From Clostridiales bacterium (lineage in GTDB: Bacteria; Bacillota; Desulfotomaculia; Desulfotomaculales; VENG01), in contig JADQBQ010000001.1 of the NCBI GenBank assembly GCA_016278505.1, forward strand, positions 1 through 64,000: DNA of 64,000 bases, read 5' to 3'. Positions 1 through 64,000 of this stretch are shown here, in pieces. Below the pieces are notes generated by a model. That model was given only the letters and a program-made list of their open reading frames with translations, searched no databases and had not been told where the DNA came from. Within the stretch, counting starts at the first letter, position 1; every line of letters begins with the position of its first letter. Made by a program: the position numbers and the translations under genes.

Positions 1-87
1 CCTGTGCTCGGCCCCGCTTCCGCTTATCGACTTCGCTAAGCCTGGCAGCTGCTCGTTTCAATTCATTCGCTATGCGCAAAAGACAGG
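1..87. repeat. Foldback repeat, right half (copy 1, cut by window edge)
   Basis: Matches the right part of the complete copies at 6118-6413 and 35843-36136, from the GC-rich central hairpin to the terminal repeat GCGCAAAAGACAGG (74-87). The left arm lies off the window. No gene sits here. Confidence 0.85.
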
Positions 88-145
88 ATGTCATCAGTTT
101 ACAACTATTACCATATAATATAATAGTTGTTTTATTATCGGTTCA

Positions 146-1951
146 CTATTCCTCTACACCTAACACGGCCATAAAAGCCTCTTGCGGGATTTCCACGTTT
201 CCCACCTGCTTCATCCGCTTTTTGCCTTCCTTTTGCTTTTCCAGTAGTTTGCGCTTGCGGGTAACATCCCCCCCGTAGCACTTGGCCAGAACATCCTTGC
301 GCCTTGCCTTGATGGTTTCTCTGGCAATTATTTTATTCCCGATAGCCGCCTGCAAGGGGATATCGAACATCTGCCTGGGGATTAATTTGCGCAATTTCTC
401 CACCAGCACCCTGCCGCGGTGGTAGGCCTTTTCCTGATGAACAATGGAAGAAAGAGCATCCATAGGCTCACCGTTGACCAGCACATCCATCTTGGTCAGG
501 TCTGACTCCTTGTACCCAACAACCTCATAATCCAGGGAAGCATAGCCACGGGTACGAGATTTTATCTGGTCAAAAAAATCAAAAATAATTTCACTCAGGG
601 GAAGGTCGTAAGTTATCAGAACACGGTTAACACCTAAATACTCCATGTTTTTAAATGTACCCCGCCGATCCTGGCATAGCTCCATCACCGGGCCCACAAA
701 CTCCTCCGGAACCATGACTGTGGCCTTAACATACGGCTCTGTCATTTTTTCTATATTTCCTGCAGGAGGCATATTGGTCGGGTTTTCAATGTGCAGCACG
801 CTGCCATCCGTTGTATGCACCTCATATACAACACTGGGGGCAGTGGTGATCAGGTTAATTCCGTACTCCCGTTCCAGGCGCTCTTGCATAATCTCCATGT
901 GCAAAAGCCCCAGAAAACCGCACCTGAACCCAAAGCCCAGAGCCTCGGAGGTTTCAGGCTCGTACACCAAAGACGCGTCATTTAACTGCAGGCGATCAAG
1001 GGCGTCACGTAAATCCTCATAATCCCCTGTTTCCACAGGATATAATCCACAGTACACCATGGGCGTAGCCTTGCGATAACCCGGCAGAGGTTTATCACAA
1101 GGCCTTTGGGCCTCCGTGATGGTATCGCCCACCCGAGTCTCCTTAACGATTTTCATGCTCGCCGCTACAAAACCAACTTCCCCGGCATATAACTCCTTTG
1201 TTTTGGTGGCTGCAGGGAGAAAAACCCCCAGCTCATTAACCTCAAACTCCTTACCAGTCTGCATCATCTTAATCTTCATGCCGTTTTTAAGGGTCCCCTC
1301 GACTACCCGTATGTAGGCAATAACACCCTTATAGCTGTCGTAATGTGAATCAAAGATCAACGCCTTCAAAGGAGCGGTATCATCCCCTTTCGGAGGTGGT
1401 ACCTTTTGCACAATTTGTTCCAGTATTTCTGCCACTCCGGTACCCATTTTAGCCGACGCCATAATAGCATCGGAACAGTCCAGCCCTATCACATCTTCTA
1501 TTTCCTGTTTCACTCTCTCCGGTTCTGCCGCCGGCAGGTCTATTTTATTTATAACCGGGATTATCTCCAGGTCATGATCCAACGCCAAGTAAACATTAGC
1601 CAAGGTTTGGGCTTCAATACCTTGCGCAGCGTCCACTATCAGCAGCGCCCCTTCACAGGCGGCAAGACTCCGGGACACTTCATAATTAAAGTCCACATGC
1701 CCTGGGGTATCAATCAAATTCAAAACATATTTACTACCGTCTTTGGCCCGATAATCCAAGCGAACAGCCTGCATTTTTATCGTAATTCCACGTTCACGCT
1801 CCAAGTCCATTTTGTCTAACACCTGCTCAGACATTTCCCTTGCCGTGAGGGCCCCGGTATTTTCCAACAGCCTGTCTGCCAATGTTGATTTTCCATGGTC
1901 TATATGGGCAATAATACAAAAGTTACGGATTCGCTCTTGTCTTCTTTCCAT
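146..1951 (-). CDS. lepA: Elongation factor 4 (LepA), ribosomal back-translocating GTPase
   Basis: A 601-residue translational GTPase that acts on stalled or mistranslocated ribosomes. G1 AHIDHGKST is at residues 15-23, DTPGHVDF at 81-88 and NKIDLP near 135. EF-G-like domains II, III and V follow, then the LepA-specific C-terminal domain ending in a basic region. The length is normal for LepA. The ATG follows an AGGAGGGACC ribosome-binding site. It lies downstream of a yqxA-like gene and spoIIP, the conserved Firmicutes order. Confidence 0.97.
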
Positions 1952-2056
1952 CTTGGTCCCTCCTAAATCCGGCTCAACTCACCATATTATAACACCAAGG
2001 ACCAAAGTACGGAAGTTGGATTTAGAAGTGAGATTGGGAAGTTACAAAAGGTTATT

Positions 2057-2365
2057 TTAACTTTGTTTTTTTAATTCATTGTATTCTTCAATCAGCTGTT
2101 CACAAATATCACCGGCTAATTCTTTTATCCCGGCCAATTTTACCACCATTTGCTCTTTGATAGCATCAACGTTGGGCTGAGACAATTCTACTTCTTCGCC
2201 CATAAAGGACATTTCTTCACTTTCCCTTTCTATCGACATTATTTGAAGATGCCTTTTTGGATTGACCAGAGTGTTGTAATTGACCACCGTAGTTTGCACG
2301 CCGTAGCTCAAAAAGCCCAGAAAAACTCCCAAGCTGATTACTATAGCTATCCTGGTTGTGATCAT
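2057..2365 (-). CDS. YqxA-like (DUF3679-type) small membrane protein
   Basis: A protein of about 102 residues with one N-terminal membrane segment (roughly residues 4-22) and a charged, probably helical tail. The ATG at 2365 is preferred because AGGAGG lies nine bases upstream; an upstream TTG would have no such site. It sits between spoIIP and lepA, where Bacillus has yqxA, and I base the family call mainly on that synteny and the topology. Function is unknown; a sporulation role is inference. Confidence 0.6.
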   Translation of the reverse strand: MITTRIAIVISLGVFLGFLSYGVQTTVVNYNTLVNPKRHLQIMSIERESEEMSFMGEEVELSQPNVDAIKEQMVVKLAGIKELAGDICEQLIEEYNELKKQS

Positions 2366-2411
2366 TTCATACTCCCTCCTACACCCAAGCATTTCCTTTT
2401 ATCCACTGCCT

Positions 2412-3509
2412 TTATTCGCTCTGCTTATTTTCATAGATTTCTCGGATAAGCGGTCCCAGCACTTTCCCTAACAACCTTGCTGAATGCACGGCTTCTTCTG
2501 TAGAGTTGCTCACACTACCGATTTCCAGCAAAAGAGCACGGGGGTGTAAAAACTGGTTATAGCGCCCGTCTTTAACCATCACTCCCAAACACAAGCCCGG
2601 ATATTGCTTGTTTATTTCCGAGGCTAACTTTTTAGCAAACTGGTAATTGTTTTGCCATCCCGGGAACTCGGCCCTGGCATCAGAGCCCACTATTATTAAT
2701 ATGGGAGCTAAAATTTCTCCGTCAATATTAACTATACTTTCCTCACGGGACTTACCTGCATCCCTGTGCACATCAAATGCCGCAACAATTTGTGGGTTTT
2801 CCTCCAACAACTTTTCCAACACTGCTTTGGACTTAGCATAAGAATACTGGTAAACATCGTCATTAATGGCATCGGAACGCGCTACACGAATACCCATTTT
2901 TTTTTCCAGCTCTTCTTCAAGGGCGGCGGCAGCCTGGACCACACCACCTTTTTTTCCCTGTAATCGATCCATGCCGTCAGTAAGTGCATATGTTTCACCG
3001 GTATGAGTATTATAGACGGCTATCAGGCATTCTTCCGACAATGTCGGTACCTGGGCTTGCCGGGACTCCTCAGGCTCGGGAGAAGGAGGATTCGGTGGGG
3101 CAGGTGCTGCTTTCATTACCGGAACAGAAGAAGATTCTACTTCCACCGGCACCGGCAGTTCTTTTTCCAGTAAAGCTATAGGACTTTGCCTGTCCAACCT
3201 AAAAACGCGTGAGAGACGTAAAACAAGGATATCAGCCAATTGAATGCTTGACTGGTTATTCAATTCATCATTTAATTCTATCGAAACAGGCAAAAGAGGC
3301 ATTGCTGAACACATCAAGTTGAGGGCATTTTCCCCTTTTTGTCCTAAAATGAGCAATGGGAATTTGGGAATAGCCTGCTGGATATTGTTTAGCTTTAACA
3401 GGCCGATCCCTGTGGAAAAAATTAAAAAAACAATCAGACATATAATTAAGCCCTTTCCACGGCTCCGACCCGGAAGACGCCTGCGGTAATAATACGAAGC
3501 GGGATACAT
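2412..3509 (-). CDS. spoIIP: Stage II sporulation protein P, peptidoglycan amidase/endopeptidase
   Basis: A 365-residue SpoIIP, membrane-anchored by a segment at about residues 20-40. In the family it works with SpoIID and SpoIIM at the septum, where peptidoglycan hydrolysis drives engulfment of the forespore. A proline-rich linker near residues 125-150 precedes the catalytic domain, which has the diagnostic FDVHRDAG motif near 245 and LLEIGSVSNS near 325. ATG after GGAGAG. This is direct evidence for a spore former. Confidence 0.93.
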   Translation of the reverse strand: MYPASYYYRRRLPGRSRGKGLIICLIVFLIFSTGIGLLKLNNIQQAIPKFPLLILGQKGENALNLMCSAMPLLPVSIELNDELNNQSSIQLADILVLRLSRVFRLDRQSPIALLEKELPVPVEVESSSVPVMKAAPAPPNPPSPEPEESRQAQVPTLSEECLIAVYNTHTGETYALTDGMDRLQGKKGGVVQAAAALEEELEKKMGIRVARSDAINDDVYQYSYAKSKAVLEKLLEENPQIVAAFDVHRDAGKSREESIVNIDGEILAPILIIVGSDARAEFPGWQNNYQFAKKLASEINKQYPGLCLGVMVKDGRYNQFLHPRALLLEIGSVSNSTEEAVHSARLLGKVLGPLIREIYENKQSE

Positions 3510-3578
3510 ACCATCTCTCCTTACCCTTTACCAAGGTATTTGTACATCCTATGCCCGCAGGGTTTTAATTATGAAATT

Positions 3579-3614
3579 GCATTGCCCTGCCTTGTAAATA
3601 AGGCAGGGCAATGC
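3579..3614. terminator. Inverted repeat downstream of the holin-like gene
   Basis: A perfect 15-bp stem (3579-3593 with 3600-3614) and a 6-nt loop lie just past the stop of the gene ending at 3617. The following T tract is weak, so this is a probable rather than certain terminator. Confidence 0.6.
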
Positions 3615-3616
3615 AT

Positions 3617-3967
3617 CTATCTTACTACTGTTGGTACTATTGCATCTATTATGCCAATTACAAAAGCGGCGATTAATGCTCCCACAAGGCTTACACTAAG
3701 CAGCGAGGGGATAATAAACTGGGCCAAATAAATAACGACGGCACCGGTAATAAATCCTACCAGGCCTCTACTCTGCGGCGATACCTTATCACCAAGTAAA
3801 CTTTCAGCGAGATAACCGATAACTGCAATTACCACCGCAGCTATTAATGCGCCCGTCAAGCCTCCACTTACTACAAATCCAGGAGCAATCCAGCTTACTA
3901 ACATTAATACAAGTGCAGAAACAACAAACCTAATGGCAAACCCAATCCAGTTTGACAAATTTTTCAC
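3617..3967 (-). CDS. YvlD/phage-holin-4 family membrane protein
   Basis: About 116 residues with four hydrophobic segments and glycine-rich turns, matching the YvlD-like family often annotated as phage holin. The GTG at 3967 lies immediately after AAGGGAGGGG; the longer frame from 4027 begins with residues that do not fit the family. No phage genes are near, so this is probably an ordinary membrane protein. It occupies the place between rpsT and spoIIP where many spore formers carry the germination protease gpr. Confidence 0.75.
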   Translation of the reverse strand: MKNLSNWIGFAIRFVVSALVLMLVSWIAPGFVVSGGLTGALIAAVVIAVIGYLAESLLGDKVSPQSRGLVGFITGAVVIYLAQFIIPSLLSVSLVGALIAAFVIGIIDAIVPTVVR

Positions 3968-4084
3968 CCCCTCCCTTGCTAACGTATTTTTAGAATAAAC
4001 AAAAAAAACCCCATGTATACCGACCACTCTTGCATTTTTTTTTCCCGCATGGTAAAATTCAGTCTGTTAAGGAGGTGATTTGTC

Positions 4085-4351
4085 GTGCCTAATACAAAGT
4101 CAGCAGCTAAAAGAATACGCATTACAGAAAAGCGTACAGTGCGGAACAGAACAGTAAAATCAACAGTAAAAACCGCAATTCGTCGTTTTGAAGAGGCTCT
4201 TACCGCCAACGATCAAGACGGAGCCCAGCAAAAACTCAAAAAGGCGCAAGCGCTTATAGATAAAGCAGTAAATAAAGGTGTATGGCATAAAAATAAAGCG
4301 GCTCGCAAAAAGTCCCGCTTGGTTAAAAAGTTAAAAAAACTGGCCGGCTAA
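4085..4351 (+). CDS. rpsT: 30S ribosomal protein S20
   Basis: An 88-residue, strongly basic protein beginning MPNTKSAAKRIR, typical of S20, which binds 16S rRNA early in 30S assembly. A strong ribosome-binding site (AAGGAGGTG) precedes the ATG. It is a single-gene unit on the plus strand, divergent from the holin-like gene and convergent with holA, with a shared terminator directly after the stop. Confidence 0.97.
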   Translation: MPNTKSAAKRIRITEKRTVRNRTVKSTVKTAIRRFEEALTANDQDGAQQKLKKAQALIDKAVNKGVWHKNKAARKKSRLVKKLKKLAG

Positions 4352-4384
4352 ATAAATACCACCCATGGGAGGGTGGTATTTATT
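4351..4384. terminator. Bidirectional terminator between rpsT and holA
   Basis: A 14-bp perfect stem (4351-4364 with 4371-4384), loop ATGGGA, and T-rich sequence on the plus side. The A/T-rich outer stem suits it to termination from both converging genes. Confidence 0.9.
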
Positions 4385-4389
4385 TTTAT

Positions 4390-5424
4390 TCACTTGATAC
4401 AGGAATCCAGTAACAACATTTCTATGGCGGGATAAAATTCCTGCTTGCCTGTTTTAACATGTTCATCAACCTGTAACATGCCACGCAGAAGGCTTACTAA
4501 TTCCTCCGTTTTAAAATTCTTGCTTTGAGCAAGGGCATTTTTACATACAAAATTGGGCACCTTCATCTGCTTACTTATCTCTGCAAAGGAACATCCAATG
4601 CCTGACAATTCACCCGCCTGCAGAACCAACCGCACCTGCCGAGCCAACATACCCAGAATGGCCTGGGGCGATTCTTTCCGCAAAAGAAGGTATCGTATAC
4701 CATCTAAAGCTTTAACATAATTTTGAGTTCCCAGCGCATCCACCACTGCGAATATGTTCTCTTCACCCCGGTCAGTAACAATAAAAGAGACATCATCTTC
4801 ATTAATTGACTCGCCTGTACCCTTATAAGAAATAAGCTTTTCCATTTCATTCTTAATATCATACATATCGGAACAACGGACGGCAAGCAATTCCGCTGCC
4901 GGCCGGGAAACATCCTTGCCCCCGCGTCTGCCTAACTGCGTAATCCATTTAATAATTTCAGGTGTTTTTAGTTTGGAAAACTCTAAGGCCCCACCATACC
5001 CGGATATTTCTTTAAACGCTTTTTTTCTTCGATCCACACTATCCCCAGTTTCAAAAATGAGGCAGGTAGTGCTTAAAGGTGCTGCTATATATTCCAGTAG
5101 TGGTGAGTTTTTTTGCTGTTTTTTGCCTTTTTTCTTGGCACCACCTCGTGGTGACGACGCAAAGAAGCGAGCCCGCCTGACCACCACAAGGCGTCTTTCA
5201 CCCATCATGGGAGGGGAGGAAGCTATTGCGGCAACATCTTCCTCGGATGCTTCCTGGCCGTCCAGTAAGTCAAAATTAAATTCAGCCGTCTCCGGTGCCA
5301 CTAACACCTTTTTATACTGGTATATGGCCTGTTCCCTCAGATACCCCTCGGGCCCATAAAAAAGGTTTACCGGGGCTATTTTACCACTTTTAAGGTTGTT
5401 TAACAGCTGTATATAATATCGCAA
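4390..5424 (-). CDS. holA: DNA polymerase III subunit delta (clamp loader)
   Basis: A 344-residue HolA/YqeN-type protein. Delta opens the beta sliding clamp within the clamp-loader complex. An N-terminal stretch (NLFYGPEGYLREQAI), a degenerate AAA+ core and an all-helical C-terminal collar domain fit the family. A lysine-rich insert near residues 95-105 (KKKGKKQQKN) is a local oddity. Adjacency to rpsT is conserved in Firmicutes. Confidence 0.92.
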   Translation of the reverse strand: MRYYIQLLNNLKSGKIAPVNLFYGPEGYLREQAIYQYKKVLVAPETAEFNFDLLDGQEASEEDVAAIASSPPMMGERRLVVVRRARFFASSPRGGAKKKGKKQQKNSPLLEYIAAPLSTTCLIFETGDSVDRRKKAFKEISGYGGALEFSKLKTPEIIKWITQLGRRGGKDVSRPAAELLAVRCSDMYDIKNEMEKLISYKGTGESINEDDVSFIVTDRGEENIFAVVDALGTQNYVKALDGIRYLLLRKESPQAILGMLARQVRLVLQAGELSGIGCSFAEISKQMKVPNFVCKNALAQSKNFKTEELVSLLRGMLQVDEHVKTGKQEFYPAIEMLLLDSCIK

Positions 5425-5490
5425 TGTCTACACTCTCCAACCCTGATTATCTTCGCACAGCCTGTAAGACCCCGACCTCGCATAAGGAAA

Positions 5491-5541
5491 GGGGACACAC
5501 CTGCTAAAGCTTGGGTATTTCTCTGGGGACAGGAATGTCCC
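5491..5541. repeat. GGGGACA-type short inverted repeat remnant
   Basis: GGGGACA...TGTCCCC lies in a gene-free gap (5425-5628) and resembles the GGGGAC/GTCCCC blocks in the small element at 33567-33706. It looks like a decayed copy of that kind of element. Confidence 0.4.
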
Positions 5542-5588
5542 CAACTAATGGGATTAACAGGCTGTAAGCTCGAAATAAGTGCGACTAA

Positions 5589-5619
5589 GGTTCAGATGGG
5601 GAAAAACCCCACCTGAACC
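5589..5619. terminator. Hairpin downstream of the thiamine-binding gene
   Basis: GGTTCAGATGGGG pairs with CCCCACCTGAACC with one mismatch around an A5 loop, just beyond the stop at 5629. No strong T run follows, so confidence is moderate. Confidence 0.5.
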
Positions 5620-5628
5620 AAGTCTTCT

Positions 5629-5928
5629 TTATAACTTGCTTTTTACCGATGACACCTTGGAATCCATGGATATTTCTTTATCCCTGCGGTCGTCAATGCG
5701 AACGGTGGTGACCACCCTGCCGATACCTTCATTAAAAGGTTGCTCGTGCATAAGCTTGATCACTTCCAATAGATGATTCAGGTCACCCTCTAAGATGGTA
5801 CCCATGGGAGTAAGCTGGTATTTGACTTCCTTTTCCTTTTCCAACACCTTTAAGCACCCGGAAACATAATTGCTTAACCCGGGAGAAGAAGTGCCGATGG
5901 GGACAACGGTTACTTCCACTATTGCCAT
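5629..5928 (-). CDS. MTH1187/YqgV-type thiamine-binding protein (DUF77)
   Basis: A 99-residue alpha/beta protein beginning MAIVEVTVVPIGTSSPGLS, matching the DUF77/thiamine-binding family (ferredoxin-like fold, oligomeric). The conserved TPMGTILEG is near residue 41. Family members bind thiamine, but the cellular role is unsettled. It stands alone between inverted repeats. Confidence 0.88.
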   Translation of the reverse strand: MAIVEVTVVPIGTSSPGLSNYVSGCLKVLEKEKEVKYQLTPMGTILEGDLNHLLEVIKLMHEQPFNEGIGRVVTTVRIDDRRDKEISMDSKVSSVKSKL

Positions 5929-6018
5929 TTATTATTCCTACCTTTCTTCCTTTTTTCTCTAGTTTAACATGTTTCTTTCATCCAGCCAACTTATATACAA
6001 CGCAAAAAGGACACACTT

Positions 6019-6046
6019 AAAACCGGTACTTAAAAGTACCGGTTTT
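6019..6046. terminator. Perfect hairpin, 13-bp stem
   Basis: AAAACCGGTACTT pairs perfectly with AAGTACCGGTTTT around a 2-nt loop. It lies in the 5929-6422 gap between Fe-ADH 1 and the thiamine-binding gene and could end transcription in either direction. Confidence 0.55.
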
Positions 6047-6078
6047 AGACAATTGTTGTGCTTCATATAGCATAAAAG

Positions 6079-6106
6079 GGGCAGGTTTTCTTTGGAAAAC
6101 CTGCCC
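6079..6106. terminator. Hairpin, 12-bp stem
   Basis: GGGCAGGTTTTC pairs with GAAAACCTGCCC around TTTG. It abuts the left end of the foldback repeat at 6118; with the previous hairpin it may terminate the Fe-ADH 1 transcript. Confidence 0.5.
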
Positions 6107-6117
6107 AGGTTGTTGCT

Positions 6118-6413
6118 AACCTGCCTTTTGCACCCGCTCATTCATTTCATCTCGCAGGCCAAGCTAAAGCTCAGTCTCACGCTCCAGCGGGATTCCCAAA
6201 TTAATAAGCCCCCCTCTTTAAGACCAGCTGTTTTCGCAATGGCATAGATAAAAGTTAGTATTTCGAAAACAGTCGTTATGCCATTGCCGTCCGCCGTCCT
6301 GGCTCAGGGGGCGGCCTCGCACGTCCTGTGCTCGGTCCCGCTTCCGCTTATCGACTTCGCTAAGCCTGGCAGCTGCTCGATTCAATTCATTCGCTATGTG
6401 CAAAAGGCAGGTT
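6118..6413. repeat. Foldback repeat, complete copy 2 (296 bp)
   Basis: Perfect 16-bp terminal inverted repeats: AACCTGCCTTTTGCAC (6118-6133) and GTGCAAAAGGCAGGTT (6398-6413). Imperfect pairing continues inward for about 55 nt per arm. A GC-rich central hairpin is at 6307-6340. An extra module near 6200-6290 has the stem GCAATGGCATA (6236-6246) / TATGCCATTGC (6277-6287), interleaved with CTGTTTTCG (6228-6236) / CGAAAACAG (6264-6272), a pairing order that would make a pseudoknot. No transposase gene. Confidence 0.9.
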
Positions 6414-6422
6414 TGTCATAGT

Positions 6423-7601
6423 TTATAAAACTTCAAAACACCGCTTGTAAATCCACTCGTAGCCTTTGAGATCCAGATCCCTGGGGTTACCCACGGTCTG
6501 AGGGTCATCCATGGCTGCTTTAGCCAAAGCAGGGATTTCTTCTTCTTTTACTCCCAAATCAGCAATATTAGGGATATCAATGTCTTCTGCCAATTCATAG
6601 ACTGCTTCGATACCTGCCAGACAGGCTTCCCTGTCGGTCATACCGGAAATGTCTTCACCCATGGCAACGGCAATGCGCTTAAATTTCTCAGGTTCACCAT
6701 ACCAGTTATACTCCATAACCGGGCCCAGAGTTGCACCTACTGCAGGCCCATGGTGTATCTCGGGATGAATGCCGCCTAGAGTTTGAGTCATGGCGTGAAC
6801 CGCACCGGCACTATCACTACCGTAGGAGATTCCTGCCAGGTGGGCTGCCATGGCCATGTAGTAGCGTGCTTCCACATCCTGACCGTTAGCCACTGCGCGG
6901 CGCAGGTATTGGGCACAGTATTCAATAGCCAGCAGCGCTGCCGCATCAGTGTGCGGCTGTGCATAGTGACAGGTATAACACTCTATAGCGTGACAGAGAG
7001 CATCCATACCGGTACCAGCGGTTATATGGGGTGGCATAGATGTATGAAGCAGGGGGTCTACAATGGCAATATGTGCTGCCAGAAGGGGACCGCCTACGTT
7101 AAATTTAAACTTACGCGCCGGGTCAGTAATAACCGCCCACATGGTCACTTCGCTGCCTGTACCTGCAGTGGTGGGGACAGTAATCAGCGGGGCAATCCTA
7201 TTTTCCAGGTCGCGTTCTGCTGCTTCCCAGTACAGGATATTGCCCTCGTGAGTAACTTCAACCCCTACGCTTTTAGCGGTATCCATGGAACTTCCCCCGC
7301 CAAGCCCAATCAGGCCGTCGCAGCCATTATCTTTATAGGCCTTGGTCCCGGCGCCAACGGTTTCAATGGGAGGATTGGCAATAACCTTATCAAAAACTGC
7401 GTAAGGGATGCCTGCTTCTTCCAGCGGTGCAGTAACCTTGTCCAAAAGACCTGCATTTACAACCCCGGCGTCGGTTACGATTAATGGTTTTTTGACACCC
7501 AGTTCCTTAATGGATTCCGGCAGTTGACTGATGGCGCCTACACCGTGCTTCATAACTGTGGGGATTTCAAAACTTCTCACCTTGTAATAATTGTCCATCA
7601 T
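6423..7601 (-). CDS. Iron-containing alcohol dehydrogenase 1
   Basis: A group III (iron-type) alcohol dehydrogenase of about 392 residues, oxidising a primary alcohol or reducing an aldehyde with NAD(P). The nucleotide loop GGGSSMDTAK is near residue 100. Iron ligands are suggested by GMDALCHAIE and by the two histidines in HAMTQTLGGIHPEIHHG. ATGs at 7607, 7601 and 7598 are possible; 7601 has the best spacing from GGAGG. It lies downstream of AOR1 with repeats between, so cotranscription is uncertain. Substrate unknown. Confidence 0.93.
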   Translation of the reverse strand: MMDNYYKVRSFEIPTVMKHGVGAISQLPESIKELGVKKPLIVTDAGVVNAGLLDKVTAPLEEAGIPYAVFDKVIANPPIETVGAGTKAYKDNGCDGLIGLGGGSSMDTAKSVGVEVTHEGNILYWEAAERDLENRIAPLITVPTTAGTGSEVTMWAVITDPARKFKFNVGGPLLAAHIAIVDPLLHTSMPPHITAGTGMDALCHAIECYTCHYAQPHTDAAALLAIEYCAQYLRRAVANGQDVEARYYMAMAAHLAGISYGSDSAGAVHAMTQTLGGIHPEIHHGPAVGATLGPVMEYNWYGEPEKFKRIAVAMGEDISGMTDREACLAGIEAVYELAEDIDIPNIADLGVKEEEIPALAKAAMDDPQTVGNPRDLDLKGYEWIYKRCFEVL

Positions 7602-7646
7602 AAACATATTCCTCCAATTCTCAAATTATTGATCTTTCTGGTGCCT

Positions 7647-7735
7647 TATCCTGCAAATCCTGTAATCCTGTCTAATGTCTTTGTTCTTTTTTGTTGTTAA
7701 TCTCTATCCCGCGAATCCCATTAATCCCGTCAAAA
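7647..7735. repeat. AGGATT-type short repeats between AOR1 and Fe-ADH 1
   Basis: Two clusters of the dispersed 9-bp-period repeat: ATCCTGCAAATCCTGTAATC (7649 on) and a drifted ATCCC version (about 7707-7733). The gap holds no gene. Confidence 0.7.
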
Positions 7736-7762
7736 TTGCCTTTACGGTTTTTAAGGCCGGCA

Positions 7763-9613
7763 CTAAAAACTAAAGCTATCGCTATTATGCAAGCCCAGTC
7801 TCTTTAATGTTTCATCAGTAGGTGTTCCCTTTTCATCCCACCCGCGCACTTTATAATAATCGGAACGCAGGCATTTAATGTCATCCTCAGTGATTCTGTG
7901 GCCTTTCTGTGGGCCGCTGGGAAGAGGTTCATTTACAAATCTTGAAGGGAGACGGTCCTGGGTATAATCGATACCCTCCCTCATGTTAAATAACCTGGTA
8001 AGATTCCATATCCTCTCGCCTACCTCGTCAAACAGGCTTTCGTCTACGCTGCGTCCGGTTGCTGCGGTGAGCAGTTCAGCATACGTAGCAGGTTGTACAC
8101 CGAAACCGCCAAAGTCGCACTTAACCAAAGCGTCAGTTCCGGCCAGGTAATCCTGCAATTGCACCACAATCTCAGCTTTACCCTCCAAGCCTAGTGGCTC
8201 TACCGGTTTGCCGTTCCACTTTTCTCCCCCGGCCTCATAAGCTACCGGGAAACCTCTCTGATGACATCCTCCCCGGTCGGCTGTCATCAGGGCCAAGCCC
8301 ATGCCGGGCACCCCTCTAGGACCCCATGCCGGGGATTCCAGGCCCTTTACGTGTACAGCAAATTCTTCAGCGCCGCAGTCCAGTTTTTCAGCGGCTCTTT
8401 TAACGCCTTCCGCTAATAGCTGCCCCAAGAAACCTTCCCGGGAGGCAATTGCCTTGATCAAATATTCAGCGGCATCAACACTGCCAAATTCTATTTTTAC
8501 ATCCTGTGGTGATTCAATCAAACCTTTTTCACATGCTTCCATGGCAAACCCTATTGACGAACCGGCAGACATACTATCCAGTCCCAGCCGATCGCATAGT
8601 TTGACCAAATATGCTACCGCTTTAATATCATCAATGGCCAGGTTAGAGCCCATGAGCCCTGCCGATTCATATTCTACTATATCAGAAACCGTCCCGGCAT
8701 ATTTGCCGCTCCGGACAACTCCCATCTTGCTGCACCGTATGGGGCATCCCATACAGGCGGCACTCTTCAGCCAGAGATGCTTGGACTGGCCGCTGTCGCT
8801 TAACTTATTTGCATTTTCATAGGTGCCGTCCTTATAATTCCTGTGTGGAAGAAGCCCTGTTTCATTGGCAAAGGGGACTGCAGAAGCAGTGCCTGTCTCC
8901 ACCAGTGCCTGCACATCCGGACTGGCTTCCAGGTCCGTATTAGCCTTTTTAACAGCACTTTTGAATGCCTCTGTATTTTCTACGGCAACCGGCTGACTCC
9001 CACGCAGGGCTACTGCCTTCAGGTTTTTGGAACCCATTACAGCCCCGGCTCCGCCGCGGCCTGCCTGGCGGTTATATTCACAGTTAATCAGAGCATATCT
9101 TACTTTATTCTCTCCCGCCGGGCCGATACTTACTACTTTTACCGTGTCATCATCCAATTCTTTCTTTATAGCTGCGTTAACTTCCAGGGCATCCTGACCC
9201 CAAAGCTGAGATGCGGGTTTTATTTCTACATTACCGTCATCTATCCAAAGATATGCGGGGCGGGCTGCCTTACCGGTGATAACTAGGCCGTCATAGCCGG
9301 CATATTTAATTTCCGGTCCGAAATGCCCCCCGAAATAGGAATCCAAAAAGGTACCCGTTAACGGAGATTTGGTAACCGCACAAGCCCTCATTGACGGGGC
9401 TGTGGTTCCGGTTAACGGACCGGGCAGGAGCATTAAAAGGTTCTCCGGGGCAAAGGGGTCCGTTCCGGCGGGCAGAAGGTCATATAAAAGTTTAGCCCCG
9501 AACCCCTTGCCGCCAACATATTGCTGGGTCATCCAATCGGGAAGAGCGATTTCTTGTACTTTTTCTTTGCTTAAGTTAACAAATAAAAACTTTCCCATAT
9601 ACCCTTTAGCCAT
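7763..9613 (-). CDS. Aldehyde:ferredoxin oxidoreductase 1 (tungsten/molybdenum)
   Basis: A 616-residue AOR-family enzyme oxidising aldehydes to acids with ferredoxin-type electron transfer, using a bis-pterin W/Mo cofactor. Visible features: N-terminal AOR domain with GGKGFGAKLL near 34; pterin-region NRQAGRGGAGAVMGSKNLKA at 181-200; [4Fe-4S] ligands C287, C290, C294 and probably C499. The ATG at 9613 overlaps the ferredoxin stop by eight bases (ATGGCTAA), showing translational coupling; the upstream GTG is too close to the ribosome-binding site. Confidence 0.95.
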   Translation of the reverse strand: MAKGYMGKFLFVNLSKEKVQEIALPDWMTQQYVGGKGFGAKLLYDLLPAGTDPFAPENLLMLLPGPLTGTTAPSMRACAVTKSPLTGTFLDSYFGGHFGPEIKYAGYDGLVITGKAARPAYLWIDDGNVEIKPASQLWGQDALEVNAAIKKELDDDTVKVVSIGPAGENKVRYALINCEYNRQAGRGGAGAVMGSKNLKAVALRGSQPVAVENTEAFKSAVKKANTDLEASPDVQALVETGTASAVPFANETGLLPHRNYKDGTYENANKLSDSGQSKHLWLKSAACMGCPIRCSKMGVVRSGKYAGTVSDIVEYESAGLMGSNLAIDDIKAVAYLVKLCDRLGLDSMSAGSSIGFAMEACEKGLIESPQDVKIEFGSVDAAEYLIKAIASREGFLGQLLAEGVKRAAEKLDCGAEEFAVHVKGLESPAWGPRGVPGMGLALMTADRGGCHQRGFPVAYEAGGEKWNGKPVEPLGLEGKAEIVVQLQDYLAGTDALVKCDFGGFGVQPATYAELLTAATGRSVDESLFDEVGERIWNLTRLFNMREGIDYTQDRLPSRFVNEPLPSGPQKGHRITEDDIKCLRSDYYKVRGWDEKGTPTDETLKRLGLHNSDSFSF

Positions 9614-10037
9614 TGTCAATGTCACCCCTTACTTTGACCAATTCCAGTGCTCCTGTGGGACATTCTTTTACACAGGCAGGAGACCCGCCGCAAAGATCAC
9701 ACTTCATTACCATTTTTTCTTGCTTATTAAAATAAATGGCACCCCAATAACAGTATTTAGCGCAAAGCCCGCATCCCGTACATTTATCTCTATTGATGAT
9801 TATTGCACCAGTTTTTTCATCCCGGCCTACGGCATCAACAGGGCAAACAGTTTGGCAGTAAGGGTTCCGGCACTGCCGGCATACCACAGGCTCGTGAATT
9901 AGACCTTCATTGATGTGCCGTATTTTCAACAATGCCAGGCGAGGGTTATACCCTCCGGTTTGTCTTTCCGAACACGCCAATTGACAAATCGAACAACCGG
10001 TACAAAGATCAAAATTCGCTCTAATTACAGTACGAAT
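9606..10037 (-). CDS. HycB-type 4x[4Fe-4S] ferredoxin, AOR electron partner (ATT start)
   Basis: A 143-residue polyferredoxin with four cysteine clusters: CTGCSICQLAC near the N terminus, CRQCRNPYCQTVC, CTGCGLCAKYC and CDLCGGSPACVKEC. It probably takes electrons from the downstream AOR. The first cluster is encoded upstream of the only in-frame standard start (TTG 9980). An in-frame TAA lies at 10043-10041, leaving ATT at 10037 as the best start, eight bases after GGGAGG. Starting at TTG would remove the first cluster. Confidence 0.85.
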   Translation of the reverse strand: MRTVIRANFDLCTGCSICQLACSERQTGGYNPRLALLKIRHINEGLIHEPVVCRQCRNPYCQTVCPVDAVGRDEKTGAIIINRDKCTGCGLCAKYCYWGAIYFNKQEKMVMKCDLCGGSPACVKECPTGALELVKVRGDIDNG

Positions 10038-10093
10038 AGGTTATCCCTCCCTGGATGATATTTTAAAATGCCTATACTTACAATTCTCATAAT

Positions 10094-10122
10094 ATTTTAC
10101 CTTATTTTGATCAACTAGTCAA
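10094..10122 (-). promoter_or_regulatory. Sigma-A promoter of the ferredoxin-AOR1 operon
   Basis: TTGACT (10117-10122) and TAAAAT (10094-10099), read on the minus strand, with exact 17-bp spacing. No -24/-12 element is seen here, unlike AOR2. Confidence 0.65.
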
Positions 10123-10152
10123 TTAAAAATAAAAGCAACTATGAACATAATG

Positions 10153-10178
10153 AAAGGCCGCGGATTTCCGCGACCTTT
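10153..10178. terminator. Terminator of the betaine-binding gene
   Basis: AAAGGCCGCGGA pairs with TCCGCGACCTTT (one mismatch) around a 2-nt loop, about 25 bases after the stop at 10205. Confidence 0.7.
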
Positions 10179-10204
10179 ATTATCTTAGATTTTGTTCTTT
10201 ATGT

Positions 10205-11191
10205 CTAGCCGGAATAAGCTTCTTTCAGAGCCTTTTGAGCATCTTCACCGTCTACGGTCTTAACTCCTTCAAGCCAGGGGTTAACCGTATCAAGGTTATT
10301 AGCAACCCATTCTTCAGCTACTGCTTGCGGGTCACGGCCTTTCTTATCAAATTCCATAATCCAGCCACTTTGTGTTTCACTTTCAACCTTGAACTGTGAC
10401 AGGAACTTGGTAACATTGGGGTCATCTTCAGACAGTCCCTTACGGGCTAATGTATCAACACGTTCATTTTCGCCCCAAATCTTTTCAGGGTCCTCCAGGT
10501 ACTTTAAGTCCAATTCAACGTTCATCCAGTGGGGAGCCCAGGCACTGTGAACGATCCAGTCGCCTGCTTCTTGTGCTTTTTTAACTTCAGCAAGCATTGC
10601 AGAGGTACTGCTCTCCAGTACAGTCCAGTCTCCCAGGCCATAGGTGTCATTTTCCACAGCACGCATCATTACTTCATTTCCATCATTACCGGGCTCAATT
10701 CCGTAATACTCACGATCAAACTTATCAGCAAACTTATCAAGGTCACCAATGGAATGAACGCCTGCTTCCCAAACATAACTGGGAACTGCCGGACCATAGT
10801 CACATTCTGCAATATTAGTACCCAAATCTTCAATAGCTCCACTTTCCAGGTGCTTGTCCAACATAGGAGCCATGGTTACCATCCAGCCACCGGCGAAAAC
10901 GTCCACATCACCAGTGGACAGGCCCTGGATTAGAATAGGTACAGTAAAGGTTGTAGCCTCCACGTTATAACCTAAGTTGTCCAAAATTTCTTTTAGAATA
11001 TAGGTCTTTTGGGTAACTCCCGGCCACTCAACAAAACCAAACTTAAGGTTCTTTTGCACTTTCATTTCCGTGCCTTCATTCTGCTGCGGCTCTTCTTGCT
11101 GATCACCGCATGCAGCCAGGATCCCCCCCACGGCAGCCAACATCACTACTACTAAGGCTAAAGCAATACTCCGTTTCACCTTAATGGTCAT
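10205..11191 (-). CDS. Glycine betaine/proline-type ABC substrate-binding lipoprotein
   Basis: A 328-residue OpuAC/ProX-like binding protein. A signal peptide with lipobox LAAC (Cys near 27) predicts lipid anchoring on the outer membrane face. The mature domain has family features such as FVEWPG and tryptophans (WMVTMAP, HSAWAPHWMN) of the kind that cage quaternary ammonium ligands. No permease or ATPase gene is adjacent, so it is an orphan here. The ATG lies only two bases after GGAGG; an in-frame ATT two codons later has eight-base spacing, so the exact start is open. Confidence 0.88.
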   Translation of the reverse strand: MTIKVKRSIALALVVVMLAAVGGILAACGDQQEEPQQNEGTEMKVQKNLKFGFVEWPGVTQKTYILKEILDNLGYNVEATTFTVPILIQGLSTGDVDVFAGGWMVTMAPMLDKHLESGAIEDLGTNIAECDYGPAVPSYVWEAGVHSIGDLDKFADKFDREYYGIEPGNDGNEVMMRAVENDTYGLGDWTVLESSTSAMLAEVKKAQEAGDWIVHSAWAPHWMNVELDLKYLEDPEKIWGENERVDTLARKGLSEDDPNVTKFLSQFKVESETQSGWIMEFDKKGRDPQAVAEEWVANNLDTVNPWLEGVKTVDGEDAQKALKEAYSG

Positions 11192-11543
11192 TCCCTCCTC
11201 TTAATTTGTACAACTATTATTTGATAAATACCCCTTGTCAATTCTTACCTTACAGGTTACAAGCCAGCAACTTCTGCTTGAAAAACCCCCTTTCAATCAT
11301 GTATATAATTTTTTAATTAACCAGTCAGTCAATAAAGTTGACACTTAAATTCCAGCTACCAAATTAGAATTCTTATACTAGTTTAGCTGGAAACTATAGC
11401 TGGCTAAACACCGCCAACCGTGAAAACTTTGGCAACATTACCAAGTTGTCACCTTTTTAACTTCTTACATTTTACTTGTTCTTGGTTCTAATGTCTACCC
11501 CATTTTCGATTTTTTTAGAAATTGTTCGCTAAGTTAGGTTATC
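11192..11543. promoter_or_regulatory. Intergenic region upstream of the betaine-binding gene
   Basis: No gene seen. On the minus strand TTGACT and TTATAT, 18 bp apart (about 11307-11336), could be the promoter. Further upstream are inverted repeats TCCAGCTA (11351-11358) / TAGCTGGA (11384-11391) and a CTTTGG...ACCAAG near-palindrome around 11440. Their roles are unknown. Confidence 0.4.
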
Positions 11544-12290
11544 TTATACCCCGCCACAAGTAGGACAGTCCGGAGTCCTTTCCACATCTACATTAAAAAA
11601 TTGCATGGATAACCCATCATAGGTTAAGATTCTTCCGGTGAGAAGTTCCCCCAACCCTATCGAATACTTTATTACTTCGGTAGCAATGATAGAACCGATT
11701 ACCCCGGGCACAGTACCTAAAACCCCCTCTTCCCGGCAGGTAGGTGCATTGCTGTCCGGCTCGCTGGGAAATATACAGCGCAGGCACGGGGTGGATCCGG
11801 GGATTACAGTCATGGCTTGCCCCACAAACCCTAACACCCCCCCGTACATATACGCAATACCATAGCGCACACATGCATCGTTAATAAGAAAACGAGTAGG
11901 GAAACTGTCGGTTCCGTCCGCCACAGCGTCATATCCTCTGATTTTATCCAAATAGTTTTTTTCGGTTAATCTTTCCCGATACTCTATTACTTCAATACCC
12001 GGGTTGAGCTTTTTCAACTTTTCTGCTGCAGACTCAACCTTGGGCCTGTTTACATCCCCGGTCCAGTGAATGATCTGGCGTTGAAGGTTGGAATAATCCA
12101 CATCATCGGCATCCATGATTCCTAATGTGCCGACCCCGGCCGCAGCCAAGTAAAAGGCAATAGGTGAGCCCAGTCCTCCGGCACCTACCACCAACACCTT
12201 TGAATTTAATAATTTTTGTTGCCCCTTAGCCCCTATACCGTTAAGTAAAATGTTTCTATCATAACGAAGGAGTTGGTGTTCATCTAACAT
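11544..12290 (-). CDS. moeB: MoeB/ThiF-type E1-like adenylyltransferase
   Basis: A 248-residue HesA/MoeB/ThiF protein, expected to adenylate the C-terminal glycine of a MoaD-like sulfur carrier for molybdopterin synthesis. ATP motif GAGGLGSP, DRNILLNGIG near the N terminus, and two CxxC zinc pairs (CLRC, CPTC) are present. ATG at 12290 is chosen over 12308 for its GGAGGTGAGGAG site. Last gene of the AOR2/Moco operon. ThiF or another carrier activator is possible, but the context and a MoaD-like gene upstream favour MoeB. Confidence 0.87.
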   Translation of the reverse strand: MLDEHQLLRYDRNILLNGIGAKGQQKLLNSKVLVVGAGGLGSPIAFYLAAAGVGTLGIMDADDVDYSNLQRQIIHWTGDVNRPKVESAAEKLKKLNPGIEVIEYRERLTEKNYLDKIRGYDAVADGTDSFPTRFLINDACVRYGIAYMYGGVLGFVGQAMTVIPGSTPCLRCIFPSEPDSNAPTCREEGVLGTVPGVIGSIIATEVIKYSIGLGELLTGRILTYDGLSMQFFNVDVERTPDCPTCGGV

Positions 12291-12333
12291 CTCCTCACCT
12301 CCATACAAAAGCGGCGAGCTAAAAGCTCACCGT

Positions 12334-12846
12334 TTATCTCAAATACAACGTTTCCAGCAAATCCGCCACACCCCCTGCATCACCAGGTGCAAAGCACGGA
12401 ACTGTTTCACCGTCCGTTTGCTTAATAACGCTTGACTCCTCCACCAGCGCTACCATATCTTCTGCAGCGGCAGCCGGGCTTGACTCTTGCTGGTGGCGCC
12501 GCACCTCGATTTTAGGTGTGTTTTCAGATTTAAATCCTTCTGTAATAATAATATCCATTTCGGGCATTAAGCTGGAAACATCATCCAAACTTGGATTATC
12601 GCATTTTTTATAAACAAAAAATCCACATTTTCCCGCCAGTGATACAGCATCTGCCCCTGCCCGGGAGTGCTGCCAGGTGTCTTTTCCGGGCTTATCAAAT
12701 TCCACATCCCCGTGATGATGTTTTACCGTCCCCACCCGGTAGCCACGGGCTTTAAGTTCCCGCACCAATTTGGTTAAAAAAGTGGTTTTACCTGAATTTG
12801 ACCACCCTACCACTGAAATTACCGGTGGTCCCTTTGATGCTTGCAA
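12334..12846 (-). CDS. mobB: Molybdopterin-guanine dinucleotide biosynthesis adaptor MobB
   Basis: A 170-residue P-loop GTPase with Walker A GWSNSGKTTF near residues 14-23, VGTVKHHHGDVEFD near 38, and IITEGFKSE. MobB assists attachment of GMP to molybdopterin. TTG start right after the upstream MOSC stop, with GGTGGAC upstream. No mobA lies beside it. Confidence 0.92.
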   Translation of the reverse strand: MQASKGPPVISVVGWSNSGKTTFLTKLVRELKARGYRVGTVKHHHGDVEFDKPGKDTWQHSRAGADAVSLAGKCGFFVYKKCDNPSLDDVSSLMPEMDIIITEGFKSENTPKIEVRRHQQESSPAAAAEDMVALVEESSVIKQTDGETVPCFAPGDAGGVADLLETLYLR

Positions 12847-12848
12847 AA

Positions 12849-13283
12849 TCAGTCCACCACCTGTATGCTGTCTCCTACCTTTACCGGACCACCCTGCAGC
12901 ACTTTAATAAATATACCTTCTCTGGGCATCACGCAGTCTCCCGCCTGCTCGTAAATGGCGCACCGGTTATGACACTTCTTGCCTATTTGGGTTACTTCAC
13001 CTACACACTCTGAACCTATATTTATTTTAGTACCAACCGGCAGCGAGACAAGGTTAATCCCCTCGGTAGTCAAATTTTCGGCAAAATCTCCGGGCCCTAC
13101 ATCCAGGCCCTGTTCGACCATCTTTTGAATACTTTCCATGGCCAGCAGGCTTACCTGGCGGTGCCACGGTCCCCCGTGTGCATCTCCTTCCAGGCCAAAA
13201 TCCAGAATCAAAACACCTGCACCCACATTCTTTTTGCGCATCCCTTTTTCAGGACTGGTACATACCGCTTTAATTACTCCCAA
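12849..13283 (-). CDS. MOSC domain protein
   Basis: A 144-residue stand-alone MOSC domain (moco sulfurase C-terminal type), with GLEGDAHGG near 30 and the conserved cysteine in [11 protein letters not shown] near 110. Such proteins are thought to bind or sulfurate molybdenum cofactor. TTG start seven bases after GGAGG; overlaps the end of moaC by 10 bases. Confidence 0.9.
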
Positions 13284-13789
13284 TGTTGTTCCTCCCCCTC
13301 TCTGAGGTATTTCCCGCTTTTACCGCCTGTCTTTTGCACCAGGCGAGCATTATTTATAGTCATGCCTTTATCTGCTGATTTACACATGTCATAGATGGTC
13401 AGGGCAGCAACGGATACCGCTGTCAGGGCCTCCATTTCAACTCCGGTTTTACCTGTAGTACGCACCCTGGCTTCTATCTCAACGGCATCAGGCTCCCGGA
13501 ACTTAAAATCAACATTGACCCCGGTTAAAGCTATGGGATGGGCCATGGGAATAAGGCGTCCGGTTTCTTTGGCTCCCATAATTCCGGCTACCCTGGCTAC
13601 ATTTAAAACATCACCTTTAGCAAAACGACCTTGCTTAACCAGGCGTAGGGTTTCTGGCTGCATTAAAACCTCTGCCCGGGCCACCGCCTCTCTTGCAGTG
13701 TCACCCTTGGCACTGATATCAACCATCCGCGCCCGGCCCTGGCTGTCAAAATGATTTAAATCGGGTAACCCCGGTATTGCACCGCTCAT
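13274..13789 (-). CDS. moaC: Cyclic pyranopterin monophosphate synthase MoaC
   Basis: A 171-residue MoaC catalysing the second half of GTP to cPMP conversion after MoaA. Contains [14 protein letters not shown] near the N terminus, the [10 protein letters not shown] loop and [23 protein letters not shown] at 13789 has GGGAG seven bases upstream, better than the TTG at 13807. Confidence 0.95.
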
Positions 13790-13813
13790 TTTACTGCTCC
13801 CGCTCAAAAGCTA

Positions 13814-14794
13814 TCAACCCCCAATCTGTGACATTAGCTTCGTTTTATCCTTCCATCCACCGGCCATATTATGCCTGTTGGGCTTAACCTTCGCTGCTTT
13901 AACAAACTGCCTGCTCAGCTCCAACAAAGAAGCTCCGCTTCGAAGAGGAGTTTTAATATCTAATTCCCGTTCACTGTACAAACACGGCCTGATACTCCCT
14001 GTTGCCGTGAGACGCAGGCGGTTGCAGGCAGTACAAAAATGGTTGCTGATGGCCGTTATAAATCCTATAGTTCCCGGAGCGTTTCCTATTCTGTAATAAC
14101 TGGCCGGTCCGGCACCAGTTGGTTTATTAACCGGCTGGAGTTTACCCAACCCGGCTTCAACAGCGGTACTAACCTCCTGAGCACTGACAAAACCACTCTT
14201 TACCCAGGAATCTGACTGGCCGATAGGCATAAGTTCAATAAAACGCATATGCAGTGGGTAATCCACAGCCAGCTTAGCTAAATCTATAATTTCATCATCA
14301 TTGACTCCCCTGACCACCACGGCATTTAATTTTACAGGATGCAAACCAAGTTTTAATGCAGTTTCAATACCGTTTTTTACGTCCTGCAGCCGTCCCACCC
14401 GGGTAATCTCCTTAAAGCGCCTGTGGTTTAAGGTGTCAAGACTGATATTCACCCGTCTTAGACCCGCCTCTCTAAGTTGAGGCCCCAGCTGCTCCAGTAA
14501 CATTCCATTGGTGGTGATGGCAATATCATCTATAGTTTCAACGTCTGCCACTGATCTTATTAGTTTCACAACCCCCTTGCGCACAAGGGGCTCTCCGCCC
14601 GTCAGCCGCACTTTTCTTATGCCTACACCTGCGGCTGCCTGCACCAGCGTTTCCATTTCTTCTATGGTTAAAATTTCTTCATGTGGTATATGATTGACAC
14701 CTTCTGCGGGCATACAATAAACGCAGCGCAAATTACAGCGGTCTGTTACAGAAATTCTTAGATAATTAATGTTTCGTTGACAAGCATCCAGCAT
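13814..14794 (-). CDS. moaA: GTP 3',8-cyclase MoaA (radical SAM)
   Basis: A 326-residue radical SAM enzyme beginning Moco synthesis from GTP. The SAM cluster CNLRCVYC is near residues 20-27, TGGEPL near 65, and the second cluster CTACN plus a later Cys near 255-275. The C terminus ends in the functional Gly-Gly. Followed after a few bases by moaC. Confidence 0.96.
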   Translation of the reverse strand: MLDACQRNINYLRISVTDRCNLRCVYCMPAEGVNHIPHEEILTIEEMETLVQAAAGVGIRKVRLTGGEPLVRKGVVKLIRSVADVETIDDIAITTNGMLLEQLGPQLREAGLRRVNISLDTLNHRRFKEITRVGRLQDVKNGIETALKLGLHPVKLNAVVVRGVNDDEIIDLAKLAVDYPLHMRFIELMPIGQSDSWVKSGFVSAQEVSTAVEAGLGKLQPVNKPTGAGPASYYRIGNAPGTIGFITAISNHFCTACNRLRLTATGSIRPCLYSERELDIKTPLRSGASLLELSRQFVKAAKVKPNRHNMAGGWKDKTKLMSQIGG

Positions 14795-14868
14795 ATCTTT
14801 TCACCTTCTTTACTAGAACGTATCCGACCCTTATGCTTTACAATGCATAACGCTTGGAAAAAATAAAG

Positions 14869-15249
14869 TTATTCGCCAAACCAATTCTGAAAGCTTTTTT
14901 CCATCGCTGATTTTAGATCATCATTAAAAGAGCGATAGCATTCCACCAATTCAGTTGCCTCTAATGTCAAAACAGTTCCACCACCACTTTCTCCGCCGGT
15001 CTGGCTCAACACAAGGGATATTCCCCACTGTTTTTCAAAAGCTTTTATTTTGCCCCAGGCTGCACGATAGGACATATCCATCAATTTTGCCGCCTGTGAG
15101 ATGGAACCATAGTTATGAATCAAGGATAATAATTCAAACAGCCCATCACCGAATACTACCCCGTCTTTTTCCAGCCAAACTTTATAGCCGGGTTTAAGAC
15201 CTTTAAACAAAGCGGAGTTTCTATCATGAGGGGCTAAAGCACGATGCAT
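14869..15249 (-). CDS. ModE-type winged-helix regulator (DNA-binding domain only)
   Basis: A 126-residue LysR/ModE-like HTH protein with SISQAAKLMDMSYRAAWGKI near 52-71. Full ModE also has molybdate-binding MOP/TOBE domains; none is present. Its place between moaD and moaA suggests control of molybdenum or tungsten genes. How it would sense metal is unknown. Good GGGGGTGAGGG site before the ATG. Confidence 0.85.
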   Translation of the reverse strand: MHRALAPHDRNSALFKGLKPGYKVWLEKDGVVFGDGLFELLSLIHNYGSISQAAKLMDMSYRAAWGKIKAFEKQWGISLVLSQTGGESGGGTVLTLEATELVECYRSFNDDLKSAMEKSFQNWFGE

Positions 15250-15281
15250 ACCCTCACCCCCTGCAAAACGATATACAAAGA

Positions 15282-15521
15282 CTAGCCGCCACCCACCGGC
15301 GGAAACAAAGACACACGGTCACCATCATTAAGCTTATAATCCAGCTCCTGGTGTTTACCGTTAACTAATTTAGTGAATACCTGCTCTTTAGGAATGCTTA
15401 AATGATCTAATAATGATCGCAAATCCCAGTTATCTTGGACCTCCACAGAAAAAGGTTCTCCAAACCTTTTTTGATCCAAAAATTTTTCCAGTCCACTGAA
15501 AACCCGTACTTCCACCTGCAT
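15282..15521 (-). CDS. MoaD/ThiS-family sulfur carrier
   Basis: A 79-residue ubiquitin-like protein ending PPVGGG, the Gly-Gly tail used for thiocarboxylation. The ATG at 15521 (MQVEVRVFSG) follows GGGGTGA; a longer frame to 15605 adds residues unlike the family. A MoaD-like gene next to AOR is a recurrent arrangement and may serve tungstopterin synthesis. No separate moaE is seen. Confidence 0.88.
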   Translation of the reverse strand: MQVEVRVFSGLEKFLDQKRFGEPFSVEVQDNWDLRSLLDHLSIPKEQVFTKLVNGKHQELDYKLNDGDRVSLFPPVGGG

Positions 15522-15620
15522 ATATTCACCCCGCAACAGCGCTACAGTCATACTCTTTTTCGAACTCACACCAGTAAACAGTTGCATGCTGCAAAAACAC
15601 AGCATGCAACCATAATTATA

Positions 15621-17348
15621 CTAGAAATTAAATACTTCGTCCAATTCCTCATCCTTGATATCAAATTTAGTCTTGTGGGGCTCTAATACTTCCGTAGTAA
15701 AGAACTCAGGTAAGCGGTCGTCAGCCTTGGTAAAACCGGCCTTGGCATTAAACTCCCGCTCTACTTTAAGAATCTGCTGCCCCAAAGCTATTACATCATC
15801 CGGGGTTAACTCAGTACCATACTGGGCATTAATCATTTCCACGATGGTAGGAACCCCTTCCGGGTTATCCAGCACAGCAAAGGCTACAAACAAGCACAGC
15901 CCGGTAGCGTCCACTGCTGCTGTAGCCACCTGAAGGTTACGGGAAAGCTCCACCTGACCGTCGCTCTTGTTAGGGTCAACGTGACCACCCACTTTAAGTA
16001 TATTGGCGGTTACAGCATAACCGGCAGTATGATCGGCACCCATAGGAGTTGTAGCATAGGTAACACCGTTACCTTTACAGGAACGCGGGTCATAAGCGGG
16101 AATCCCTTGCCCCTTTACGGCAGGCACCCTTGTTATTCCAAAGGCTTTACCGGCCACAGCAGAACCACCGCCGATAATGCGACCCAGTGGAGTACCTTTT
16201 TCCACTTCTTCCAGAGCCTTAATGGCTGCCTCGCCGTCTCCGAAAGCAATAACCCCTGCTTCAGCCAGTACGCCGAGGGTACATCCAGCCTCGATAGTAT
16301 CCAGGCCTACATCGTTACAAATATAGTTAAGCTTGGCCACTACATCAAGATCACTTATTTCCAAGTTCGGTCCAAAACACCAAGCTGTTTCATACTCAAT
16401 AGGTGCACAAACTTTGCCGTCCGGCATGGGATAAACATTGGAGCAACGCATTACGCATCCGGGGTGACAGGCATGAGTTGCTTTACCGCCCCGCTCTTTG
16501 GCCACCTCAGCCAGTTTTTCACCGCCAACATCGTTCGCCTTATCAAAGCGACCTTTGCTAAAGTTACGCACAGGCAGTGCACCGGCTTCATTAATAATGT
16601 TCATTAAGACGTTAGTCCCGTAAGCCGGAAGTCCCTGACCACATACCGGGTGATCTAACAGTATTTTGGTAAACTTCTTGGCTGCTACTTTGAAAGCGTC
16701 ACTGTCCTGAACAGGGGCATCAAAGGTTTTATTGCAATCTATAACAATGGCCTTTAAGCCCTTTGAGCCCATCACAGCACCAAGTCCGCCGCGACCGGCA
16801 TAGCGACTGCTGTTTCCTTCGGTATCGTTATTAGTTAATCCCGCTGAAGGCATAAGCATTTCACCGGCAGGTCCAATGGTTATAACCGCTACTTTATCAT
16901 TGAAGCGCTCGCGGCAGATTTTTGTTACATCATAGGTACCTTTACCGGCCAGGTCATCTGCTGCTACTAACTCAGCTCCCTCTTCACTAAGCTTAAGCAT
17001 ATAACTTCCCTTTTCCGACGGCTTGCCTTCAATAACAATAGCCTTTATACCCATACTACCCAATTTTTGAGAAGAGATGCCACCGGCATTTGATTCCTTG
17101 ATACCACCTGTGAGCGGGCTCTTCCCCCCTACTGAAAGACGTCCGGAAGAAGGTGCATTAGTTCCGGAAAGTAGTCCCGGAGCAATAACCAGCTTATTGA
17201 ATTCACCCAGAGGCTCACATGTGGGAGGAACATCGTCCAACACCATTTGAGAAGTTAGGCCGCGCCCACCTAATGCTGCATATTTTTCCGGCACATCCTC
17301 AAACTTTACTTCCTTTGTGGTCATATTGACTCTTAAAATCTTTGGCAC
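15621..17348 (-). CDS. Aldehyde:ferredoxin oxidoreductase 2 (tungsten/molybdenum)
   Basis: A 575-residue AOR-family enzyme, clearly different from AOR1. Pterin-region RYAGRGGLGAVMGSKGLKA is at 182-200, cluster cysteines C294, C298 and C302 (CxxxCxxxC), and a likely fourth ligand in TGLCLF near 495. Heads an apparent operon with moaD, modE and the Moco genes. A -24/-12 promoter and palindromes lie upstream. The CxxxC spacing of the first two cysteines differs from AOR1's CxxC, which suggests a different AOR subfamily; substrate not known. Confidence 0.94.
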   Translation of the reverse strand: MPKILRVNMTTKEVKFEDVPEKYAALGGRGLTSQMVLDDVPPTCEPLGEFNKLVIAPGLLSGTNAPSSGRLSVGGKSPLTGGIKESNAGGISSQKLGSMGIKAIVIEGKPSEKGSYMLKLSEEGAELVAADDLAGKGTYDVTKICRERFNDKVAVITIGPAGEMLMPSAGLTNNDTEGNSSRYAGRGGLGAVMGSKGLKAIVIDCNKTFDAPVQDSDAFKVAAKKFTKILLDHPVCGQGLPAYGTNVLMNIINEAGALPVRNFSKGRFDKANDVGGEKLAEVAKERGGKATHACHPGCVMRCSNVYPMPDGKVCAPIEYETAWCFGPNLEISDLDVVAKLNYICNDVGLDTIEAGCTLGVLAEAGVIAFGDGEAAIKALEEVEKGTPLGRIIGGGSAVAGKAFGITRVPAVKGQGIPAYDPRSCKGNGVTYATTPMGADHTAGYAVTANILKVGGHVDPNKSDGQVELSRNLQVATAAVDATGLCLFVAFAVLDNPEGVPTIVEMINAQYGTELTPDDVIALGQQILKVEREFNAKAGFTKADDRLPEFFTTEVLEPHKTKFDIKDEELDEVFNF

Positions 17349-17463
17349 TTTATTACCTCCTTATAAAAATTAACCAGGTAACATAATATTTCTTAACCAA
17401 CTTACTTATTATAAAACTACTATACTTAAATTTTTTTCCCTGCTTATTTCTTATATTTAAAAT

Positions 17464-17479
17464 AGCAAGATTTATGCCA
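17464..17479 (-). promoter_or_regulatory. Sigma54 (-24/-12) promoter of AOR2
   Basis: The minus strand reads TGGCATAAATCTTGCTA, matching TGGCAC-N5-TTGCW with GG and GC exactly 10 bases apart. It lies about 115 bp upstream of the AOR2 start, in a gene-free gap (17349-17694). Confidence 0.85.
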
Positions 17480-17524
17480 CTTTTAGAAAAGTTTTGGAAT
17501 AGGCTAAAGAACAACACGTTTAGC

Positions 17525-17594
17525 TTGTGTCCAACCACGACACAATGACCTTGCCCCAAAACGGGACAAGTGTTCCATTTAGGGGCAAGGTCAT
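17525..17594. promoter_or_regulatory. Cluster of upstream activator palindromes for AOR2
   Basis: Three nearby palindromes: TTGTGTC/GACACAA (17525-17531, 17539-17545); CTTGCCCC-5-GGGACAAG (17550-17570); and a weaker AGTGTTCC-5-GGGGCAAG (17569-17589). A larger inverted repeat ATGACCTTGCCCC (17545-17557) / GGGGCAAGGTCAT (17582-17594) spans two of them. They sit 45-130 bp above the -24/-12 promoter, the usual place for an enhancer-binding protein. Confidence 0.65.
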
Positions 17595-17638
17595 CTGCCG
17601 GACGTAAAAGAGAGGTTAGGAAAAATAATTTTACCAAC

Positions 17639-17669
17639 CTAAAAGAGAGGCAAAGCCTCTCCTTTAGGT
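17639..17669. terminator. Terminator of Fe-ADH 2
   Basis: CCTAAAAGAGAGGC pairs with GCCTCTCCTTTAGG (one mismatch) around AAA, about 25 bases past the stop at 17695. Confidence 0.7.
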
Positions 17670-17694
17670 TCAAACAGAAGGGTTATATTATTAC

Positions 17695-18861
17695 TTACAT
17701 AGCCTGGCGGTATATTTCCATTACGTCATCAAATGTTGCAATTCTGGGGTTGGTAAAGCTGCAGGCATCTTTCATAGCGTTTTCGGTCATTACTTTAAAG
17801 TCTTCTTCCTTAACATCTAACTCTTTCAGGCCCGAGGGGATGCCTACATCGACGGATAGCTGCTTAATAGCCTCAATTGCCTTATCAGCGGCAGCACGTA
17901 CGCTCAAGCCCTCGGTGTTTTCACCCAAAAATTCTGCTATATCGGCAAAACGCTCAGGGCAGGCAATAATATTAAATTTACTTACATGAGGAAGCAGAAT
18001 GGCGTTACAAACACCGTGGGGGAGGTTATAATAACCACCCAGCTGGTGAGCCATAGCATGTACATAGCCTAAGCTGGCGTTATTAAACGCCATACCGGCC
18101 AGAAATTCGGCATAAGCCATTTTGTCTCTGGCCTCAATGTTGCCGCCGTTGGCCACCGCGTTACGCAGGTTTTCCGAGATCAACTTGATAGCCATAACGG
18201 CTGCCGAATCCGTCACAGGAGTTGCTGCCACAGATACATAGGCCTCTACAGCATGAGTAAGAGCATCCATACCTGTTGCCGCGGTGAGCCCTGCAGGCAT
18301 GCCCACCATCAGCAGGGGGTCGTTAATGGCAACATTTGGGGTTACCCGCCAGTCCACAATAGCCATCTTAACTTTACGGTCGGTGTCAGTAATAATACAG
18401 AAACGAGTCATTTCGCTGCCGGTCCCGGCGGTGGTATTAATAGCGATAAATGGCGGCATTGCCTTTGAAGACTGGTCAATCCCTTCAAAATCCCTAATAT
18501 CACCACCATTGGTAGCAACAATGCCAACACCTTTGGCACAGTCGTGTGAACTACCGCCACCCAGGGATATAATCATGTCACACCCATTGTCCTGGAAAAC
18601 CTTTAAACCGTCAGCAACATTCTTGTCAGTGGGGTTGGGCTCTGCACCGGAAAAGATAACTGCTTGCGCGCCGACTGCTTCCACCTTGGCTTTAATATCA
18701 TCAGCCATGCCGCCGCTTTGTCCCAAAAAGCCATCGGTAACGATAAGGACTTTGCTGCCACCAAGAGTTTTCACCTGATTGCCAACCTCATTAGCCGCTC
18801 CAACTCCCATCAGGTTAACAGTGGGAATGAAGTAACCAAAAACCTGTTCTTGTACTGCCAT
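17695..18861 (-). CDS. Iron-containing alcohol dehydrogenase 2
   Basis: A 388-residue iron-type alcohol dehydrogenase. GGGSSHDCAKGVG near 100 is the cofactor loop; GMDALTHAVE and HAMAHQLGGYYNLPHG carry the expected metal ligands. Single-gene unit with its own sigma54 promoter, upstream palindrome and terminator, between AOR2 and the sigma54 activator gene. Likely supplies aldehyde to AOR2, by context. Confidence 0.95.
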   Translation of the reverse strand: MAVQEQVFGYFIPTVNLMGVGAANEVGNQVKTLGGSKVLIVTDGFLGQSGGMADDIKAKVEAVGAQAVIFSGAEPNPTDKNVADGLKVFQDNGCDMIISLGGGSSHDCAKGVGIVATNGGDIRDFEGIDQSSKAMPPFIAINTTAGTGSEMTRFCIITDTDRKVKMAIVDWRVTPNVAINDPLLMVGMPAGLTAATGMDALTHAVEAYVSVAATPVTDSAAVMAIKLISENLRNAVANGGNIEARDKMAYAEFLAGMAFNNASLGYVHAMAHQLGGYYNLPHGVCNAILLPHVSKFNIIACPERFADIAEFLGENTEGLSVRAAADKAIEAIKQLSVDVGIPSGLKELDVKEEDFKVMTENAMKDACSFTNPRIATFDDVMEIYRQAM

Positions 18862-18922
18862 TTTGAAAATACCTCCCTAAATTAATGTATTTTGAAAACT
18901 TTACTGTCTGACTATTTAGAAA

Positions 18923-18938
18923 AGCAAGCAGCGTGCCA
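18923..18938 (-). promoter_or_regulatory. Sigma54 (-24/-12) promoter of Fe-ADH 2
   Basis: The minus strand reads TGGCACGCTGCTTGCT, an exact consensus -24/-12 element, about 62 bp upstream of the start codon. Confidence 0.92.
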
Positions 18939-19063
18939 GAGCCTTGTAGTCCTTGAGGTGCATGGATTGAACAAAAATTCACAACATTTGTGGAATTAAT
19001 GCCCGTGCTTAACTAACAAAAATCTGAAAAATCTAGTTTTATCGTACAATAATTACACAACTG

Positions 19064-19102
19064 CCTGTTCCATTCCGGGACAGGTGCACCACATAGGGAC
19101 AA
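19064..19102. promoter_or_regulatory. Upstream activator palindrome for Fe-ADH 2
   Basis: CCTGTTCC-ATTCC-GGGACAGG (19064-19084) has the same 8-5-8 build as the site at 17550-17570. A half site TAGGGACAAG follows. It lies 126-146 bp above the -24/-12 promoter. Confidence 0.65.
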
Positions 19103-19137
19103 GCACGCATATTCACAAGTTTATGGCATAAAAAAAC

Positions 19138-19161
19138 GCGCTAAATCAGTCCCTTTAGCGC
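19138..19161 (-). terminator. Terminator of the sigma54 activator gene
   Basis: GCGCTAAA pairs with TTTAGCGC around 8 nt, followed on the minus strand by GTTTTTTT. It ends the ADH3-kinase-regulator operon. Confidence 0.9.
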
Positions 19162-19189
19162 ATTTTTTAATGCTTTTGCAGAGGTTTTT

Positions 19190-20737
19190 TCATTTTATGC
19201 TTAGACCGTATTCCTTTAGTTTTCGATAAATAGTGTTTCTTCCCATTCCCAGGGAACGGGCGGCATTGCTTATGTTGCCCTGGTAATAATCTAGGGTTTC
19301 CTGAATAACCGTTTTTTCTACTTCTTCCATGGAAGGGGGATGAGGTCCGGTAACGCCGTTATGACTCATCTTGCTTTTTATCCAAGACTCCAGCTGTCTT
19401 GCCAAGCTGTAAGCTGTAAGCAATTCATCGTCTGCTAGTTCATCCAGGTATTCCTTTTTACTCAGCATTTCTTCCAGCCTATAAACCATAGTTCTGTAGT
19501 TGGGCCGAAAACCGCCCGCCGGTATCCCTGCGACACGGATCAACTCTTCCCCGTTTCTAGCTTCATTTTTTATTTTGTCAGAAAGAGATACCGGTGTTAT
19601 CATGCTGCCTTCCACCAGGGCAGTAGCCTGGTCAATAGCGTTTATTAACTCTCTTATATTCCCCGGCCACGCATACTTTTTGAGCATCTCCATGGCTTCA
19701 GGGGATATTTGAAGCGCTCTTTCCCCTGCTGCCTGCTTTAAAAAATAATTAACAAGCATGGGGATATCCTCTTTCCTTTCCTTTAAGGGGGGAATTACCA
19801 GGCGGACTACATCCAGGCGGTAAAATAGATCTTCACGGAATTCCTTATTTTCTACTGCCTTTTGCAAGTCAACATTTGTTGCTGCCAGAAGCCTTACATC
19901 AGTTGTGACGGTTTTTTCACCACCTACCCGGAGAAATTCTCCCGTTTCCAAAACACGCAGTAATTTCACCTGGATGGCCAGACTTGCCTCACCTATTTCA
20001 TCGAGAAATAATGTACCTTTATTAGCTATTTCAAATATTCCTTTGCGCTGCCCCGAGGCTCCGGTAAAAGCACCTTTCTCATGACCGAAAAGTTCACTTT
20101 CCAGTAGGCTTTCCTGCAGAGCACCACAATTTATAGGGATAAAGGCATTTTCCGACCGCTGACTGCACGCATGTATAAACCTCGCCAGCACCTCTTTGCC
20201 GGTACCGGTTGCCCCCTGGATTAATACGTTAATATTCTTTTTGGCTATTTTATGTGCCACTGTAGCCAAACGCTTCATACTTGGCGTGGAACCAACCTGA
20301 AAACCCTGCTGCTGCGCTATATCCATCCATTCCGCCCATTCCGCACCGTTTTGTGAAGCCTGGCGTCCAAATTCCAAAGCCTTTTCGATCAAGTTTTCCA
20401 GCTCATCTATGTCTTCGAAAGGCTTCTCTACATAATCAAATGCACCCAGTTGGATAGCCTTAACAGCAGTACGGGTTGTACTGTAGCCGGTCATGATAAC
20501 TACTTCGCATTGGGGCTGGATGGATTTAATCTGTTCCAAAACCTCCAGCCCGTTTGTATCGGGCAACTTGACGTCAACCATGGCCAGCTGAAAATCCTCG
20601 TTTTCTATTAAAACATTAAAATCCTTACCGTTTTGAGCCACACACACATTGTACCCTTTCCGTTCCAGCAAACGTTTAAAAAAATTACCCACTTCGTATT
20701 CATCATCTATAATCAAAATGCCGGGCTGATTATCCAT
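19190..20737 (-). CDS. Sigma54-dependent response regulator (NtrC/AtoC type)
   Basis: A 515-residue regulator. Receiver domain at 1-125 with phospho-acceptor D55; AAA+ domain with Walker A GATGTGKE (175-182) and the sigma54-contact loop GAFTGA (222-227); Fis-type HTH at the C terminus (NISNAARSLGMGRNTIYRKL near 490-509). It should activate -24/-12 promoters when phosphorylated by the kinase encoded just upstream. Three such promoters or near matches lie within 5 kb, making local control of alcohol and aldehyde oxidation the likely job. Confidence 0.95.
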   Translation of the reverse strand: MDNQPGILIIDDEYEVGNFFKRLLERKGYNVCVAQNGKDFNVLIENEDFQLAMVDVKLPDTNGLEVLEQIKSIQPQCEVVIMTGYSTTRTAVKAIQLGAFDYVEKPFEDIDELENLIEKALEFGRQASQNGAEWAEWMDIAQQQGFQVGSTPSMKRLATVAHKIAKKNINVLIQGATGTGKEVLARFIHACSQRSENAFIPINCGALQESLLESELFGHEKGAFTGASGQRKGIFEIANKGTLFLDEIGEASLAIQVKLLRVLETGEFLRVGGEKTVTTDVRLLAATNVDLQKAVENKEFREDLFYRLDVVRLVIPPLKERKEDIPMLVNYFLKQAAGERALQISPEAMEMLKKYAWPGNIRELINAIDQATALVEGSMITPVSLSDKIKNEARNGEELIRVAGIPAGGFRPNYRTMVYRLEEMLSKKEYLDELADDELLTAYSLARQLESWIKSKMSHNGVTGPHPPSMEEVEKTVIQETLDYYQGNISNAARSLGMGRNTIYRKLKEYGLSIK

Positions 20738-20762
20738 ACCATCCCACCTTTAGCTTTTCAAC

Positions 20763-22421
20763 TTACTTTTCTTCTGCCGGCAGCACTAAAGAAAAACTGC
20801 TTCCTTTACCGGGCTCGCTCGTTACTTCAATCGTTCCACCATGGGCCTCTGCTATGCCTAAACTTACGGATAATCCCAGTCCGGTTCCATTACTAGCCTC
20901 TTTGGTCGTAAAAAAAGGGTTAAATATTTTCTCCATACACTCAGGGCTAATACCTTCGCCATTGTCAACCACAGTAGTGTGAATAGCCCTTGCTCCTCTT
21001 ATTTCGGTTACTCCCGTATAAACATCGATTTTTTTAATGTCTCCGCTTCCTTCCAGCGCATCCCGTGCGTTGAGCAGGAAATTGATTAAAACCTGGTCCA
21101 ACTGGTGCCCGTTAGCCTGCACTGTAGGTAACTGCTCACCCATATTAGTTTCTATCTGTACATTATTCCTGTTTATTTGGTATTCAACTAAACTTAAGAC
21201 TCTTTCCACCACTTCATTAATACTGATAGAGGACATGGGGCGTTCGTCCTGGCGGGAAAAAGTAAGGAGATTTTGAATAATTTTCTTGCACCGCAGTCCA
21301 CAACTGATAATGTCACTCACATAGTCTGTCTGGGGGTGGTCATCCTCCAGGTCCCGAAGCAGCATTTGAGCATTTCCCAATATGGCTGTCATGGGGCTGT
21401 TTAATTCATGAGCTACCCCCGCGGCCATTTCCCCGATGGCCGCCAACTTACCGGAATGCATTAGCTGAGCCTCCATTTTGCACTGTTCGGTAACATCCTT
21501 GATATGATTGATTACTGCATAAATCTCTTCATTTTCGTTGAACACCGGGTAATAAAACACATCATAAATCATTCCTGTGGACGTTTGCATGCGCGTGTAA
21601 GCGGGCCGGCGCGTGCTGCAGACTTCATCCATTAAGCAAGGCTCACACTTGGACTCCCGGTGCCACAGTTGGCAGTAACACTTTTCGCTCTCACTTTGAT
21701 TACTAATACCGGGCAGCTTATCCAGCCGATTATTACAGCGTAATATATTATTGCTTAAATCTACAAGAAAGATAGGGTCGGTGACTGCCTTAAATGTCTC
21801 TTCCCACTCATTCTTGCCCCGCAAAACCTGCTCATATAATCTTGCATTTTCCATACACATGGCCAACTGCCCGGCCAGTTGGTCAACAAACTTGACTTCA
21901 TCGCGGCCATACACATTTTCAGTTTTACTTCCCATGATTAATACTCCGGTTACATTACCCTTTGCAATCAACGGACAGGCAACCATGGCCCGTAACCCCA
22001 TTCGCTTTATAGGAGGATAGGTTAATTGACTGCCGTCCCCCTTCAGACAGTAGACCCTACTCTCTCTGTAGTTCACAGCCTCCCACATAAGAGACTCCTT
22101 GGAAATGGGCTCTCCGACACAAACATAACCTGGAATCATGGCACTCATATAGAGATTCTCCTTTTTCAGAACCGCAAGCCCCCAAAAGTCGCAGTGAATA
22201 GCCTGTGGGAGTTTCTCGTGCACACGTACAATAATATCTTCCAGAGACATGTCAATGTTAATATCTTGAATAATCTGATATATAATTTCCAGCCGGTGGT
22301 TTTGTTTAATGATTTCCTCGCTTCTTTTTTTAGCTTCCAGATAATAGTTTAACTTAGACGAATCCACGCCGGTTAAGTTTTCTATTATTTTTATCTTTTC
22401 ATTATGAAGCCTTTCGGACAT
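20763..22421 (-). CDS. GAF-PAS sensor histidine kinase
   Basis: A kinase of about 552 residues without membrane segments, so probably cytosolic. A GAF domain spans roughly 30-195, then PAS at 205-310, HisKA with phospho-acceptor histidine near 338 (AAGVAHELNSPMTAILGNAQ) and an HATPase with DNGEGI and GTGLGLS. The PAS region holds five cysteines at about 248, 250, 259, 262 and 268. ATG at 22421 is eight bases after GGGGTGA; a GTG at 22430 is the alternative. Encoded between Fe-ADH 3 and its response regulator. Confidence 0.93.
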   Translation of the reverse strand: MSERLHNEKIKIIENLTGVDSSKLNYYLEAKKRSEEIIKQNHRLEIIYQIIQDINIDMSLEDIIVRVHEKLPQAIHCDFWGLAVLKKENLYMSAMIPGYVCVGEPISKESLMWEAVNYRESRVYCLKGDGSQLTYPPIKRMGLRAMVACPLIAKGNVTGVLIMGSKTENVYGRDEVKFVDQLAGQLAMCMENARLYEQVLRGKNEWEETFKAVTDPIFLVDLSNNILRCNNRLDKLPGISNQSESEKCYCQLWHRESKCEPCLMDEVCSTRRPAYTRMQTSTGMIYDVFYYPVFNENEEIYAVINHIKDVTEQCKMEAQLMHSGKLAAIGEMAAGVAHELNSPMTAILGNAQMLLRDLEDDHPQTDYVSDIISCGLRCKKIIQNLLTFSRQDERPMSSISINEVVERVLSLVEYQINRNNVQIETNMGEQLPTVQANGHQLDQVLINFLLNARDALEGSGDIKKIDVYTGVTEIRGARAIHTTVVDNGEGISPECMEKIFNPFFTTKEASNGTGLGLSVSLGIAEAHGGTIEVTSEPGKGSSFSLVLPAEEK

Positions 22422-22436
22422 ATCTATCACCCCGCA

Positions 22437-23585
22437 TCAAAGCGCTTTCATAAAAATCTCTCTTATATCTGTTTCACTGGCATCCCTGGGATTAGTTACT
22501 ATACAGGCATCATTGAGTGCATTTTTACTCAGCGTATCTACCAATTCAGGCTTTAATCCCATGGCAGAAAGCCCGTGACTGATTCCTATGTCCCGCACCA
22601 GACGCCTCACCGCCCTGATTGCCCTCTCCGCTCCCTGCCACTTACTCAGCCCTACAACGTCTTCACCAAAACCGCCTGCAATTTGACAATACTTATCCGC
22701 ACAAGCTATAAGGTTAAACTCCATTACATGGGGCAGCAAAACGGCATTCGTTTCCCCGTGATGCATGTCTAAAAGCCCGTCTACCTGGTGAGTCATGGCA
22801 TGAGTTGCCCCTAAAATAGCATTGGAGAATGCTAAACCTGCCTGCAGACTGGCCATGGCTATTGCCGACTTAGCCTCAATATTTGTACTGCACGCAACCG
22901 ATTCCCGCAGATTATTGGCAATCAGCCGCATGGCGTTCACTGCTTGTACATCAGTTAACGGAGTTGAGGCCAGGGATACATAAGATTCAATGGCATGACT
23001 TAAGGCGTCTACACCTGTGGCTGCAGTCAACCTTGCATCTTTAGTCTGCAGCAGATAAGGATCAATAAGGGCAATGTCCGGAACTAACGATTTAGAGATA
23101 ATGGTCATTTTAATCTTCCGCATCCGGTCGACTATAATGGCAAACTGAGATACTTCAGAACCCGAACCTCCTGTAGTGGGAACCATCACCATAGGAGGGA
23201 GGGGCTTACTAATCTTGTTCACACCCTCATAATCATGAATAGACCCGCCGTTGCTGGCCAGGATAGCAACAGCCTTACATACGTCTATAGCACTGCCGCC
23301 ACCGATTCCCATAACAGCATCACACCCGGCATCCAGGTAAACTTGTGCACACGCGGCAACCTCATTGTCTTTGGGGTTACTGGTAATTTTATGACATACC
23401 TCGTATTCCAGGCCCACTTGATCCAAATAAGTAAGTGCTTTTTCTACCCAACCGGCGTCCATCACTCCCTGGTCTGTAACTACAAAAATTTTTTTTGCTC
23501 CCAGGCGTAGTGCGCTGTCACCTACCTGGCTGATAGCACCCAGTCCAAAGATGATTTCCGGCGCTACAAATTTGCTTATAATCAA
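22437..23585 (-). CDS. Iron-containing alcohol dehydrogenase 3
   Basis: A 382-residue iron-type alcohol dehydrogenase with GGGSAIDVCKAVA near 97 and ligand motifs GVDALSHAIE and HAMTHQVDGLLDMHHG. First gene of a tight operon with the kinase and regulator; the gap to the kinase is only some 15 bases. Linking an alcohol dehydrogenase to its own two-component system suggests that the kinase senses an alcohol, aldehyde or the resulting redox state. Confidence 0.93.
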   Translation of the reverse strand: MIISKFVAPEIIFGLGAISQVGDSALRLGAKKIFVVTDQGVMDAGWVEKALTYLDQVGLEYEVCHKITSNPKDNEVAACAQVYLDAGCDAVMGIGGGSAIDVCKAVAILASNGGSIHDYEGVNKISKPLPPMVMVPTTGGSGSEVSQFAIIVDRMRKIKMTIISKSLVPDIALIDPYLLQTKDARLTAATGVDALSHAIESYVSLASTPLTDVQAVNAMRLIANNLRESVACSTNIEAKSAIAMASLQAGLAFSNAILGATHAMTHQVDGLLDMHHGETNAVLLPHVMEFNLIACADKYCQIAGGFGEDVVGLSKWQGAERAIRAVRRLVRDIGISHGLSAMGLKPELVDTLSKNALNDACIVTNPRDASETDIREIFMKAL

Positions 23586-23657
23586 AATAACACCCCATTA
23601 AAACGATTCTCCGGTAAATTTGTGTTTTATACTTGATTTTTTGACTTAGTTATATTG

Positions 23658-23674
23658 TAGCAAAAACTTTGCCC
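23658..23674 (-). promoter_or_regulatory. Probable sigma54 promoter of the Fe-ADH 3 operon
   Basis: The minus strand reads GGGCAAAGTTTTTGCTA: GG and GC are 10 bases apart and the -12 half is perfect; the -24 half deviates at two positions. An ATTGTATT/AATACAAT inverted repeat lies further upstream. Confidence 0.6.
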
Positions 23675-23781
23675 ACACGGGGTGTAAATAAATTGTATTT
23701 GGCTTACATTTTGCAAAAACAAAAAAAACCGTTACAATACAATAGGAATTTATACCACAAAAAAACAAAAGGCAAAAAATT

Positions 23782-23988
23782 AGACAGGATTACAGGATTT
23801 GCAGGATAAGGGATTTAAAAAGTGTTAAAAGGTTATTGTTAAAAGGCTAAGATATAAGAGTTAACCTTAAATTCAATTATTCTTAAAATAAATCCTAAAA
23901 ATAACTTTTATTGACCACTCATTGTATATAAAGGAATAATATTGAGATGCAAGCAAGGCAAAATCCCAATAATCCTGTAATCCTGTCA
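23782..23988. repeat. AGGATT-type short repeats, divergent pair
   Basis: GACAGGATTACAGGATTTGC (23784 on) and, in the opposite orientation, AATCCTGTAATCCTGTC (23970 on) face each other in the 23586-24083 gap. AAAGACCCTAAAGGAATACC follows, a tail also seen near 30040. No gene seen. Confidence 0.75.
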
Positions 23989-24083
23989 AAGAAAAAAAAG
24001 ACCCTAAAGGAATACCCTAAAATGTTTTGCTAGCAAAAAATAAAAATTAAATTTTCATCAAACTACAACAAGGAGTGGGGACA

Positions 24084-24383
24084 TTGCTAAATTCATTAAC
24101 CAGAGAGAAAAAGAACCGTGTCATTGTAACTGTGCTGGGACCGGATAAGGTGGGGATAATAGCCGGGGTAGCCCAAATACTATCAAACAATAAAGTTAAT
24201 ATCCTTGACATCAGCCAAACCATCCTGCAGGAATTTTTGGCCATGGTACTTATCGCTGACATGGAGGCCAGTGAAATTGATTTACTTACCTTAAAGCAGG
24301 AATTAAACACTTTGGGTGCAAAGATAGGAGTACGTATTGACGCCCAGCATGAAGACGCCTTCAGTTATATGCACAGGATATAG
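24084..24383 (+). CDS. ACT-domain protein (UPF0237 type)
   Basis: A 99-residue single ACT domain beginning near VIVTVLGPDKVGIIAGVAQI. Such proteins are small-molecule-binding regulators, usually of amino-acid metabolism. TTG at 24084 has AAGGAG eight bases upstream; the GTG at 24075 overlaps that site. Followed after 12 bases by its customary partner, the UPF0210 gene. Confidence 0.9.
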   Translation: MLNSLTREKKNRVIVTVLGPDKVGIIAGVAQILSNNKVNILDISQTILQEFLAMVLIADMEASEIDLLTLKQELNTLGAKIGVRIDAQHEDAFSYMHRI

Positions 24384-24395
24384 GGGGAAATAGAT

Positions 24396-25754
24396 ATGCT
24401 TACCATGCAGGAAATAATGGAAACCATCAACATGGTGCAAGAGGAAAAACTTGATATCAGAACCATTACTATGGGCATCAGCCTGCGGGATTGCTGTGAC
24501 CCGGACCCAAAAAAAGCCGGACAAAAAATTTACGACAAAATTACCCGCCTGGCTGAAAACCTGGTTCCGATAGGAGAAGATATAGCCAGAGAATTCGGGA
24601 TTCCCATTGTCAATAAGCGCATCTCGGTAACTCCCATTTCACTGGTAGGTGACTGTGCCCACACCGAAGATTATGTAGTCTTTGCCGAAGCAATGGACCG
24701 TGCTGCTGAAGAAGTAGGAGTTAACTTTATAGGGGGGTTCTCTGCTCTAGTCCACAAAGGAATGACCGGCGGTGATACAAAGCTTATTCAATCCATACCC
24801 CGGGCTTTGGCCGAAACCGAAAGAGTTTGCGCCTCAGTCAATGTAGCTACCACCAAGGCGGGGATTAATATGGACGCGGTATACCTGATGGGAAAGGTAA
24901 TCCGGGAAACTGCTGAAAAAACCCGGGAGAGAGACGGCCTGGGGTGTGCTAAGCTGGTTACTTTTGCCAATGTTCCTGAGGACAATCCCTTCATGGCCGG
25001 AGCCTTCCACGGCGTGGGGGAACCGGAATCAGTCATTAACGTGGGAGTTAGCGGCCCCGGTGTTGTTAGCCGGGCGGTAAGCAGGGTAAAAGAATCGGAT
25101 TTCGGCACCCTGGCCGAGACCATTAAAAAAACAGCATTTAAAATAACTCGCATGGGGGAACTGGTGGGCCGTACTGCGGCATCCCGCCTGGGGCTGCCCT
25201 TTGGCATTGTGGATATTTCGCTGGCCCCTACCCCTGCGGTAGGCGACAGTGTAGCTGAAATACTGGAATCAATGGGTCTGGAACGGTGCGGCACTCACGG
25301 TACCACCGCTGCCCTGGCCCTTTTAAACGATGCAGTTAAAAAGGGAGGAGCCATGGCATCCTCTTACGTGGGCGGCCTGTCCGGCGCCTTCATTCCGGTT
25401 AGTGAGGACGCAGGAATGATCAGGGCCGTGGAAGAAGGGGCCTTAAACCTGGAAAAACTGGAAGCCATGACCTGCGTCTGTTCTGTGGGGTTGGATATGA
25501 TTGCCGTTCCCGGTGACACCTCCGCTGAAACCCTGGCTGCCATTATTGCCGATGAGGCGGCCATTGGAGTAATAAATCAAAAGACCACCGCGGTACGCAT
25601 CATTCCCGCTCCGGGGAAAGAGGTTGGAGAGCGCGTGGAGTACGGGGGCTTACTGGGCAGCGCACCGGTCATGCCGGTACACCGTTTTTCCTCTACAGAA
25701 TTTGTGCGGCGGGGTGGGAGAATTCCGGCCCCTGTGCACAGTTTGAGTAATTAA
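24396..25754 (+). CDS. UPF0210/PFL-like family protein (DUF711)
   Basis: A 452-residue protein of the UPF0210 (PFL family, DUF711) group, structurally related to glycyl radical enzymes but of unknown activity. Glycine-rich stretches [15 protein letters not shown] and [19 protein letters not shown] are typical. Pairs with the ACT protein in an operon across Firmicutes and archaea. No activating enzyme is nearby. Confidence 0.92.
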
Positions 25755-25759
25755 AAAAA

Positions 25760-26737
25760 TCATTTAGGAGTATACATAGGGGTTAGCCTTAACCAACCCT
25801 TGAGTTTACCGAATTTAAGATATTCATTGTACAAATCAACCTCTTTCCTCAAAAAACCTCCGTAGATTTTACGCAGACGGTCGTTGGTTGTATTTTGCTT
25901 AAATGCTGTGGCGTGTAGTTCGAACATAAATTGCATTCCAGTAAGAATTTGCCTGTACATAAGTACATCTTCCAGTAATTCGGCATTCTTATTGGTCTTT
26001 ACACTTTTGGGCGGTCTTTCAGGCAAGGGCAGCCCAAAATGATCCATTTCCTTTTCCAAGACATTAATTTGCTTTTCTAACGTTCCTTTAATTTCATTCC
26101 CTAATTCAAAAGAAAAATCTTTATCATGGGCATAGTTCTGGTAAATTTGACTGATTTCTAAACTGTCATACCTACTGGTGAGGTGATCCCACAGGTGATA
26201 AGCCTCCCCCGAGTCCAAACGTTCCATAGTGCCTGGAGGTGACTCGGGATATAACGGTGGGGTACCAACCCATCCCTTTAATTTAGCGTATTTTATAGTG
26301 TCGTCGTATAATTTGAGCTCGTCCATAAGATATTTCCTGGCAATATTGCGGATATGTTCACTAGTAACGGAAGTTCTCAAAGCTCTTAATTGCATAGAGA
26401 TGTTTTCCTGAATCTGTGTCATCATTAAAGAAGAGATAAAGTGGTCGGTATAAGCCTCGGTGTTTCTCTGAGTACGTACACTTTGTGGTGGTCGGCGGGG
26501 CAGGGATATCTGGTATTGGTTCATCAGGTTTTCCAGCTCGTCCATCTGCTTTTTTGCCATCTCATATAAGTTGTGTTCCAGCAAAAGACTAAAATCTTTA
26601 TCGTGAATATAGTTTTGGAAAATCCTTATTTGTTCAATGGTTCCATATCGGCTTTGCAGCAAATCCCAGAGATTGTAAGCTTCCTGAGCATCCAGCGGCT
26701 TTGGTTTTTTGTTTTTATGTGTAATAAATCGTAAAAT
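25760..26737 (-). CDS. Tandem DUF3231 protein (ATT start)
   Basis: About 325 residues made of two DUF3231-like repeats. Each has the series LWD..SRY, (Y/F)QNY.HDKDFS, LP.RPP.SV and KLKGW...P.Y, the last motif ending each half. Helical, ferritin-like folds are expected; function unknown. The first LWDLLQSRY lies upstream of the first in-frame TTG (26662). With TAA in frame at 26752-26750, ATT at 26737, seven bases after AAGGAGG, is the only well-placed start. Ends 5 bases from the convergent UPF0210 gene. A single-repeat relative is at 58211. Confidence 0.82.
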   Translation of the reverse strand: MLRFITHKNKKPKPLDAQEAYNLWDLLQSRYGTIEQIRIFQNYIHDKDFSLLLEHNLYEMAKKQMDELENLMNQYQISLPRRPPQSVRTQRNTEAYTDHFISSLMMTQIQENISMQLRALRTSVTSEHIRNIARKYLMDELKLYDDTIKYAKLKGWVGTPPLYPESPPGTMERLDSGEAYHLWDHLTSRYDSLEISQIYQNYAHDKDFSFELGNEIKGTLEKQINVLEKEMDHFGLPLPERPPKSVKTNKNAELLEDVLMYRQILTGMQFMFELHATAFKQNTTNDRLRKIYGGFLRKEVDLYNEYLKFGKLKGWLRLTPMYTPK

Positions 26738-26793
26738 ATTATCGCCTCCTTATTTTTGCTATTTTGCGTATGTTTCCAATCAAATATGTGAAA

Positions 26794-26837
26794 AAAGAGA
26801 GGGACTCCCACTTATTTAAGCAGGAGTTCCTCTCTTT
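26794..26837 (-). terminator. Terminator of the small gene at 26836
   Basis: AAAGAGAGGGACTCC pairs with GGAGTTCCTCTCTTT (one G-T) over 15 bp, followed on the minus strand by TTTTTT. It overlaps the stop codon of the small gene. Confidence 0.9.
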
Positions 26838-26997
26838 ACTTGATGAAAAAAGTTTGACATTTAGCTACTACGTTAACTAGTTTGTCGATTACATTTTTCA
26901 AACTTCCATTAGTAATATTACCATCGCAATCGGCTTCCTGTTCTGCAATAAATTTGACAACTTTCTCAACTTCCTGTAATAGTATTGACTTTTTAAT
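26836..26997 (-). CDS. Small unknown protein, 53 residues (ATT start)
   Basis: Not recognised. A charged, probably helical protein containing EQEADCDG in the middle and CQTFF at the end. Supported as a gene by GAGAGG seven bases before an in-frame ATT at 26997, a strong terminator at the stop and a promoter-like region upstream. The only other in-frame starts (TTG 27039, TTG 27027) have no ribosome-binding site at proper spacing. Confidence 0.5.
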   Translation of the reverse strand: MKKSILLQEVEKVVKFIAEQEADCDGNITNGSLKNVIDKLVNVVAKCQTFFIK

Positions 26998-27032
26998 AAC
27001 CTGACCTCTCCCAATTCCATAAGGCAATAAGG

Positions 27033-27074
27033 TTTTCAATCCTTATCTTGCTTTTAAAGTATAAGGATTGAAAA
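27033..27074. promoter_or_regulatory. 14-bp perfect inverted repeat over a promoter
   Basis: TTTTCAATCCTTAT (27033-27046) pairs perfectly with ATAAGGATTGAAAA (27061-27074) across 14 nt. On the minus strand a TTAACA-16-TATACT promoter overlaps the repeat, so it could be an operator or a 5' hairpin of the small-gene transcript. Confidence 0.5.
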
Positions 27075-27164
27075 CGATATGTTAATTATAGAAATATTTA
27101 AGCAAAGTATATCAGTAATGATAACAAAAATATACATACTTTCGCTGCAAACAGCTCCTGCAGC

Positions 27165-27959
27165 TTAACTATCGGTTAAAGTTACCAGAGTCACCTCCGG
27201 GCGGCAGAATAAGCGAAGGGGTAAGCCGCTGGTTCCCAAACCTCTGTTAATGTAAAGGTAGGAGCCATTTTTTTCAAACAAACCCGCGTCATACTTGGGG
27301 AATTTGCCCTGCCCCGGAACCCAAAGTGCCCCTACCCAGGGGATACGAACTTGCCCCCCATGGGTGTGACCGGCAAGAATCAAATCCACTCCCCTGCCAG
27401 CATAGGTATCGAACACCCTGGGATAGTGAGATAGTAATATTACCGGGCCTTTTGCACGCAATTTACTCAAATCCACATTTACTCTACCATTTAACCCTAC
27501 TCCAATCAAAGTTAAAGAACCATTCCCCGTAGAGAAACTTAATCCTGTACCATTATCTAATACATGCACGTTACCTGCTACCAGCTTTTCTTTCAATTGC
27601 TCGTACAGTCCACTGGCCCGCTCGTGGTTTCCCGGCACGTAATATACCGGGGCCAGCTCTGCGGCCTTTTCCAGTAGTTCCAAACCCGGCTCCAACTTTC
27701 TCCTTCTATAATCGATCAAATCACCTGTAAAAACTATTATATCGATCCTCTTGTTCCTTAGCAGATTAAAAATTTTCTTCTGTCCATTACCAAAACGGGC
27801 GCTGTGCAAATCCGACAAATGTAAAATAGTAACCCCTTGCAGAGAAGGAGGCAGGTTTTTAACAGGTACATTAATCTTGGTTAATTGTGGGAAGAAGCTA
27901 TACCACATAAACCCAACTCCAATCAGTAAGAGGCATAAAAATAATAATAATTTATTCAT
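27165..27959 (-). CDS. Membrane-anchored metallophosphoesterase (YkuE-like)
   Basis: A protein of about 264 residues with one N-terminal membrane segment and a calcineurin-like phosphoesterase domain: HLSDLHS near 48, TGDLID near 78, GNHE near 110, SHYP near 180 and GHTHGG near 203, the full binuclear metal set. Relatives act on envelope or lipid phosphoesters; the substrate here is unknown. ATG at 27959 is six bases after GGAG. Confidence 0.9.
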   Translation of the reverse strand: MNKLLLFLCLLLIGVGFMWYSFFPQLTKINVPVKNLPPSLQGVTILHLSDLHSARFGNGQKKIFNLLRNKRIDIIVFTGDLIDYRRRKLEPGLELLEKAAELAPVYYVPGNHERASGLYEQLKEKLVAGNVHVLDNGTGLSFSTGNGSLTLIGVGLNGRVNVDLSKLRAKGPVILLSHYPRVFDTYAGRGVDLILAGHTHGGQVRIPWVGALWVPGQGKFPKYDAGLFEKNGSYLYINRGLGTSGLPLRLFCRPEVTLVTLTDS

Positions 27960-28125
27960 ATTCATCTCCAAAGCAACAAACGAATTAATTTTACTTCATA
28001 TTGCCATAATATTCATATAGGTGATTTGCGTTACTGTTATTTTTGCAATATGGAAACGGAAGATATGCCCAATACTAAAAAATGACTTACATTGATTACT
28101 ATAACACACTGAAAGGAGACTATAA

Positions 28126-29111
28126 ATGTACCAGACAATAATAATAGGTATGGGCCCGGCAGGGCTTACAGCAGCAGTTTACGCAGCAAGAAAAAAATGA
28201 AGGTACTTATGTTGGGCAAGGAATACGGGGGCCAGGCCTCATGGACCAGTGAAATTGAAAATTACATGGGCTTTCAATATATAAGCGGCCCGGAGCTGAT
28301 GAACCGTTTTGAAGAACATGTAAAAGAATACCGAGTGGAAAGAGATCTGGCAGAAGTAGAGAAAGTCACGCAGTCCGGCAGTGTTTTCACTGTTACGTGT
28401 AAGGATGGCACGGAATACCGGTCTCAAACAGTAATTATAGCTGCAGGAAAATCTCCGCGCAGGCTTGATGTGCCGGGAGAAAAACGTTTCACAGGGAGGG
28501 GAATAAGCTACTGCGCAGTGTGCGATGCCCCTCTTTTCGGAGGAAAGAAGGTAGCCGTGATCGGCGGGGGAAATTCGGCGCTGGAAGCTGCCTATGACTT
28601 AACAAACATAGCTGAACATGTTTATGTAGTATCCCTAGAGGAATGGACGGCCGACGAGGTTCTGGTGGATAAAGTAGAGAGTGCCGAAAACATGACCAAG
28701 TTGATAGGCTGGAATACCACCGGCATTGACGGTGGAACCATGGTTAAAGGGGTTACTTTGCAATCAGTCACTGACCCGTCACAGGAAAAGAAATTAGAAG
28801 TGGAAGGGGTGTTCATAGAAATAGGAACGATTCCTAACAGTGGAATAGTAAAAGGCCTGCTGGAAATGAATAAAAACAAGGAAGTTATTGTAAACTGCGA
28901 TTGTACTACTTCTGTTCCGGGGGCTTTTGCAGCTGGAGACATAACAAACATCCCGGAAAAACAAATTATCGTTGCTGCCGGTGAAGGTGCCAAGGCCACT
29001 CTTAGCGCATACAAATACCTGTTAAGACTGGATTCCGAGCCCAAAGCATATTTTCACCATATTGACAAAACGGCTAATGAACACCAGGGTCAAGGGTTGC
29101 CGTTACATTAA
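28126..29111 (+). CDS. Thioredoxin reductase/AhpF-like flavoprotein, split by a -1 frameshift at A7
   Basis: ATG 28126 (GAAAGGAG upstream) encodes the FAD motif IIIGMGPAGLTAAVYAARKK and then hits TGA at 28198. The rest (304 residues) continues in the -1 frame from 28197. It has redox motif CAVC and nucleotide motif GGGNSALEA, then GAFAAGDI for FAD. After GGGNSALEA the arginine-rich HRR motif of NADPH thioredoxin reductases is absent; VVSLEEWTADEVLVDKV is closer to the AhpF pattern, hinting at NADH. A_AAA_AAA (28191-28197) directly before TGA fits programmed slippage, mutation or a sequencing error. Confidence 0.8.
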
Positions 29112-29128
29112 GAAAGGGGTTACAAAAC

Positions 29129-29341
29129 ATGCTGGATGATTATACCAGATTTAAAGCCAATGACGAAATAGCATTACTCACTGCCATTTCCATGACGGAG
29201 GTAACCGCCAAGAAAGCGGAGTTATACCAGGGACTAGCTACAAACGCGGAAGTGAAAAATTTCTTTGAGCGGCGGGCAGCACTAATGAGGAAAGTAAACG
29301 ACGGTATCAGAAAACATTTGGACAAACTGGGGAGGACTTGA
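29129..29341 (+). CDS. Small unknown helical protein
   Basis: Not recognised. 70 residues, charged and probably two long helices (RFKANDEIALLTAISMTEV, then a basic second half). ATG preceded by AAGAAAGGGG; starts 17 bases after the flavoprotein stop, so likely cotranscribed and possibly linked to it. Confidence 0.65.
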   Translation: MLDDYTRFKANDEIALLTAISMTEVTAKKAELYQGLATNAEVKNFFERRAALMRKVNDGIRKHLDKLGRT

Positions 29342-29364
29342 TAAAATGCACGATCTTGATATAT

Positions 29365-29448
29365 TGTCATTCTGAGTGCAGCGAAGAATTTGAGTATTTT
29401 TGCGGCTTTTAAGATTCTTCATTTCACTTTGTTTCATTCAGAATGACA
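29365..29448. repeat. Foldback of the CATTCTGAG type
   Basis: TGTCATTCTGA (29365-29375) pairs perfectly with TCAGAATGACA (29438-29448); GAAGAAT (29383-29389) pairs with ATTCTTC (29414-29420) inside. It resembles a dispersed hairpin family seen in several bacterial phyla. Confidence 0.75.
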
Positions 29449-29541
29449 CGAATCTGGACTTTTTCAGCAGTCCCGGACGGGTCCTCTTGTTTCCTTGTTT
29501 AAAAGGATTGTTTGGGTCTTGGCTTATGGGTCTTTTTTCTT

Positions 29542-30212
29542 TGACAGGATTACAGGATTTGCAGGATGCTTTAGGGTAGTGCTTTGGGGTCTTAAAAAAC
29601 ATTTTTAAATTATTTGTTTTAATATTTTGGACTGGTCCATAAGCTCTGTTTAGGTAATAAAGACTTTCGATTGTATTTTTGTATTTTTTTACAATCCTGT
29701 ATATCCTGTTAATCCTGTCTAAACTCCCATGAACCATATACACAAACTAGAATGAAAATATGTTTCCAAAAATAAACATCTTGGGTCGTCTTTGGGGCCA
29801 ACCAACTTTTGACAGGATTTACAGGATTGATAGGATTGATAGGATAAGCAATGAAGTTTATCTGGCAATGGAATTATTAATAAATACTTTCATTTTGATT
29901 CATCTCATAAATATAAATCATTTTTTTTCATTGTTTTCAATTAATAGTGCTCTTTTAGAACCATGATGTATCTACGCTCTTAAGTAATGATCCTGCTCAA
30001 AAACAATCCTGCAAATCCTGTTAATCCTGTCAAAAAACGACCCTAAAGGAATACCCCAAATGTTTTCCCAAAAGGAATACCTAAGATCTTCTTATATCAA
30101 AGAACCGTAAGAACGCATGCAAAAATCCTATATATCCCGGGTATTTTCGTAAAAAAAATTGTTTACCCCAAAGCCTCACATGCAAAGCCTTTTACCCCGC
30201 TTATCCCGTCAA
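29542..30212. repeat. Repeat-rich intergenic region with AGGATT-type clusters
   Basis: No believable gene in 29342-30264. Clusters of the 9-bp-period ACAGGATTT repeat occur at 29542-29567, 29692-29721 (reverse), 29810-29848, 30004-30032 (reverse) and, decayed, at 30124-30212. Next to the second cluster is CATGAACCATATACACAAAC (29730-29749), a reverse copy of the sequences found at 60266 and 62852. Confidence 0.8.
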
Positions 30213-30264
30213 AACATTTATTTTCGTAAAAAAACTGGCCACCACCACCGGACGGTTTTCCTTG

Positions 30265-31086
30265 TTATCCTTCATCCCCCTCATCCTTCCATGCCAAACA
30301 GTCCAAGAATTCTTGATGTATCAAACCATTGGAGGCCACAATGTCTACATACTCATCAAGGTATAGTGACTGCCCGGCCAGGTTACTTACTTGGCCTCCG
30401 GCTTCTTCCACCAGCACCATCCCGGCGGCCACGTCCCAGGGGCGGAGAGATACCTCCCAAAAGCCTGTAAGCCTGCCGCAGGCTACGTAGGCCAATTCCA
30501 GGGCGGCGGAGCCCAGTGCCCGCAGGTTACTACAGCTGTCAATTACCCTTTTTAAATTTACTTGATACAGGCGAGGGCGCTTTTTGATGTTGCCCGGATA
30601 TCCGGTTACCAGTAAGCTGTGTTCCATGCAACTAACGGATTTATCCACGGTAAAAGGCCGGCCGTTTAATTTAGCACCGCCTCCGCGCACAGCTGTATAG
30701 GTTTCCTGCCGGAAGGGATCGTGAATAACGCCTAGGACAGGCACCCCTTGGTGGGCCAGGGCGATGGAAACACAACAAAACTGCAGCCCAAATACAAAGT
30801 TGGTGGTGCCGTCAAGGGGGTCCACATACCAGGTTAAGATATCGGCAGGCACAAGCGGCCTATCTCCCTGCTGTTCTTCCCCTACTATGGAATGGGCAGG
30901 AAAATGGGAACTAATAGCCTGCAATATTATTTCCTCCGCCTGCCGGTCCACCTCTGTTACCAGGTCTGATACGCAAGATTTGCTTTCAGTAACCGTATGG
31001 CAGCTTATTTTATCTTTGATTAGGTGCCCGGCTTCTTGGGCAGCACGCACTGCTACCTGCAGTTCATCTTGATACCGGTATACCAT
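30265..31086 (-). CDS. Inositol monophosphatase-family phosphatase
   Basis: A 273-residue IMPase-like enzyme, a metal-dependent phosphatase of inositol phosphate or related small phosphoesters. GEEQQGD near 70, WYVDPLDGTTNF near 85-96 and the C-terminal WDVAAGMVLVEEAGG carry the metal ligands. ATG at 31086 follows GGTGGTGA. The exact substrate cannot be read from sequence. Confidence 0.92.
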   Translation of the reverse strand: MVYRYQDELQVAVRAAQEAGHLIKDKISCHTVTESKSCVSDLVTEVDRQAEEIILQAISSHFPAHSIVGEEQQGDRPLVPADILTWYVDPLDGTTNFVFGLQFCCVSIALAHQGVPVLGVIHDPFRQETYTAVRGGGAKLNGRPFTVDKSVSCMEHSLLVTGYPGNIKKRPRLYQVNLKRVIDSCSNLRALGSAALELAYVACGRLTGFWEVSLRPWDVAAGMVLVEEAGGQVSNLAGQSLYLDEYVDIVASNGLIHQEFLDCLAWKDEGDEG

Positions 31087-31111
31087 TGTGTCACCACCTG
31101 TTCTGTTTAAT

Positions 31112-31144
31112 AAAAGCACACCGGCAATTTGCCGTTGTGCTTTT
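31112..31144. terminator. Terminator between proA and the phosphatase
   Basis: AAAAGCACA...TGTGCTTTT with inner CGGCA/TGCCG pairing, centred in the short gap after proA. Confidence 0.85.
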
Positions 31145-31151
31145 AATTGGT

Positions 31152-32405
31152 TTACTCTCGAATTTGTCCTTCCCCGAAGACAACATACTTAATGGTAGTA
31201 AGTTCCTTTAACCCCATCGGGCCGCGAGCGTGTAGTTTCTGCGTACTAATGCCGATCTCGGCCCCAAAACCGAACATGCCGCCGTCTGTGAAACGGGTGG
31301 AGGCATTAATGTATACTGCCGCGGCGTCAACTTCCCGTTGAAACCTGCGCCCTTTAGAATAACTGTCAGTAACAATACATTCTGAATGCCCGGTACCGTA
31401 TTTATAAATGTGATCCATGGCTTCATCAATATCGTCAACTACTTTAACGGCTATAATAAAATCCAGGAATTCAGCGGCGTAATCATTTTCAGTGGCGGGA
31501 TTCACCCAGGAAACAATTTCACGAGTCTTTTCGCAACCGCGAACTTCCACACCACTTTCCTTAAGTCGCTGCAATGTTCCCGGCAAAAAATCGACAGCAA
31601 CATCTTTATGCACAAGTAAAGACTCTATGGCATTACATACCCCGGGACGCTGGCATTTGGCATTAATTGTTATATTCTGTGCCATATCCAGATTTGCCTC
31701 ACTGTCCACATACACATGGCAGTTCCCTACCCCGGTTTCAATCACCGGCACGGTGGCATTTTGCACCACAGTTTGGATCAGGCCCGCTCCGCCCCTAGGA
31801 ATAAGAACATCCAGATATTGATTTAATTTTAACATTACATTTACCGCTGCACGGTCAGTGTTCTCAATAAGCTGAACAGCACCTTCCGGTATGCCTGCAG
31901 TTTGAGCAGCGCCGGCAATTACGCGCGCCACGGCACAGTTAGAGTTAACTGCTTCCGACCCTCCCCGCAGAACAACGGCATTGCCTGATTTCAGGCAAAG
32001 GCCTGCAGCATCCACAGTTACATTGGGCCTGGCCTCATAAATAATGCCAACAACTCCCATGGGTACCCGAGTACGCCCCACTTGTAAGCCGTTGGGCCTT
32101 GTCCACATGGCATCCATTTCCCCCACCGGGTCGGCAAGCGAACTAAGCATCTCCAGTCCCCGGGCCATATCTTCCACCCGTTCTCTTGTGAGCAGCAACC
32201 TGTCGATAAGGGATCTGGAAAGACCCTTTTCCCGACCTGCCTCTACGTCCTTGGTGTTTTGTTCCAATATGTATTCACATTGCTTGCGCAGGGCACCGGC
32301 CATAGCCAATAAAGCATTATTCTTTACATCAGTGGGAATATAAGCTAACTTTCTGGCTGCTTCCTTGGCTGCTTTGGCTTTTGCAGTTATTTCTTTTTCC
32401 ATCAC
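31152..32405 (-). CDS. proA: Glutamate-5-semialdehyde dehydrogenase (proline synthesis)
   Basis: A 417-residue ProA reducing glutamyl-5-phosphate with NADPH. The aldehyde dehydrogenase fold shows YEARPNVTVDAAGLCLKSGN near 130, the catalytic cysteine in KCQRPGVCNA near 250, and HARGPMGLKELTTIKYVVFG at the end. GTG or the adjoining ATG can serve as start. Eleven bases downstream of proB. Confidence 0.97.
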   Translation of the reverse strand: MMEKEITAKAKAAKEAARKLAYIPTDVKNNALLAMAGALRKQCEYILEQNTKDVEAGREKGLSRSLIDRLLLTRERVEDMARGLEMLSSLADPVGEMDAMWTRPNGLQVGRTRVPMGVVGIIYEARPNVTVDAAGLCLKSGNAVVLRGGSEAVNSNCAVARVIAGAAQTAGIPEGAVQLIENTDRAAVNVMLKLNQYLDVLIPRGGAGLIQTVVQNATVPVIETGVGNCHVYVDSEANLDMAQNITINAKCQRPGVCNAIESLLVHKDVAVDFLPGTLQRLKESGVEVRGCEKTREIVSWVNPATENDYAAEFLDFIIAVKVVDDIDEAMDHIYKYGTGHSECIVTDSYSKGRRFQREVDAAAVYINASTRFTDGGMFGFGAEIGISTQKLHARGPMGLKELTTIKYVVFGEGQIRE

Positions 32406-32416
32406 ATTATCCCTCC

Positions 32417-33541
32417 CTATATATCCAGCACCAGGTTATTGCGATGTATTATCTCATCAAAGTCTTTATATCCCAGCACACGTGCTATTTCACCGGTATG
32501 TAAACCTTTTATGGCATCTACTTCCAGGGCCGAATAATTGACAATACCCCTGGCAATCTCCCGGTTTTCAAATAACACACGCACCGAATTGCCTATGCCG
32601 AATTCACCTTCCACCCCTGTTACACCGGACGGTAGAAGACTTTTTCCATTCTCCATCATAGCCCGTGCAGCACCCTGGTCGACGTGTATTTGCCCTTGGA
32701 CGGCCGAGCCATAGGCTATCCAACGTTTTTTATTTCTGAGCCTTACCGAGGGCCAAAAAGCCGTTCCCACCATTTCTCCGGCCAGAATTCTGCGCAATAC
32801 ATCATCTTCGCCGGCACGGGCAATCACGGTTACCATACCTGAATGCATGGCCATCCTGGCCGCATGAATTTTAGTGGCCATACCCCCGGTACCACGCTCT
32901 GTGCCTACCCCTCCGGCCAAATTCTCAATCTCCGGTGTAATCTCGGTAACATGGTGTATTAAACGGGCTCCCTCGTCTATTTTGGGGTTTCCTGTGTACA
33001 AGCCGTCAATATCGGAAAGTAAGATCAATAAATCAGCGTCCATCAGACCGGCTACCAGAGCTGCCAGATTATCGTTATCACCTAATTTGATTTCATCAAC
33101 CGCTATAGTATCGTTTTCGTTAATTACCGGGATTACTCCCATCTGTAAAAGGGCCAGGAGCGTATTACGGGCATTCAAGAAACGTCTCCGGTCTGCAAAA
33201 TCTTCCCCGGTGAGAAGTACCTGTCCCACCGTCATACCATACTCAGAGAAAAACTTTTCATACATGTGCAAAAGCAGGCCCTGGCCGATAGCGGCCACCG
33301 CCTGTTTTTCCGGTATGGTACGGGGTCGCCTGGTGAGTCCCAGCTTTCCTACTCCGGCCCCTATAGCCCCGGAACTCACCAAAACAACTTCTAATCCTTG
33401 GTTATATAAGTCCGTGAGTTGCCTGGCCAGTTTTTCAAGCTGAGAAAGGTTAAGTCTCCCGGTATCGTGAGTGATGGAACTGGTTCCTACCTTAACAACC
33501 AGTCGCCTTACTTCTGATAAATCTCTTTTCTCCACTGTCAT
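32417..33541 (-). CDS. proB: Glutamate 5-kinase with PUA domain
   Basis: A 374-residue ProB, first step of proline synthesis. Amino-acid kinase domain (VVKVGTSSITHDTG near 15, SSGAIGAGVGKLG near 57, LLSDIDGLYTGNP near 170, GTGGMATK near 215) then a C-terminal PUA domain from about 280. Feedback by proline is the family norm. Operon with proA. Confidence 0.97.
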   Translation of the reverse strand: MTVEKRDLSEVRRLVVKVGTSSITHDTGRLNLSQLEKLARQLTDLYNQGLEVVLVSSGAIGAGVGKLGLTRRPRTIPEKQAVAAIGQGLLLHMYEKFFSEYGMTVGQVLLTGEDFADRRRFLNARNTLLALLQMGVIPVINENDTIAVDEIKLGDNDNLAALVAGLMDADLLILLSDIDGLYTGNPKIDEGARLIHHVTEITPEIENLAGGVGTERGTGGMATKIHAARMAMHSGMVTVIARAGEDDVLRRILAGEMVGTAFWPSVRLRNKKRWIAYGSAVQGQIHVDQGAARAMMENGKSLLPSGVTGVEGEFGIGNSVRVLFENREIARGIVNYSALEVDAIKGLHTGEIARVLGYKDFDEIIHRNNLVLDI

Positions 33542-33566
33542 TACTAAAATACTCCAATTGTTTAGT

Positions 33567-33706
33567 ACTACAACGTAGCTTAAAAATTAGCGGAGCCATG
33601 GGGACGGTTCGAGCGTCCCCGAAGCGCAGCGAGGGCCGAAGGGAAGACGATGGAACTGTCCCCGTGGCATAGCGGGGATACCCCGATAGCAACTTTTCGT
33701 TGTAGT
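33567..33706. repeat. Small 140-bp MITE-like element
   Basis: Ends are ACTACAACG (33567-33575) and its inverse CGTTGTAGT (33698-33706). Inside are GGGGAC...GTCCCC (33600-33621) and CGGGG-ATA-CCCCG hairpins. No coding capacity. It fills most of the obg-proB gap. Confidence 0.65.
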
Positions 33707-33787
33707 GTTAGACTGTTTCATTAATATAACATAATTTACCCTGTTTTTCCACACGTTCTGTGTTCGCAAAAAGTGGTGCCATATCAC

Positions 33788-35059
33788 TTATCGCTCTACA
33801 AAATCAAATTCCAAATCCCCAATTCTTATGGCACAGCCTTCTGTTGCCCCCGCCCGGCGAAGAGCATCTTCCAGGCCCATAACCTTCATGATCCGCTGTA
33901 GGCGGTAGACTGCTTCCTCGTTTTCCATGTTGGTCATAGCCACATGTTTTTCTATTTCCTTTCCCCGTACTACAAACACGCCGTCTTCCTGCTCGATGGT
34001 AAACCTGGGCCGGTACCGATGGATAACCTCTTTTTCAGTTTCCACCTCTGCGGCGGGAGGCTCATCCGGCAATTCTTGCAGCATTTCTGCCATCTTCCGT
34101 ACCAAAGTGTCAAGCCCGTCACCTGTCACCGCGGATACCGGGAATAACTCGTAGCTCCCTTTCAACTCTTCTCGCAGCAAATGTAAATTGTCTTCGGCTC
34201 CGCTAATATCTGTTTTATTGGCGGCAACCACCTGGGGTCTTTTAGCCAGCTCAGGGCTATAGCGCCGAAGTTCATTATTGATTTTCACAAAGTCATCCAG
34301 CGGATCTCTTCCCTCACTGCCCGAAACATCGATCACATGCACCAACAGCCGGGTTCGCTCGGTATGACGCAAAAACCTGTGACCTAGGCCCGCCCCAGTG
34401 TGGGCCCCTTCAATTAAGCCCGGCACATCAGCCACAACGAAACTAAAATCACCGCTTTTGACTACCCCCAGGTTGGGGTGCAGCGTGGTAAAATGATAAT
34501 CTGCTATTTTGGGCTTAGCAGCTGAAATGTGTGAAATAATAGTGGACTTACCCACATTCGGAAATCCTATCAGAGCTATATCTGCAAGCAGCTTTAGCTC
34601 TAATTCCAACTGACGTTCAACCCCGGGTTCGCCGTTTTCAGCAATATAGGGTGCTTTATTCTTGGCCGAAGCAAATCTGGCATTTCCCCTTCCACCACGG
34701 CCCCCGGCAGCCACTATTACTTCCTGTCCGTCTTCCACCAGGTCAGCCAATAATTCGCCTGTAGCGGCATCTTTAATCAAGGTGCCTTTGGGAACTCCAA
34801 TGATTAAATTCTCACCTGAACGCCCATGCATACCCTTTCCCTGGCCGTGTTGGCCACGGTCACCTGTATAATGGCGTTTGTATTTAAAGTCAACCAATGT
34901 ACGCAGGCTCTCGTCAGCTCGAAGAATTACGCTGCCTCCCCTGCCTCCGTCACCGCCCGAAGGACCGCCTTCGGGCACATATTTTTCACGGCGAAAGGCC
35001 ACGCACCCGTTTCCGCCGTCGCCACCTTTAATATTAATTTTCGCATAATCATAAAACAT
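33788..35059 (-). CDS. obg: Obg/CgtA GTPase
   Basis: A 423-residue Obg: glycine-rich N-terminal Obg domain (GGDGGNGCVAFRREKYVPEG), G domain from about 160 with GFPNVGKST and DVPGLIEGA, and a C-terminal OCT domain. Takes part in 50S maturation and stress or sporulation signalling. ATG at 35059 is six bases after AGGTGAGG. Directly follows spo0B, as in Bacillus. Confidence 0.97.
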   Translation of the reverse strand: MFYDYAKINIKGGDGGNGCVAFRREKYVPEGGPSGGDGGRGGSVILRADESLRTLVDFKYKRHYTGDRGQHGQGKGMHGRSGENLIIGVPKGTLIKDAATGELLADLVEDGQEVIVAAGGRGGRGNARFASAKNKAPYIAENGEPGVERQLELELKLLADIALIGFPNVGKSTIISHISAAKPKIADYHFTTLHPNLGVVKSGDFSFVVADVPGLIEGAHTGAGLGHRFLRHTERTRLLVHVIDVSGSEGRDPLDDFVKINNELRRYSPELAKRPQVVAANKTDISGAEDNLHLLREELKGSYELFPVSAVTGDGLDTLVRKMAEMLQELPDEPPAAEVETEKEVIHRYRPRFTIEQEDGVFVVRGKEIEKHVAMTNMENEEAVYRLQRIMKVMGLEDALRRAGATEGCAIRIGDLEFDFVER

Positions 35060-35075
35060 ATAATTCCTCACCTTT

Positions 35076-35663
35076 TTATAACGTTAGAAAATTTTTTGAC
35101 AAGAGTATCTCCAACGTACACATGCCGGATTCCTTATCCATTGCCCGGTTAAGCTGACCTCCGTACTTTGACAGCTGCTCATTTATTGTGTCCAGGGCTG
35201 CATTCATTGCTTCATACCCGGGTGCTGCCTTAAAACTCAATGTACAAACGCAGTTTTCCCCTTTATCACATATATCAATCATAACACGCGGACTGTTTTC
35301 CATAGACTCGTTATCATTCTCATGATCTAAAAACCGAAAAATCTGGTCAAGACATTCATATACAGCTTGTCCAGCCACCGTACCCGGAACCGAACACCCA
35401 TTTAAGTCTGACTGAACATTATATTGCATTCGTGCTTCAACGCCCGCCGCCATCTCCTCACCAAGTAGAAAAGCTGCTGCTATTTCCGGCACCTTTAGAT
35501 GGACCACTTCACTCAATCTCTGCAAATTCCAGGTCACTTCCCGTATGTACTCCCCTGCCCGCTCCTTTTTATCAAGTTGCAGATAGCCTGATATAACCTG
35601 AAGGTGATTTAAAAAATCATGTCGCATCACAGAGACTACTTTCAGTATCTCTTCGGCTTTCAT
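35076..35663 (-). CDS. spo0B: Spo0B-like sporulation phosphotransferase
   Basis: A 195-residue protein with a histidine-kinase-like helical hairpin, RHDFLNHLQVISGYLQL (phospho-acceptor probably H15), and a degenerate ATPase-like C-terminal domain lacking N/G boxes. This is the Spo0B build: phosphate passes from Spo0F to Spo0A. The position upstream of obg is conserved. ATG at 35663 is seven bases after GGAGG. Confidence 0.85.
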   Translation of the reverse strand: MKAEEILKVVSVMRHDFLNHLQVISGYLQLDKKERAGEYIREVTWNLQRLSEVVHLKVPEIAAAFLLGEEMAAGVEARMQYNVQSDLNGCSVPGTVAGQAVYECLDQIFRFLDHENDNESMENSPRVMIDICDKGENCVCTLSFKAAPGYEAMNAALDTINEQLSKYGGQLNRAMDKESGMCTLEILLSKNFLTL

Positions 35664-35711
35664 GACATCCTCCTTCGTTACAATACTATTAAACCCGCCG
35701 GGCACCAAAAA

Positions 35712-35738
35712 GCACGCGAATATATTTTCTTAGCGCGT
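35712..35738. other. Inverted repeat upstream of spo0B
   Basis: GCACGCG...CGCGTGC, 7-bp arms with a 13-nt spacer, about 50 bp above the spo0B start; possible operator or weak hairpin. Confidence 0.35.
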
Positions 35739-35798
35739 GCCTTTAAATGCTCAAACTTTTAACTTGACATATTTTAACAATAGCAATTGCATTTAAAA

Positions 35799-35817
35799 AA
35801 GCCAGCAAAGCTGGCTT
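35799..35817 (-). terminator. Terminator after rpmA
   Basis: AAGCCAGC-TTT-GCTGGCTT on the minus strand, followed by TTTT. It lies beyond the foldback element at 35843-36136 and closes the rplU-rpmA transcript unless that stops earlier. Confidence 0.8.
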
Positions 35818-35842
35818 AACTTGTTAACAAAGCTGTACACTT

Positions 35843-36136
35843 AACCTGTCTTTTGCGCCCACTCATTCATTTCATCTCGCGCGCCAGGCTAAAGCTCAGT
35901 CTCACGCTCCAGCGGGGTTCCCGCCCCATTCGCCGTCCTGGCTCAAGGGGCGGCCTCGCACGTCCTGTGCTCGGCCCCGCTTATTACCCAACTTTGGTCT
36001 AATTCTAGACTTTGTTTTGCAATGGCTAAAGTAAAGTTCGGCTTTAAGAAATGTGTCAGGTTGCCATTGCCGTCCGACTTTGCTAAGCCTGGCTGCTGCT
36101 CGATTCAATTCATTCGCTCTGCGCAAAAGACAGGTT
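35843..36136. repeat. Foldback repeat, complete copy 3 (294 bp)
   Basis: Terminal repeats AACCTGTCTTTTGCGC (35843-35858) and GCGCAAAAGACAGGTT (36121-36136), perfect 16 bp. Central GC hairpin at 35947-35980. The GCAATGGC/GCCATTGC hairpin module here follows the GC hairpin (about 35983-36076), whereas in copy 2 it precedes it. Lies directly after rpmA and in its transcript path. Confidence 0.9.
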
Positions 36137-36173
36137 TTAGATCAATCTCATCCAACAAAGTCGGCTTTTTTTA

Positions 36174-36449
36174 CTAACCGGAAACCACTAATTCTTCAAC
36201 CTCTTTTATATTAACTATGGTTTTACTTTTGCCTTTCTTGACAAATGTCACCAGGCCATCAACCTTGGCAAAAAGGGTATCATCTCCACCTTTACCAACA
36301 TTACGACCGGGATGGATCTTAGTGCCACGCTGGCGTACCAAGATGCTGCCGGCAGATACCATTTGACCGTCTTGACGTTTAACCCCTAAAAACTTAGGAT
36401 TAGAATCACGACCGTTCCTGGAACTACCTACTCCCTTCTTATGCGCCAT
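36174..36449 (-). CDS. rpmA: 50S ribosomal protein L27
   Basis: A 91-residue L27, whose N-terminal tail reaches the peptidyl transferase centre. It begins [19 protein letters not shown], without the cleavable N-terminal extension common in Firmicutes. Correspondingly no Prp protease gene lies between rplU and rpmA. Confidence 0.97.
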
Positions 36450-36496
36450 GTCCTCACCTCCTGTTCAAAAGCCGGTTTTATCTATGCTTTAATTTT

Positions 36497-36808
36497 CTAT
36501 GCTTCAATTTTTTCTACTTCAATTTCGCTGAACGGCTGCCGATGACCTTTTTTGCGACGGTAGTTTTTCTTAGCCTTGTATTTAAATACAATAATCTTTT
36601 TACCCCTACCGTGACGCTTAACTTTAAATTTAACCTTGGCTCCTTCAACAACCGGCGAGCCAACGGTCAATTGCCCGTCCTTGCTTACCGCCAAAACCCT
36701 GTCAATTTCAATTGATTCACCTGGCTCATTATCCAGCATTTCCACAAACAGGGTATCGCCCTCGGCAACCCGGTATTGTTTACCACCGGTTTCAATGATT
36801 GCATACAT
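36497..36808 (-). CDS. rplU: 50S ribosomal protein L21
   Basis: A 103-residue L21 beginning [14 protein letters not shown], with the conserved [28 protein letters not shown]-type basic block. ATG at 36808 is the family start; a GTG six bases earlier is less likely. Binds 23S rRNA in 50S assembly. First gene of rplU-rpmA, behind a structured leader. Confidence 0.97.
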
Positions 36809-36935
36809 ACCCACTAACCCCCTTTTTAATTAGGACTCGCCGAAAGCAGGTAGGATTATCCCTTTACATAACCCGTTCCGAGCGGTTTCGTGGGAATTGG
36901 TAACCCACACTAGCCTATTTTACCTTTATCAGTAC
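36809..36935 (-). ncRNA. Probable L21 leader (rplU 5' regulatory RNA)
   Basis: About 110 nt between promoter and rplU, conserved-looking, with GGGTTACC...CCGAAC-type pairings and CGGCGAGTCCTAATT before the ribosome-binding site. Position and composition fit the L21 autoregulatory leader of Firmicutes; I could not run a covariance search. Confidence 0.5.
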
Positions 36936-36945
36936 TGGGTGTCAA
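36917..36945 (-). promoter_or_regulatory. Sigma-A promoter of rplU-rpmA
   Basis: TTGACA (36940-36945) and TAAAAT (36917-36922) on the minus strand, exact 17-bp spacing. Confidence 0.85.
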
Positions 36946-36987
36946 GAAAAGCGTTGTTCCAAATTAACTATAAATGAAGTACTTCAT

Positions 36988-37794
36988 TTATAGCACTTCA
37001 TTTAAGCTACCACTTCTAAGTCCCTCTAAGTCCAGGGTTACATAGTGAAATCCCATAGCTTGTAGCCCTTTAACTACGTCAGCAGCAGTTTCCTGTTCCA
37101 TTAAATCCTTAAATTTACCCCGGGGTACTTCAACACGCACCAATTCGCCATGATGCCTTAGACGGACATCCCCGCACCCCATATTATACAGTAATTCCTC
37201 ACCTTTTTCTATTTGCTTGAGCTTTTGCACTGTTATTGCTTGATTGTAAGGAATACGGGAACAGAGGCAGGGAGACGACGGCTTGTCCCAAACTATAAGT
37301 CCCTTCTGCCGGGACAGAAGGCGAATATCCTCTTTACTTAGTCCCACATCCTGCAGGGGGCTTTTTACTCCCATCTCTGCGGTAGCCTGCATGCCGGGAC
37401 GGAAATCACTCAAGTCATCGGCATTGGCACCGTCCATTATCGCGGCAATACCCATTTCAGCGGCCATTTCCTTAAGTCTGCTCATCATTATCAGTTTACA
37501 AATATAACAGCGCTCAGGCGGGTTGGCCATAAATTCCTTATCCTTAAGTAGTGATTCATCTCGTAAAAGTTTGTGTTTAACTTTAAGATCAACAGCTAAC
37601 TCTTTGGCCTGATCTATATCTCTACGCGAGTGAATGCATGCATCAAAGGTTACGGCCAAAACACTTTTGCCTAAAATTTGTTGTGCCATATAAAGCAGGA
37701 ATGTGCTGTCCACACCCCCGGAGAAAGCTACTATAGCGCTGTCAATTTTCTCTAGTGACACCTCTAGTTTTTTAAGTTTCTCTTCCGGCGTCAA
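36988..37794 (-). CDS. larE: LarE-type ATP-dependent sacrificial sulfur transferase
   Basis: A 268-residue PP-loop ATPase (SGGVDSTFLL near 24), with PERCYICK near 92 and PCLCSRIPY near 177. LarE adenylates pyridinium biscarboxylic acid mononucleotide and inserts sulfur, toward the nickel-pincer cofactor. Two cysteines occur at CLC in the sacrificial-cysteine region plus two in CYIC, so an iron-sulfur-assisted mechanism is possible. larB and larC are not nearby. TTG start after GGGGGTG. Confidence 0.88.
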   Translation of the reverse strand: MTPEEKLKKLEVSLEKIDSAIVAFSGGVDSTFLLYMAQQILGKSVLAVTFDACIHSRRDIDQAKELAVDLKVKHKLLRDESLLKDKEFMANPPERCYICKLIMMSRLKEMAAEMGIAAIMDGANADDLSDFRPGMQATAEMGVKSPLQDVGLSKEDIRLLSRQKGLIVWDKPSSPCLCSRIPYNQAITVQKLKQIEKGEELLYNMGCGDVRLRHHGELVRVEVPRGKFKDLMEQETAADVVKGLQAMGFHYVTLDLEGLRSGSLNEVL

Positions 37795-37837
37795 GGAAAC
37801 ACCCCCGGATCCTAGGAAGTCAATGATACACCCGATC

Positions 37838-39517
37838 TTATTTTAACACCCGGGCCTTTGCATATGTTCTGTGTACCTTGCTTACTTCCACCGGCACGGT
37901 TTCACCGACCATGGAACCCGCGCCCTCTATATCCAAAATATAGCCGTTCATACGGGCAATACCATCGGACAGGTTACTAATATGCGGTTCTTCCACCCGT
38001 ACTTCCAGCACTTGCCCAGGTCTTACCGGCAGGGTTGCAGCCTGTATATCTGCCTGGTTATGCAGGGGTCTTATGCTTACCGACTCTATATGCTGTCCCA
38101 GCGAACCCCTAATGTACACTGTTTTACCGGTTTTAGTTTCCAGTTCCCGCAGGTTTGCCCCGCCGCTTCCTATAAGTCGCGCAGCCACCATGGGGTTGGC
38201 CTCTACCAAGATGGTGTCCGCGGTAGTACGACGTGCCAACTGTAATATTTGATGCTTAAAATTAATGCCCAATGTTTCTTCGGAAAGCACTTTACCGCGC
38301 CCCTCGCAATAAGAGCAGGGCTTTTGCATTATCTCTGAAAGGCTTGGACGAACCTTCTTTCGGGTCATTTCCACCAAACCCAACTGTGTAATCCCTAAAA
38401 TATTGGTCTTGGTTTTATCTCTTTTTATCTCCTCTTCCAGTTTTTCCAACACTTTCTGGCGGTGCTCCTCCTGGACCATATCTATAAAGTCTACTATAAT
38501 TATGCCACCCAGATTGCGCAGCCGCAGCTGCCGAGCTATTTCAGCTGACGCTTCCAGGTTAGTTTTCAATACCGTATCTTCCAAGTTTGTACTGCCCACA
38601 TATTTTCCGGTATTAATATCTATGGCAGTCAGAGCTTCTGCCTGATCAATAACCAGATAACCACCACATTTAAGCCATACTTTGCGTTTCAAAACCTTTT
38701 CTAATTCTTTCTCTATACCCATGGCCTCAAACAAATTTTCCCGGTCTTCCAGTACAACCTTAACTTTTAAACCCGGATTGACTATATCTAACAAATCTAA
38801 CGCCTTTTCATATTCAGACCGAGAATTAATTATCATACGGTCAACATCTTCTGTAAAAATATCACGCAGTATTCGCTGTACCAATTCCAAATCCCGGTGT
38901 AGTAAATTGGGCACCGGCCCGCTTGAGGAACGGTTTATAATTTTTTTCCACAACCGCTCCAACATGTTTATGTCTTGTATAAAATCTTCATCTTCTACAC
39001 CTTCCGCGGCGGTGCGAACAATAACCCCCATGCCTTCGGGCTTTACTTTTGACGCCAGCGCCCGCCAACGGTCCCGTTCCTTCTCATCTTCTATGCGCCT
39101 GGAAATACCTATATAGTCCACAGTGGGCATTAACACAAGGTAACGTCCAGGTAAAGTAATCTGGGTTGTTACCCGTGCCCCCTTGGTACCAATAGGCTCT
39201 TTGACAATTTGGACAATAATATCCTGACCCTGTTTTACCACATCGCAGATATTGGTACCCAGGTCAGAGCGCCCCAACTCCTCTTCTTTACCACTGTATG
39301 CATCTTCCACGTAGAGAAAAGCATTCTTTTCCAATCCTATATCCACAAAAGCCGCCTGCATGCCGGGCAGAACATTCTCCACCCGCCCTTTAAAAATGTT
39401 CCCAACCACTCTCTGGCTCAAAGCCCTTTCAATAAACATTTCCACCAAGTTTTTATTTTCCAGGACAGCAACTCTGCTTTCTTCTTCTCCAACACTGATT
39501 ACAATTTCTTTATACAT
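37838..39517 (-). CDS. rng: Ribonuclease G/E
   Basis: A 559-residue RNase E/G family endonuclease for rRNA and mRNA processing. S1 domain at about 35-125, DNase I-like catalytic region with ALTAIDINTGKYVG near 300, and the zinc-link CSYCEGRG near 410. Follows the radical SAM-linked genes and precedes rplU, the usual clostridial neighbourhood. Confidence 0.95.
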   Translation of the reverse strand: MYKEIVISVGEEESRVAVLENKNLVEMFIERALSQRVVGNIFKGRVENVLPGMQAAFVDIGLEKNAFLYVEDAYSGKEEELGRSDLGTNICDVVKQGQDIIVQIVKEPIGTKGARVTTQITLPGRYLVLMPTVDYIGISRRIEDEKERDRWRALASKVKPEGMGVIVRTAAEGVEDEDFIQDINMLERLWKKIINRSSSGPVPNLLHRDLELVQRILRDIFTEDVDRMIINSRSEYEKALDLLDIVNPGLKVKVVLEDRENLFEAMGIEKELEKVLKRKVWLKCGGYLVIDQAEALTAIDINTGKYVGSTNLEDTVLKTNLEASAEIARQLRLRNLGGIIIVDFIDMVQEEHRQKVLEKLEEEIKRDKTKTNILGITQLGLVEMTRKKVRPSLSEIMQKPCSYCEGRGKVLSEETLGINFKHQILQLARRTTADTILVEANPMVAARLIGSGGANLRELETKTGKTVYIRGSLGQHIESVSIRPLHNQADIQAATLPVRPGQVLEVRVEEPHISNLSDGIARMNGYILDIEGAGSMVGETVPVEVSKVHRTYAKARVLK

Positions 39518-39544
39518 ATTATCTCTCCCGTAAACCCGCCAAAT

Positions 39545-40234
39545 CTAAAACTCCGCGAACAATGTACGTTCGCCCGCAGCATAAAGGCCGGTGCGGGTTA
39601 TCCTAAATTCTTCCACGTTTAGGGGTAGATATCCTTTCACCAGGGCACGTAAAACTTCTTCAGGGCGAACATTTTCCCGGCTCCCTGTTTTTAGCGTCAT
39701 ATAAATGAAAAGCCTATCTTCTTTTGAGTCACCGCTCAACTTCACTATGCCGGGCCGGATATCTTTCGCCTTGGTTCCCTTTTTAGTTTTTTTGTCGATA
39801 ATTACTTCCTGCTGTTCCATAAATGCTTTAATGGAGGAAATTAGGCTCTTTTCGTTTATGTCAGCCGGGCGGATGGTGACCGCAGCGTAGGTAGCTTGTT
39901 CCACCATCCCCATTAGAGAGGGGGCTGCCCCTTTTACCTCCCTGGCCTCAAGTATCTCCAGCCCGTACGGTAAACAGGTATTTAGCCTTTCAACCAAAAC
40001 CGGTGCCTGCATGGGACTTTCCAATTCCAGGTCCATATATTCATCCTCTCCCTGGACACCCACCGGCAGGGGTGCGGCAAAACTGATACGGGGATGAGGA
40101 TTGAATCCTTGCGTAAATGCCAGAGGCAGCCTCGCGCGCCGGGAACCTCTTTCCATGGTACGCAGAAGGTCCAAGTGGGAGATGTAACGCATGGGACCAA
40201 CTTTCTTATAGCAAATCCTGTACAGGTTCAACAC
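39545..40234 (-). CDS. Radical SAM-linked protein (DUF2344/TIGR03936 type)
   Basis: A 229-residue partner of the preceding B12-binding radical SAM protein, beginning YRICYKKVGPMRYISHLDLLRT. It overlaps that gene by 29 bases, so translation is coupled. Function unknown; the pair next to rng and L21/L27 suggests RNA or ribosome modification, which is inference. Confidence 0.9.
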   Translation of the reverse strand: MLNLYRICYKKVGPMRYISHLDLLRTMERGSRRARLPLAFTQGFNPHPRISFAAPLPVGVQGEDEYMDLELESPMQAPVLVERLNTCLPYGLEILEAREVKGAAPSLMGMVEQATYAAVTIRPADINEKSLISSIKAFMEQQEVIIDKKTKKGTKAKDIRPGIVKLSGDSKEDRLFIYMTLKTGSRENVRPEEVLRALVKGYLPLNVEEFRITRTGLYAAGERTLFAEF

Positions 40235-42077
40235 TTTTCCCTCCTACCAGCTGCGTATTGATTTCCAGGGAAGGGCAAATGCCGCAGCCAGGACACTTAC
40301 CTCCCCGGCAATCTACTGTGGGCACGCCGTCTAAGGCCCTTTTATGCTCTAGCGTTAGATATTTTTTACTGACACCTGCATCAAGGTGGTCCCAGGGTAA
40401 TACATCTTCATGGCTATAACGCCTTAACGCATAATCTCCGGGCTTGATGCCAAAACACTCAAAAGCCTTCTCCCATTTGGAAAAGTCAAAGCACTCGGAC
40501 CAGCCGTCAAAGCGACATCCCAGGGCCCAGGCACGTTCCAAAACCGGGGCCAAATCCCTGTTACCCCGGGCCAGGTCTGCTTCAAGCATACTAACTTGAC
40601 CCTCGTGCCAATTAAAGGTAAGACCTTTGCCTTTGATCCTCTGCTTGAGAAATCTTTGCTTTTCTTGTAATTCTATTAAGGAATCTTGAGGTTCCCACTG
40701 AAAGGGAGTGTGCGACTTGGGGACAAAGGAAGAAGCACTTACAGTTACCCTCAACCTTCCCTTGGAACGGCTTATGTTCCGCCCGGCTTCTAAAACCCGC
40801 CTGGCCAGGCTTACAATCCCTTCTAAGTCTGCCTCTGTTTCAGAGGGAAGGCCAATCATGAAGTATAACTTAACCGAAGACCATCCGGCCTTAAAAGCTG
40901 ATGTAACGGCTTCCATAAGATTCTCTTCGGTTACACCCTTGTTGATAACGTCCCGCAGACGCTGGGTGCCGGCTTCCGGTGCAAAGGTAAGGCTTGACCG
41001 GCGTACTCGCTGCACTTCCTTGGCCAGCTCCACCGAAAAAGCATCCGCCCGTAAAGAAGGAAGGGCCACATTGATTCTTTCTGAACTGTACCGGTCCACC
41101 AAGCCGCCTATCACTTCACTGATCCCTGAATAATCGCTGCTGCTGAGTGAGGTAAGTGATATCTCATCCCACCCTGTACTGCGGACCAGTTCTTCCGCCT
41201 GGGCCAGCAAATTTTCCGGATCTTTCTCTCTAACCGGGCGGTAGATGGTCCCCGCCTGGCAAAAACGGCATCCCCTGGTACATCCCCGCATTACCTCCAA
41301 CATCATGCGGTCATGTACCACATCTGTATGCGGGACTATAGGACGGGTAGGAAAAGGCACATCATTAACGTCGACTACCACCCGTTTTTTTACCACCGGC
41401 GGGACATGGCTATCACTTTTAAATTCTTTTACCGTCCCGTCCTGTTTATATTCAAATTGATAAAAGGCAGGCACGTATATCCCTTCCACACCCGCCAATG
41501 CAGACAGAGTGTCTCTTCGGGAACACTGCTGCTGCTTTTGGGCAAGGTAAACGTCCAACACCGCGTTTATAACTTCCTCTCCTTCACCCAGGACAAACGC
41601 GTCAATGAAAGGGGCTAAGGGTTCCGGGTTAAAACCACATGGCCCGCCGGCAATCACCAGGGGGTTGTCCCCCTTCCTATCACTACTGCGCATGGGGATG
41701 CCTGCCATATCCAGCATGTTTAAAATGTTAGTAAAGCTCATTTCATATTGAAGGGTAAAGCCCACTACATCAAATTCTGCCAGCGGCCTGCGCGATTCTA
41801 AGCTAAAAAGCGGCAGGCCGGCTGCTCTCATTTTCTCCTCCATGTCTACCCAGGGGGCAAAGACCCGTTCCATTAGTGCATCCGGTCGATCGTTTACAAC
41901 TTTGTAAAGTATCTGCATGCCCAGGTGGCTCATTCCCACTTCATAAACATCGGGAAAAGCAAAGGCCATTTTCACCTCTGCCTGATCCCATTTTTTACTT
42001 ATTGAATTCCATTCACCGCCTACATAACGAGAAGGTTTTTCAACTGTTGCTAAGATCCTCTCCAGCAGCTGCTCCAC
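40206..42077 (-). CDS. B12-binding-type radical SAM protein (TIGR03960 type)
   Basis: About 623 residues. A B12-binding-like N-terminal domain, then radical SAM cluster CTRGCRFCQAG near 268, and a C-terminal CRGGKCPGCGIC cluster near 600. GTG at 42077 is chosen because GCAGGAGG is eight bases upstream and the protein then starts MEQLLERIL; the TTG at 42095 lies on the ribosome-binding site. Substrate unknown. Confidence 0.9.
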   Translation of the reverse strand: MEQLLERILATVEKPSRYVGGEWNSISKKWDQAEVKMAFAFPDVYEVGMSHLGMQILYKVVNDRPDALMERVFAPWVDMEEKMRAAGLPLFSLESRRPLAEFDVVGFTLQYEMSFTNILNMLDMAGIPMRSSDRKGDNPLVIAGGPCGFNPEPLAPFIDAFVLGEGEEVINAVLDVYLAQKQQQCSRRDTLSALAGVEGIYVPAFYQFEYKQDGTVKEFKSDSHVPPVVKKRVVVDVNDVPFPTRPIVPHTDVVHDRMMLEVMRGCTRGCRFCQAGTIYRPVREKDPENLLAQAEELVRSTGWDEISLTSLSSSDYSGISEVIGGLVDRYSSERINVALPSLRADAFSVELAKEVQRVRRSSLTFAPEAGTQRLRDVINKGVTEENLMEAVTSAFKAGWSSVKLYFMIGLPSETEADLEGIVSLARRVLEAGRNISRSKGRLRVTVSASSFVPKSHTPFQWEPQDSLIELQEKQRFLKQRIKGKGLTFNWHEGQVSMLEADLARGNRDLAPVLERAWALGCRFDGWSECFDFSKWEKAFECFGIKPGDYALRRYSHEDVLPWDHLDAGVSKKYLTLEHKRALDGVPTVDCRGGKCPGCGICPSLEINTQLVGGKSVEPVQDLL

Positions 42078-42197
42078 GTGTATATCCTCCTGCAAAATCT
42101 AAAGTGTGACTGCGGAAAAATATTCCTTCTCAATCATAATCTGTGTCCCGCAGAGTTGTCAAATCCCACGGGGTAATATAATTAACTCAGTTTTCTA

Positions 42198-43073
42198 TCA
42201 ACTCTCTTTCATCTGCCCGGCCGGCACATCCATACCACCCTCCAATATTTTTTCCACAATTTCAGATTCAGTAACCCTTGCCTTAACTTGCCCGATGGAA
42301 TCTACTACCATAACCAAATGGTACTTTTGGGGTAAGAAACTACGCACTATTTTACCCAGAGTAACATGCTCCAGGACTACCATAACCCTGGCAGGAAGGA
42401 GCCCGTCCTCCTCCAGCTCATCCTTTTTCCGAACCAAATGGTTTATAAAGAGATATGGGGCCCTGTTTTTTTCTCTGCCGGCGGCATAAAATAAAAAGAG
42501 CGCCGTCAGGGAAACATCAACGCCCGTGACACCGAGATAGATCCCCAAAAAGCCACACAGGATCAAGAACACCGCCCACTTTTGGCCTTGCGCGGCGGCG
42601 ATTCTGGTTGCTTCACTCAATCCTTTTTTGCGGGCCAGGAAGGCTCTGTACACTCTCCCCCCATCCAGAGGAAGAGCGGGCAGCAGGTTAAAACAGGCCA
42701 CCAAAAGATTGCACTGGATAAAAAAAGGACCCAGATTACTGTCCCAAAGATTATGGTTTTTGAGGGCAATGGCGAACAATATCATTATAAAGTTTGCTGC
42801 CGGTCCTGCAACTGCTACACGAATTTCCGTACCGGGATCCAAAGACAACTCTTGTCCCATTCGGGCCACACCACCAAAAGGTAATAGCTCCACTTGAGAG
42901 ACTGTTATGCCTAGTTTTCTCGCCACCGCCACATGGGCAAATTCGTGGATAAAAACAATGGCAAAGGCAATCAGACCCTTTACCAATACACCGGCGACAA
43001 AAAAAAGGGCAAGCAAAGCCAGGAAAAAAGGATTGAGGTATATATCAGTACCCATCAACCGCAAAAACTTCAC
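42198..43073 (-). CDS. spoIVFB: SpoIVFB-type site-2 protease (M50)
   Basis: A 291-residue membrane metalloprotease with HEFAHVAVARKLG near 44 (HExxH) and LLPALPLDGGRVYRA near 130. SpoIVFB cleaves pro-sigma-K in the mother cell. The C-terminal region resembles a single CBS-like regulatory module. GTG start after GGGGGTAATG. Pairs with the M23-type gene upstream, as SpoIVFA does in Bacillus. Confidence 0.85.
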   Translation of the reverse strand: MKFLRLMGTDIYLNPFFLALLALFFVAGVLVKGLIAFAIVFIHEFAHVAVARKLGITVSQVELLPFGGVARMGQELSLDPGTEIRVAVAGPAANFIMILFAIALKNHNLWDSNLGPFFIQCNLLVACFNLLPALPLDGGRVYRAFLARKKGLSEATRIAAAQGQKWAVFLILCGFLGIYLGVTGVDVSLTALFLFYAAGREKNRAPYLFINHLVRKKDELEEDGLLPARVMVVLEHVTLGKIVRSFLPQKYHLVMVVDSIGQVKARVTESEIVEKILEGGMDVPAGQMKES

Positions 43074-43089
43074 AGTTCATTACCCCCGT

Positions 43090-43854
43090 TTATTTGCCCA
43101 TCTGCAAACGGTCCAAAGGATTAACTAAATCATCCTTTTCACGCATTTCAAAATGAAGCCCCCCCTGGGGTACGTCACTTTTAACCCCCACTTCACCTAT
43201 TTCCTCTCCCGCCGAAACCCACTTTCCTTTATTAACTAAAATATTCTGCAGCCCGGCGTACATAGTGTAGCATCCGCCCCCGTGATTTATAAGAATATAT
43301 TTCCCCAGCCGCGTATCCTCTTGTACGAGAACGACTTGCCCGTCCATCACCGCGCGTACAGGAGTTCCCTGTTCCGCCTGTATATCTACCCCGGGGTGGA
43401 ATCTTTTTAAACCGTCAATGGGGTTTTCTGACCAGCCAAATTCGCACACAACCTTTCCCGACACCGGTACCCACATTCCTTCAGCCACCACAGGCTGAAC
43501 CGGACCGGCATTAGGCCAGTTATGAAACATAGGATTATCCCAATTAACTATTTGACTGGCAACTCTAACCGCACCCTGCATTAGAGGTTCAAAGTTCCAT
43601 TCGGCCGTCAGTAAGTAACGTACAGTTTCCCGAGCCTGCTGCCCCACCGGCAGTGGCGCCTCTCGAACAGCAAGTATTAACGCCAGCAGGCAAACGGTAA
43701 CTACTGTACGGGTAACAAGCCCCCGCCGTCCCTTTTTCCCACCGGGCCCTTTTTGTTTATCTGTGTAATAGGACTGGTAATAACTGGGCCAATCTGAATA
43801 ATTATCTGTCTTGTTAACCCTTTTTTTAATTCGGGGCCATTTTAGTTTAAACAT
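43090..43854 (-). CDS. spoIVFA: SpoIVFA-like membrane protein with M23 domain
   Basis: 254 residues: one membrane segment near 48-66 and a C-terminal LytM/M23 domain (FHPGVDIQAEQGTPVRA near 153-169, LHFEMREKDDLVNP near the end). SpoIVFA holds SpoIVFB inactive until signalled. HPGVDI and LHFEMRE keep some of the M23 metal-site pattern, so peptidase activity cannot be excluded. The ribosome-binding site lies in the 3' arm of a 12-bp hairpin. Confidence 0.8.
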   Translation of the reverse strand: MFKLKWPRIKKRVNKTDNYSDWPSYYQSYYTDKQKGPGGKKGRRGLVTRTVVTVCLLALILAVREAPLPVGQQARETVRYLLTAEWNFEPLMQGAVRVASQIVNWDNPMFHNWPNAGPVQPVVAEGMWVPVSGKVVCEFGWSENPIDGLKRFHPGVDIQAEQGTPVRAVMDGQVVLVQEDTRLGKYILINHGGGCYTMYAGLQNILVNKGKWVSAGEEIGEVGVKSDVPQGGLHFEMREKDDLVNPLDRLQMGK

Positions 43855-43860
43855 TATTTC

Positions 43861-43912
43861 CTACCCTCCTCCTGAAAATATTTCCATATAGTATATTTAA
43901 GGAGGAGGGTAA
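43861..43912 (-). promoter_or_regulatory. Hairpin sequestering the spoIVFA ribosome-binding site
   Basis: TACCCTCCTCCT (43861-43872 on plus) pairs perfectly with AGGAGGAGGGTA (43901-43912). On the minus strand the 3' arm is AGGAGGAGGGTA just before GGAAATAATG of spoIVFA. Possible translational control or terminator-like spacer. Confidence 0.55.
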
Positions 43913-43937
43913 ATATGACAGGCCCCATCTCACATCT

Positions 43938-44654
43938 TTACCGCTCGGTACCTAAGTTTTCCTTTAATTCCTTAACATTAGCATCAATGCCTTCTTCAAC
44001 GTGCCTGTGTAAAATAAAATCAACATTATCTTTAAGCATAACCACGGCTACCCGTTCTTCTTTTTGATAGTTTTCAGCTTCCACTTCGATCATAAAAGTA
44101 CCCGGATCCATTTCGGCAAAGGCATAACTGCCGTCTGTCCCGCTGGTAGTTGCAGAAACCAGCCTTCCGGTATTTATTTCTTTGACCTTTACCGCCGCCC
44201 CTTTGACTGGGCTACCTTTAGGGAACTCAACAACTGTCCCCTCTAATACCACTGAACTTAAATATGTAACTACGAGAGTCATATCACCTATAACCGAAAC
44301 CCTGTCTCCCCTGAAACTAACTTTATTTACATTTACTTTATGGCGGACTGACTTAATATCCCGCACACTGTCTACGTTCCTCAATTTCATAAAAGTAGTG
44401 GTTTCCACGTCCTTATTTATCCTTCTTATGGCCGGCTTTTCATTCTCCGGTATGATGTGATGCTTAACATCTCCAACAATAAAAGCCCTTATCACTGCAT
44501 CCACACGCAATACCGACTCTTCCACCAGCCGAGAACGAAGCGATTGCACACGGGCATACACCTGCGGGCTATCCATTACCCTAGGTACGGCCACCGAACC
44601 GTACCAGTTAAACTCCTTTGTTACTTCCTGGCGTATTTTTTTGGCACCGGCCAT
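43938..44654 (-). CDS. SPOCS/DUF3794-like protein with carboxypeptidase-regulatory-like domain
   Basis: 238 residues with two parts: an N-terminal region ending in a beta domain (VRHKVNVNKVSFRGDRVSVIGDMTL-like, near 104-128) that resembles the SPOCS spore-coat domain, and a C-terminal CarboxypepD-reg-like domain near 135-215 (VVEFPKGSPVKGAAVKV, TSGTDGSYAFAEMDPGTF). No signal peptide. A spore coat or cortex role is inferred. Confidence 0.6.
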   Translation of the reverse strand: MAGAKKIRQEVTKEFNWYGSVAVPRVMDSPQVYARVQSLRSRLVEESVLRVDAVIRAFIVGDVKHHIIPENEKPAIRRINKDVETTTFMKLRNVDSVRDIKSVRHKVNVNKVSFRGDRVSVIGDMTLVVTYLSSVVLEGTVVEFPKGSPVKGAAVKVKEINTGRLVSATTSGTDGSYAFAEMDPGTFMIEVEAENYQKEERVAVVMLKDNVDFILHRHVEEGIDANVKELKENLGTER

Positions 44655-44735
44655 AACAGCTACCCCCTGTTCAAATCAAAAACCACATGCTTTATACTGT
44701 GTTATTTTCTTCTTGGAGATACCTGATAAAAGTAA

Positions 44736-44779
44736 AAAAGGGGCCAGGCTACTTTTTTAAAAGTAGCCTGGCCCCTTTT
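44736..44779 (-). terminator. Strong terminator after rodA
   Basis: A perfect 21-bp stem (44736-44756 with 44759-44779) with a 2-nt loop and flanking A/T runs, just past the rodA stop at 44784. Confidence 0.92.
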
Positions 44780-44783
44780 GCTG

Positions 44784-45998
44784 TTAAAACAAAATCTTTT
44801 CCCTGCGTATACAGACATTTAAAACCAAACCCAGGGCGATCATATTGGTAATCATATTACTTCCCCCATAGCTAAATAACGGCAGGGGCAGCCCTGTAAC
44901 CGGCATAATGCCCAGGGTCATACCGGCATTGATAAAAATGTGAAAGCTAAACATGCTTACAACTCCTACTGCCAGCAACATGCCAAAGGTATCCTTCGCT
45001 TCCCGTGATATCAGCAAAACCCGGTACAGCAGTGTGAAGTATAGACACAATAAAAGCAACGCACCAAGAAAACCAAGCTGTTCGGAGAGCACGGAGAAAA
45101 TAAAGTCTGATTCCGGAATGGGTAGAAACTGCCCCAAGCTTTGTGTCCCCCTTAACAAACCTTTTCCGGTTAAGCCGCTGGAACCAATAGCAATTTGGGA
45201 TTGTATCATGTGATAACCTGCACCTTGAAAATCCTTCCATGGATCTAAAAAAATCGTCAATCTCGCCAACTGGTATTCATGTAGTGGGAGCCATGTACCG
45301 AACTTTAGATGGGCCCAAACCGAGCCTATTCCTAACGTTAACCCGGAACCAACTATTCCCGCCAGCAAAACAGGACGTGCACCTGCTGCATAAAGCATAC
45401 CAAATAATATAGCCATGAACACAAGGGATGTCCCTAAGTCCGGCTGGAGTAAGATCAAGGACATTGGTACTCCCACATAAACAAAACAGGGTATGAGATC
45501 CCGAAGGTGATTTAATTTTCCTTCCCGGGACGATAAAAAACTGGCTAAACAAATAATTAACAAAACTTTGGCAAACTCCGAAGGCTGAAAAGAAAAAGGT
45601 CCTAGCTCAATCCAACGCTGGGCGCCCAAGGCTTCATACCCCATAATCAGAACAGAGCCAAGCATAATGAGGTTTAAAATATATATTTTCCTGGTATGCT
45701 TCTTTAGCTCGTTATACGGAAAATAAATAACCGCTGCCACAAGCACAATACCCAACATAATCCAAGTGGCCTGTCTTTTTACCAAGTATAGGTTCAAAAT
45801 ACTAAGCCTGTCCCAAAGACTGGCCTGCCACAGGTATTCCATTGTATTCTGTTGAATGCCACGCTGCTCTAAAATTTCTCTTATCCAGGCAGCACTGGTT
45901 CCGGCTGTTCCAACTATTAAAAGGCCGTATACAAGTATACATAATAGAACTGCAATCAGTACAAAATCAACCTTTTTTACAAACCGTTTTAGAAACAC
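44784..45998 (-). CDS. rodA: RodA/FtsW-type peptidoglycan glycosyltransferase
   Basis: 404 residues with about ten membrane segments, a SEDS-family polymerase of lipid II. FQPSEFAKVLLI near 140 and the C-terminal GLPLPLFSYGGSNMI signature are clear. Works with a class B PBP in cell elongation; the PBP2 gene lies 2 kb upstream in the mre-min cluster. GTG start after GAGAGGGG. Confidence 0.93.
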   Translation of the reverse strand: MFLKRFVKKVDFVLIAVLLCILVYGLLIVGTAGTSAAWIREILEQRGIQQNTMEYLWQASLWDRLSILNLYLVKRQATWIMLGIVLVAAVIYFPYNELKKHTRKIYILNLIMLGSVLIMGYEALGAQRWIELGPFSFQPSEFAKVLLIICLASFLSSREGKLNHLRDLIPCFVYVGVPMSLILLQPDLGTSLVFMAILFGMLYAAGARPVLLAGIVGSGLTLGIGSVWAHLKFGTWLPLHEYQLARLTIFLDPWKDFQGAGYHMIQSQIAIGSSGLTGKGLLRGTQSLGQFLPIPESDFIFSVLSEQLGFLGALLLLCLYFTLLYRVLLISREAKDTFGMLLAVGVVSMFSFHIFINAGMTLGIMPVTGLPLPLFSYGGSNMITNMIALGLVLNVCIRREKILF

Positions 45999-46152
45999 TG
46001 TACTGCCCCTCTCCTAATAAGCACCGGGAAACATTTAAGTCCAGGTTAAATTATATACCACTCCAAACCGCAAAAAAACCCCCTAAAAAAAGCGTACAAA
46101 ATCAATTCCCTTAGAGTGCGCTTATTAATACTTCACACCTTAGCAAAACCAG

Positions 46153-46183
46153 AGGAGGGAAATCGCCAGGCGATTTCCCTCCA
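46153..46183. terminator. Hairpin between minE and rodA
   Basis: GGAGGGAAATCGCC pairs with GGCGATTTCCCTCC; on the minus strand TCTGGTTTTG follows. Probably ends the min transcript. Confidence 0.65.
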
Positions 46184-46208
46184 AATTATTAACAAAGCAT
46201 TGTTTCCT

Positions 46209-46252
46209 ACCTTTCTCTTCACCCGCATCTCGCTATGGGCAAAAGACAGGTT
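46209..46252. repeat. Internally deleted foldback repeat (copy 4)
   Basis: ACCTTTCTCTTCACCC (46209-46224) and GGGCAAAAGACAGGTT (46237-46252) are the two terminal repeats of the 295-bp family joined with almost no interior. Confidence 0.7.
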
Positions 46253-46277
46253 TATCATAATTCTCGAGGGGAATCGC

Positions 46278-46565
46278 TTACTGGGCTGCTCCCTTTACGC
46301 CCCTCTTCATTTTCTTTACGGGTATATTGGCCACCAGTGCAACCTGATTTTCGTTATTGCTGTCAAGATTTACTTCCAATGTATGTTCATCTATTTCCAT
46401 ATATTTAGATATAACCTCTATCAAATCGTTCTTAAGCACTTGCAGAAATTCCGGAGAGACACTGGACCGGTCATGCACCAACACTAACCGCAGCCTTTCT
46501 TTAGCTACGTTACCGCTAGACCCGGCATCTTTCCCAAAAATTTTATTAATAAAATCGAGCACCAC
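46278..46565 (-). CDS. minE: Cell division topological factor MinE
   Basis: About 95 residues with the membrane/MinD-binding start LDFINKIFG and the anti-MinCD helix ERLRLVLVHDRSSVSP. GTG at 46565 is six bases after GGAGG; the longer frame overlaps minD. Drives pole-to-pole oscillation of MinCD. Confidence 0.92.
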   Translation of the reverse strand: MVLDFINKIFGKDAGSSGNVAKERLRLVLVHDRSSVSPEFLQVLKNDLIEVISKYMEIDEHTLEVNLDSNNENQVALVANIPVKKMKRGVKGAAQ

Positions 46566-46584
46566 GCTATCCCTCCTTCCGGAA

Positions 46585-47376
46585 TTACTTCTTACCGAAT
46601 ACCTTCCACAGCCGTGAAAAAAAGCCTTGCTCATCTAGATCTAAGAAAGCCACTTCTTCCCCTTTCAGTCGGCTCACCACGTTCCGAAATGCGTGACCTG
46701 ATAAGGAAGCATTGTCCATAACTACCGGTTCACCCTTATTGGTAGTTACCACTATCATTTCGTCCTCCGGAATAACACCAATCAAATCAACAGCTAAAAT
46801 ATCAATAATGTCGTCTATGCTCATCATATCCCCGGCCCGAACCATTTTGGGACGCAGCCGATTAACTATGAGCATGGGATCTCTTAATTCAGCCGCCTCT
46901 AAAAGCCCTATTATCCGGTCCGCATCACGCACCGCCGATACTTCAGGAGTGGTTACTACAATGGACCTTTCAGCACCGGCAATAGCATTTCTAAAGCCCT
47001 GTTCTATACCTGCCGGACAATCAATAATAACAAATTCAAATTCTTCCTGCAAATCAAGGCAAAGCTTCTGCATCTCTTCCGGATTGACAGAGGTTTTATC
47101 CTTTGTTTGTGCAGCAGGTAAAAGAAAAAGCTGGTCAAATCTTTTATCCTTGATCAGAGCCTGCTTCAACCTGCAATTTTCAACGGTGACATCGGTTATA
47201 TCATAAACGATACGGTTTTCCAGCCCTAAAACCACATCTAAATTGCGTAGCCCTATGTCAGCATCCACCAGGCAAACTTTATGTCCCCGCCCGGCTAAAC
47301 CGGCACCGATATTGGCTGTTGTGGTGGTTTTGCCAACACCACCTTTGCCGGAAGTAACAACAATTACTTCTCCCAT
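46585..47376 (-). CDS. minD: Septum site-determining ATPase MinD
   Basis: A 263-residue ParA-type ATPase with deviant Walker A SGKGGVGKTTTTAN near 9-22 and a C-terminal amphipathic helix (FFSRLWKVFGKK) for membrane binding. Recruits MinC. Confidence 0.97.
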   Translation of the reverse strand: MGEVIVVTSGKGGVGKTTTTANIGAGLAGRGHKVCLVDADIGLRNLDVVLGLENRIVYDITDVTVENCRLKQALIKDKRFDQLFLLPAAQTKDKTSVNPEEMQKLCLDLQEEFEFVIIDCPAGIEQGFRNAIAGAERSIVVTTPEVSAVRDADRIIGLLEAAELRDPMLIVNRLRPKMVRAGDMMSIDDIIDILAVDLIGVIPEDEMIVVTTNKGEPVVMDNASLSGHAFRNVVSRLKGEEVAFLDLDEQGFFSRLWKVFGKK

Positions 47377-47408
47377 TGTTTCAGTTTCCTCCTTATAAGC
47401 AAATTATG

Positions 47409-47843
47409 TCAAGTAGCTTTACCCTGACGGTGGTTTCCGGTTTGATACAATTCAATGGTAACAACCCCGTCTTTTATCCGGGCCACTTCAGGCCACTGGG
47501 ATAGATCTTCTTCACCGTCCGGAGCCCTGGTTATGTGATTAGCAATACGAAGCTGCGTAGGATGTAAACGAAAGCCGATAACAATGCAATCATCATCACC
47601 TGATGCTCCGGCATGCACAACACCACGCAACACGCCCATAACAATAATATTTCCGGCCGCTACAATTTCCGCACCGGGATTAACATCACCAAGCACAACA
47701 ATGTTACCGTTATAACTAATGTTCTGGCCGGAACGAACTGTTCTTTGAATTAATATAGTATTGTCATCTACAAATTCTTCCATCTCGTCCAGACCTACAC
47801 CGGGAAATTTTACCAGAGAACTGCTATTACTATCTTCAGTCAA
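47409..47843 (-). CDS. minC: MinC C-terminal domain protein (N-terminal domain absent)
   Basis: 144 residues against about 220 for full MinC. Residues 30-130 form the beta-helical C domain that binds MinD and MinC (GDVNPGAEIVAAGNIIVMG, LRGVVHAGA). The N-terminal FtsZ-antagonist domain is missing, and only about 100 bp separate the start from the PBP2 gene, so it is not encoded here. TTG start, seven bases after AGGAGGAG. Confidence 0.88.
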   Translation of the reverse strand: MTEDSNSSSLVKFPGVGLDEMEEFVDDNTILIQRTVRSGQNISYNGNIVVLGDVNPGAEIVAAGNIIVMGVLRGVVHAGASGDDDCIVIGFRLHPTQLRIANHITRAPDGEEDLSQWPEVARIKDGVVTIELYQTGNHRQGKAT

Positions 47844-47917
47844 GGGAATTCTCCTCCTGCAAATACAACTGCATTAAAGTTTCTACAACCAATAACCAAA
47901 TCCTGCTAATAAAAGCA

Positions 47918-47949
47918 AAAAAAAAGGGCAAAAATTCATGCCCTTTTCT
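47918..47949 (-). terminator. Terminator after the PBP2 gene
   Basis: AAAAGGGCA...TGCCCTTTT stem followed by nine T on the minus strand, separating mrdA from the min genes. Confidence 0.85.
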
Positions 47950-47951
47950 TC

Positions 47952-50246
47952 TCACGGCTGTTCCTCTGCCTGCATATCCTCTTGCTGCAGTACCTCCGGC
48001 CCGTTAGCAAGCCCGTCTGTGGATTGTTCCGAAGAAGGTGGATCATTTCCTGGCTCACCCTCCGTACCGGGTTCTGTGATCGAAGTCTGAGAAGCGGAAT
48101 CAGGCGGTGAACCTTCTTCAATTTGAGGCGTACTCTCTCCGGTACCCGGTTGTGCTTGTTGGGCTTGACTGTCGGGAAAAGTTGCTTCCTGCTCAACGAT
48201 GTTTTCCTGCGGGGGTGGGTTACTTTGTATGCCGGCATTGTTCGTTTTATTCAGATTCTGTTTGCCGAATTCCTCTCCTCTGGTTATCTGCACATAAGCG
48301 TCCATTATTTCCCGTGTAATGGGACCGGCGCTGTCACTCCCATGGCCACCGTACTCTACCACTGCTGCCACCGCTATTTCGGGCTTTTCATATGGTGTAT
48401 AGGTAACAAACTGGGAATGGGTATCATGGTTAAGCACCTCTGCTGAGCCTGTCTTTGCTGCAACTGTCAGCGGAAAGTCTCTGAATGACCAGTACGCTGT
48501 ACCACCCGGCTCGGTAACCATCCGCATTCCTTCTTGAACAATTTTGATAGTCTCAGGGGATACATTGACCTGTCTACGAACCTTAGGTCCAAAGGACTTT
48601 TTAGTCTCTCCGTCAGGGCCGGTTATCTTCTTTACAATGTAAGGTCTTAGCAGTTCTCCACCGTTAGCTATTGTGGCCACATAATTCGCCATCTGGAGCG
48701 GGGTATACCAGTTATATCCTTGGCCTATGGACATATTTAAAGTATCAAAGGCCTGCCATTCCAGATCAAATGAATGTGCAGCCAAAAGGGATTCAATCTC
48801 ATTATCCCGTTCTTTTTTTAATCTTTGCACCTTCTCTTCATTGTTCGCCTGTTTAGCCTGGGCTATAAGTTGATCGTACTTGTCGGTAACCTTTTGAAAC
48901 TCTTTATCATACCGCATCAATACAGCTTTAGATGTATTATACTTATACTCAGGAGTGGGTACTACACCGGCCTGCTCACCGGGAAGCTCTATACCTGTTT
49001 TTTGCCCTAACCCGTATTCATGAGCATAACGAGCAATTTCCTTATGCCCCACGGCCCTACCAAACTTAAAGAAATAAGTATTACAGGAAACCTTGATAGC
49101 CTCACGCAGGTTTACCCTACCGTGCCCACCCGGTTTCCAATCGTTATACCGCCGTCCCAAAATGTAATAACCGGGATCTGAAATAGAATAGCTTGGGTCA
49201 ACCACATCATTTTCCAGAATGGCAGTAGCAGTGACCATTTTAAATATTGAACCCGGTGCGTAACTGCCCAGGGCACGGTTAGACAAGGCCCGGGTTTGCT
49301 GCATTTTTTCCCACTCTTTCACTGATAGCATGTCTACAAATACGGAAGGGTCATAAGACGGGTAACTGGCCATGGCCAACACGGCGCCGGTTCTTACATC
49401 CAAAACCACTACCGCCCCGCCTTTGGCCTCTTTAAAGCCATTTTTTTGAGCCCTTTTGATCCCGCTTGCCAGCGCCTCTTCGGCAGCCTTTTGCAGGCGA
49501 TAGTCAATGGTTAACGTAAGATTATCCCCCGGCACAGGCTCTTTAACCCCTCGATAATCAACCGGGCGGCCATAGGCATCAACCTCAATCTGACGCGCTC
49601 CCTTTTCACCTCTTAAATAACTTTCAAATGCATTTTCTAGGCCCGCCTGTCCATACAAGTCTCCCATGCGGTACCCTTCGTGTTCTTTAAGCTGCTCTTC
49701 TTTTATTTCTCGCACATATCCCAGCACATGAGTTAACAATTCCCCTTGCGGGTAATTACGGATAGGCTCTTCTTCCACTATCACACCCGGCAATTCCATT
49801 TGACGCTCGCGTACTTGAACAACCGTTTCCCAGGAAACGTCAATGGCAACCTTTACGGGCTCAAAGGGACGGGCCTGCTTTTCTAAAGACTTTTTTATCT
49901 CATCAGTCCACCAGGAGACATCCCGGCCCACATTTTTGTCCCGGGCTAATATATTAGCTACCAATTTTTCAACCTGTCGTTGTTTCTGTTCACTGACACC
50001 CAAAAAGGAAAGGGACAATGTATATACAGGCTGGTTATCCACCAGCAGTTCACCGTTACGATCCCTTATTTCTCCCCTGGGTGCTGTAATTGGAATAATA
50101 CGTATCAGGTTATTCTGGGCTAAACCCTGATACCTTTGGGTTTGCACGAGCTGAAGAAATGCCAGGCGCCCGGCCAGGGTAACAAATATGAATCCAATAA
50201 TAATTATCAATATTAATGATTTTTTATTTGCAATTTTACGTTTCAT
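47952..50246 (-). CDS. mrdA: Penicillin-binding protein 2 (elongasome transpeptidase)
   Basis: 764 residues: N-terminal anchor at about 8-28, dimerisation domain, then transpeptidase with SxxK SIFK near 337, SCN near 395 and KTG in AAKTGSAE near 606. The last ~95 residues after the enzyme domain are a Gln/Glu/Pro/Ser-rich, acidic, probably disordered tail. Family length is usually near 650-700. Confidence 0.95.
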   Translation of the reverse strand: MKRKIANKKSLILIIIIGFIFVTLAGRLAFLQLVQTQRYQGLAQNNLIRIIPITAPRGEIRDRNGELLVDNQPVYTLSLSFLGVSEQKQRQVEKLVANILARDKNVGRDVSWWTDEIKKSLEKQARPFEPVKVAIDVSWETVVQVRERQMELPGVIVEEEPIRNYPQGELLTHVLGYVREIKEEQLKEHEGYRMGDLYGQAGLENAFESYLRGEKGARQIEVDAYGRPVDYRGVKEPVPGDNLTLTIDYRLQKAAEEALASGIKRAQKNGFKEAKGGAVVVLDVRTGAVLAMASYPSYDPSVFVDMLSVKEWEKMQQTRALSNRALGSYAPGSIFKMVTATAILENDVVDPSYSISDPGYYILGRRYNDWKPGGHGRVNLREAIKVSCNTYFFKFGRAVGHKEIARYAHEYGLGQKTGIELPGEQAGVVPTPEYKYNTSKAVLMRYDKEFQKVTDKYDQLIAQAKQANNEEKVQRLKKERDNEIESLLAAHSFDLEWQAFDTLNMSIGQGYNWYTPLQMANYVATIANGGELLRPYIVKKITGPDGETKKSFGPKVRRQVNVSPETIKIVQEGMRMVTEPGGTAYWSFRDFPLTVAAKTGSAEVLNHDTHSQFVTYTPYEKPEIAVAAVVEYGGHGSDSAGPITREIMDAYVQITRGEEFGKQNLNKTNNAGIQSNPPPQENIVEQEATFPDSQAQQAQPGTGESTPQIEEGSPPDSASQTSITEPGTEGEPGNDPPSSEQSTDGLANGPEVLQQEDMQAEEQP

Positions 50247-50290
50247 CAGCAGGCTGTCCCCTTCTGACTATATGATGGAGGTGATAGTTA

Positions 50291-50794
50291 TTAAACTTTC
50301 GCCTCGCTGCTCAGCAATCCTTTTTGCACTGAACGGTAATAACGCCCATAAAAAACAATACCTAACAGGGCATTATAAGTTGATGTGGGTATTATTATTT
50401 GCCAGGCAGCAATCCCGGGGGCCAGACCTAAACCGGTCATGGATAAAAGTATATATGATACCAACTGCCCGAGAAATGAAGTTAACCAGATCACGCCGAA
50501 AACAATAACAGGATTCTCTTTAAACAGACGGGACTCGGCAAAACCAGATGCGTATCCTACAGCTAAACCGGACACAACACCTACTCCCCAAAGATTCCCG
50601 GAAATAAGGTCTTTAAGTAAACCCGCCGCAAAACCAGAAAAAGCCCCCTCCCTTGTCCCGCGGAGGAAGCCGTTTATTGCTATCAAAATTAACACCAGGT
50701 CGGGTTTTTTGCCCCAGACCTGGATGTATTCTGTCAACGCAACCTGAATCACCAGGGCCAACAACATTAAAACACCGAGAATAAAAAATCGCAA
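50291..50794 (-). CDS. mreD: Rod shape-determining protein MreD
   Basis: 167 residues with five or so membrane segments and FLRGTREGAFSGFAAGLLKD near 43-62, typical of Firmicute MreD. TTG start after AGGGGGT. Part of mreB-mreC-mreD-mrdA. Confidence 0.92.
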   Translation of the reverse strand: MRFFILGVLMLLALVIQVALTEYIQVWGKKPDLVLILIAINGFLRGTREGAFSGFAAGLLKDLISGNLWGVGVVSGLAVGYASGFAESRLFKENPVIVFGVIWLTSFLGQLVSYILLSMTGLGLAPGIAAWQIIIPTSTYNALLGIVFYGRYYRSVQKGLLSSEAKV

Positions 50795-50809
50795 GGCGTG
50801 ACCCCCTAG

Positions 50810-51622
50810 TTATTTAATTATCATCACTTCTTCCAGTCTGTTAAAATCCACGAAGGGTTTAATGGTAGCCACTTTAAAAAGGCCTGACGCAACCTTATTC
50901 ACATCCACCACCGCACCAATAGCTATGCCCTTGGAATAAAGACTTCCTTGCCCGGAAGTAACCACTGTCGCTCCCTCTTTAACCATTATATTTGCGGGTA
51001 TATGATTCATACGCAGATAAATGGAACCGGAAGCGATGCCCTCTACTATTCCGGGTGCTCTCGTTTTCTGTATTAACGCTCCCACACCGCTGCGGGGATC
51101 GGTTACTAAAAGTACTTCCGATGTATTTGATGATACATTAATTATTCTACCAACTAGGCCCGTGGGTGTAATAACAGTCATGTTGGGCTTAAGGCCGTAT
51201 TCCATTCCTTTGTTTATTACCACGGTACCAAACCAGTTATCAGGGTGACGGGCTATTATTGACGCTACAACAGAATCGTACATCTGTCCTTCATTTTGCT
51301 GCCAATTTAATAAACGTTTTAACCTTTTATTTTCCTGCCTTATTTCCTCGTCCTGACGAGCATTGGCCTCCAGGCGACTAACTTTTTCTCTTAGTTGCTC
51401 ATTTTGCCGGGAGGCCTCCAACAAAGCAGCAGGATAAGAAGCCCACCCCTGAACTTTTTGCCCGGTAAAGTTCATTAACTGGTAGACCGGGGCTAAGCTG
51501 TCCCGTAAGAAACCTTCCACCGCATTTAATTCCTTTTCTTTTCCGGCATTTTGTACCGTAAAAACTACCAACAGCAGAATAGCAATGGTTAATAGAGCGT
51601 TTTTAATCGTAAACGAACGCAA
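50810..51622 (-). CDS. mreC: Rod shape-determining protein MreC
   Basis: 270 residues: N-terminal membrane segment, coiled coil at about 65-105, then the periplasm-type beta domain (VINKGMEYGLKPNMTVITP, VVTSGQGSLYSKGIAIGAV). Links MreB to PBP2/RodA. TTG start. Confidence 0.95.
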   Translation of the reverse strand: MRSFTIKNALLTIAILLLVVFTVQNAGKEKELNAVEGFLRDSLAPVYQLMNFTGQKVQGWASYPAALLEASRQNEQLREKVSRLEANARQDEEIRQENKRLKRLLNWQQNEGQMYDSVVASIIARHPDNWFGTVVINKGMEYGLKPNMTVITPTGLVGRIINVSSNTSEVLLVTDPRSGVGALIQKTRAPGIVEGIASGSIYLRMNHIPANIMVKEGATVVTSGQGSLYSKGIAIGAVVDVNKVASGLFKVATIKPFVDFNRLEEVMIIK

Positions 51623-51640
51623 GGCAACTCACACCTTTTT

Positions 51641-52672
51641 TTAAGCCAATTTCTTGGGTTGGATAAGCACCTTGCGAAGCACATCTATGTTCTCCAGCAC
51701 GCGCCCGGTGCCGTAAGCAACTGAAAGCAGGGGATCGTCGGCTAAATGTACCGGCATACCGGTTTGCTCACTGACCAACCTGTCTAACCCCCGCAGTAAA
51801 GAGCCACCGCCTGCCATCACTATTCCCCGGTCCATTATATCCGCCGCTAACTCCGGCGGGGTATGTTCCAAAGTGCTTGTAATAGCCTCAAGTATATTCG
51901 AGACAGGTTCGGAAAGCGCGTTATATATTTCTTCCGAGGTTATTTCTACTGTCTTGGGCAACCCGCTTACCAGGTCACGACCCCTGACCTCAAAGTTATC
52001 CAGTGATTCATCTTTATAGGCAGTCCCTATCACTATTTTAATCTCTTCTGAGGTACGTTCCCCAATCATTAAGTTATAGGCCTTTTTTACGTGTTGAATT
52101 ATAGCTTCATCCATTTCATCGCCGGCAATGCGTATCGACCGGCTGATTACTATGCCGCCTAAAGATATCACTGCAACTTCGGTGGTACCACCGCCTATAT
52201 CCACGATCATGTTACCGGTAGGTTCATGAACCGGGAGTCCCGCCCCAATGGCTGCTGCCATTGGTTCCTCAATCAAGTATGCTTCCCGGGCCCCGGCCTG
52301 TAAGGCAGCTTCCCTTACCGCCCGCTCCTCAACGGCAGTAACCCCTGAAGGAACAGAAACCACTACGCGTGGGCGTACTAAAAAGCACCTCGCCCGCAGG
52401 GCCTTGTTTATAAAATACTTTATCATACTTTGCGTTACATCAAAATCGGCAATGACACCGTCTTTCATGGGACGAATGGCTATAATGTTGCCCGGCGTGC
52501 GGCCGATCATTTGTTTAGCCTCTTCTCCCACTGCTAAAACCTGTCCACTGTCTCTTTGTATCGCTACTACAGACGGTTCACGCAAAACTATTCCTTTGGC
52601 TTTAACGTAAACGAGGGAATTTGCAGTTCCCAAATCTATACCCATGTCCTTGGAAAATAGACCGAAACGCAT
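51641..52672 (-). CDS. mreB: Actin-like rod shape protein MreB
   Basis: 343 residues with [13 protein letters not shown] near 10 and the phosphate motifs [13 protein letters not shown] near 160 and [13 protein letters not shown] near 290. Forms membrane-bound filaments guiding wall synthesis. First gene of the mre operon. Confidence 0.97.
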
Positions 52673-52716
52673 TTTACGGCCCCTTCCTTATTAATTTTAG
52701 TAAAGTTTTTCAACAA

Positions 52717-53415
52717 CTAGATAAGTCCTTTAGCTTTAAAACTTGCAAATTTATTATCACCTATTATTATATGGTCTAATACGTCAATCCCCAGTAACTT
52801 GCCGGCCTCCACCAGGCGATCTGTAACTTCATGATCCTCCCGGCTTGGTTCCGGGTCCCCGCTGGGATGATTATGCACTAATATAATCGAAGCCGCACTG
52901 CGGCGAATCGCAGGTTTGAAAAGCTCCCGAGGATGTACCGATGACGTATTAAGTGTACCAATGGAAATCAATTCTTTGGCCATCACTTGATTTTTAACGT
53001 TTAGCAATAAGGCAAAAAAATGCTCCTTATCTAAATAACGCATTTCCTCCATCACCATTCCGGCCGCGTCCTCGGGCGAGCGTATGGAAACACGGTCCCC
53101 CGCTACAGTTACCGCCACACGGCGGCCTAGTTCCAAAGCTGCACGCAATTGCGCGGCCTTAGCCATACCTATTCCTTTAATAGAATTCAATTCTTCCACT
53201 GAAACCTGTAGAAGATTGCGAAGGTTTTCGTGTTTAGTTAAAAGCATGGCTGCCAAATCTATGGCACTCATTTCAGGAGTCCCTGTACGCAGCATAATAG
53301 CAAGCAATTCAATATCCGAAACGGCCCCCGGACCTTCCTGCAGCAGGCGTTCCCTGGGCCTCAGTGCGGTGGGCATGTCCTTTATGGTACCATGATAAGC
53401 TTTATCCTCATTCAT
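52717..53415 (-). CDS. radC: RadC-like JAB-domain protein
   Basis: 232 residues: HhH motif SIKGIGMAKAAQLRAALELG near 75-95 and JAMM metal site VHNHPSGDPEPSRED near 187. Despite the name, a repair role is doubtful. ATG at 53415, seven bases after GGGAG, overlaps the end of maf. Confidence 0.92.
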   Translation of the reverse strand: MNEDKAYHGTIKDMPTALRPRERLLQEGPGAVSDIELLAIMLRTGTPEMSAIDLAAMLLTKHENLRNLLQVSVEELNSIKGIGMAKAAQLRAALELGRRVAVTVAGDRVSIRSPEDAAGMVMEEMRYLDKEHFFALLLNVKNQVMAKELISIGTLNTSSVHPRELFKPAIRRSAASIILVHNHPSGDPEPSREDHEVTDRLVEAGKLLGIDVLDHIIIGDNKFASFKAKGLI

Positions 53416-54007
53416 ATTTTTTCTCCCAAAAGCCGGTGACTGAAATCCCAAATTGGCCCATAACTTCTACCAGTCTGGCCACGGGCAGTCCCACCACATT
53501 GAAATAACATCCTTCTATCTTGCTTACGAATACAGCCCCCAGGCCTTGAATTCCATAGGCACCTGCCTTGTCCAAAGGCTCACCTGTAGCTACATAGGCC
53601 TCAATTTCATCAGGTTCCGCCTGCCGGAAGTGTACAACCGTACACTCGTGCGTGGAAACAAATCTACCGGTGACAGCATCAATGACTGCCAGGCCGGTAA
53701 AAACTTTGTGCGCCCGGCCCTGCAAGCAGTCCAGCATACGAAAGGCATCTTTGTGATCAATTGGCTTTCCTAATACCCGATCACAGAGGGCAACCACCGT
53801 ATCAGAGCCAACCACAAGACCACCTTCAACTTCACGGGCCACCGCACGGGCTTTGCGCAAAGCCAGGGTTTCCACCAAGATCCCCGGAGCAATGTCCTTT
53901 TCTACACTCTCGTCAACACCAGCTACTTTTACATCAAACGGTATATTTAGCTGCCTGAACAGCTCCTGCCTGCGCGGTGATGAAGAAGCTAAAATAATGC
54001 TGTTCAC
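53408..54007 (-). CDS. maf: Maf family nucleotide pyrophosphatase
   Basis: 199 residues beginning MNSIILASSSPRRQELFRQL, the Maf signature; GSDTVV near 67 and the YGIQGLGAVFVSKIEGCYFN stretch near 150-170 follow. Hydrolyses non-canonical or modified dNTPs. GTG at 54007 is six bases after GGAGG. Confidence 0.95.
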   Translation of the reverse strand: MNSIILASSSPRRQELFRQLNIPFDVKVAGVDESVEKDIAPGILVETLALRKARAVAREVEGGLVVGSDTVVALCDRVLGKPIDHKDAFRMLDCLQGRAHKVFTGLAVIDAVTGRFVSTHECTVVHFRQAEPDEIEAYVATGEPLDKAGAYGIQGLGAVFVSKIEGCYFNVVGLPVARLVEVMGQFGISVTGFWEKKYE

Positions 54008-54022
54008 GCTTAACCTCCACAA

Positions 54023-54271
54023 CTAGATTCGCCTATAAATTACCAAGCCCAGTATCATTCCCAGGGCTGTAAGCGGTCCCAGTGTGATACTAAACCCAAA
54101 TGTTAAGGAAGCAAAATGAAGGTCCAACACTGCAGGCGGAGTTAGCCCAAACGAAGCAGTCGAGTGTATGTAAGGCACCATGCTTAAAGATTGAGTGATG
54201 GCACTGCCTACCAGCGCTCCCGCAATCAAAAGCAGTAAAAGTATCCAGGGACTTCTTGCAGACCTAATCAC
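54023..54271 (-). CDS. DUF4321 membrane protein
   Basis: 82 residues with two hydrophobic segments (SPWILLLLLIAGALVG and a C-terminal one). A common companion of maf in Clostridia; function unknown. GTG at 54271 is preferred; a longer frame reaches 54334. Confidence 0.75.
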   Translation of the reverse strand: MIRSARSPWILLLLLIAGALVGSAITQSLSMVPYIHSTASFGLTPPAVLDLHFASLTFGFSITLGPLTALGMILGLVIYRRI

Positions 54272-54493
54272 TATATACCCACGCCCTATCGTTACAAAAA
54301 TTATGGTACCCTTTACAAACATTATACATACCACTGTTACCTATTAACAGTCTATCATTCCGGCCAATTTGTGACAAGCTGTATCCTTAATTTTACATCA
54401 AAATTGAATAAGTGATCTTTTACCGCTTATTCAGTACGCGCAATGATCTGCTTCCCCTGCTATACCACATGGTAATTTTAAAGATATAAGGAA

Positions 54494-54522
54494 TGGACAA
54501 GTAAGCAAGTCACCTATATAAT
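54494..54522 (+). promoter_or_regulatory. Promoter of exporter 1
   Basis: TGGACA (54494-54499), exact 17-bp spacer, TATAAT (54517-54522). The same sequence pair recurs before marR. Confidence 0.85.
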
Positions 54523-54562
54523 TAGCATGCAAATTTTTTTCATGCTATTAGTTAACTTAATA
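54523..54562 (+). promoter_or_regulatory. Probable MarR operator of exporter 1
   Basis: TAGCATG (54523-54529) and its inverse CATGCTA lie just after the -10 box with an 11-nt spacer; a second near-palindrome TTAGTTAACTTAA follows. The TAGCATG unit recurs at the marR promoter. Confidence 0.7.
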
Positions 54563-54585
54563 ACACTTATCAGTGGAGGTTCAAC

Positions 54586-56151
54586 GTGACTGGCAAAGAT
54601 AATACACAGGAGAAATCTTTTTGGCTACCGCTGTTTGTTATTGTTATAGGTGCCTTCTCAGCCATTCTTAACAATAGTTCCGTAAACGTAGCCATACCGG
54701 AACTAATGAGCATTTTCGGAGTATCTGAAAGTAAAATACAGTGGGTACTCACAGCATACATGCTAACATCAGGAGTAGTGATTCCCATTACCGGCTTTCT
54801 GGGTGACAAATTTGGCACCAAACGACTCTTCATTACTGCATTGGGTATATTTACCGCCGGGTCTGTTTTATGTGCAACGGCCTGGAACACCAATTCTCTT
54901 ATCGCCTTTCGAGTCTTGCAGGGTATAGGTGGCGGTGCCATAATGCCGGTAAGTATGGCTATTATTTACCGAATCGTACCCCGGGATAAAATAGGAATGG
55001 CCCTGGGTTTTTGGGGCATGGCGGCAATTATGGGACCTGCTATTGGACCTACATTAGGGGGATATTTAATTGAACATTCCAGCTGGCGGTTCCTATTTGT
55101 AAGTAACGTACCGGTAGGTGTCCTCGGTGTCATTTTATGTTCAATTATACTTGAGGAAACGCCCAAGGCTAGGGGCAGTAAATTTGATTTCTGGGGTTTT
55201 TTACTTTCCACAACCGGCCTATTTGCCCTACTGCTGGCTTTGAGCGAAGCGCCCGGTAAAGGGTGGGATTCTTTTTTCATAGTAATGCTGCTGACTTTCT
55301 CCTTTTTTTCTCTGCTTTTATTTATTCTCGTGGAGCTGAGCATTGACCAGCCTATGCTGGATTTACGGCTTTTAAGAAATACCACTTTCACTTTAAGTAT
55401 TATTACTACAGCATTCCTTACCGTAGGACTTTTCGGGGGCATATTCCTAATCCCCTTATTTACTCAAAACCTTATGGGGTTGACGGCTTTAAAAACCGGG
55501 CTCATCCTTATGCCTGCGGCACTGATCACAGGCGCACTAAATCCGGTGAGCGGCTTTTTGTTTGACCGTTTCGGAGTTAAGCCCCTTGGAATTACAGGCA
55601 TTACTATTTTAGGAATAACTACCTGGGAACTTCAAAATTTATCCTTGGATACTTCAGCCCATTATATAACGGCTTTGATGATGGTTAGGTCTGTTGGCAT
55701 AGGGTTGGCCATGATGCCGGTAAACGCCGCAGGCATGAATGTGGTATCTAAACACTTGGTAGGAAGGGCTTCTTCCTTAATGAATGTTTTTAGGCAAGTA
55801 TCTGCTTCTTTCGGAGTAGCCATTTTAACGGTAATAATCCAAAACAGGCAAAACTTTCACTATACACACCTGTCCGAGACCGTAACGTCTTCCTCCCCCG
55901 CTGTACAGCAGGTAGTGCAAAAGGTCCAGGGCTTATCCGGTGGCAATTTGCAGGAGGGCACGGGCACGGCGATTATGCTACTCATGGGAGCGGCACAGAA
56001 AAAGGCAATGGTGCTGGCCATAGACGATACCTTTTTAGTAGCCAGCCTTTTTGCCTTTGCAGCCATTCCCCCTTTGTTCTTTTTTAAAGAAAAGAGTAAA
56101 AAAGAGCCATCTCCCGGCGGACAAGTAACAGGCAGCAGGACCGGTGAATAA
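54586..56151 (+). CDS. DHA2-family MFS multidrug exporter 1
   Basis: 521 residues with 14 predicted membrane segments, EmrB/QacA type (DHA2), H+-driven drug efflux. The motif-A-like GFLGDKFGTKRLF near 65-77 and motif C GPAIGPTLGGYL near 147 are visible. GTG start six bases after GTGGAGG. Own promoter/operator. Confidence 0.92.
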   Translation: MTGKDNTQEKSFWLPLFVIVIGAFSAILNNSSVNVAIPELMSIFGVSESKIQWVLTAYMLTSGVVIPITGFLGDKFGTKRLFITALGIFTAGSVLCATAWNTNSLIAFRVLQGIGGGAIMPVSMAIIYRIVPRDKIGMALGFWGMAAIMGPAIGPTLGGYLIEHSSWRFLFVSNVPVGVLGVILCSIILEETPKARGSKFDFWGFLLSTTGLFALLLALSEAPGKGWDSFFIVMLLTFSFFSLLLFILVELSIDQPMLDLRLLRNTTFTLSIITTAFLTVGLFGGIFLIPLFTQNLMGLTALKTGLILMPAALITGALNPVSGFLFDRFGVKPLGITGITILGITTWELQNLSLDTSAHYITALMMVRSVGIGLAMMPVNAAGMNVVSKHLVGRASSLMNVFRQVSASFGVAILTVIIQNRQNFHYTHLSETVTSSSPAVQQVVQKVQGLSGGNLQEGTGTAIMLLMGAAQKKAMVLAIDDTFLVASLFAFAAIPPLFFFKEKSKKEPSPGGQVTGSRTGE

Positions 56152-56164
56152 GGCGGTAAATTAC

Positions 56165-56204
56165 TGGACATTGGTAACTATCATGGATATAATTTAGCAT
56201 GCTA
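56165..56204 (+). promoter_or_regulatory. Promoter and operator of marR-exporter 2
   Basis: TGGACA (56165-56170)-17-TATAAT (56188-56193), followed by the perfect palindrome TAGCATGCTA (56195-56204) at the start site. Confidence 0.85.
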
Positions 56205-56230
56205 CTTATTTTAGATGCGGAGAGATTACA

Positions 56231-56683
56231 GTGAAAAATGCGTCATTAACACGCAATATCTACCATGCTTTTAGAACAATACAAAATCACTTTTTAAAAT
56301 TCGCAGAAGCACATGACGTTACTCCTGCGCAGCTCGGAGCTCTGGAAAAACTCTGGCGGGAAGATGAGTTAACTGTTACTGAATTGGGAGAAAGATTAGG
56401 ACTTAAAACAAGTACCGTAACGGCTCTTGCTGACCGGATGGAAAGGGACGGTTTAATCCGTAGAAAAAGGAATGATAAAGATCGTAGAGTTGTAAGATTA
56501 TACCTAACGGAAAAAGGTAAATTCCTTAAAGGCAAAATCCCCAACTTCAATGAACATGTTTTAAGTTTGATTAGTGTACAAATGAATAAAGAGGAAATTA
56601 AAGCTTTAGAAGCTCTACTAAAAACATTCATTGGGATTTTAAACGAAGATAAAGACAAAATAGAAGACCACCAAAGTCATTAG
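56231..56683 (+). CDS. MarR-family transcriptional regulator
   Basis: 150 residues, winged helix with LTVTELGERLGLKTSTVTAL near 47-66 and the wing DRMERDGLIRRKRNDKDRRV. Probably represses itself and both exporters through TAGCATG palindromes, releasing on ligand binding. GTG start after GGAGAG. Followed by exporter 2 within about 50 bases. Confidence 0.92.
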   Translation: MKNASLTRNIYHAFRTIQNHFLKFAEAHDVTPAQLGALEKLWREDELTVTELGERLGLKTSTVTALADRMERDGLIRRKRNDKDRRVVRLYLTEKGKFLKGKIPNFNEHVLSLISVQMNKEEIKALEALLKTFIGILNEDKDKIEDHQSH

Positions 56684-56735
56684 GTTACTTTACATATGAA
56701 TGTTAATTAGTTAGATGATCAAAGGAGGCACCCTC

Positions 56736-58163
56736 TTGCTTAAAAATATCCCCCTTAAGTGGCGTATTTTAGCCGCACTACTGATACCGGTGATAATGGG
56801 TCCTATTGACGCCAGTGTGGTTTACATTGCATTTCCCCGACTGTCAGAAGTTTTTGGGGTTGGAGCTGGCCTGGTAGGATGGGTCAGTATGTCGTATTTA
56901 TTGGTTCTAAGTAGTTTCATGCTTAGTTTTGGCCGGCTGGGAGACATATACGGCTTCAAACGTATCTTTCTGGCCGGCACCGCTTTGTTTACAATTTCAT
57001 CGGTGTTATGTGGCATGTCCTGGAGTATTGGAGCATTAATCACGTTAAGAGCGGTACAGGCCATCGGTGCCGGTATGACCATGGCCCTTTCCCCGGCCAT
57101 TATCACCGCCACATTCCCTCCCCACGAGAGAGGAAGGGCACTGGGTATGCTGGGCATGGTGGTCGCCCTGGGGTTGGCCATAGGCCCCAGCCTGGGCGGG
57201 CTTTTACTGGACTTATGGAGCTGGCGTGCATTATTCCTTATAAACCTTCCTATTGGGGTAATTGCCTTTATCTCCTGCTTAAAAATAGTGCCTGAAATTG
57301 AAAAACAACAAAAGCAAAAGTTTGACTGGCCAGGAGCCTTTTTAGTACTTACAGGCCTGGCATCTCTTCTGTTCTTTATTAGCCGCGGTCAGGACTACGG
57401 ATGGTCCCCCTTGATTCTGTCATTTGGGGCCTTTGCTTTGATCGCGGGCACTCTATTCATCCTACAGGAAAAGAAGGCAGCACAGCCCATGTTGGACCTG
57501 GGACTCTTCAGCAGTTATGTGTTCAGTGCAGGAAACATCGCTGCTCTGTTTCACTTTATGACACAGTACATTATTATCTTTATAACCCCTTTTTATCTTG
57601 GACAGCAGTTAGGTTATTCCGCATCCAAAATGGGCGCCACTATGACGGCTTTTCCCCTTACCGTTCTTATTGTGGCTCCTATAAGTGGAATATTATCGGA
57701 TAAAATTGGCAACCGGTTTCTATCAACAGCAGGGGCTGTATTCTGTGCCCTGGGGGCCCTAAGTCTTTCCTATGCCGGCCCGGCAATTTCCACCCTCGAT
57801 ATCGCCTGGCGTTTGAGCCTGTTTGGCCTGGGAACCGGCATGTTTCAATCACCCAACAGCAACGCCATAATGGGTTCTGTGCCTAAAATGCGCCTGGGAA
57901 TTGCCGGGGGAGTTCTAGCCACCGCCAGAAACGTGGGCATGGTGCTGGGCATCGCAGCAGGAAGCGGTGTCCTGGCTATGAGGCAGGCAGCCTACCTTGC
58001 AGCCGGCGCCAGTCTGCCCCGCTTGTATGCCATGCAGGATGCTTACCTTACTGCTGCCGCCTTTTCCTTACTCAGCTTTACCGCCTGTCTTTTTGCTAAG
58101 ACACAAAAAAAACCCTCAGAAAGAGGGCTGACCAAAGATGGAATACAAAAGAATAGAGCCTAA
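56736..58163 (+). CDS. DHA2-family MFS multidrug exporter 2
   Basis: 475 residues, 12-14 membrane segments; SFGRLGDIYGFKRIF near 66-80 and GPSLGGLLLDLWSWR near 150. TTG at 56736 lies seven bases after AAAGGAGG; the ATG at 56715 sits on that site. Cotranscribed with marR. Substrate unknown. Confidence 0.9.
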   Translation: MLKNIPLKWRILAALLIPVIMGPIDASVVYIAFPRLSEVFGVGAGLVGWVSMSYLLVLSSFMLSFGRLGDIYGFKRIFLAGTALFTISSVLCGMSWSIGALITLRAVQAIGAGMTMALSPAIITATFPPHERGRALGMLGMVVALGLAIGPSLGGLLLDLWSWRALFLINLPIGVIAFISCLKIVPEIEKQQKQKFDWPGAFLVLTGLASLLFFISRGQDYGWSPLILSFGAFALIAGTLFILQEKKAAQPMLDLGLFSSYVFSAGNIAALFHFMTQYIIIFITPFYLGQQLGYSASKMGATMTAFPLTVLIVAPISGILSDKIGNRFLSTAGAVFCALGALSLSYAGPAISTLDIAWRLSLFGLGTGMFQSPNSNAIMGSVPKMRLGIAGGVLATARNVGMVLGIAAGSGVLAMRQAAYLAAGASLPRLYAMQDAYLTAAAFSLLSFTACLFAKTQKKPSERGLTKDGIQKNRA

Positions 58164-58210
58164 GCGGGAAGCCCATACTATAGGCAACACATATCCGCGG
58201 AGGAATCCTT

Positions 58211-58729
58211 ATGGTGCAAATTGGCGATTTCCACATAGGTAAAGCTGCAACATCCTCTCCACCCGCATTAAGCATTACAGAAGCTTCTTTGCTGTGGGAT
58301 TTTACTGCTGCAAGGTATAAATGCATTGAAGAGACACAGATATATCATAACTTTGCCCACGATAAGGATCTGCAGGCACTGATGAAACACGGGCTGGAAA
58401 AGACTTTGGAAACTCAAGTTAATAACCTTGAACAGCAACTTAACAAATTCAGTATTCCGCTGCCGGAAAGGCCCCCTAAATCCTTTAAGAATCAGGAAAA
58501 AAACAGCATATATCTCAGCGACAAATTTTTATTCAAACAAGTATTCCAAGGCTGTCAAAATCATATCGATTACCTGGCCCGCATTAGCCGGTGTATGATT
58601 ACAAATGACTCACTCCGCAGCATGTTTTTGGCTTTCCTGCAAGATGAAGCATCTCTTTTCGATAAACTATGCAAATTTGGTAAGTTGAAAGGCTGGATAG
58701 CGCCTTCTCCACTTTATAACCCACATTGA
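58211..58729 (+). CDS. Single-domain DUF3231 protein
   Basis: 172 residues with one repeat of the type doubled at 25760-26737 (LLWDFTAARY, IYHNFAHDKD, LPERPPKSF, FGKLKGWIAPSPLY). ATG seven bases after GGAGG. Follows exporter 2 and converges on folC, almost touching its stop. Confidence 0.85.
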   Translation: MVQIGDFHIGKAATSSPPALSITEASLLWDFTAARYKCIEETQIYHNFAHDKDLQALMKHGLEKTLETQVNNLEQQLNKFSIPLPERPPKSFKNQEKNSIYLSDKFLFKQVFQGCQNHIDYLARISRCMITNDSLRSMFLAFLQDEASLFDKLCKFGKLKGWIAPSPLYNPH

Positions 58730-58730
58730 A

Positions 58731-60038
58731 TTACCATCTTAACTCTGGTACCAGGTATTCCCTTGCTTCGGCCACCATGTAAAACGAACCGGTGATACAA
58801 ACGAGGTCACCTGAACCGGCAGCTTCAATTCCCTGGGTAACCGCTGCTTTTATTTCCTCCACCACCCTAACCTCAGGTACCAGCGGGCGTATTTCCTCGG
58901 CCAGCTGCTGCCAATCTCCGGCCCGCGGGCTGTTGGGCTTAGTAATTATGGCCATGCGTGCCCGGGGGGCAAGCTCTGCCACCACCCGGCCGCGCTCCTT
59001 ATCCCCCAACATACCCATCACCAGCACCACCTGGCGCGTGGGAAAATAATCATCCAATGCCTGCCGGAGGCTTTTAGCGCCCTCATAATTGTGAGCCGCG
59101 TCAATCAATACCATAGGCTTTTCCTGTATTATTTCCATACGCGCGGGCCATCGGGTTAACATCAAACCCTGCCTTATAGCATCGCCGGATATTTGGTAGC
59201 CGGCATCGCCAAGGATTTCCAGCACGGCTATAGCAGTTGCAGTATTCTCCAACTGGTGACGTCCAAGCAGTGGAATCAAAATATTTTCGTAAAATGCTCG
59301 CCTTCCCTTTATGTTAAGACGCTGTCCTTGCAAAGAAATATTCCCCACCGGCTCCCAGGTAACATCATGTCCCACCGACACAAGGGGTGATTTGTGCTGT
59401 TCACATGCCTTGCGAATCACCTTTAGCACAGCAGGGTTTTGCGAGGCTGTAACCACGGGTACTCTGTCTTTAATGATTCCTACTTTTACCCGGGCTATTT
59501 CAGTTACAGTTTGTCCCAGATAATCCATATGATCCATCGCCACATTGGTGATCACTGAAACCAGGGGTTTGTTGATTACATTGGTGGAATCTATGGCTCC
59601 GCCTAGCCCTACCTCCAGGGCAAGAAGGTCTACCTGCTGTTCCAGAAAATAGCAAAATGCTAAGGCAGTGCTGACTTCAAATTCCGTGGGATGCTCAAAC
59701 CCTTCTTTGACCATGGCCTCCAAGTGGGGACGCAGCCTTTCTATCAAGTTTGCAATATCACCGCCGGTAATTTCCTCACCGTTTATACGGTACCTCTCGG
59801 TATACGAATGAAGGTGGGGCGATGTAAAAGTACCCACACGGTACCCCCCAACCGCCAGGGCAGCAGCAATCATGGCCCCGGTTGAACCTTTTCCGTTCGT
59901 CCCACCAATGTGTACAATATTCAACTTTTCCTGAGGATTGCCCAGCCTGCGCATAAGCTCGGAAATTCGACTCAGCCCAAAATTCATACCAAACTTTGTT
60001 AAATTCCGAAGATAATCCATTGCCTCTTCAAACTTCAA
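58731..60038 (-). CDS. folC: Folylpolyglutamate/dihydrofolate synthase
   Basis: 435 residues, Mur-ligase fold with IVHIGGTNGKGSTGAMIAAA near 42-61 and DAAHNYEGAKSLR near 310. Adds glutamate to (dihydro)folates. TTG at 60038 gives the normal N terminus (LKFEEAMDYL) after GGGGAGAGG. valS, its usual upstream neighbour, lies 3 kb away beyond the cassette. Confidence 0.95.
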   Translation of the reverse strand: MKFEEAMDYLRNLTKFGMNFGLSRISELMRRLGNPQEKLNIVHIGGTNGKGSTGAMIAAALAVGGYRVGTFTSPHLHSYTERYRINGEEITGGDIANLIERLRPHLEAMVKEGFEHPTEFEVSTALAFCYFLEQQVDLLALEVGLGGAIDSTNVINKPLVSVITNVAMDHMDYLGQTVTEIARVKVGIIKDRVPVVTASQNPAVLKVIRKACEQHKSPLVSVGHDVTWEPVGNISLQGQRLNIKGRRAFYENILIPLLGRHQLENTATAIAVLEILGDAGYQISGDAIRQGLMLTRWPARMEIIQEKPMVLIDAAHNYEGAKSLRQALDDYFPTRQVVLVMGMLGDKERGRVVAELAPRARMAIITKPNSPRAGDWQQLAEEIRPLVPEVRVVEEIKAAVTQGIEAAGSGDLVCITGSFYMVAEAREYLVPELRW

Positions 60039-60265
60039 AACCCTCTCCCCTTCTCGATTACAGTTACTTACACTTAAATTATATTCTATTCTCTGCAAAG
60101 AAAATCCTACGTGGAAAATCCGTGCTCATTTTTAATATGATTGGCATAATAATATGCTTAAACAGAATTATGCGCTTAAATTGTTAAATTACCTATTACT
60201 TGTTACAGTATGGAACAATTTACAACTTATGATATACTTTTTTTACGAAAATAAATTTTCATACT

Positions 60266-60297
60266 AGTTTGTGTATATGGTTCATGGGAGTTTTGAC
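60266..60297. repeat. Left direct repeat bracketing the amidohydrolase cassette
   Basis: CTAGTTTGTGTATATGGTTC (from 60264), preceded by ACGAAAATA. Same orientation as 62852-62875; an inverse copy is at 29726-29752. It lies in the 60039-60342 gap, which holds no other gene. Confidence 0.75.
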
Positions 60298-60342
60298 AGC
60301 ATGCAATTCCATAGTTGCTCAACTTCTAAGGAGGAGACTATT

Positions 60343-61545
60343 TTGGACACCGTTTTAAGAGGGGCTGCTTTAATCGACGGCACCGGTGGTGATGTAATAG
60401 AAGATTCAATTATTAGTTTCAGAAATGGAACCATTACTCATGTGGGCACAGCAGCAGATTACAAGGTAGCCGGTCACACCGATATTTATGACCTCTCCGG
60501 CAAATATATTATCCCCGGGCTTATTGATGTACACATTCACCTTGATCTGCACGGCATGGCCGACACATACAGGGAAAACCTTGTGGAAAATAAGCTACGT
60601 GCCATTCGCTCCGCCATGGAAATGGAATTAACTGTTCTTGCCGGATTTACCACTGTAAGGAATATGGGGTCCACAAATTACATTGACGTTGCGGTAAAAA
60701 GGGCAATAGAAGAAAACCTGATTAAAGGTCCTAGAATACTAACCAGCGGCAAAATTATTTGCATGAAATCTGCCGGCATTGAATATTTTCAGGGTATGTA
60801 CCGTGAGGCCGACGGAGTTGATGAAAACCGCAAAGCGGCACGGGAACAACTTAAAGAGGGGGTTAATTTTTTAAAAGTTATGGCCACCGGGGCCATCATG
60901 AATCCCGGCGGCGTGCCTGGAGCACCACAACTGAATACGGAGGAAATCCGCGCAGTGGTAGAAGAAGGCATTAAGCTGTCCAAGTATACCGCTGCCCACG
61001 CGCACGGGGCACAAGGCATAAAAAACGCCATCCGGGCCGGTGTGAGAACCATCGAACACGGAACCCTGGCGGACGACGAGGCCATTGAAATGATGGTGGC
61101 TGATCAAATTTATATGGTTCCTACTCTAACTTCCAACTACTTAATGTTGCAACACGGAGAAGAGGAAGGCGTCCCGAGCTTTATGATGGAAAAGGCCGAA
61201 GAAGTATCAGAGATTAGAGTGCAAACAGCGAAGAAAGCCATTACCGCCGGCGTCAAAACAGCCATGGGAACAGATGCCGGTACCCCCTATAATTACCATG
61301 GAAAGAACAGCCTTGAACTGGTACGGTTCGTAGAAGAAAACCTGATGACCGAAATGGAGGCCCTTTGTGCTGCCACGCAAACGGCGGCACAAACAATTGG
61401 CCTGGAAGACATGATAGGAACTTTAGAAACCGGAAAAGCAGCAGATATTGTAGTACTTGAAAAAAACCCACTGACGGATATAAAGTGTCTGCTTAATGGA
61501 GAAAACATATATAAAGTCTTTAAAGAAGGGGTTTTAATAAAATAA
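60343..61545 (+). CDS. Metal-dependent amidohydrolase (imidazolonepropionase/prolidase-like)
   Basis: 400 residues. A complete binuclear site can be placed: H64 and H66 (DVHIHLDLHG), K178 (FLKVMATGA), H219, H239 (TIEHGTLAD) and D311 (GTDAGTPY). This matches the amidohydrolase subgroup that includes Xaa-Pro dipeptidases; no signal peptide, so cytosolic. TTG at 60343 is eight bases after AAGGAGG; a longer frame from 60271 reads into the repeat. Substrate unknown; probably cotranscribed with the ATP-grasp gene 32 bases on. Confidence 0.88.
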   Translation: MDTVLRGAALIDGTGGDVIEDSIISFRNGTITHVGTAADYKVAGHTDIYDLSGKYIIPGLIDVHIHLDLHGMADTYRENLVENKLRAIRSAMEMELTVLAGFTTVRNMGSTNYIDVAVKRAIEENLIKGPRILTSGKIICMKSAGIEYFQGMYREADGVDENRKAAREQLKEGVNFLKVMATGAIMNPGGVPGAPQLNTEEIRAVVEEGIKLSKYTAAHAHGAQGIKNAIRAGVRTIEHGTLADDEAIEMMVADQIYMVPTLTSNYLMLQHGEEEGVPSFMMEKAEEVSEIRVQTAKKAITAGVKTAMGTDAGTPYNYHGKNSLELVRFVEENLMTEMEALCAATQTAAQTIGLEDMIGTLETGKAADIVVLEKNPLTDIKCLLNGENIYKVFKEGVLIK

Positions 61546-61577
61546 AGAATATACAGATAAATAGGAGAGATAAATAA

Positions 61578-62840
61578 TTGCTGGAAACTAAAAAGATTTT
61601 GTTTATTTGCGATCAAAGTGACATTCCCATCATCGAAAGCAGCTTTGCCAATGAACCAGGTTACAACATAACGCTGGAAACTTCAGAAAAAATATTCAAC
61701 ATTGGTGTAAAAGAATATCTTCGGGAAACCATTCATCTAATCAACAGTAACCCTGATATGTTTGACGCCGTTATTGGCACTCACGATTCATCAGCAGTGT
61801 TTGCCGCTGTTATTTGTGAACAAACCGGTAAGATATTTGCTTCGATAAATAGTATTATTAATTGTCAAAACAAGTATATTTCGAGAACCATCCAATCAAG
61901 ATGCGTTCCGGAATGTACTCCGGATTTCTGCTTAGATCGAGATTATCTCCAAGGTAATAGCAATATCGCTCCTGTTTTTGTTAAGCCTGCCCGTTCAAAC
62001 GTATCCTTTTCCAGCCAACAGATTAATTCTCCTGACACCTTGCTGGAGTTGATTGCACTAAATACCGAAAAGATTATCGATTACAATGGGTATTTCGTTG
62101 ATGCACTGGCCATCAGCACCGCTGAACAAAACCAACAAAACTTGGAGACATTAAACCGCTTTCTTTGCGAAGAAGTAATTAAAGGTGACCAAGTTACAGT
62201 TGACGGCTATGTGTTTAATGATGACGTAAAAATATTTGGGGTGACTAAAGCCCATTTTTTTGAGGATGGCATTAGCTTCAAACACCATGAGTTTCCGTAC
62301 GACTTAAATCCGGCCATGCAGTCTAAAATACACTCCACGGTAATAAATTTAATCCCGGCACTTGCTCTTAATAACACTTTTTTCAACGTGGAACTAAGAA
62401 TCGATGAAGCACTGGGGAAAATCTATATCATAGAAGTTAACAGCCGTATCGCCTTTCAGTTTGCAAAAACTATAAAAGCTGTAAAGGGTTTTGACCCCCT
62501 TCTTTGGCTTTGTGACGTTGCCACCGGCAGAAAACCCACAGTAGATAAAGACATTAAACTTGCCTTTAAATACTGTTACAACTTTGAACTTCGCAAGTTT
62601 AAAGACAAAAAGATTATTAAAACTCCCATTAAGGCCAACTTGGAAGAAATAAAGATATTATATCCAGAAGTAGAGATTAGAAACATCGTACGGGAAAACA
62701 CATATCTTTCCGATTACAAACAGAATCCTGCCAGCTACAGGTATTGTATTTTAGACATCCCCGGCAATAACCGGGAAGAAATAATGAATAAATTTGAACA
62801 GGTTAAACCAATGTTAGGTTATCAATTCGAGGATATTTAA
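61578..62840 (+). CDS. ATP-grasp ligase-like protein
   Basis: 420 residues with an ATP-grasp fold: PVFVKPARSNVSF near 132, FLCEEVIKGDQVTVDGYVF near 195 and FNVELRID...IIEVNSR near 270-292, which supply the usual Lys, Glu and Asn metal/ATP ligands. Resembles amino-acid/dipeptide ligases and biotin carboxylase-like enzymes; substrates not readable. TTG start after AGGAGA. Base composition looks more A/T-rich than folC and valS. Pairs with the amidohydrolase. Confidence 0.75.
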   Translation: MLETKKILFICDQSDIPIIESSFANEPGYNITLETSEKIFNIGVKEYLRETIHLINSNPDMFDAVIGTHDSSAVFAAVICEQTGKIFASINSIINCQNKYISRTIQSRCVPECTPDFCLDRDYLQGNSNIAPVFVKPARSNVSFSSQQINSPDTLLELIALNTEKIIDYNGYFVDALAISTAEQNQQNLETLNRFLCEEVIKGDQVTVDGYVFNDDVKIFGVTKAHFFEDGISFKHHEFPYDLNPAMQSKIHSTVINLIPALALNNTFFNVELRIDEALGKIYIIEVNSRIAFQFAKTIKAVKGFDPLLWLCDVATGRKPTVDKDIKLAFKYCYNFELRKFKDKKIIKTPIKANLEEIKILYPEVEIRNIVRENTYLSDYKQNPASYRYCILDIPGNNREEIMNKFEQVKPMLGYQFEDI

Positions 62841-62851
62841 GGAAAGTACTT

Positions 62852-62950
62852 TGTGTATATGGTTTATGTGGGGTTGATAGGAAAACATTTTGGGGTATTT
62901 CTTTGGGGTATTTTTTCTGACAGGATTAACAGGATCAACAGGATTTTTAG
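62852..62950. repeat. Right direct repeat plus AGGATT cluster
   Basis: TTTGTGTATATGGTTTATGT (62852-62871), same orientation as the left copy, then GACAGGATTAACAGGATCAA (62928 on). The gap 62841-63164 also has an opposite cluster (about 63090-63118) and no gene. Confidence 0.75.
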
Positions 62951-63164
62951 CTTTGCTTGTTTTACTTCATTATTTCTTTGCATACAATATTTATTTGCAT
63001 TAATTTGTCTTGGCGGTTTTGTTATATTTTAATATTCTAAGCTTAAACTTATAACCAAATGGCTATTTTAATCGCTATCTTTAAATCTCTTATCCTGCTT
63101 ATCCTGTAATCCTGTCTAATGTGTTTGCCTTTTCCTTTGTCTTTGTTCTTAATCGGGTTTTTAA

Positions 63165-64000
63165 TTACTCACCTAAAACAGCCAGACGTTCCCTTAATGT
63201 TCCTGCTTTACCAGAGAGTTCAGTTTCTTTACCTTTTTCCTTTTCCACGATATCAGCCGGTGCCTTGGCTAAGAATTTGTCATTATTCAGTTTCCCCTGC
63301 ACCTTGGCCAGATCCTTTTCCACATTGGAAAGTTCTTTTTTTAGGCGGGCAATCTCTTTATCAACATCTATCAGCCCTTTTAGCGGCACGTATATGTCCG
63401 CTCCTTTGGCCACTGCCGCTGCCGCCTGCTCCGGCTTATCATTCAGGGAAGAACAAATATCAATAATTGCAGTCCCGAGGTCTTCAATGTAATGCCGGCC
63501 TTCTTCCAGTGCTTGCCTAACACTGCTTTCCGGTGAAACTATAATGGCCTGCGCCTTTTTACCCGGTGTTACATTCATTTCACTTCTTACCTGCCTTATA
63601 CCGCGGGTAACCTCCATGACCGAGTTCATTTTCTCCTCCGAGGCGGTATCTATCATTTCTTCGCGACAGCAGGGCCACGGCGCCAGCATTATTGACTCTC
63701 CTTTATGGGGCAGTTGCTGCCAGATTTCCTCGGTAATAAAGGGCATAAAGGGATGCAGCAGTTCCATGGCCCCCCGCAGTACACCGGTTAGCACATACTG
63801 AGCAGTCTTCCTGTCCATATTACTTGTTTTTCCATACAAACGGGGCTTGACCAGCTCAATATACCAGTCACAAACCTCGCTCCAGGTAAATTCGTACAAT
63901 ATCCTGGCTGCCTCACCCAGTTCGTATTTTTCCATGTGGCGGGTAACTTCTTTGATAACATGCTGGTACCTGCTGAGAATCCACCTGTCTGCCAGTATAT
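63165..64000 (-). CDS. valS: Valyl-tRNA synthetase, C-terminal part (runs off window)
   Basis: The frame stays open to the window edge, encoding about 278 residues. Visible are part of the anticodon-binding domain (EFTWSEVCDWYIELVKPRLYG, FMPFITEEIWQQLP) and the C-terminal coiled-coil arm (LIDVDKEIARLKKELSNV) typical of ValRS. Charges tRNA-Val. Catalytic core lies outside. Confidence 0.97.
   Translation of the reverse strand, partial: ILADRWILSRYQHVIKEVTRHMEKYELGEAARILYEFTWSEVCDWYIELVKPRLYGKTSNMDRKTAQYVLTGVLRGAMELLHPFMPFITEEIWQQLPHKGESIMLAPWPCCREEMIDTASEEKMNSVMEVTRGIRQVRSEMNVTPGKKAQAIIVSPESSVRQALEEGRHYIEDLGTAIIDICSSLNDKPEQAAAAVAKGADIYVPLKGLIDVDKEIARLKKELSNVEKDLAKVQGKLNNDKFLAKAPADIVEKEKGKETELSGKAGTLRERLAVLGE

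Follow-up and report, generated by a model that had tools for sequence, protein, structure and literature searches.

The window, a 64,000-nucleotide stretch of DNA from a Clostridiales bacterium (contig JADQBQ010000001.1, assembly GCA_016278505.1), contains a flavoenzyme gene that is split between two reading frames at a run of seven A residues touching a TGA codon. This locus raises the question whether the run is a programmed −1 frameshift site, as the title of the preliminary description suggested, or the mark of a broken gene. The evidence below very probably points to a one-base break, arising by mutation or as a lone consensus error, that left the slippery heptamer behind as a by-product.

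Layout and identity of the interrupted gene

The break lies in a conserved gene and is really present in the given sequence (Table 1). The 5′ ORF begins with the ATG at 28126, for which the upstream AAAGGAG is a good ribosome-binding site, and its 24 codons (MYQTIIIGMGPAGLTAAVYAARKK) end at the TGA at 28198-28200. The A run is phased AGA AAA AAA TGA, placing an in-phase A_AAA_AAA heptamer, a genuine −1 slippery sequence, at the frame junction and directly against the stop. Already open ahead of the junction, the −1 frame holds an ORF of 304 amino acids whose initial ATG (28197-28199) overlaps the TGA in a stop-start arrangement of the ATGA type. The split reported earlier, with GMGPAG in a 24-codon ORF and the remainder of the flavoprotein in the −1 frame, was thus confirmed.

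Table 1. Positions in the window of the features of the interrupted gene.
Feature	Positions	Strand	Basis
Ribosome-binding site AAAGGAG	28112..28118	+	Direct reading
5′ piece: 24 codons including the FAD-binding GMGPAG loop, then TGA	28126..28200	+	Sequence reading, profile match
Seven-A run (A_AAA_AAA) abutting TGA; one base was probably lost here	28191..28197	+	Sequence, orthologue alignment
3′ piece in the −1 frame: predicted rest of the thioredoxin-reductase/AhpF-like flavoenzyme; CAVC redox pair at 28512-28523	28197..29111	+	ORF, profiles, structure alignment

The 24-residue 5′ piece matches positions 1-22 of the Pyr_redox_2 profile. The match of the 3′ piece to the same profile begins at position 39, and its match to TIGR01292, a thioredoxin reductase model, begins at position 27. 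Taken together, the two pieces cover residues 2-302 in alignments with solved AhpF (closest chain 1fl2) and, almost as fully, with thioredoxin reductases. The motifs follow the order FAD glycine loop, CxxC and NAD(P) motif, with GMGPAG in the 5′ piece and CAVC and GGGNSA in the 3′ piece. Judged from these matches, the broken gene encodes a predicted thioredoxin-reductase/AhpF-like flavoenzyme of ordinary type, to which no named equivalog is assigned from the 3′ piece alone. With thioredoxin reductase and the C-terminal part of AhpF it shares the glycine loop, the CxxC redox pair, the NAD(P) motif and a length of about 300 amino acids. It differs from them in that its frame is broken at codon 24 and that its 3′ piece taken alone scores under the curated equivalog cut-offs (271 bits against 343 for TIGR01292, and 283 bits against 503 for TIGR03140).

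Directly 3′ of the broken gene lies a 70-amino acid ORF (29129-29341) with its own ribosome-binding site, for which no Pfam or NCBIfam match was obtained and no lookalike was seen by eye among the listed ORFs 3′ of the orthologues. The stretch that follows (29360-30260) holds no convincing genes and many copies of words such as ACAGGATT and AATCCTGT, together with a GTCATTCTGAG-type repeat; it looks like dispersed repeats.

The junction in orthologues

The comparison covered 20 orthologues, of which eight belong to the same order and twelve come from named records. Their identity over the downstream part is 44-64% (n = 20), with one other genome of the same family (G001), included in the order set, at 64%, and the named records, among them Desulfofundulus, Pelotomaculum and members of other phyla, at 44-57%. 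A single continuous frame crosses the junction point in all 20 (for example YAARKNLSVLMLGKQYGGQ and YAARKKLSTLLVGKQYGGQ), where the residues are YAARKKL, YAARKNL or similar, and the two pieces of the window gene align to these relatives with neither a gap nor an extra residue where they meet. The preliminary description had proposed asking whether relatives keep the A7-TGA context, and had named uninterrupted relatives without an A run as a refutation; none of the 20 keeps that context, and every one is uninterrupted, which argues against the programmed slippage of its title. One orthologue (L016) has seven A's at the junction point and yet reads through in an uninterrupted frame, so a shift does not follow from the run by itself. 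A direct search of 113 genomes of the order for the motif with an in-frame TGA after it gave a single hit, the window gene itself.

In the genome of the same family the orthologue follows a DUF711 gene, and in the window the same DUF711 gene sits two genes upstream, a shared neighbourhood that supports common descent of the two genes. The 3′ piece of the window gene is changed at one of 58 otherwise invariant columns (intact orthologues range from 0 to 5). By this comparison it is undecayed, as expected for either a recent mutation or a consensus error. No second copy of the region was found in the genome. The genome has three homologous flavoreductase genes at other loci, all of them open, and an insertion interrupts the orthologue in another genome of the order, G042 (L017 about 2090-2400, G042:C1). 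The inserted element has inverted ends, GTAAGCGT...ACGCTTAC, carries a run of N inside and has GAAAAAAA on both of its sides. Because homologues are open in the one genome and the orthologue is interrupted in the other, we infer that loss of the gene may be tolerated.

Mutation or consensus error

We propose that an ordinary flavoenzyme gene, intact in relatives, has lost a single base within or beside an early A run. Translation from the normal start would then end after 24 codons, and the heptamer at the stop would be a by-product of the base loss and not an evolved signal. Any full-length protein would come only from low-level, unprogrammed slippage, by which some such protein is possible. 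Antonov et al. (2013, PMC3711429) assign lone frameshifted genes with intact homologues to indel mutation or sequencing error. The window gene resembles these singletons in its lone break in a single genome, in its uninterrupted homologues elsewhere, in a site that is not conserved, and in a frameshift backed by sequence and by matching domains on both sides. It differs from them in that its site happens to be a slippery heptamer, which makes a low level of leaky read-through possible. The break is of an ordinary kind.

The chance that the break is a genuine recent mutation, a one-base deletion, stands at about even; both the deletion itself and its recency are what we infer from the comparison with relatives. 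The sub-case in which the chromosome is intact and the consensus merely dropped one homopolymer base has a substantial though less than even probability. The homopolymer site, the undecayed state of the rest of the gene and the draft status of the assembly (56 contigs) favour such an error, but the assembly is not generally damaged. About 251 gene stretches of the genome (240 kb) match relatives intact, and just two indel breaks other than that of the window gene withstood inspection. Since neither of these lies at a long homopolymer, general homopolymer damage is not indicated, and the idea of an error-ridden assembly was not supported. In addition, 69 runs of exactly eight A's occur within ORFs that stay intact in a sample of 1,009 intact ORFs from 1.41 Mb of the genome.

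The two other breaks, with labels assigned from reading the sequence, are in a putative ComEC-like metallo-hydrolase gene, where the frame changes near VAHHGSS (L125 about 11700-11740; G000:C27 about 203.7 kb, − strand), and in a putative transposase gene about 1.8 kb from it.

Frameshifting, slippage and restart at the junction

The preliminary description had listed slippage, a recent indel and a homopolymer error as its options; the indel and the error stand, and programmed slippage is not supported, as relatives are uninterrupted and no stimulators were found. Under programmed −1 ribosomal frameshifting, the gene would have come to depend on a frameshift recently and in this lineage only, and slippage at A_AAA_AAA would keep full-length flavoenzyme at a low level. 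Such a function is not supported, and we regard it as very unlikely. In its favour are the canonical in-phase heptamer, the stop immediately after it and the open −1 frame, and a published test measured 10% frameshifting at a seven-A cassette (Antonov et al. 2013, PMC3711429). Against it stand not only the absence of the site from the orthologues and from the rest of the order, but also the failure to find stimulators: RNA 3′ of the stop shows no stronger folding than shuffled sequences do (z 0.36 to 1.41, in a model of pseudoknot-free folds), and no Shine-Dalgarno-like element was seen in the bases directly before the run (CAGTTTACGCAGCAAG). The loss of one base, moreover, gives the same arrangement automatically. 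Bacterial programmed −1 genes with A-rich heptamers, mainly IS elements, likewise have an in-phase A_AAA_AAA and a nearby stop. The window gene differs from them in its unconserved site, in the stimulators that were not found, and in being of metabolic type, with relatives that do without a shift.

The A7-TGA motif is by itself unremarkable in this genome, because it occurs 79 times in 3.92 Mb (against 46 for the reversed control) and because in-frame A_AAA_AAA is present in 163 copies in the 1,009 intact ORFs. All 79 A7-TGA sites of the genome fell within the sampled DNA and were screened by ORF length, and six of them besides that of the window gene were inspected. At these six the −1 ATG starts the next gene, or Lys-Lys-Met lies inside one open gene, or the frames are short and unremarkable; none is a split gene, and a genome-wide class of such genes was rejected.

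Transcriptional slippage, which would add an A to the messenger and so restore the frame, is more improbable still. The A run does sit at the break, and longer runs are known to rescue genes, as with the eleven A's of tssM (PMC4256274). The run in the window gene has only seven, and the length from which bacterial genomes, in a large proportion, show evident selection against slippage is nine (PMC1088944). Least probable of all is a two-part gene, in which translation restarts at the ATG of the ATGA overlap and the 304-residue piece works alone. Missing from that piece are the first strand and the glycine loop with which the FAD-binding fold begins in every relative, no Shine-Dalgarno motif precedes the overlapping ATG, and relatives carry one continuous ORF at the junction. 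Reading the TGA as selenocysteine was rejected, for the frame after it (RYLCWARNTGARPHG...) is unlike the relatives and the −1 frame is like them.

Separately, HdrA- and MvhD-like genes contain in-frame TGA codons (G000:C52 about 162926, 164536 and 102555; L115 about 3976) at positions where relatives read on, as in LDCSA*ISTPKM and FCCHY*AYSAADLA. These codons likely encode selenocysteine.

If the site of the flavoenzyme gene were programmed, frameshifting would be setting the amount of a redox enzyme, which would be unusual. For the one-base break that we favour, the locus carries a caution. Codons of the Arg-Lys-Lys-Met type that lose one base in or beside the A run yield AAA AAA TGA automatically, so the coincidence of heptamer and stop carries little weight. 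A heptamer touching a stop is the expected product of a one-base loss in or beside a long A run, and the motif alone is thus no evidence of programmed frameshifting.
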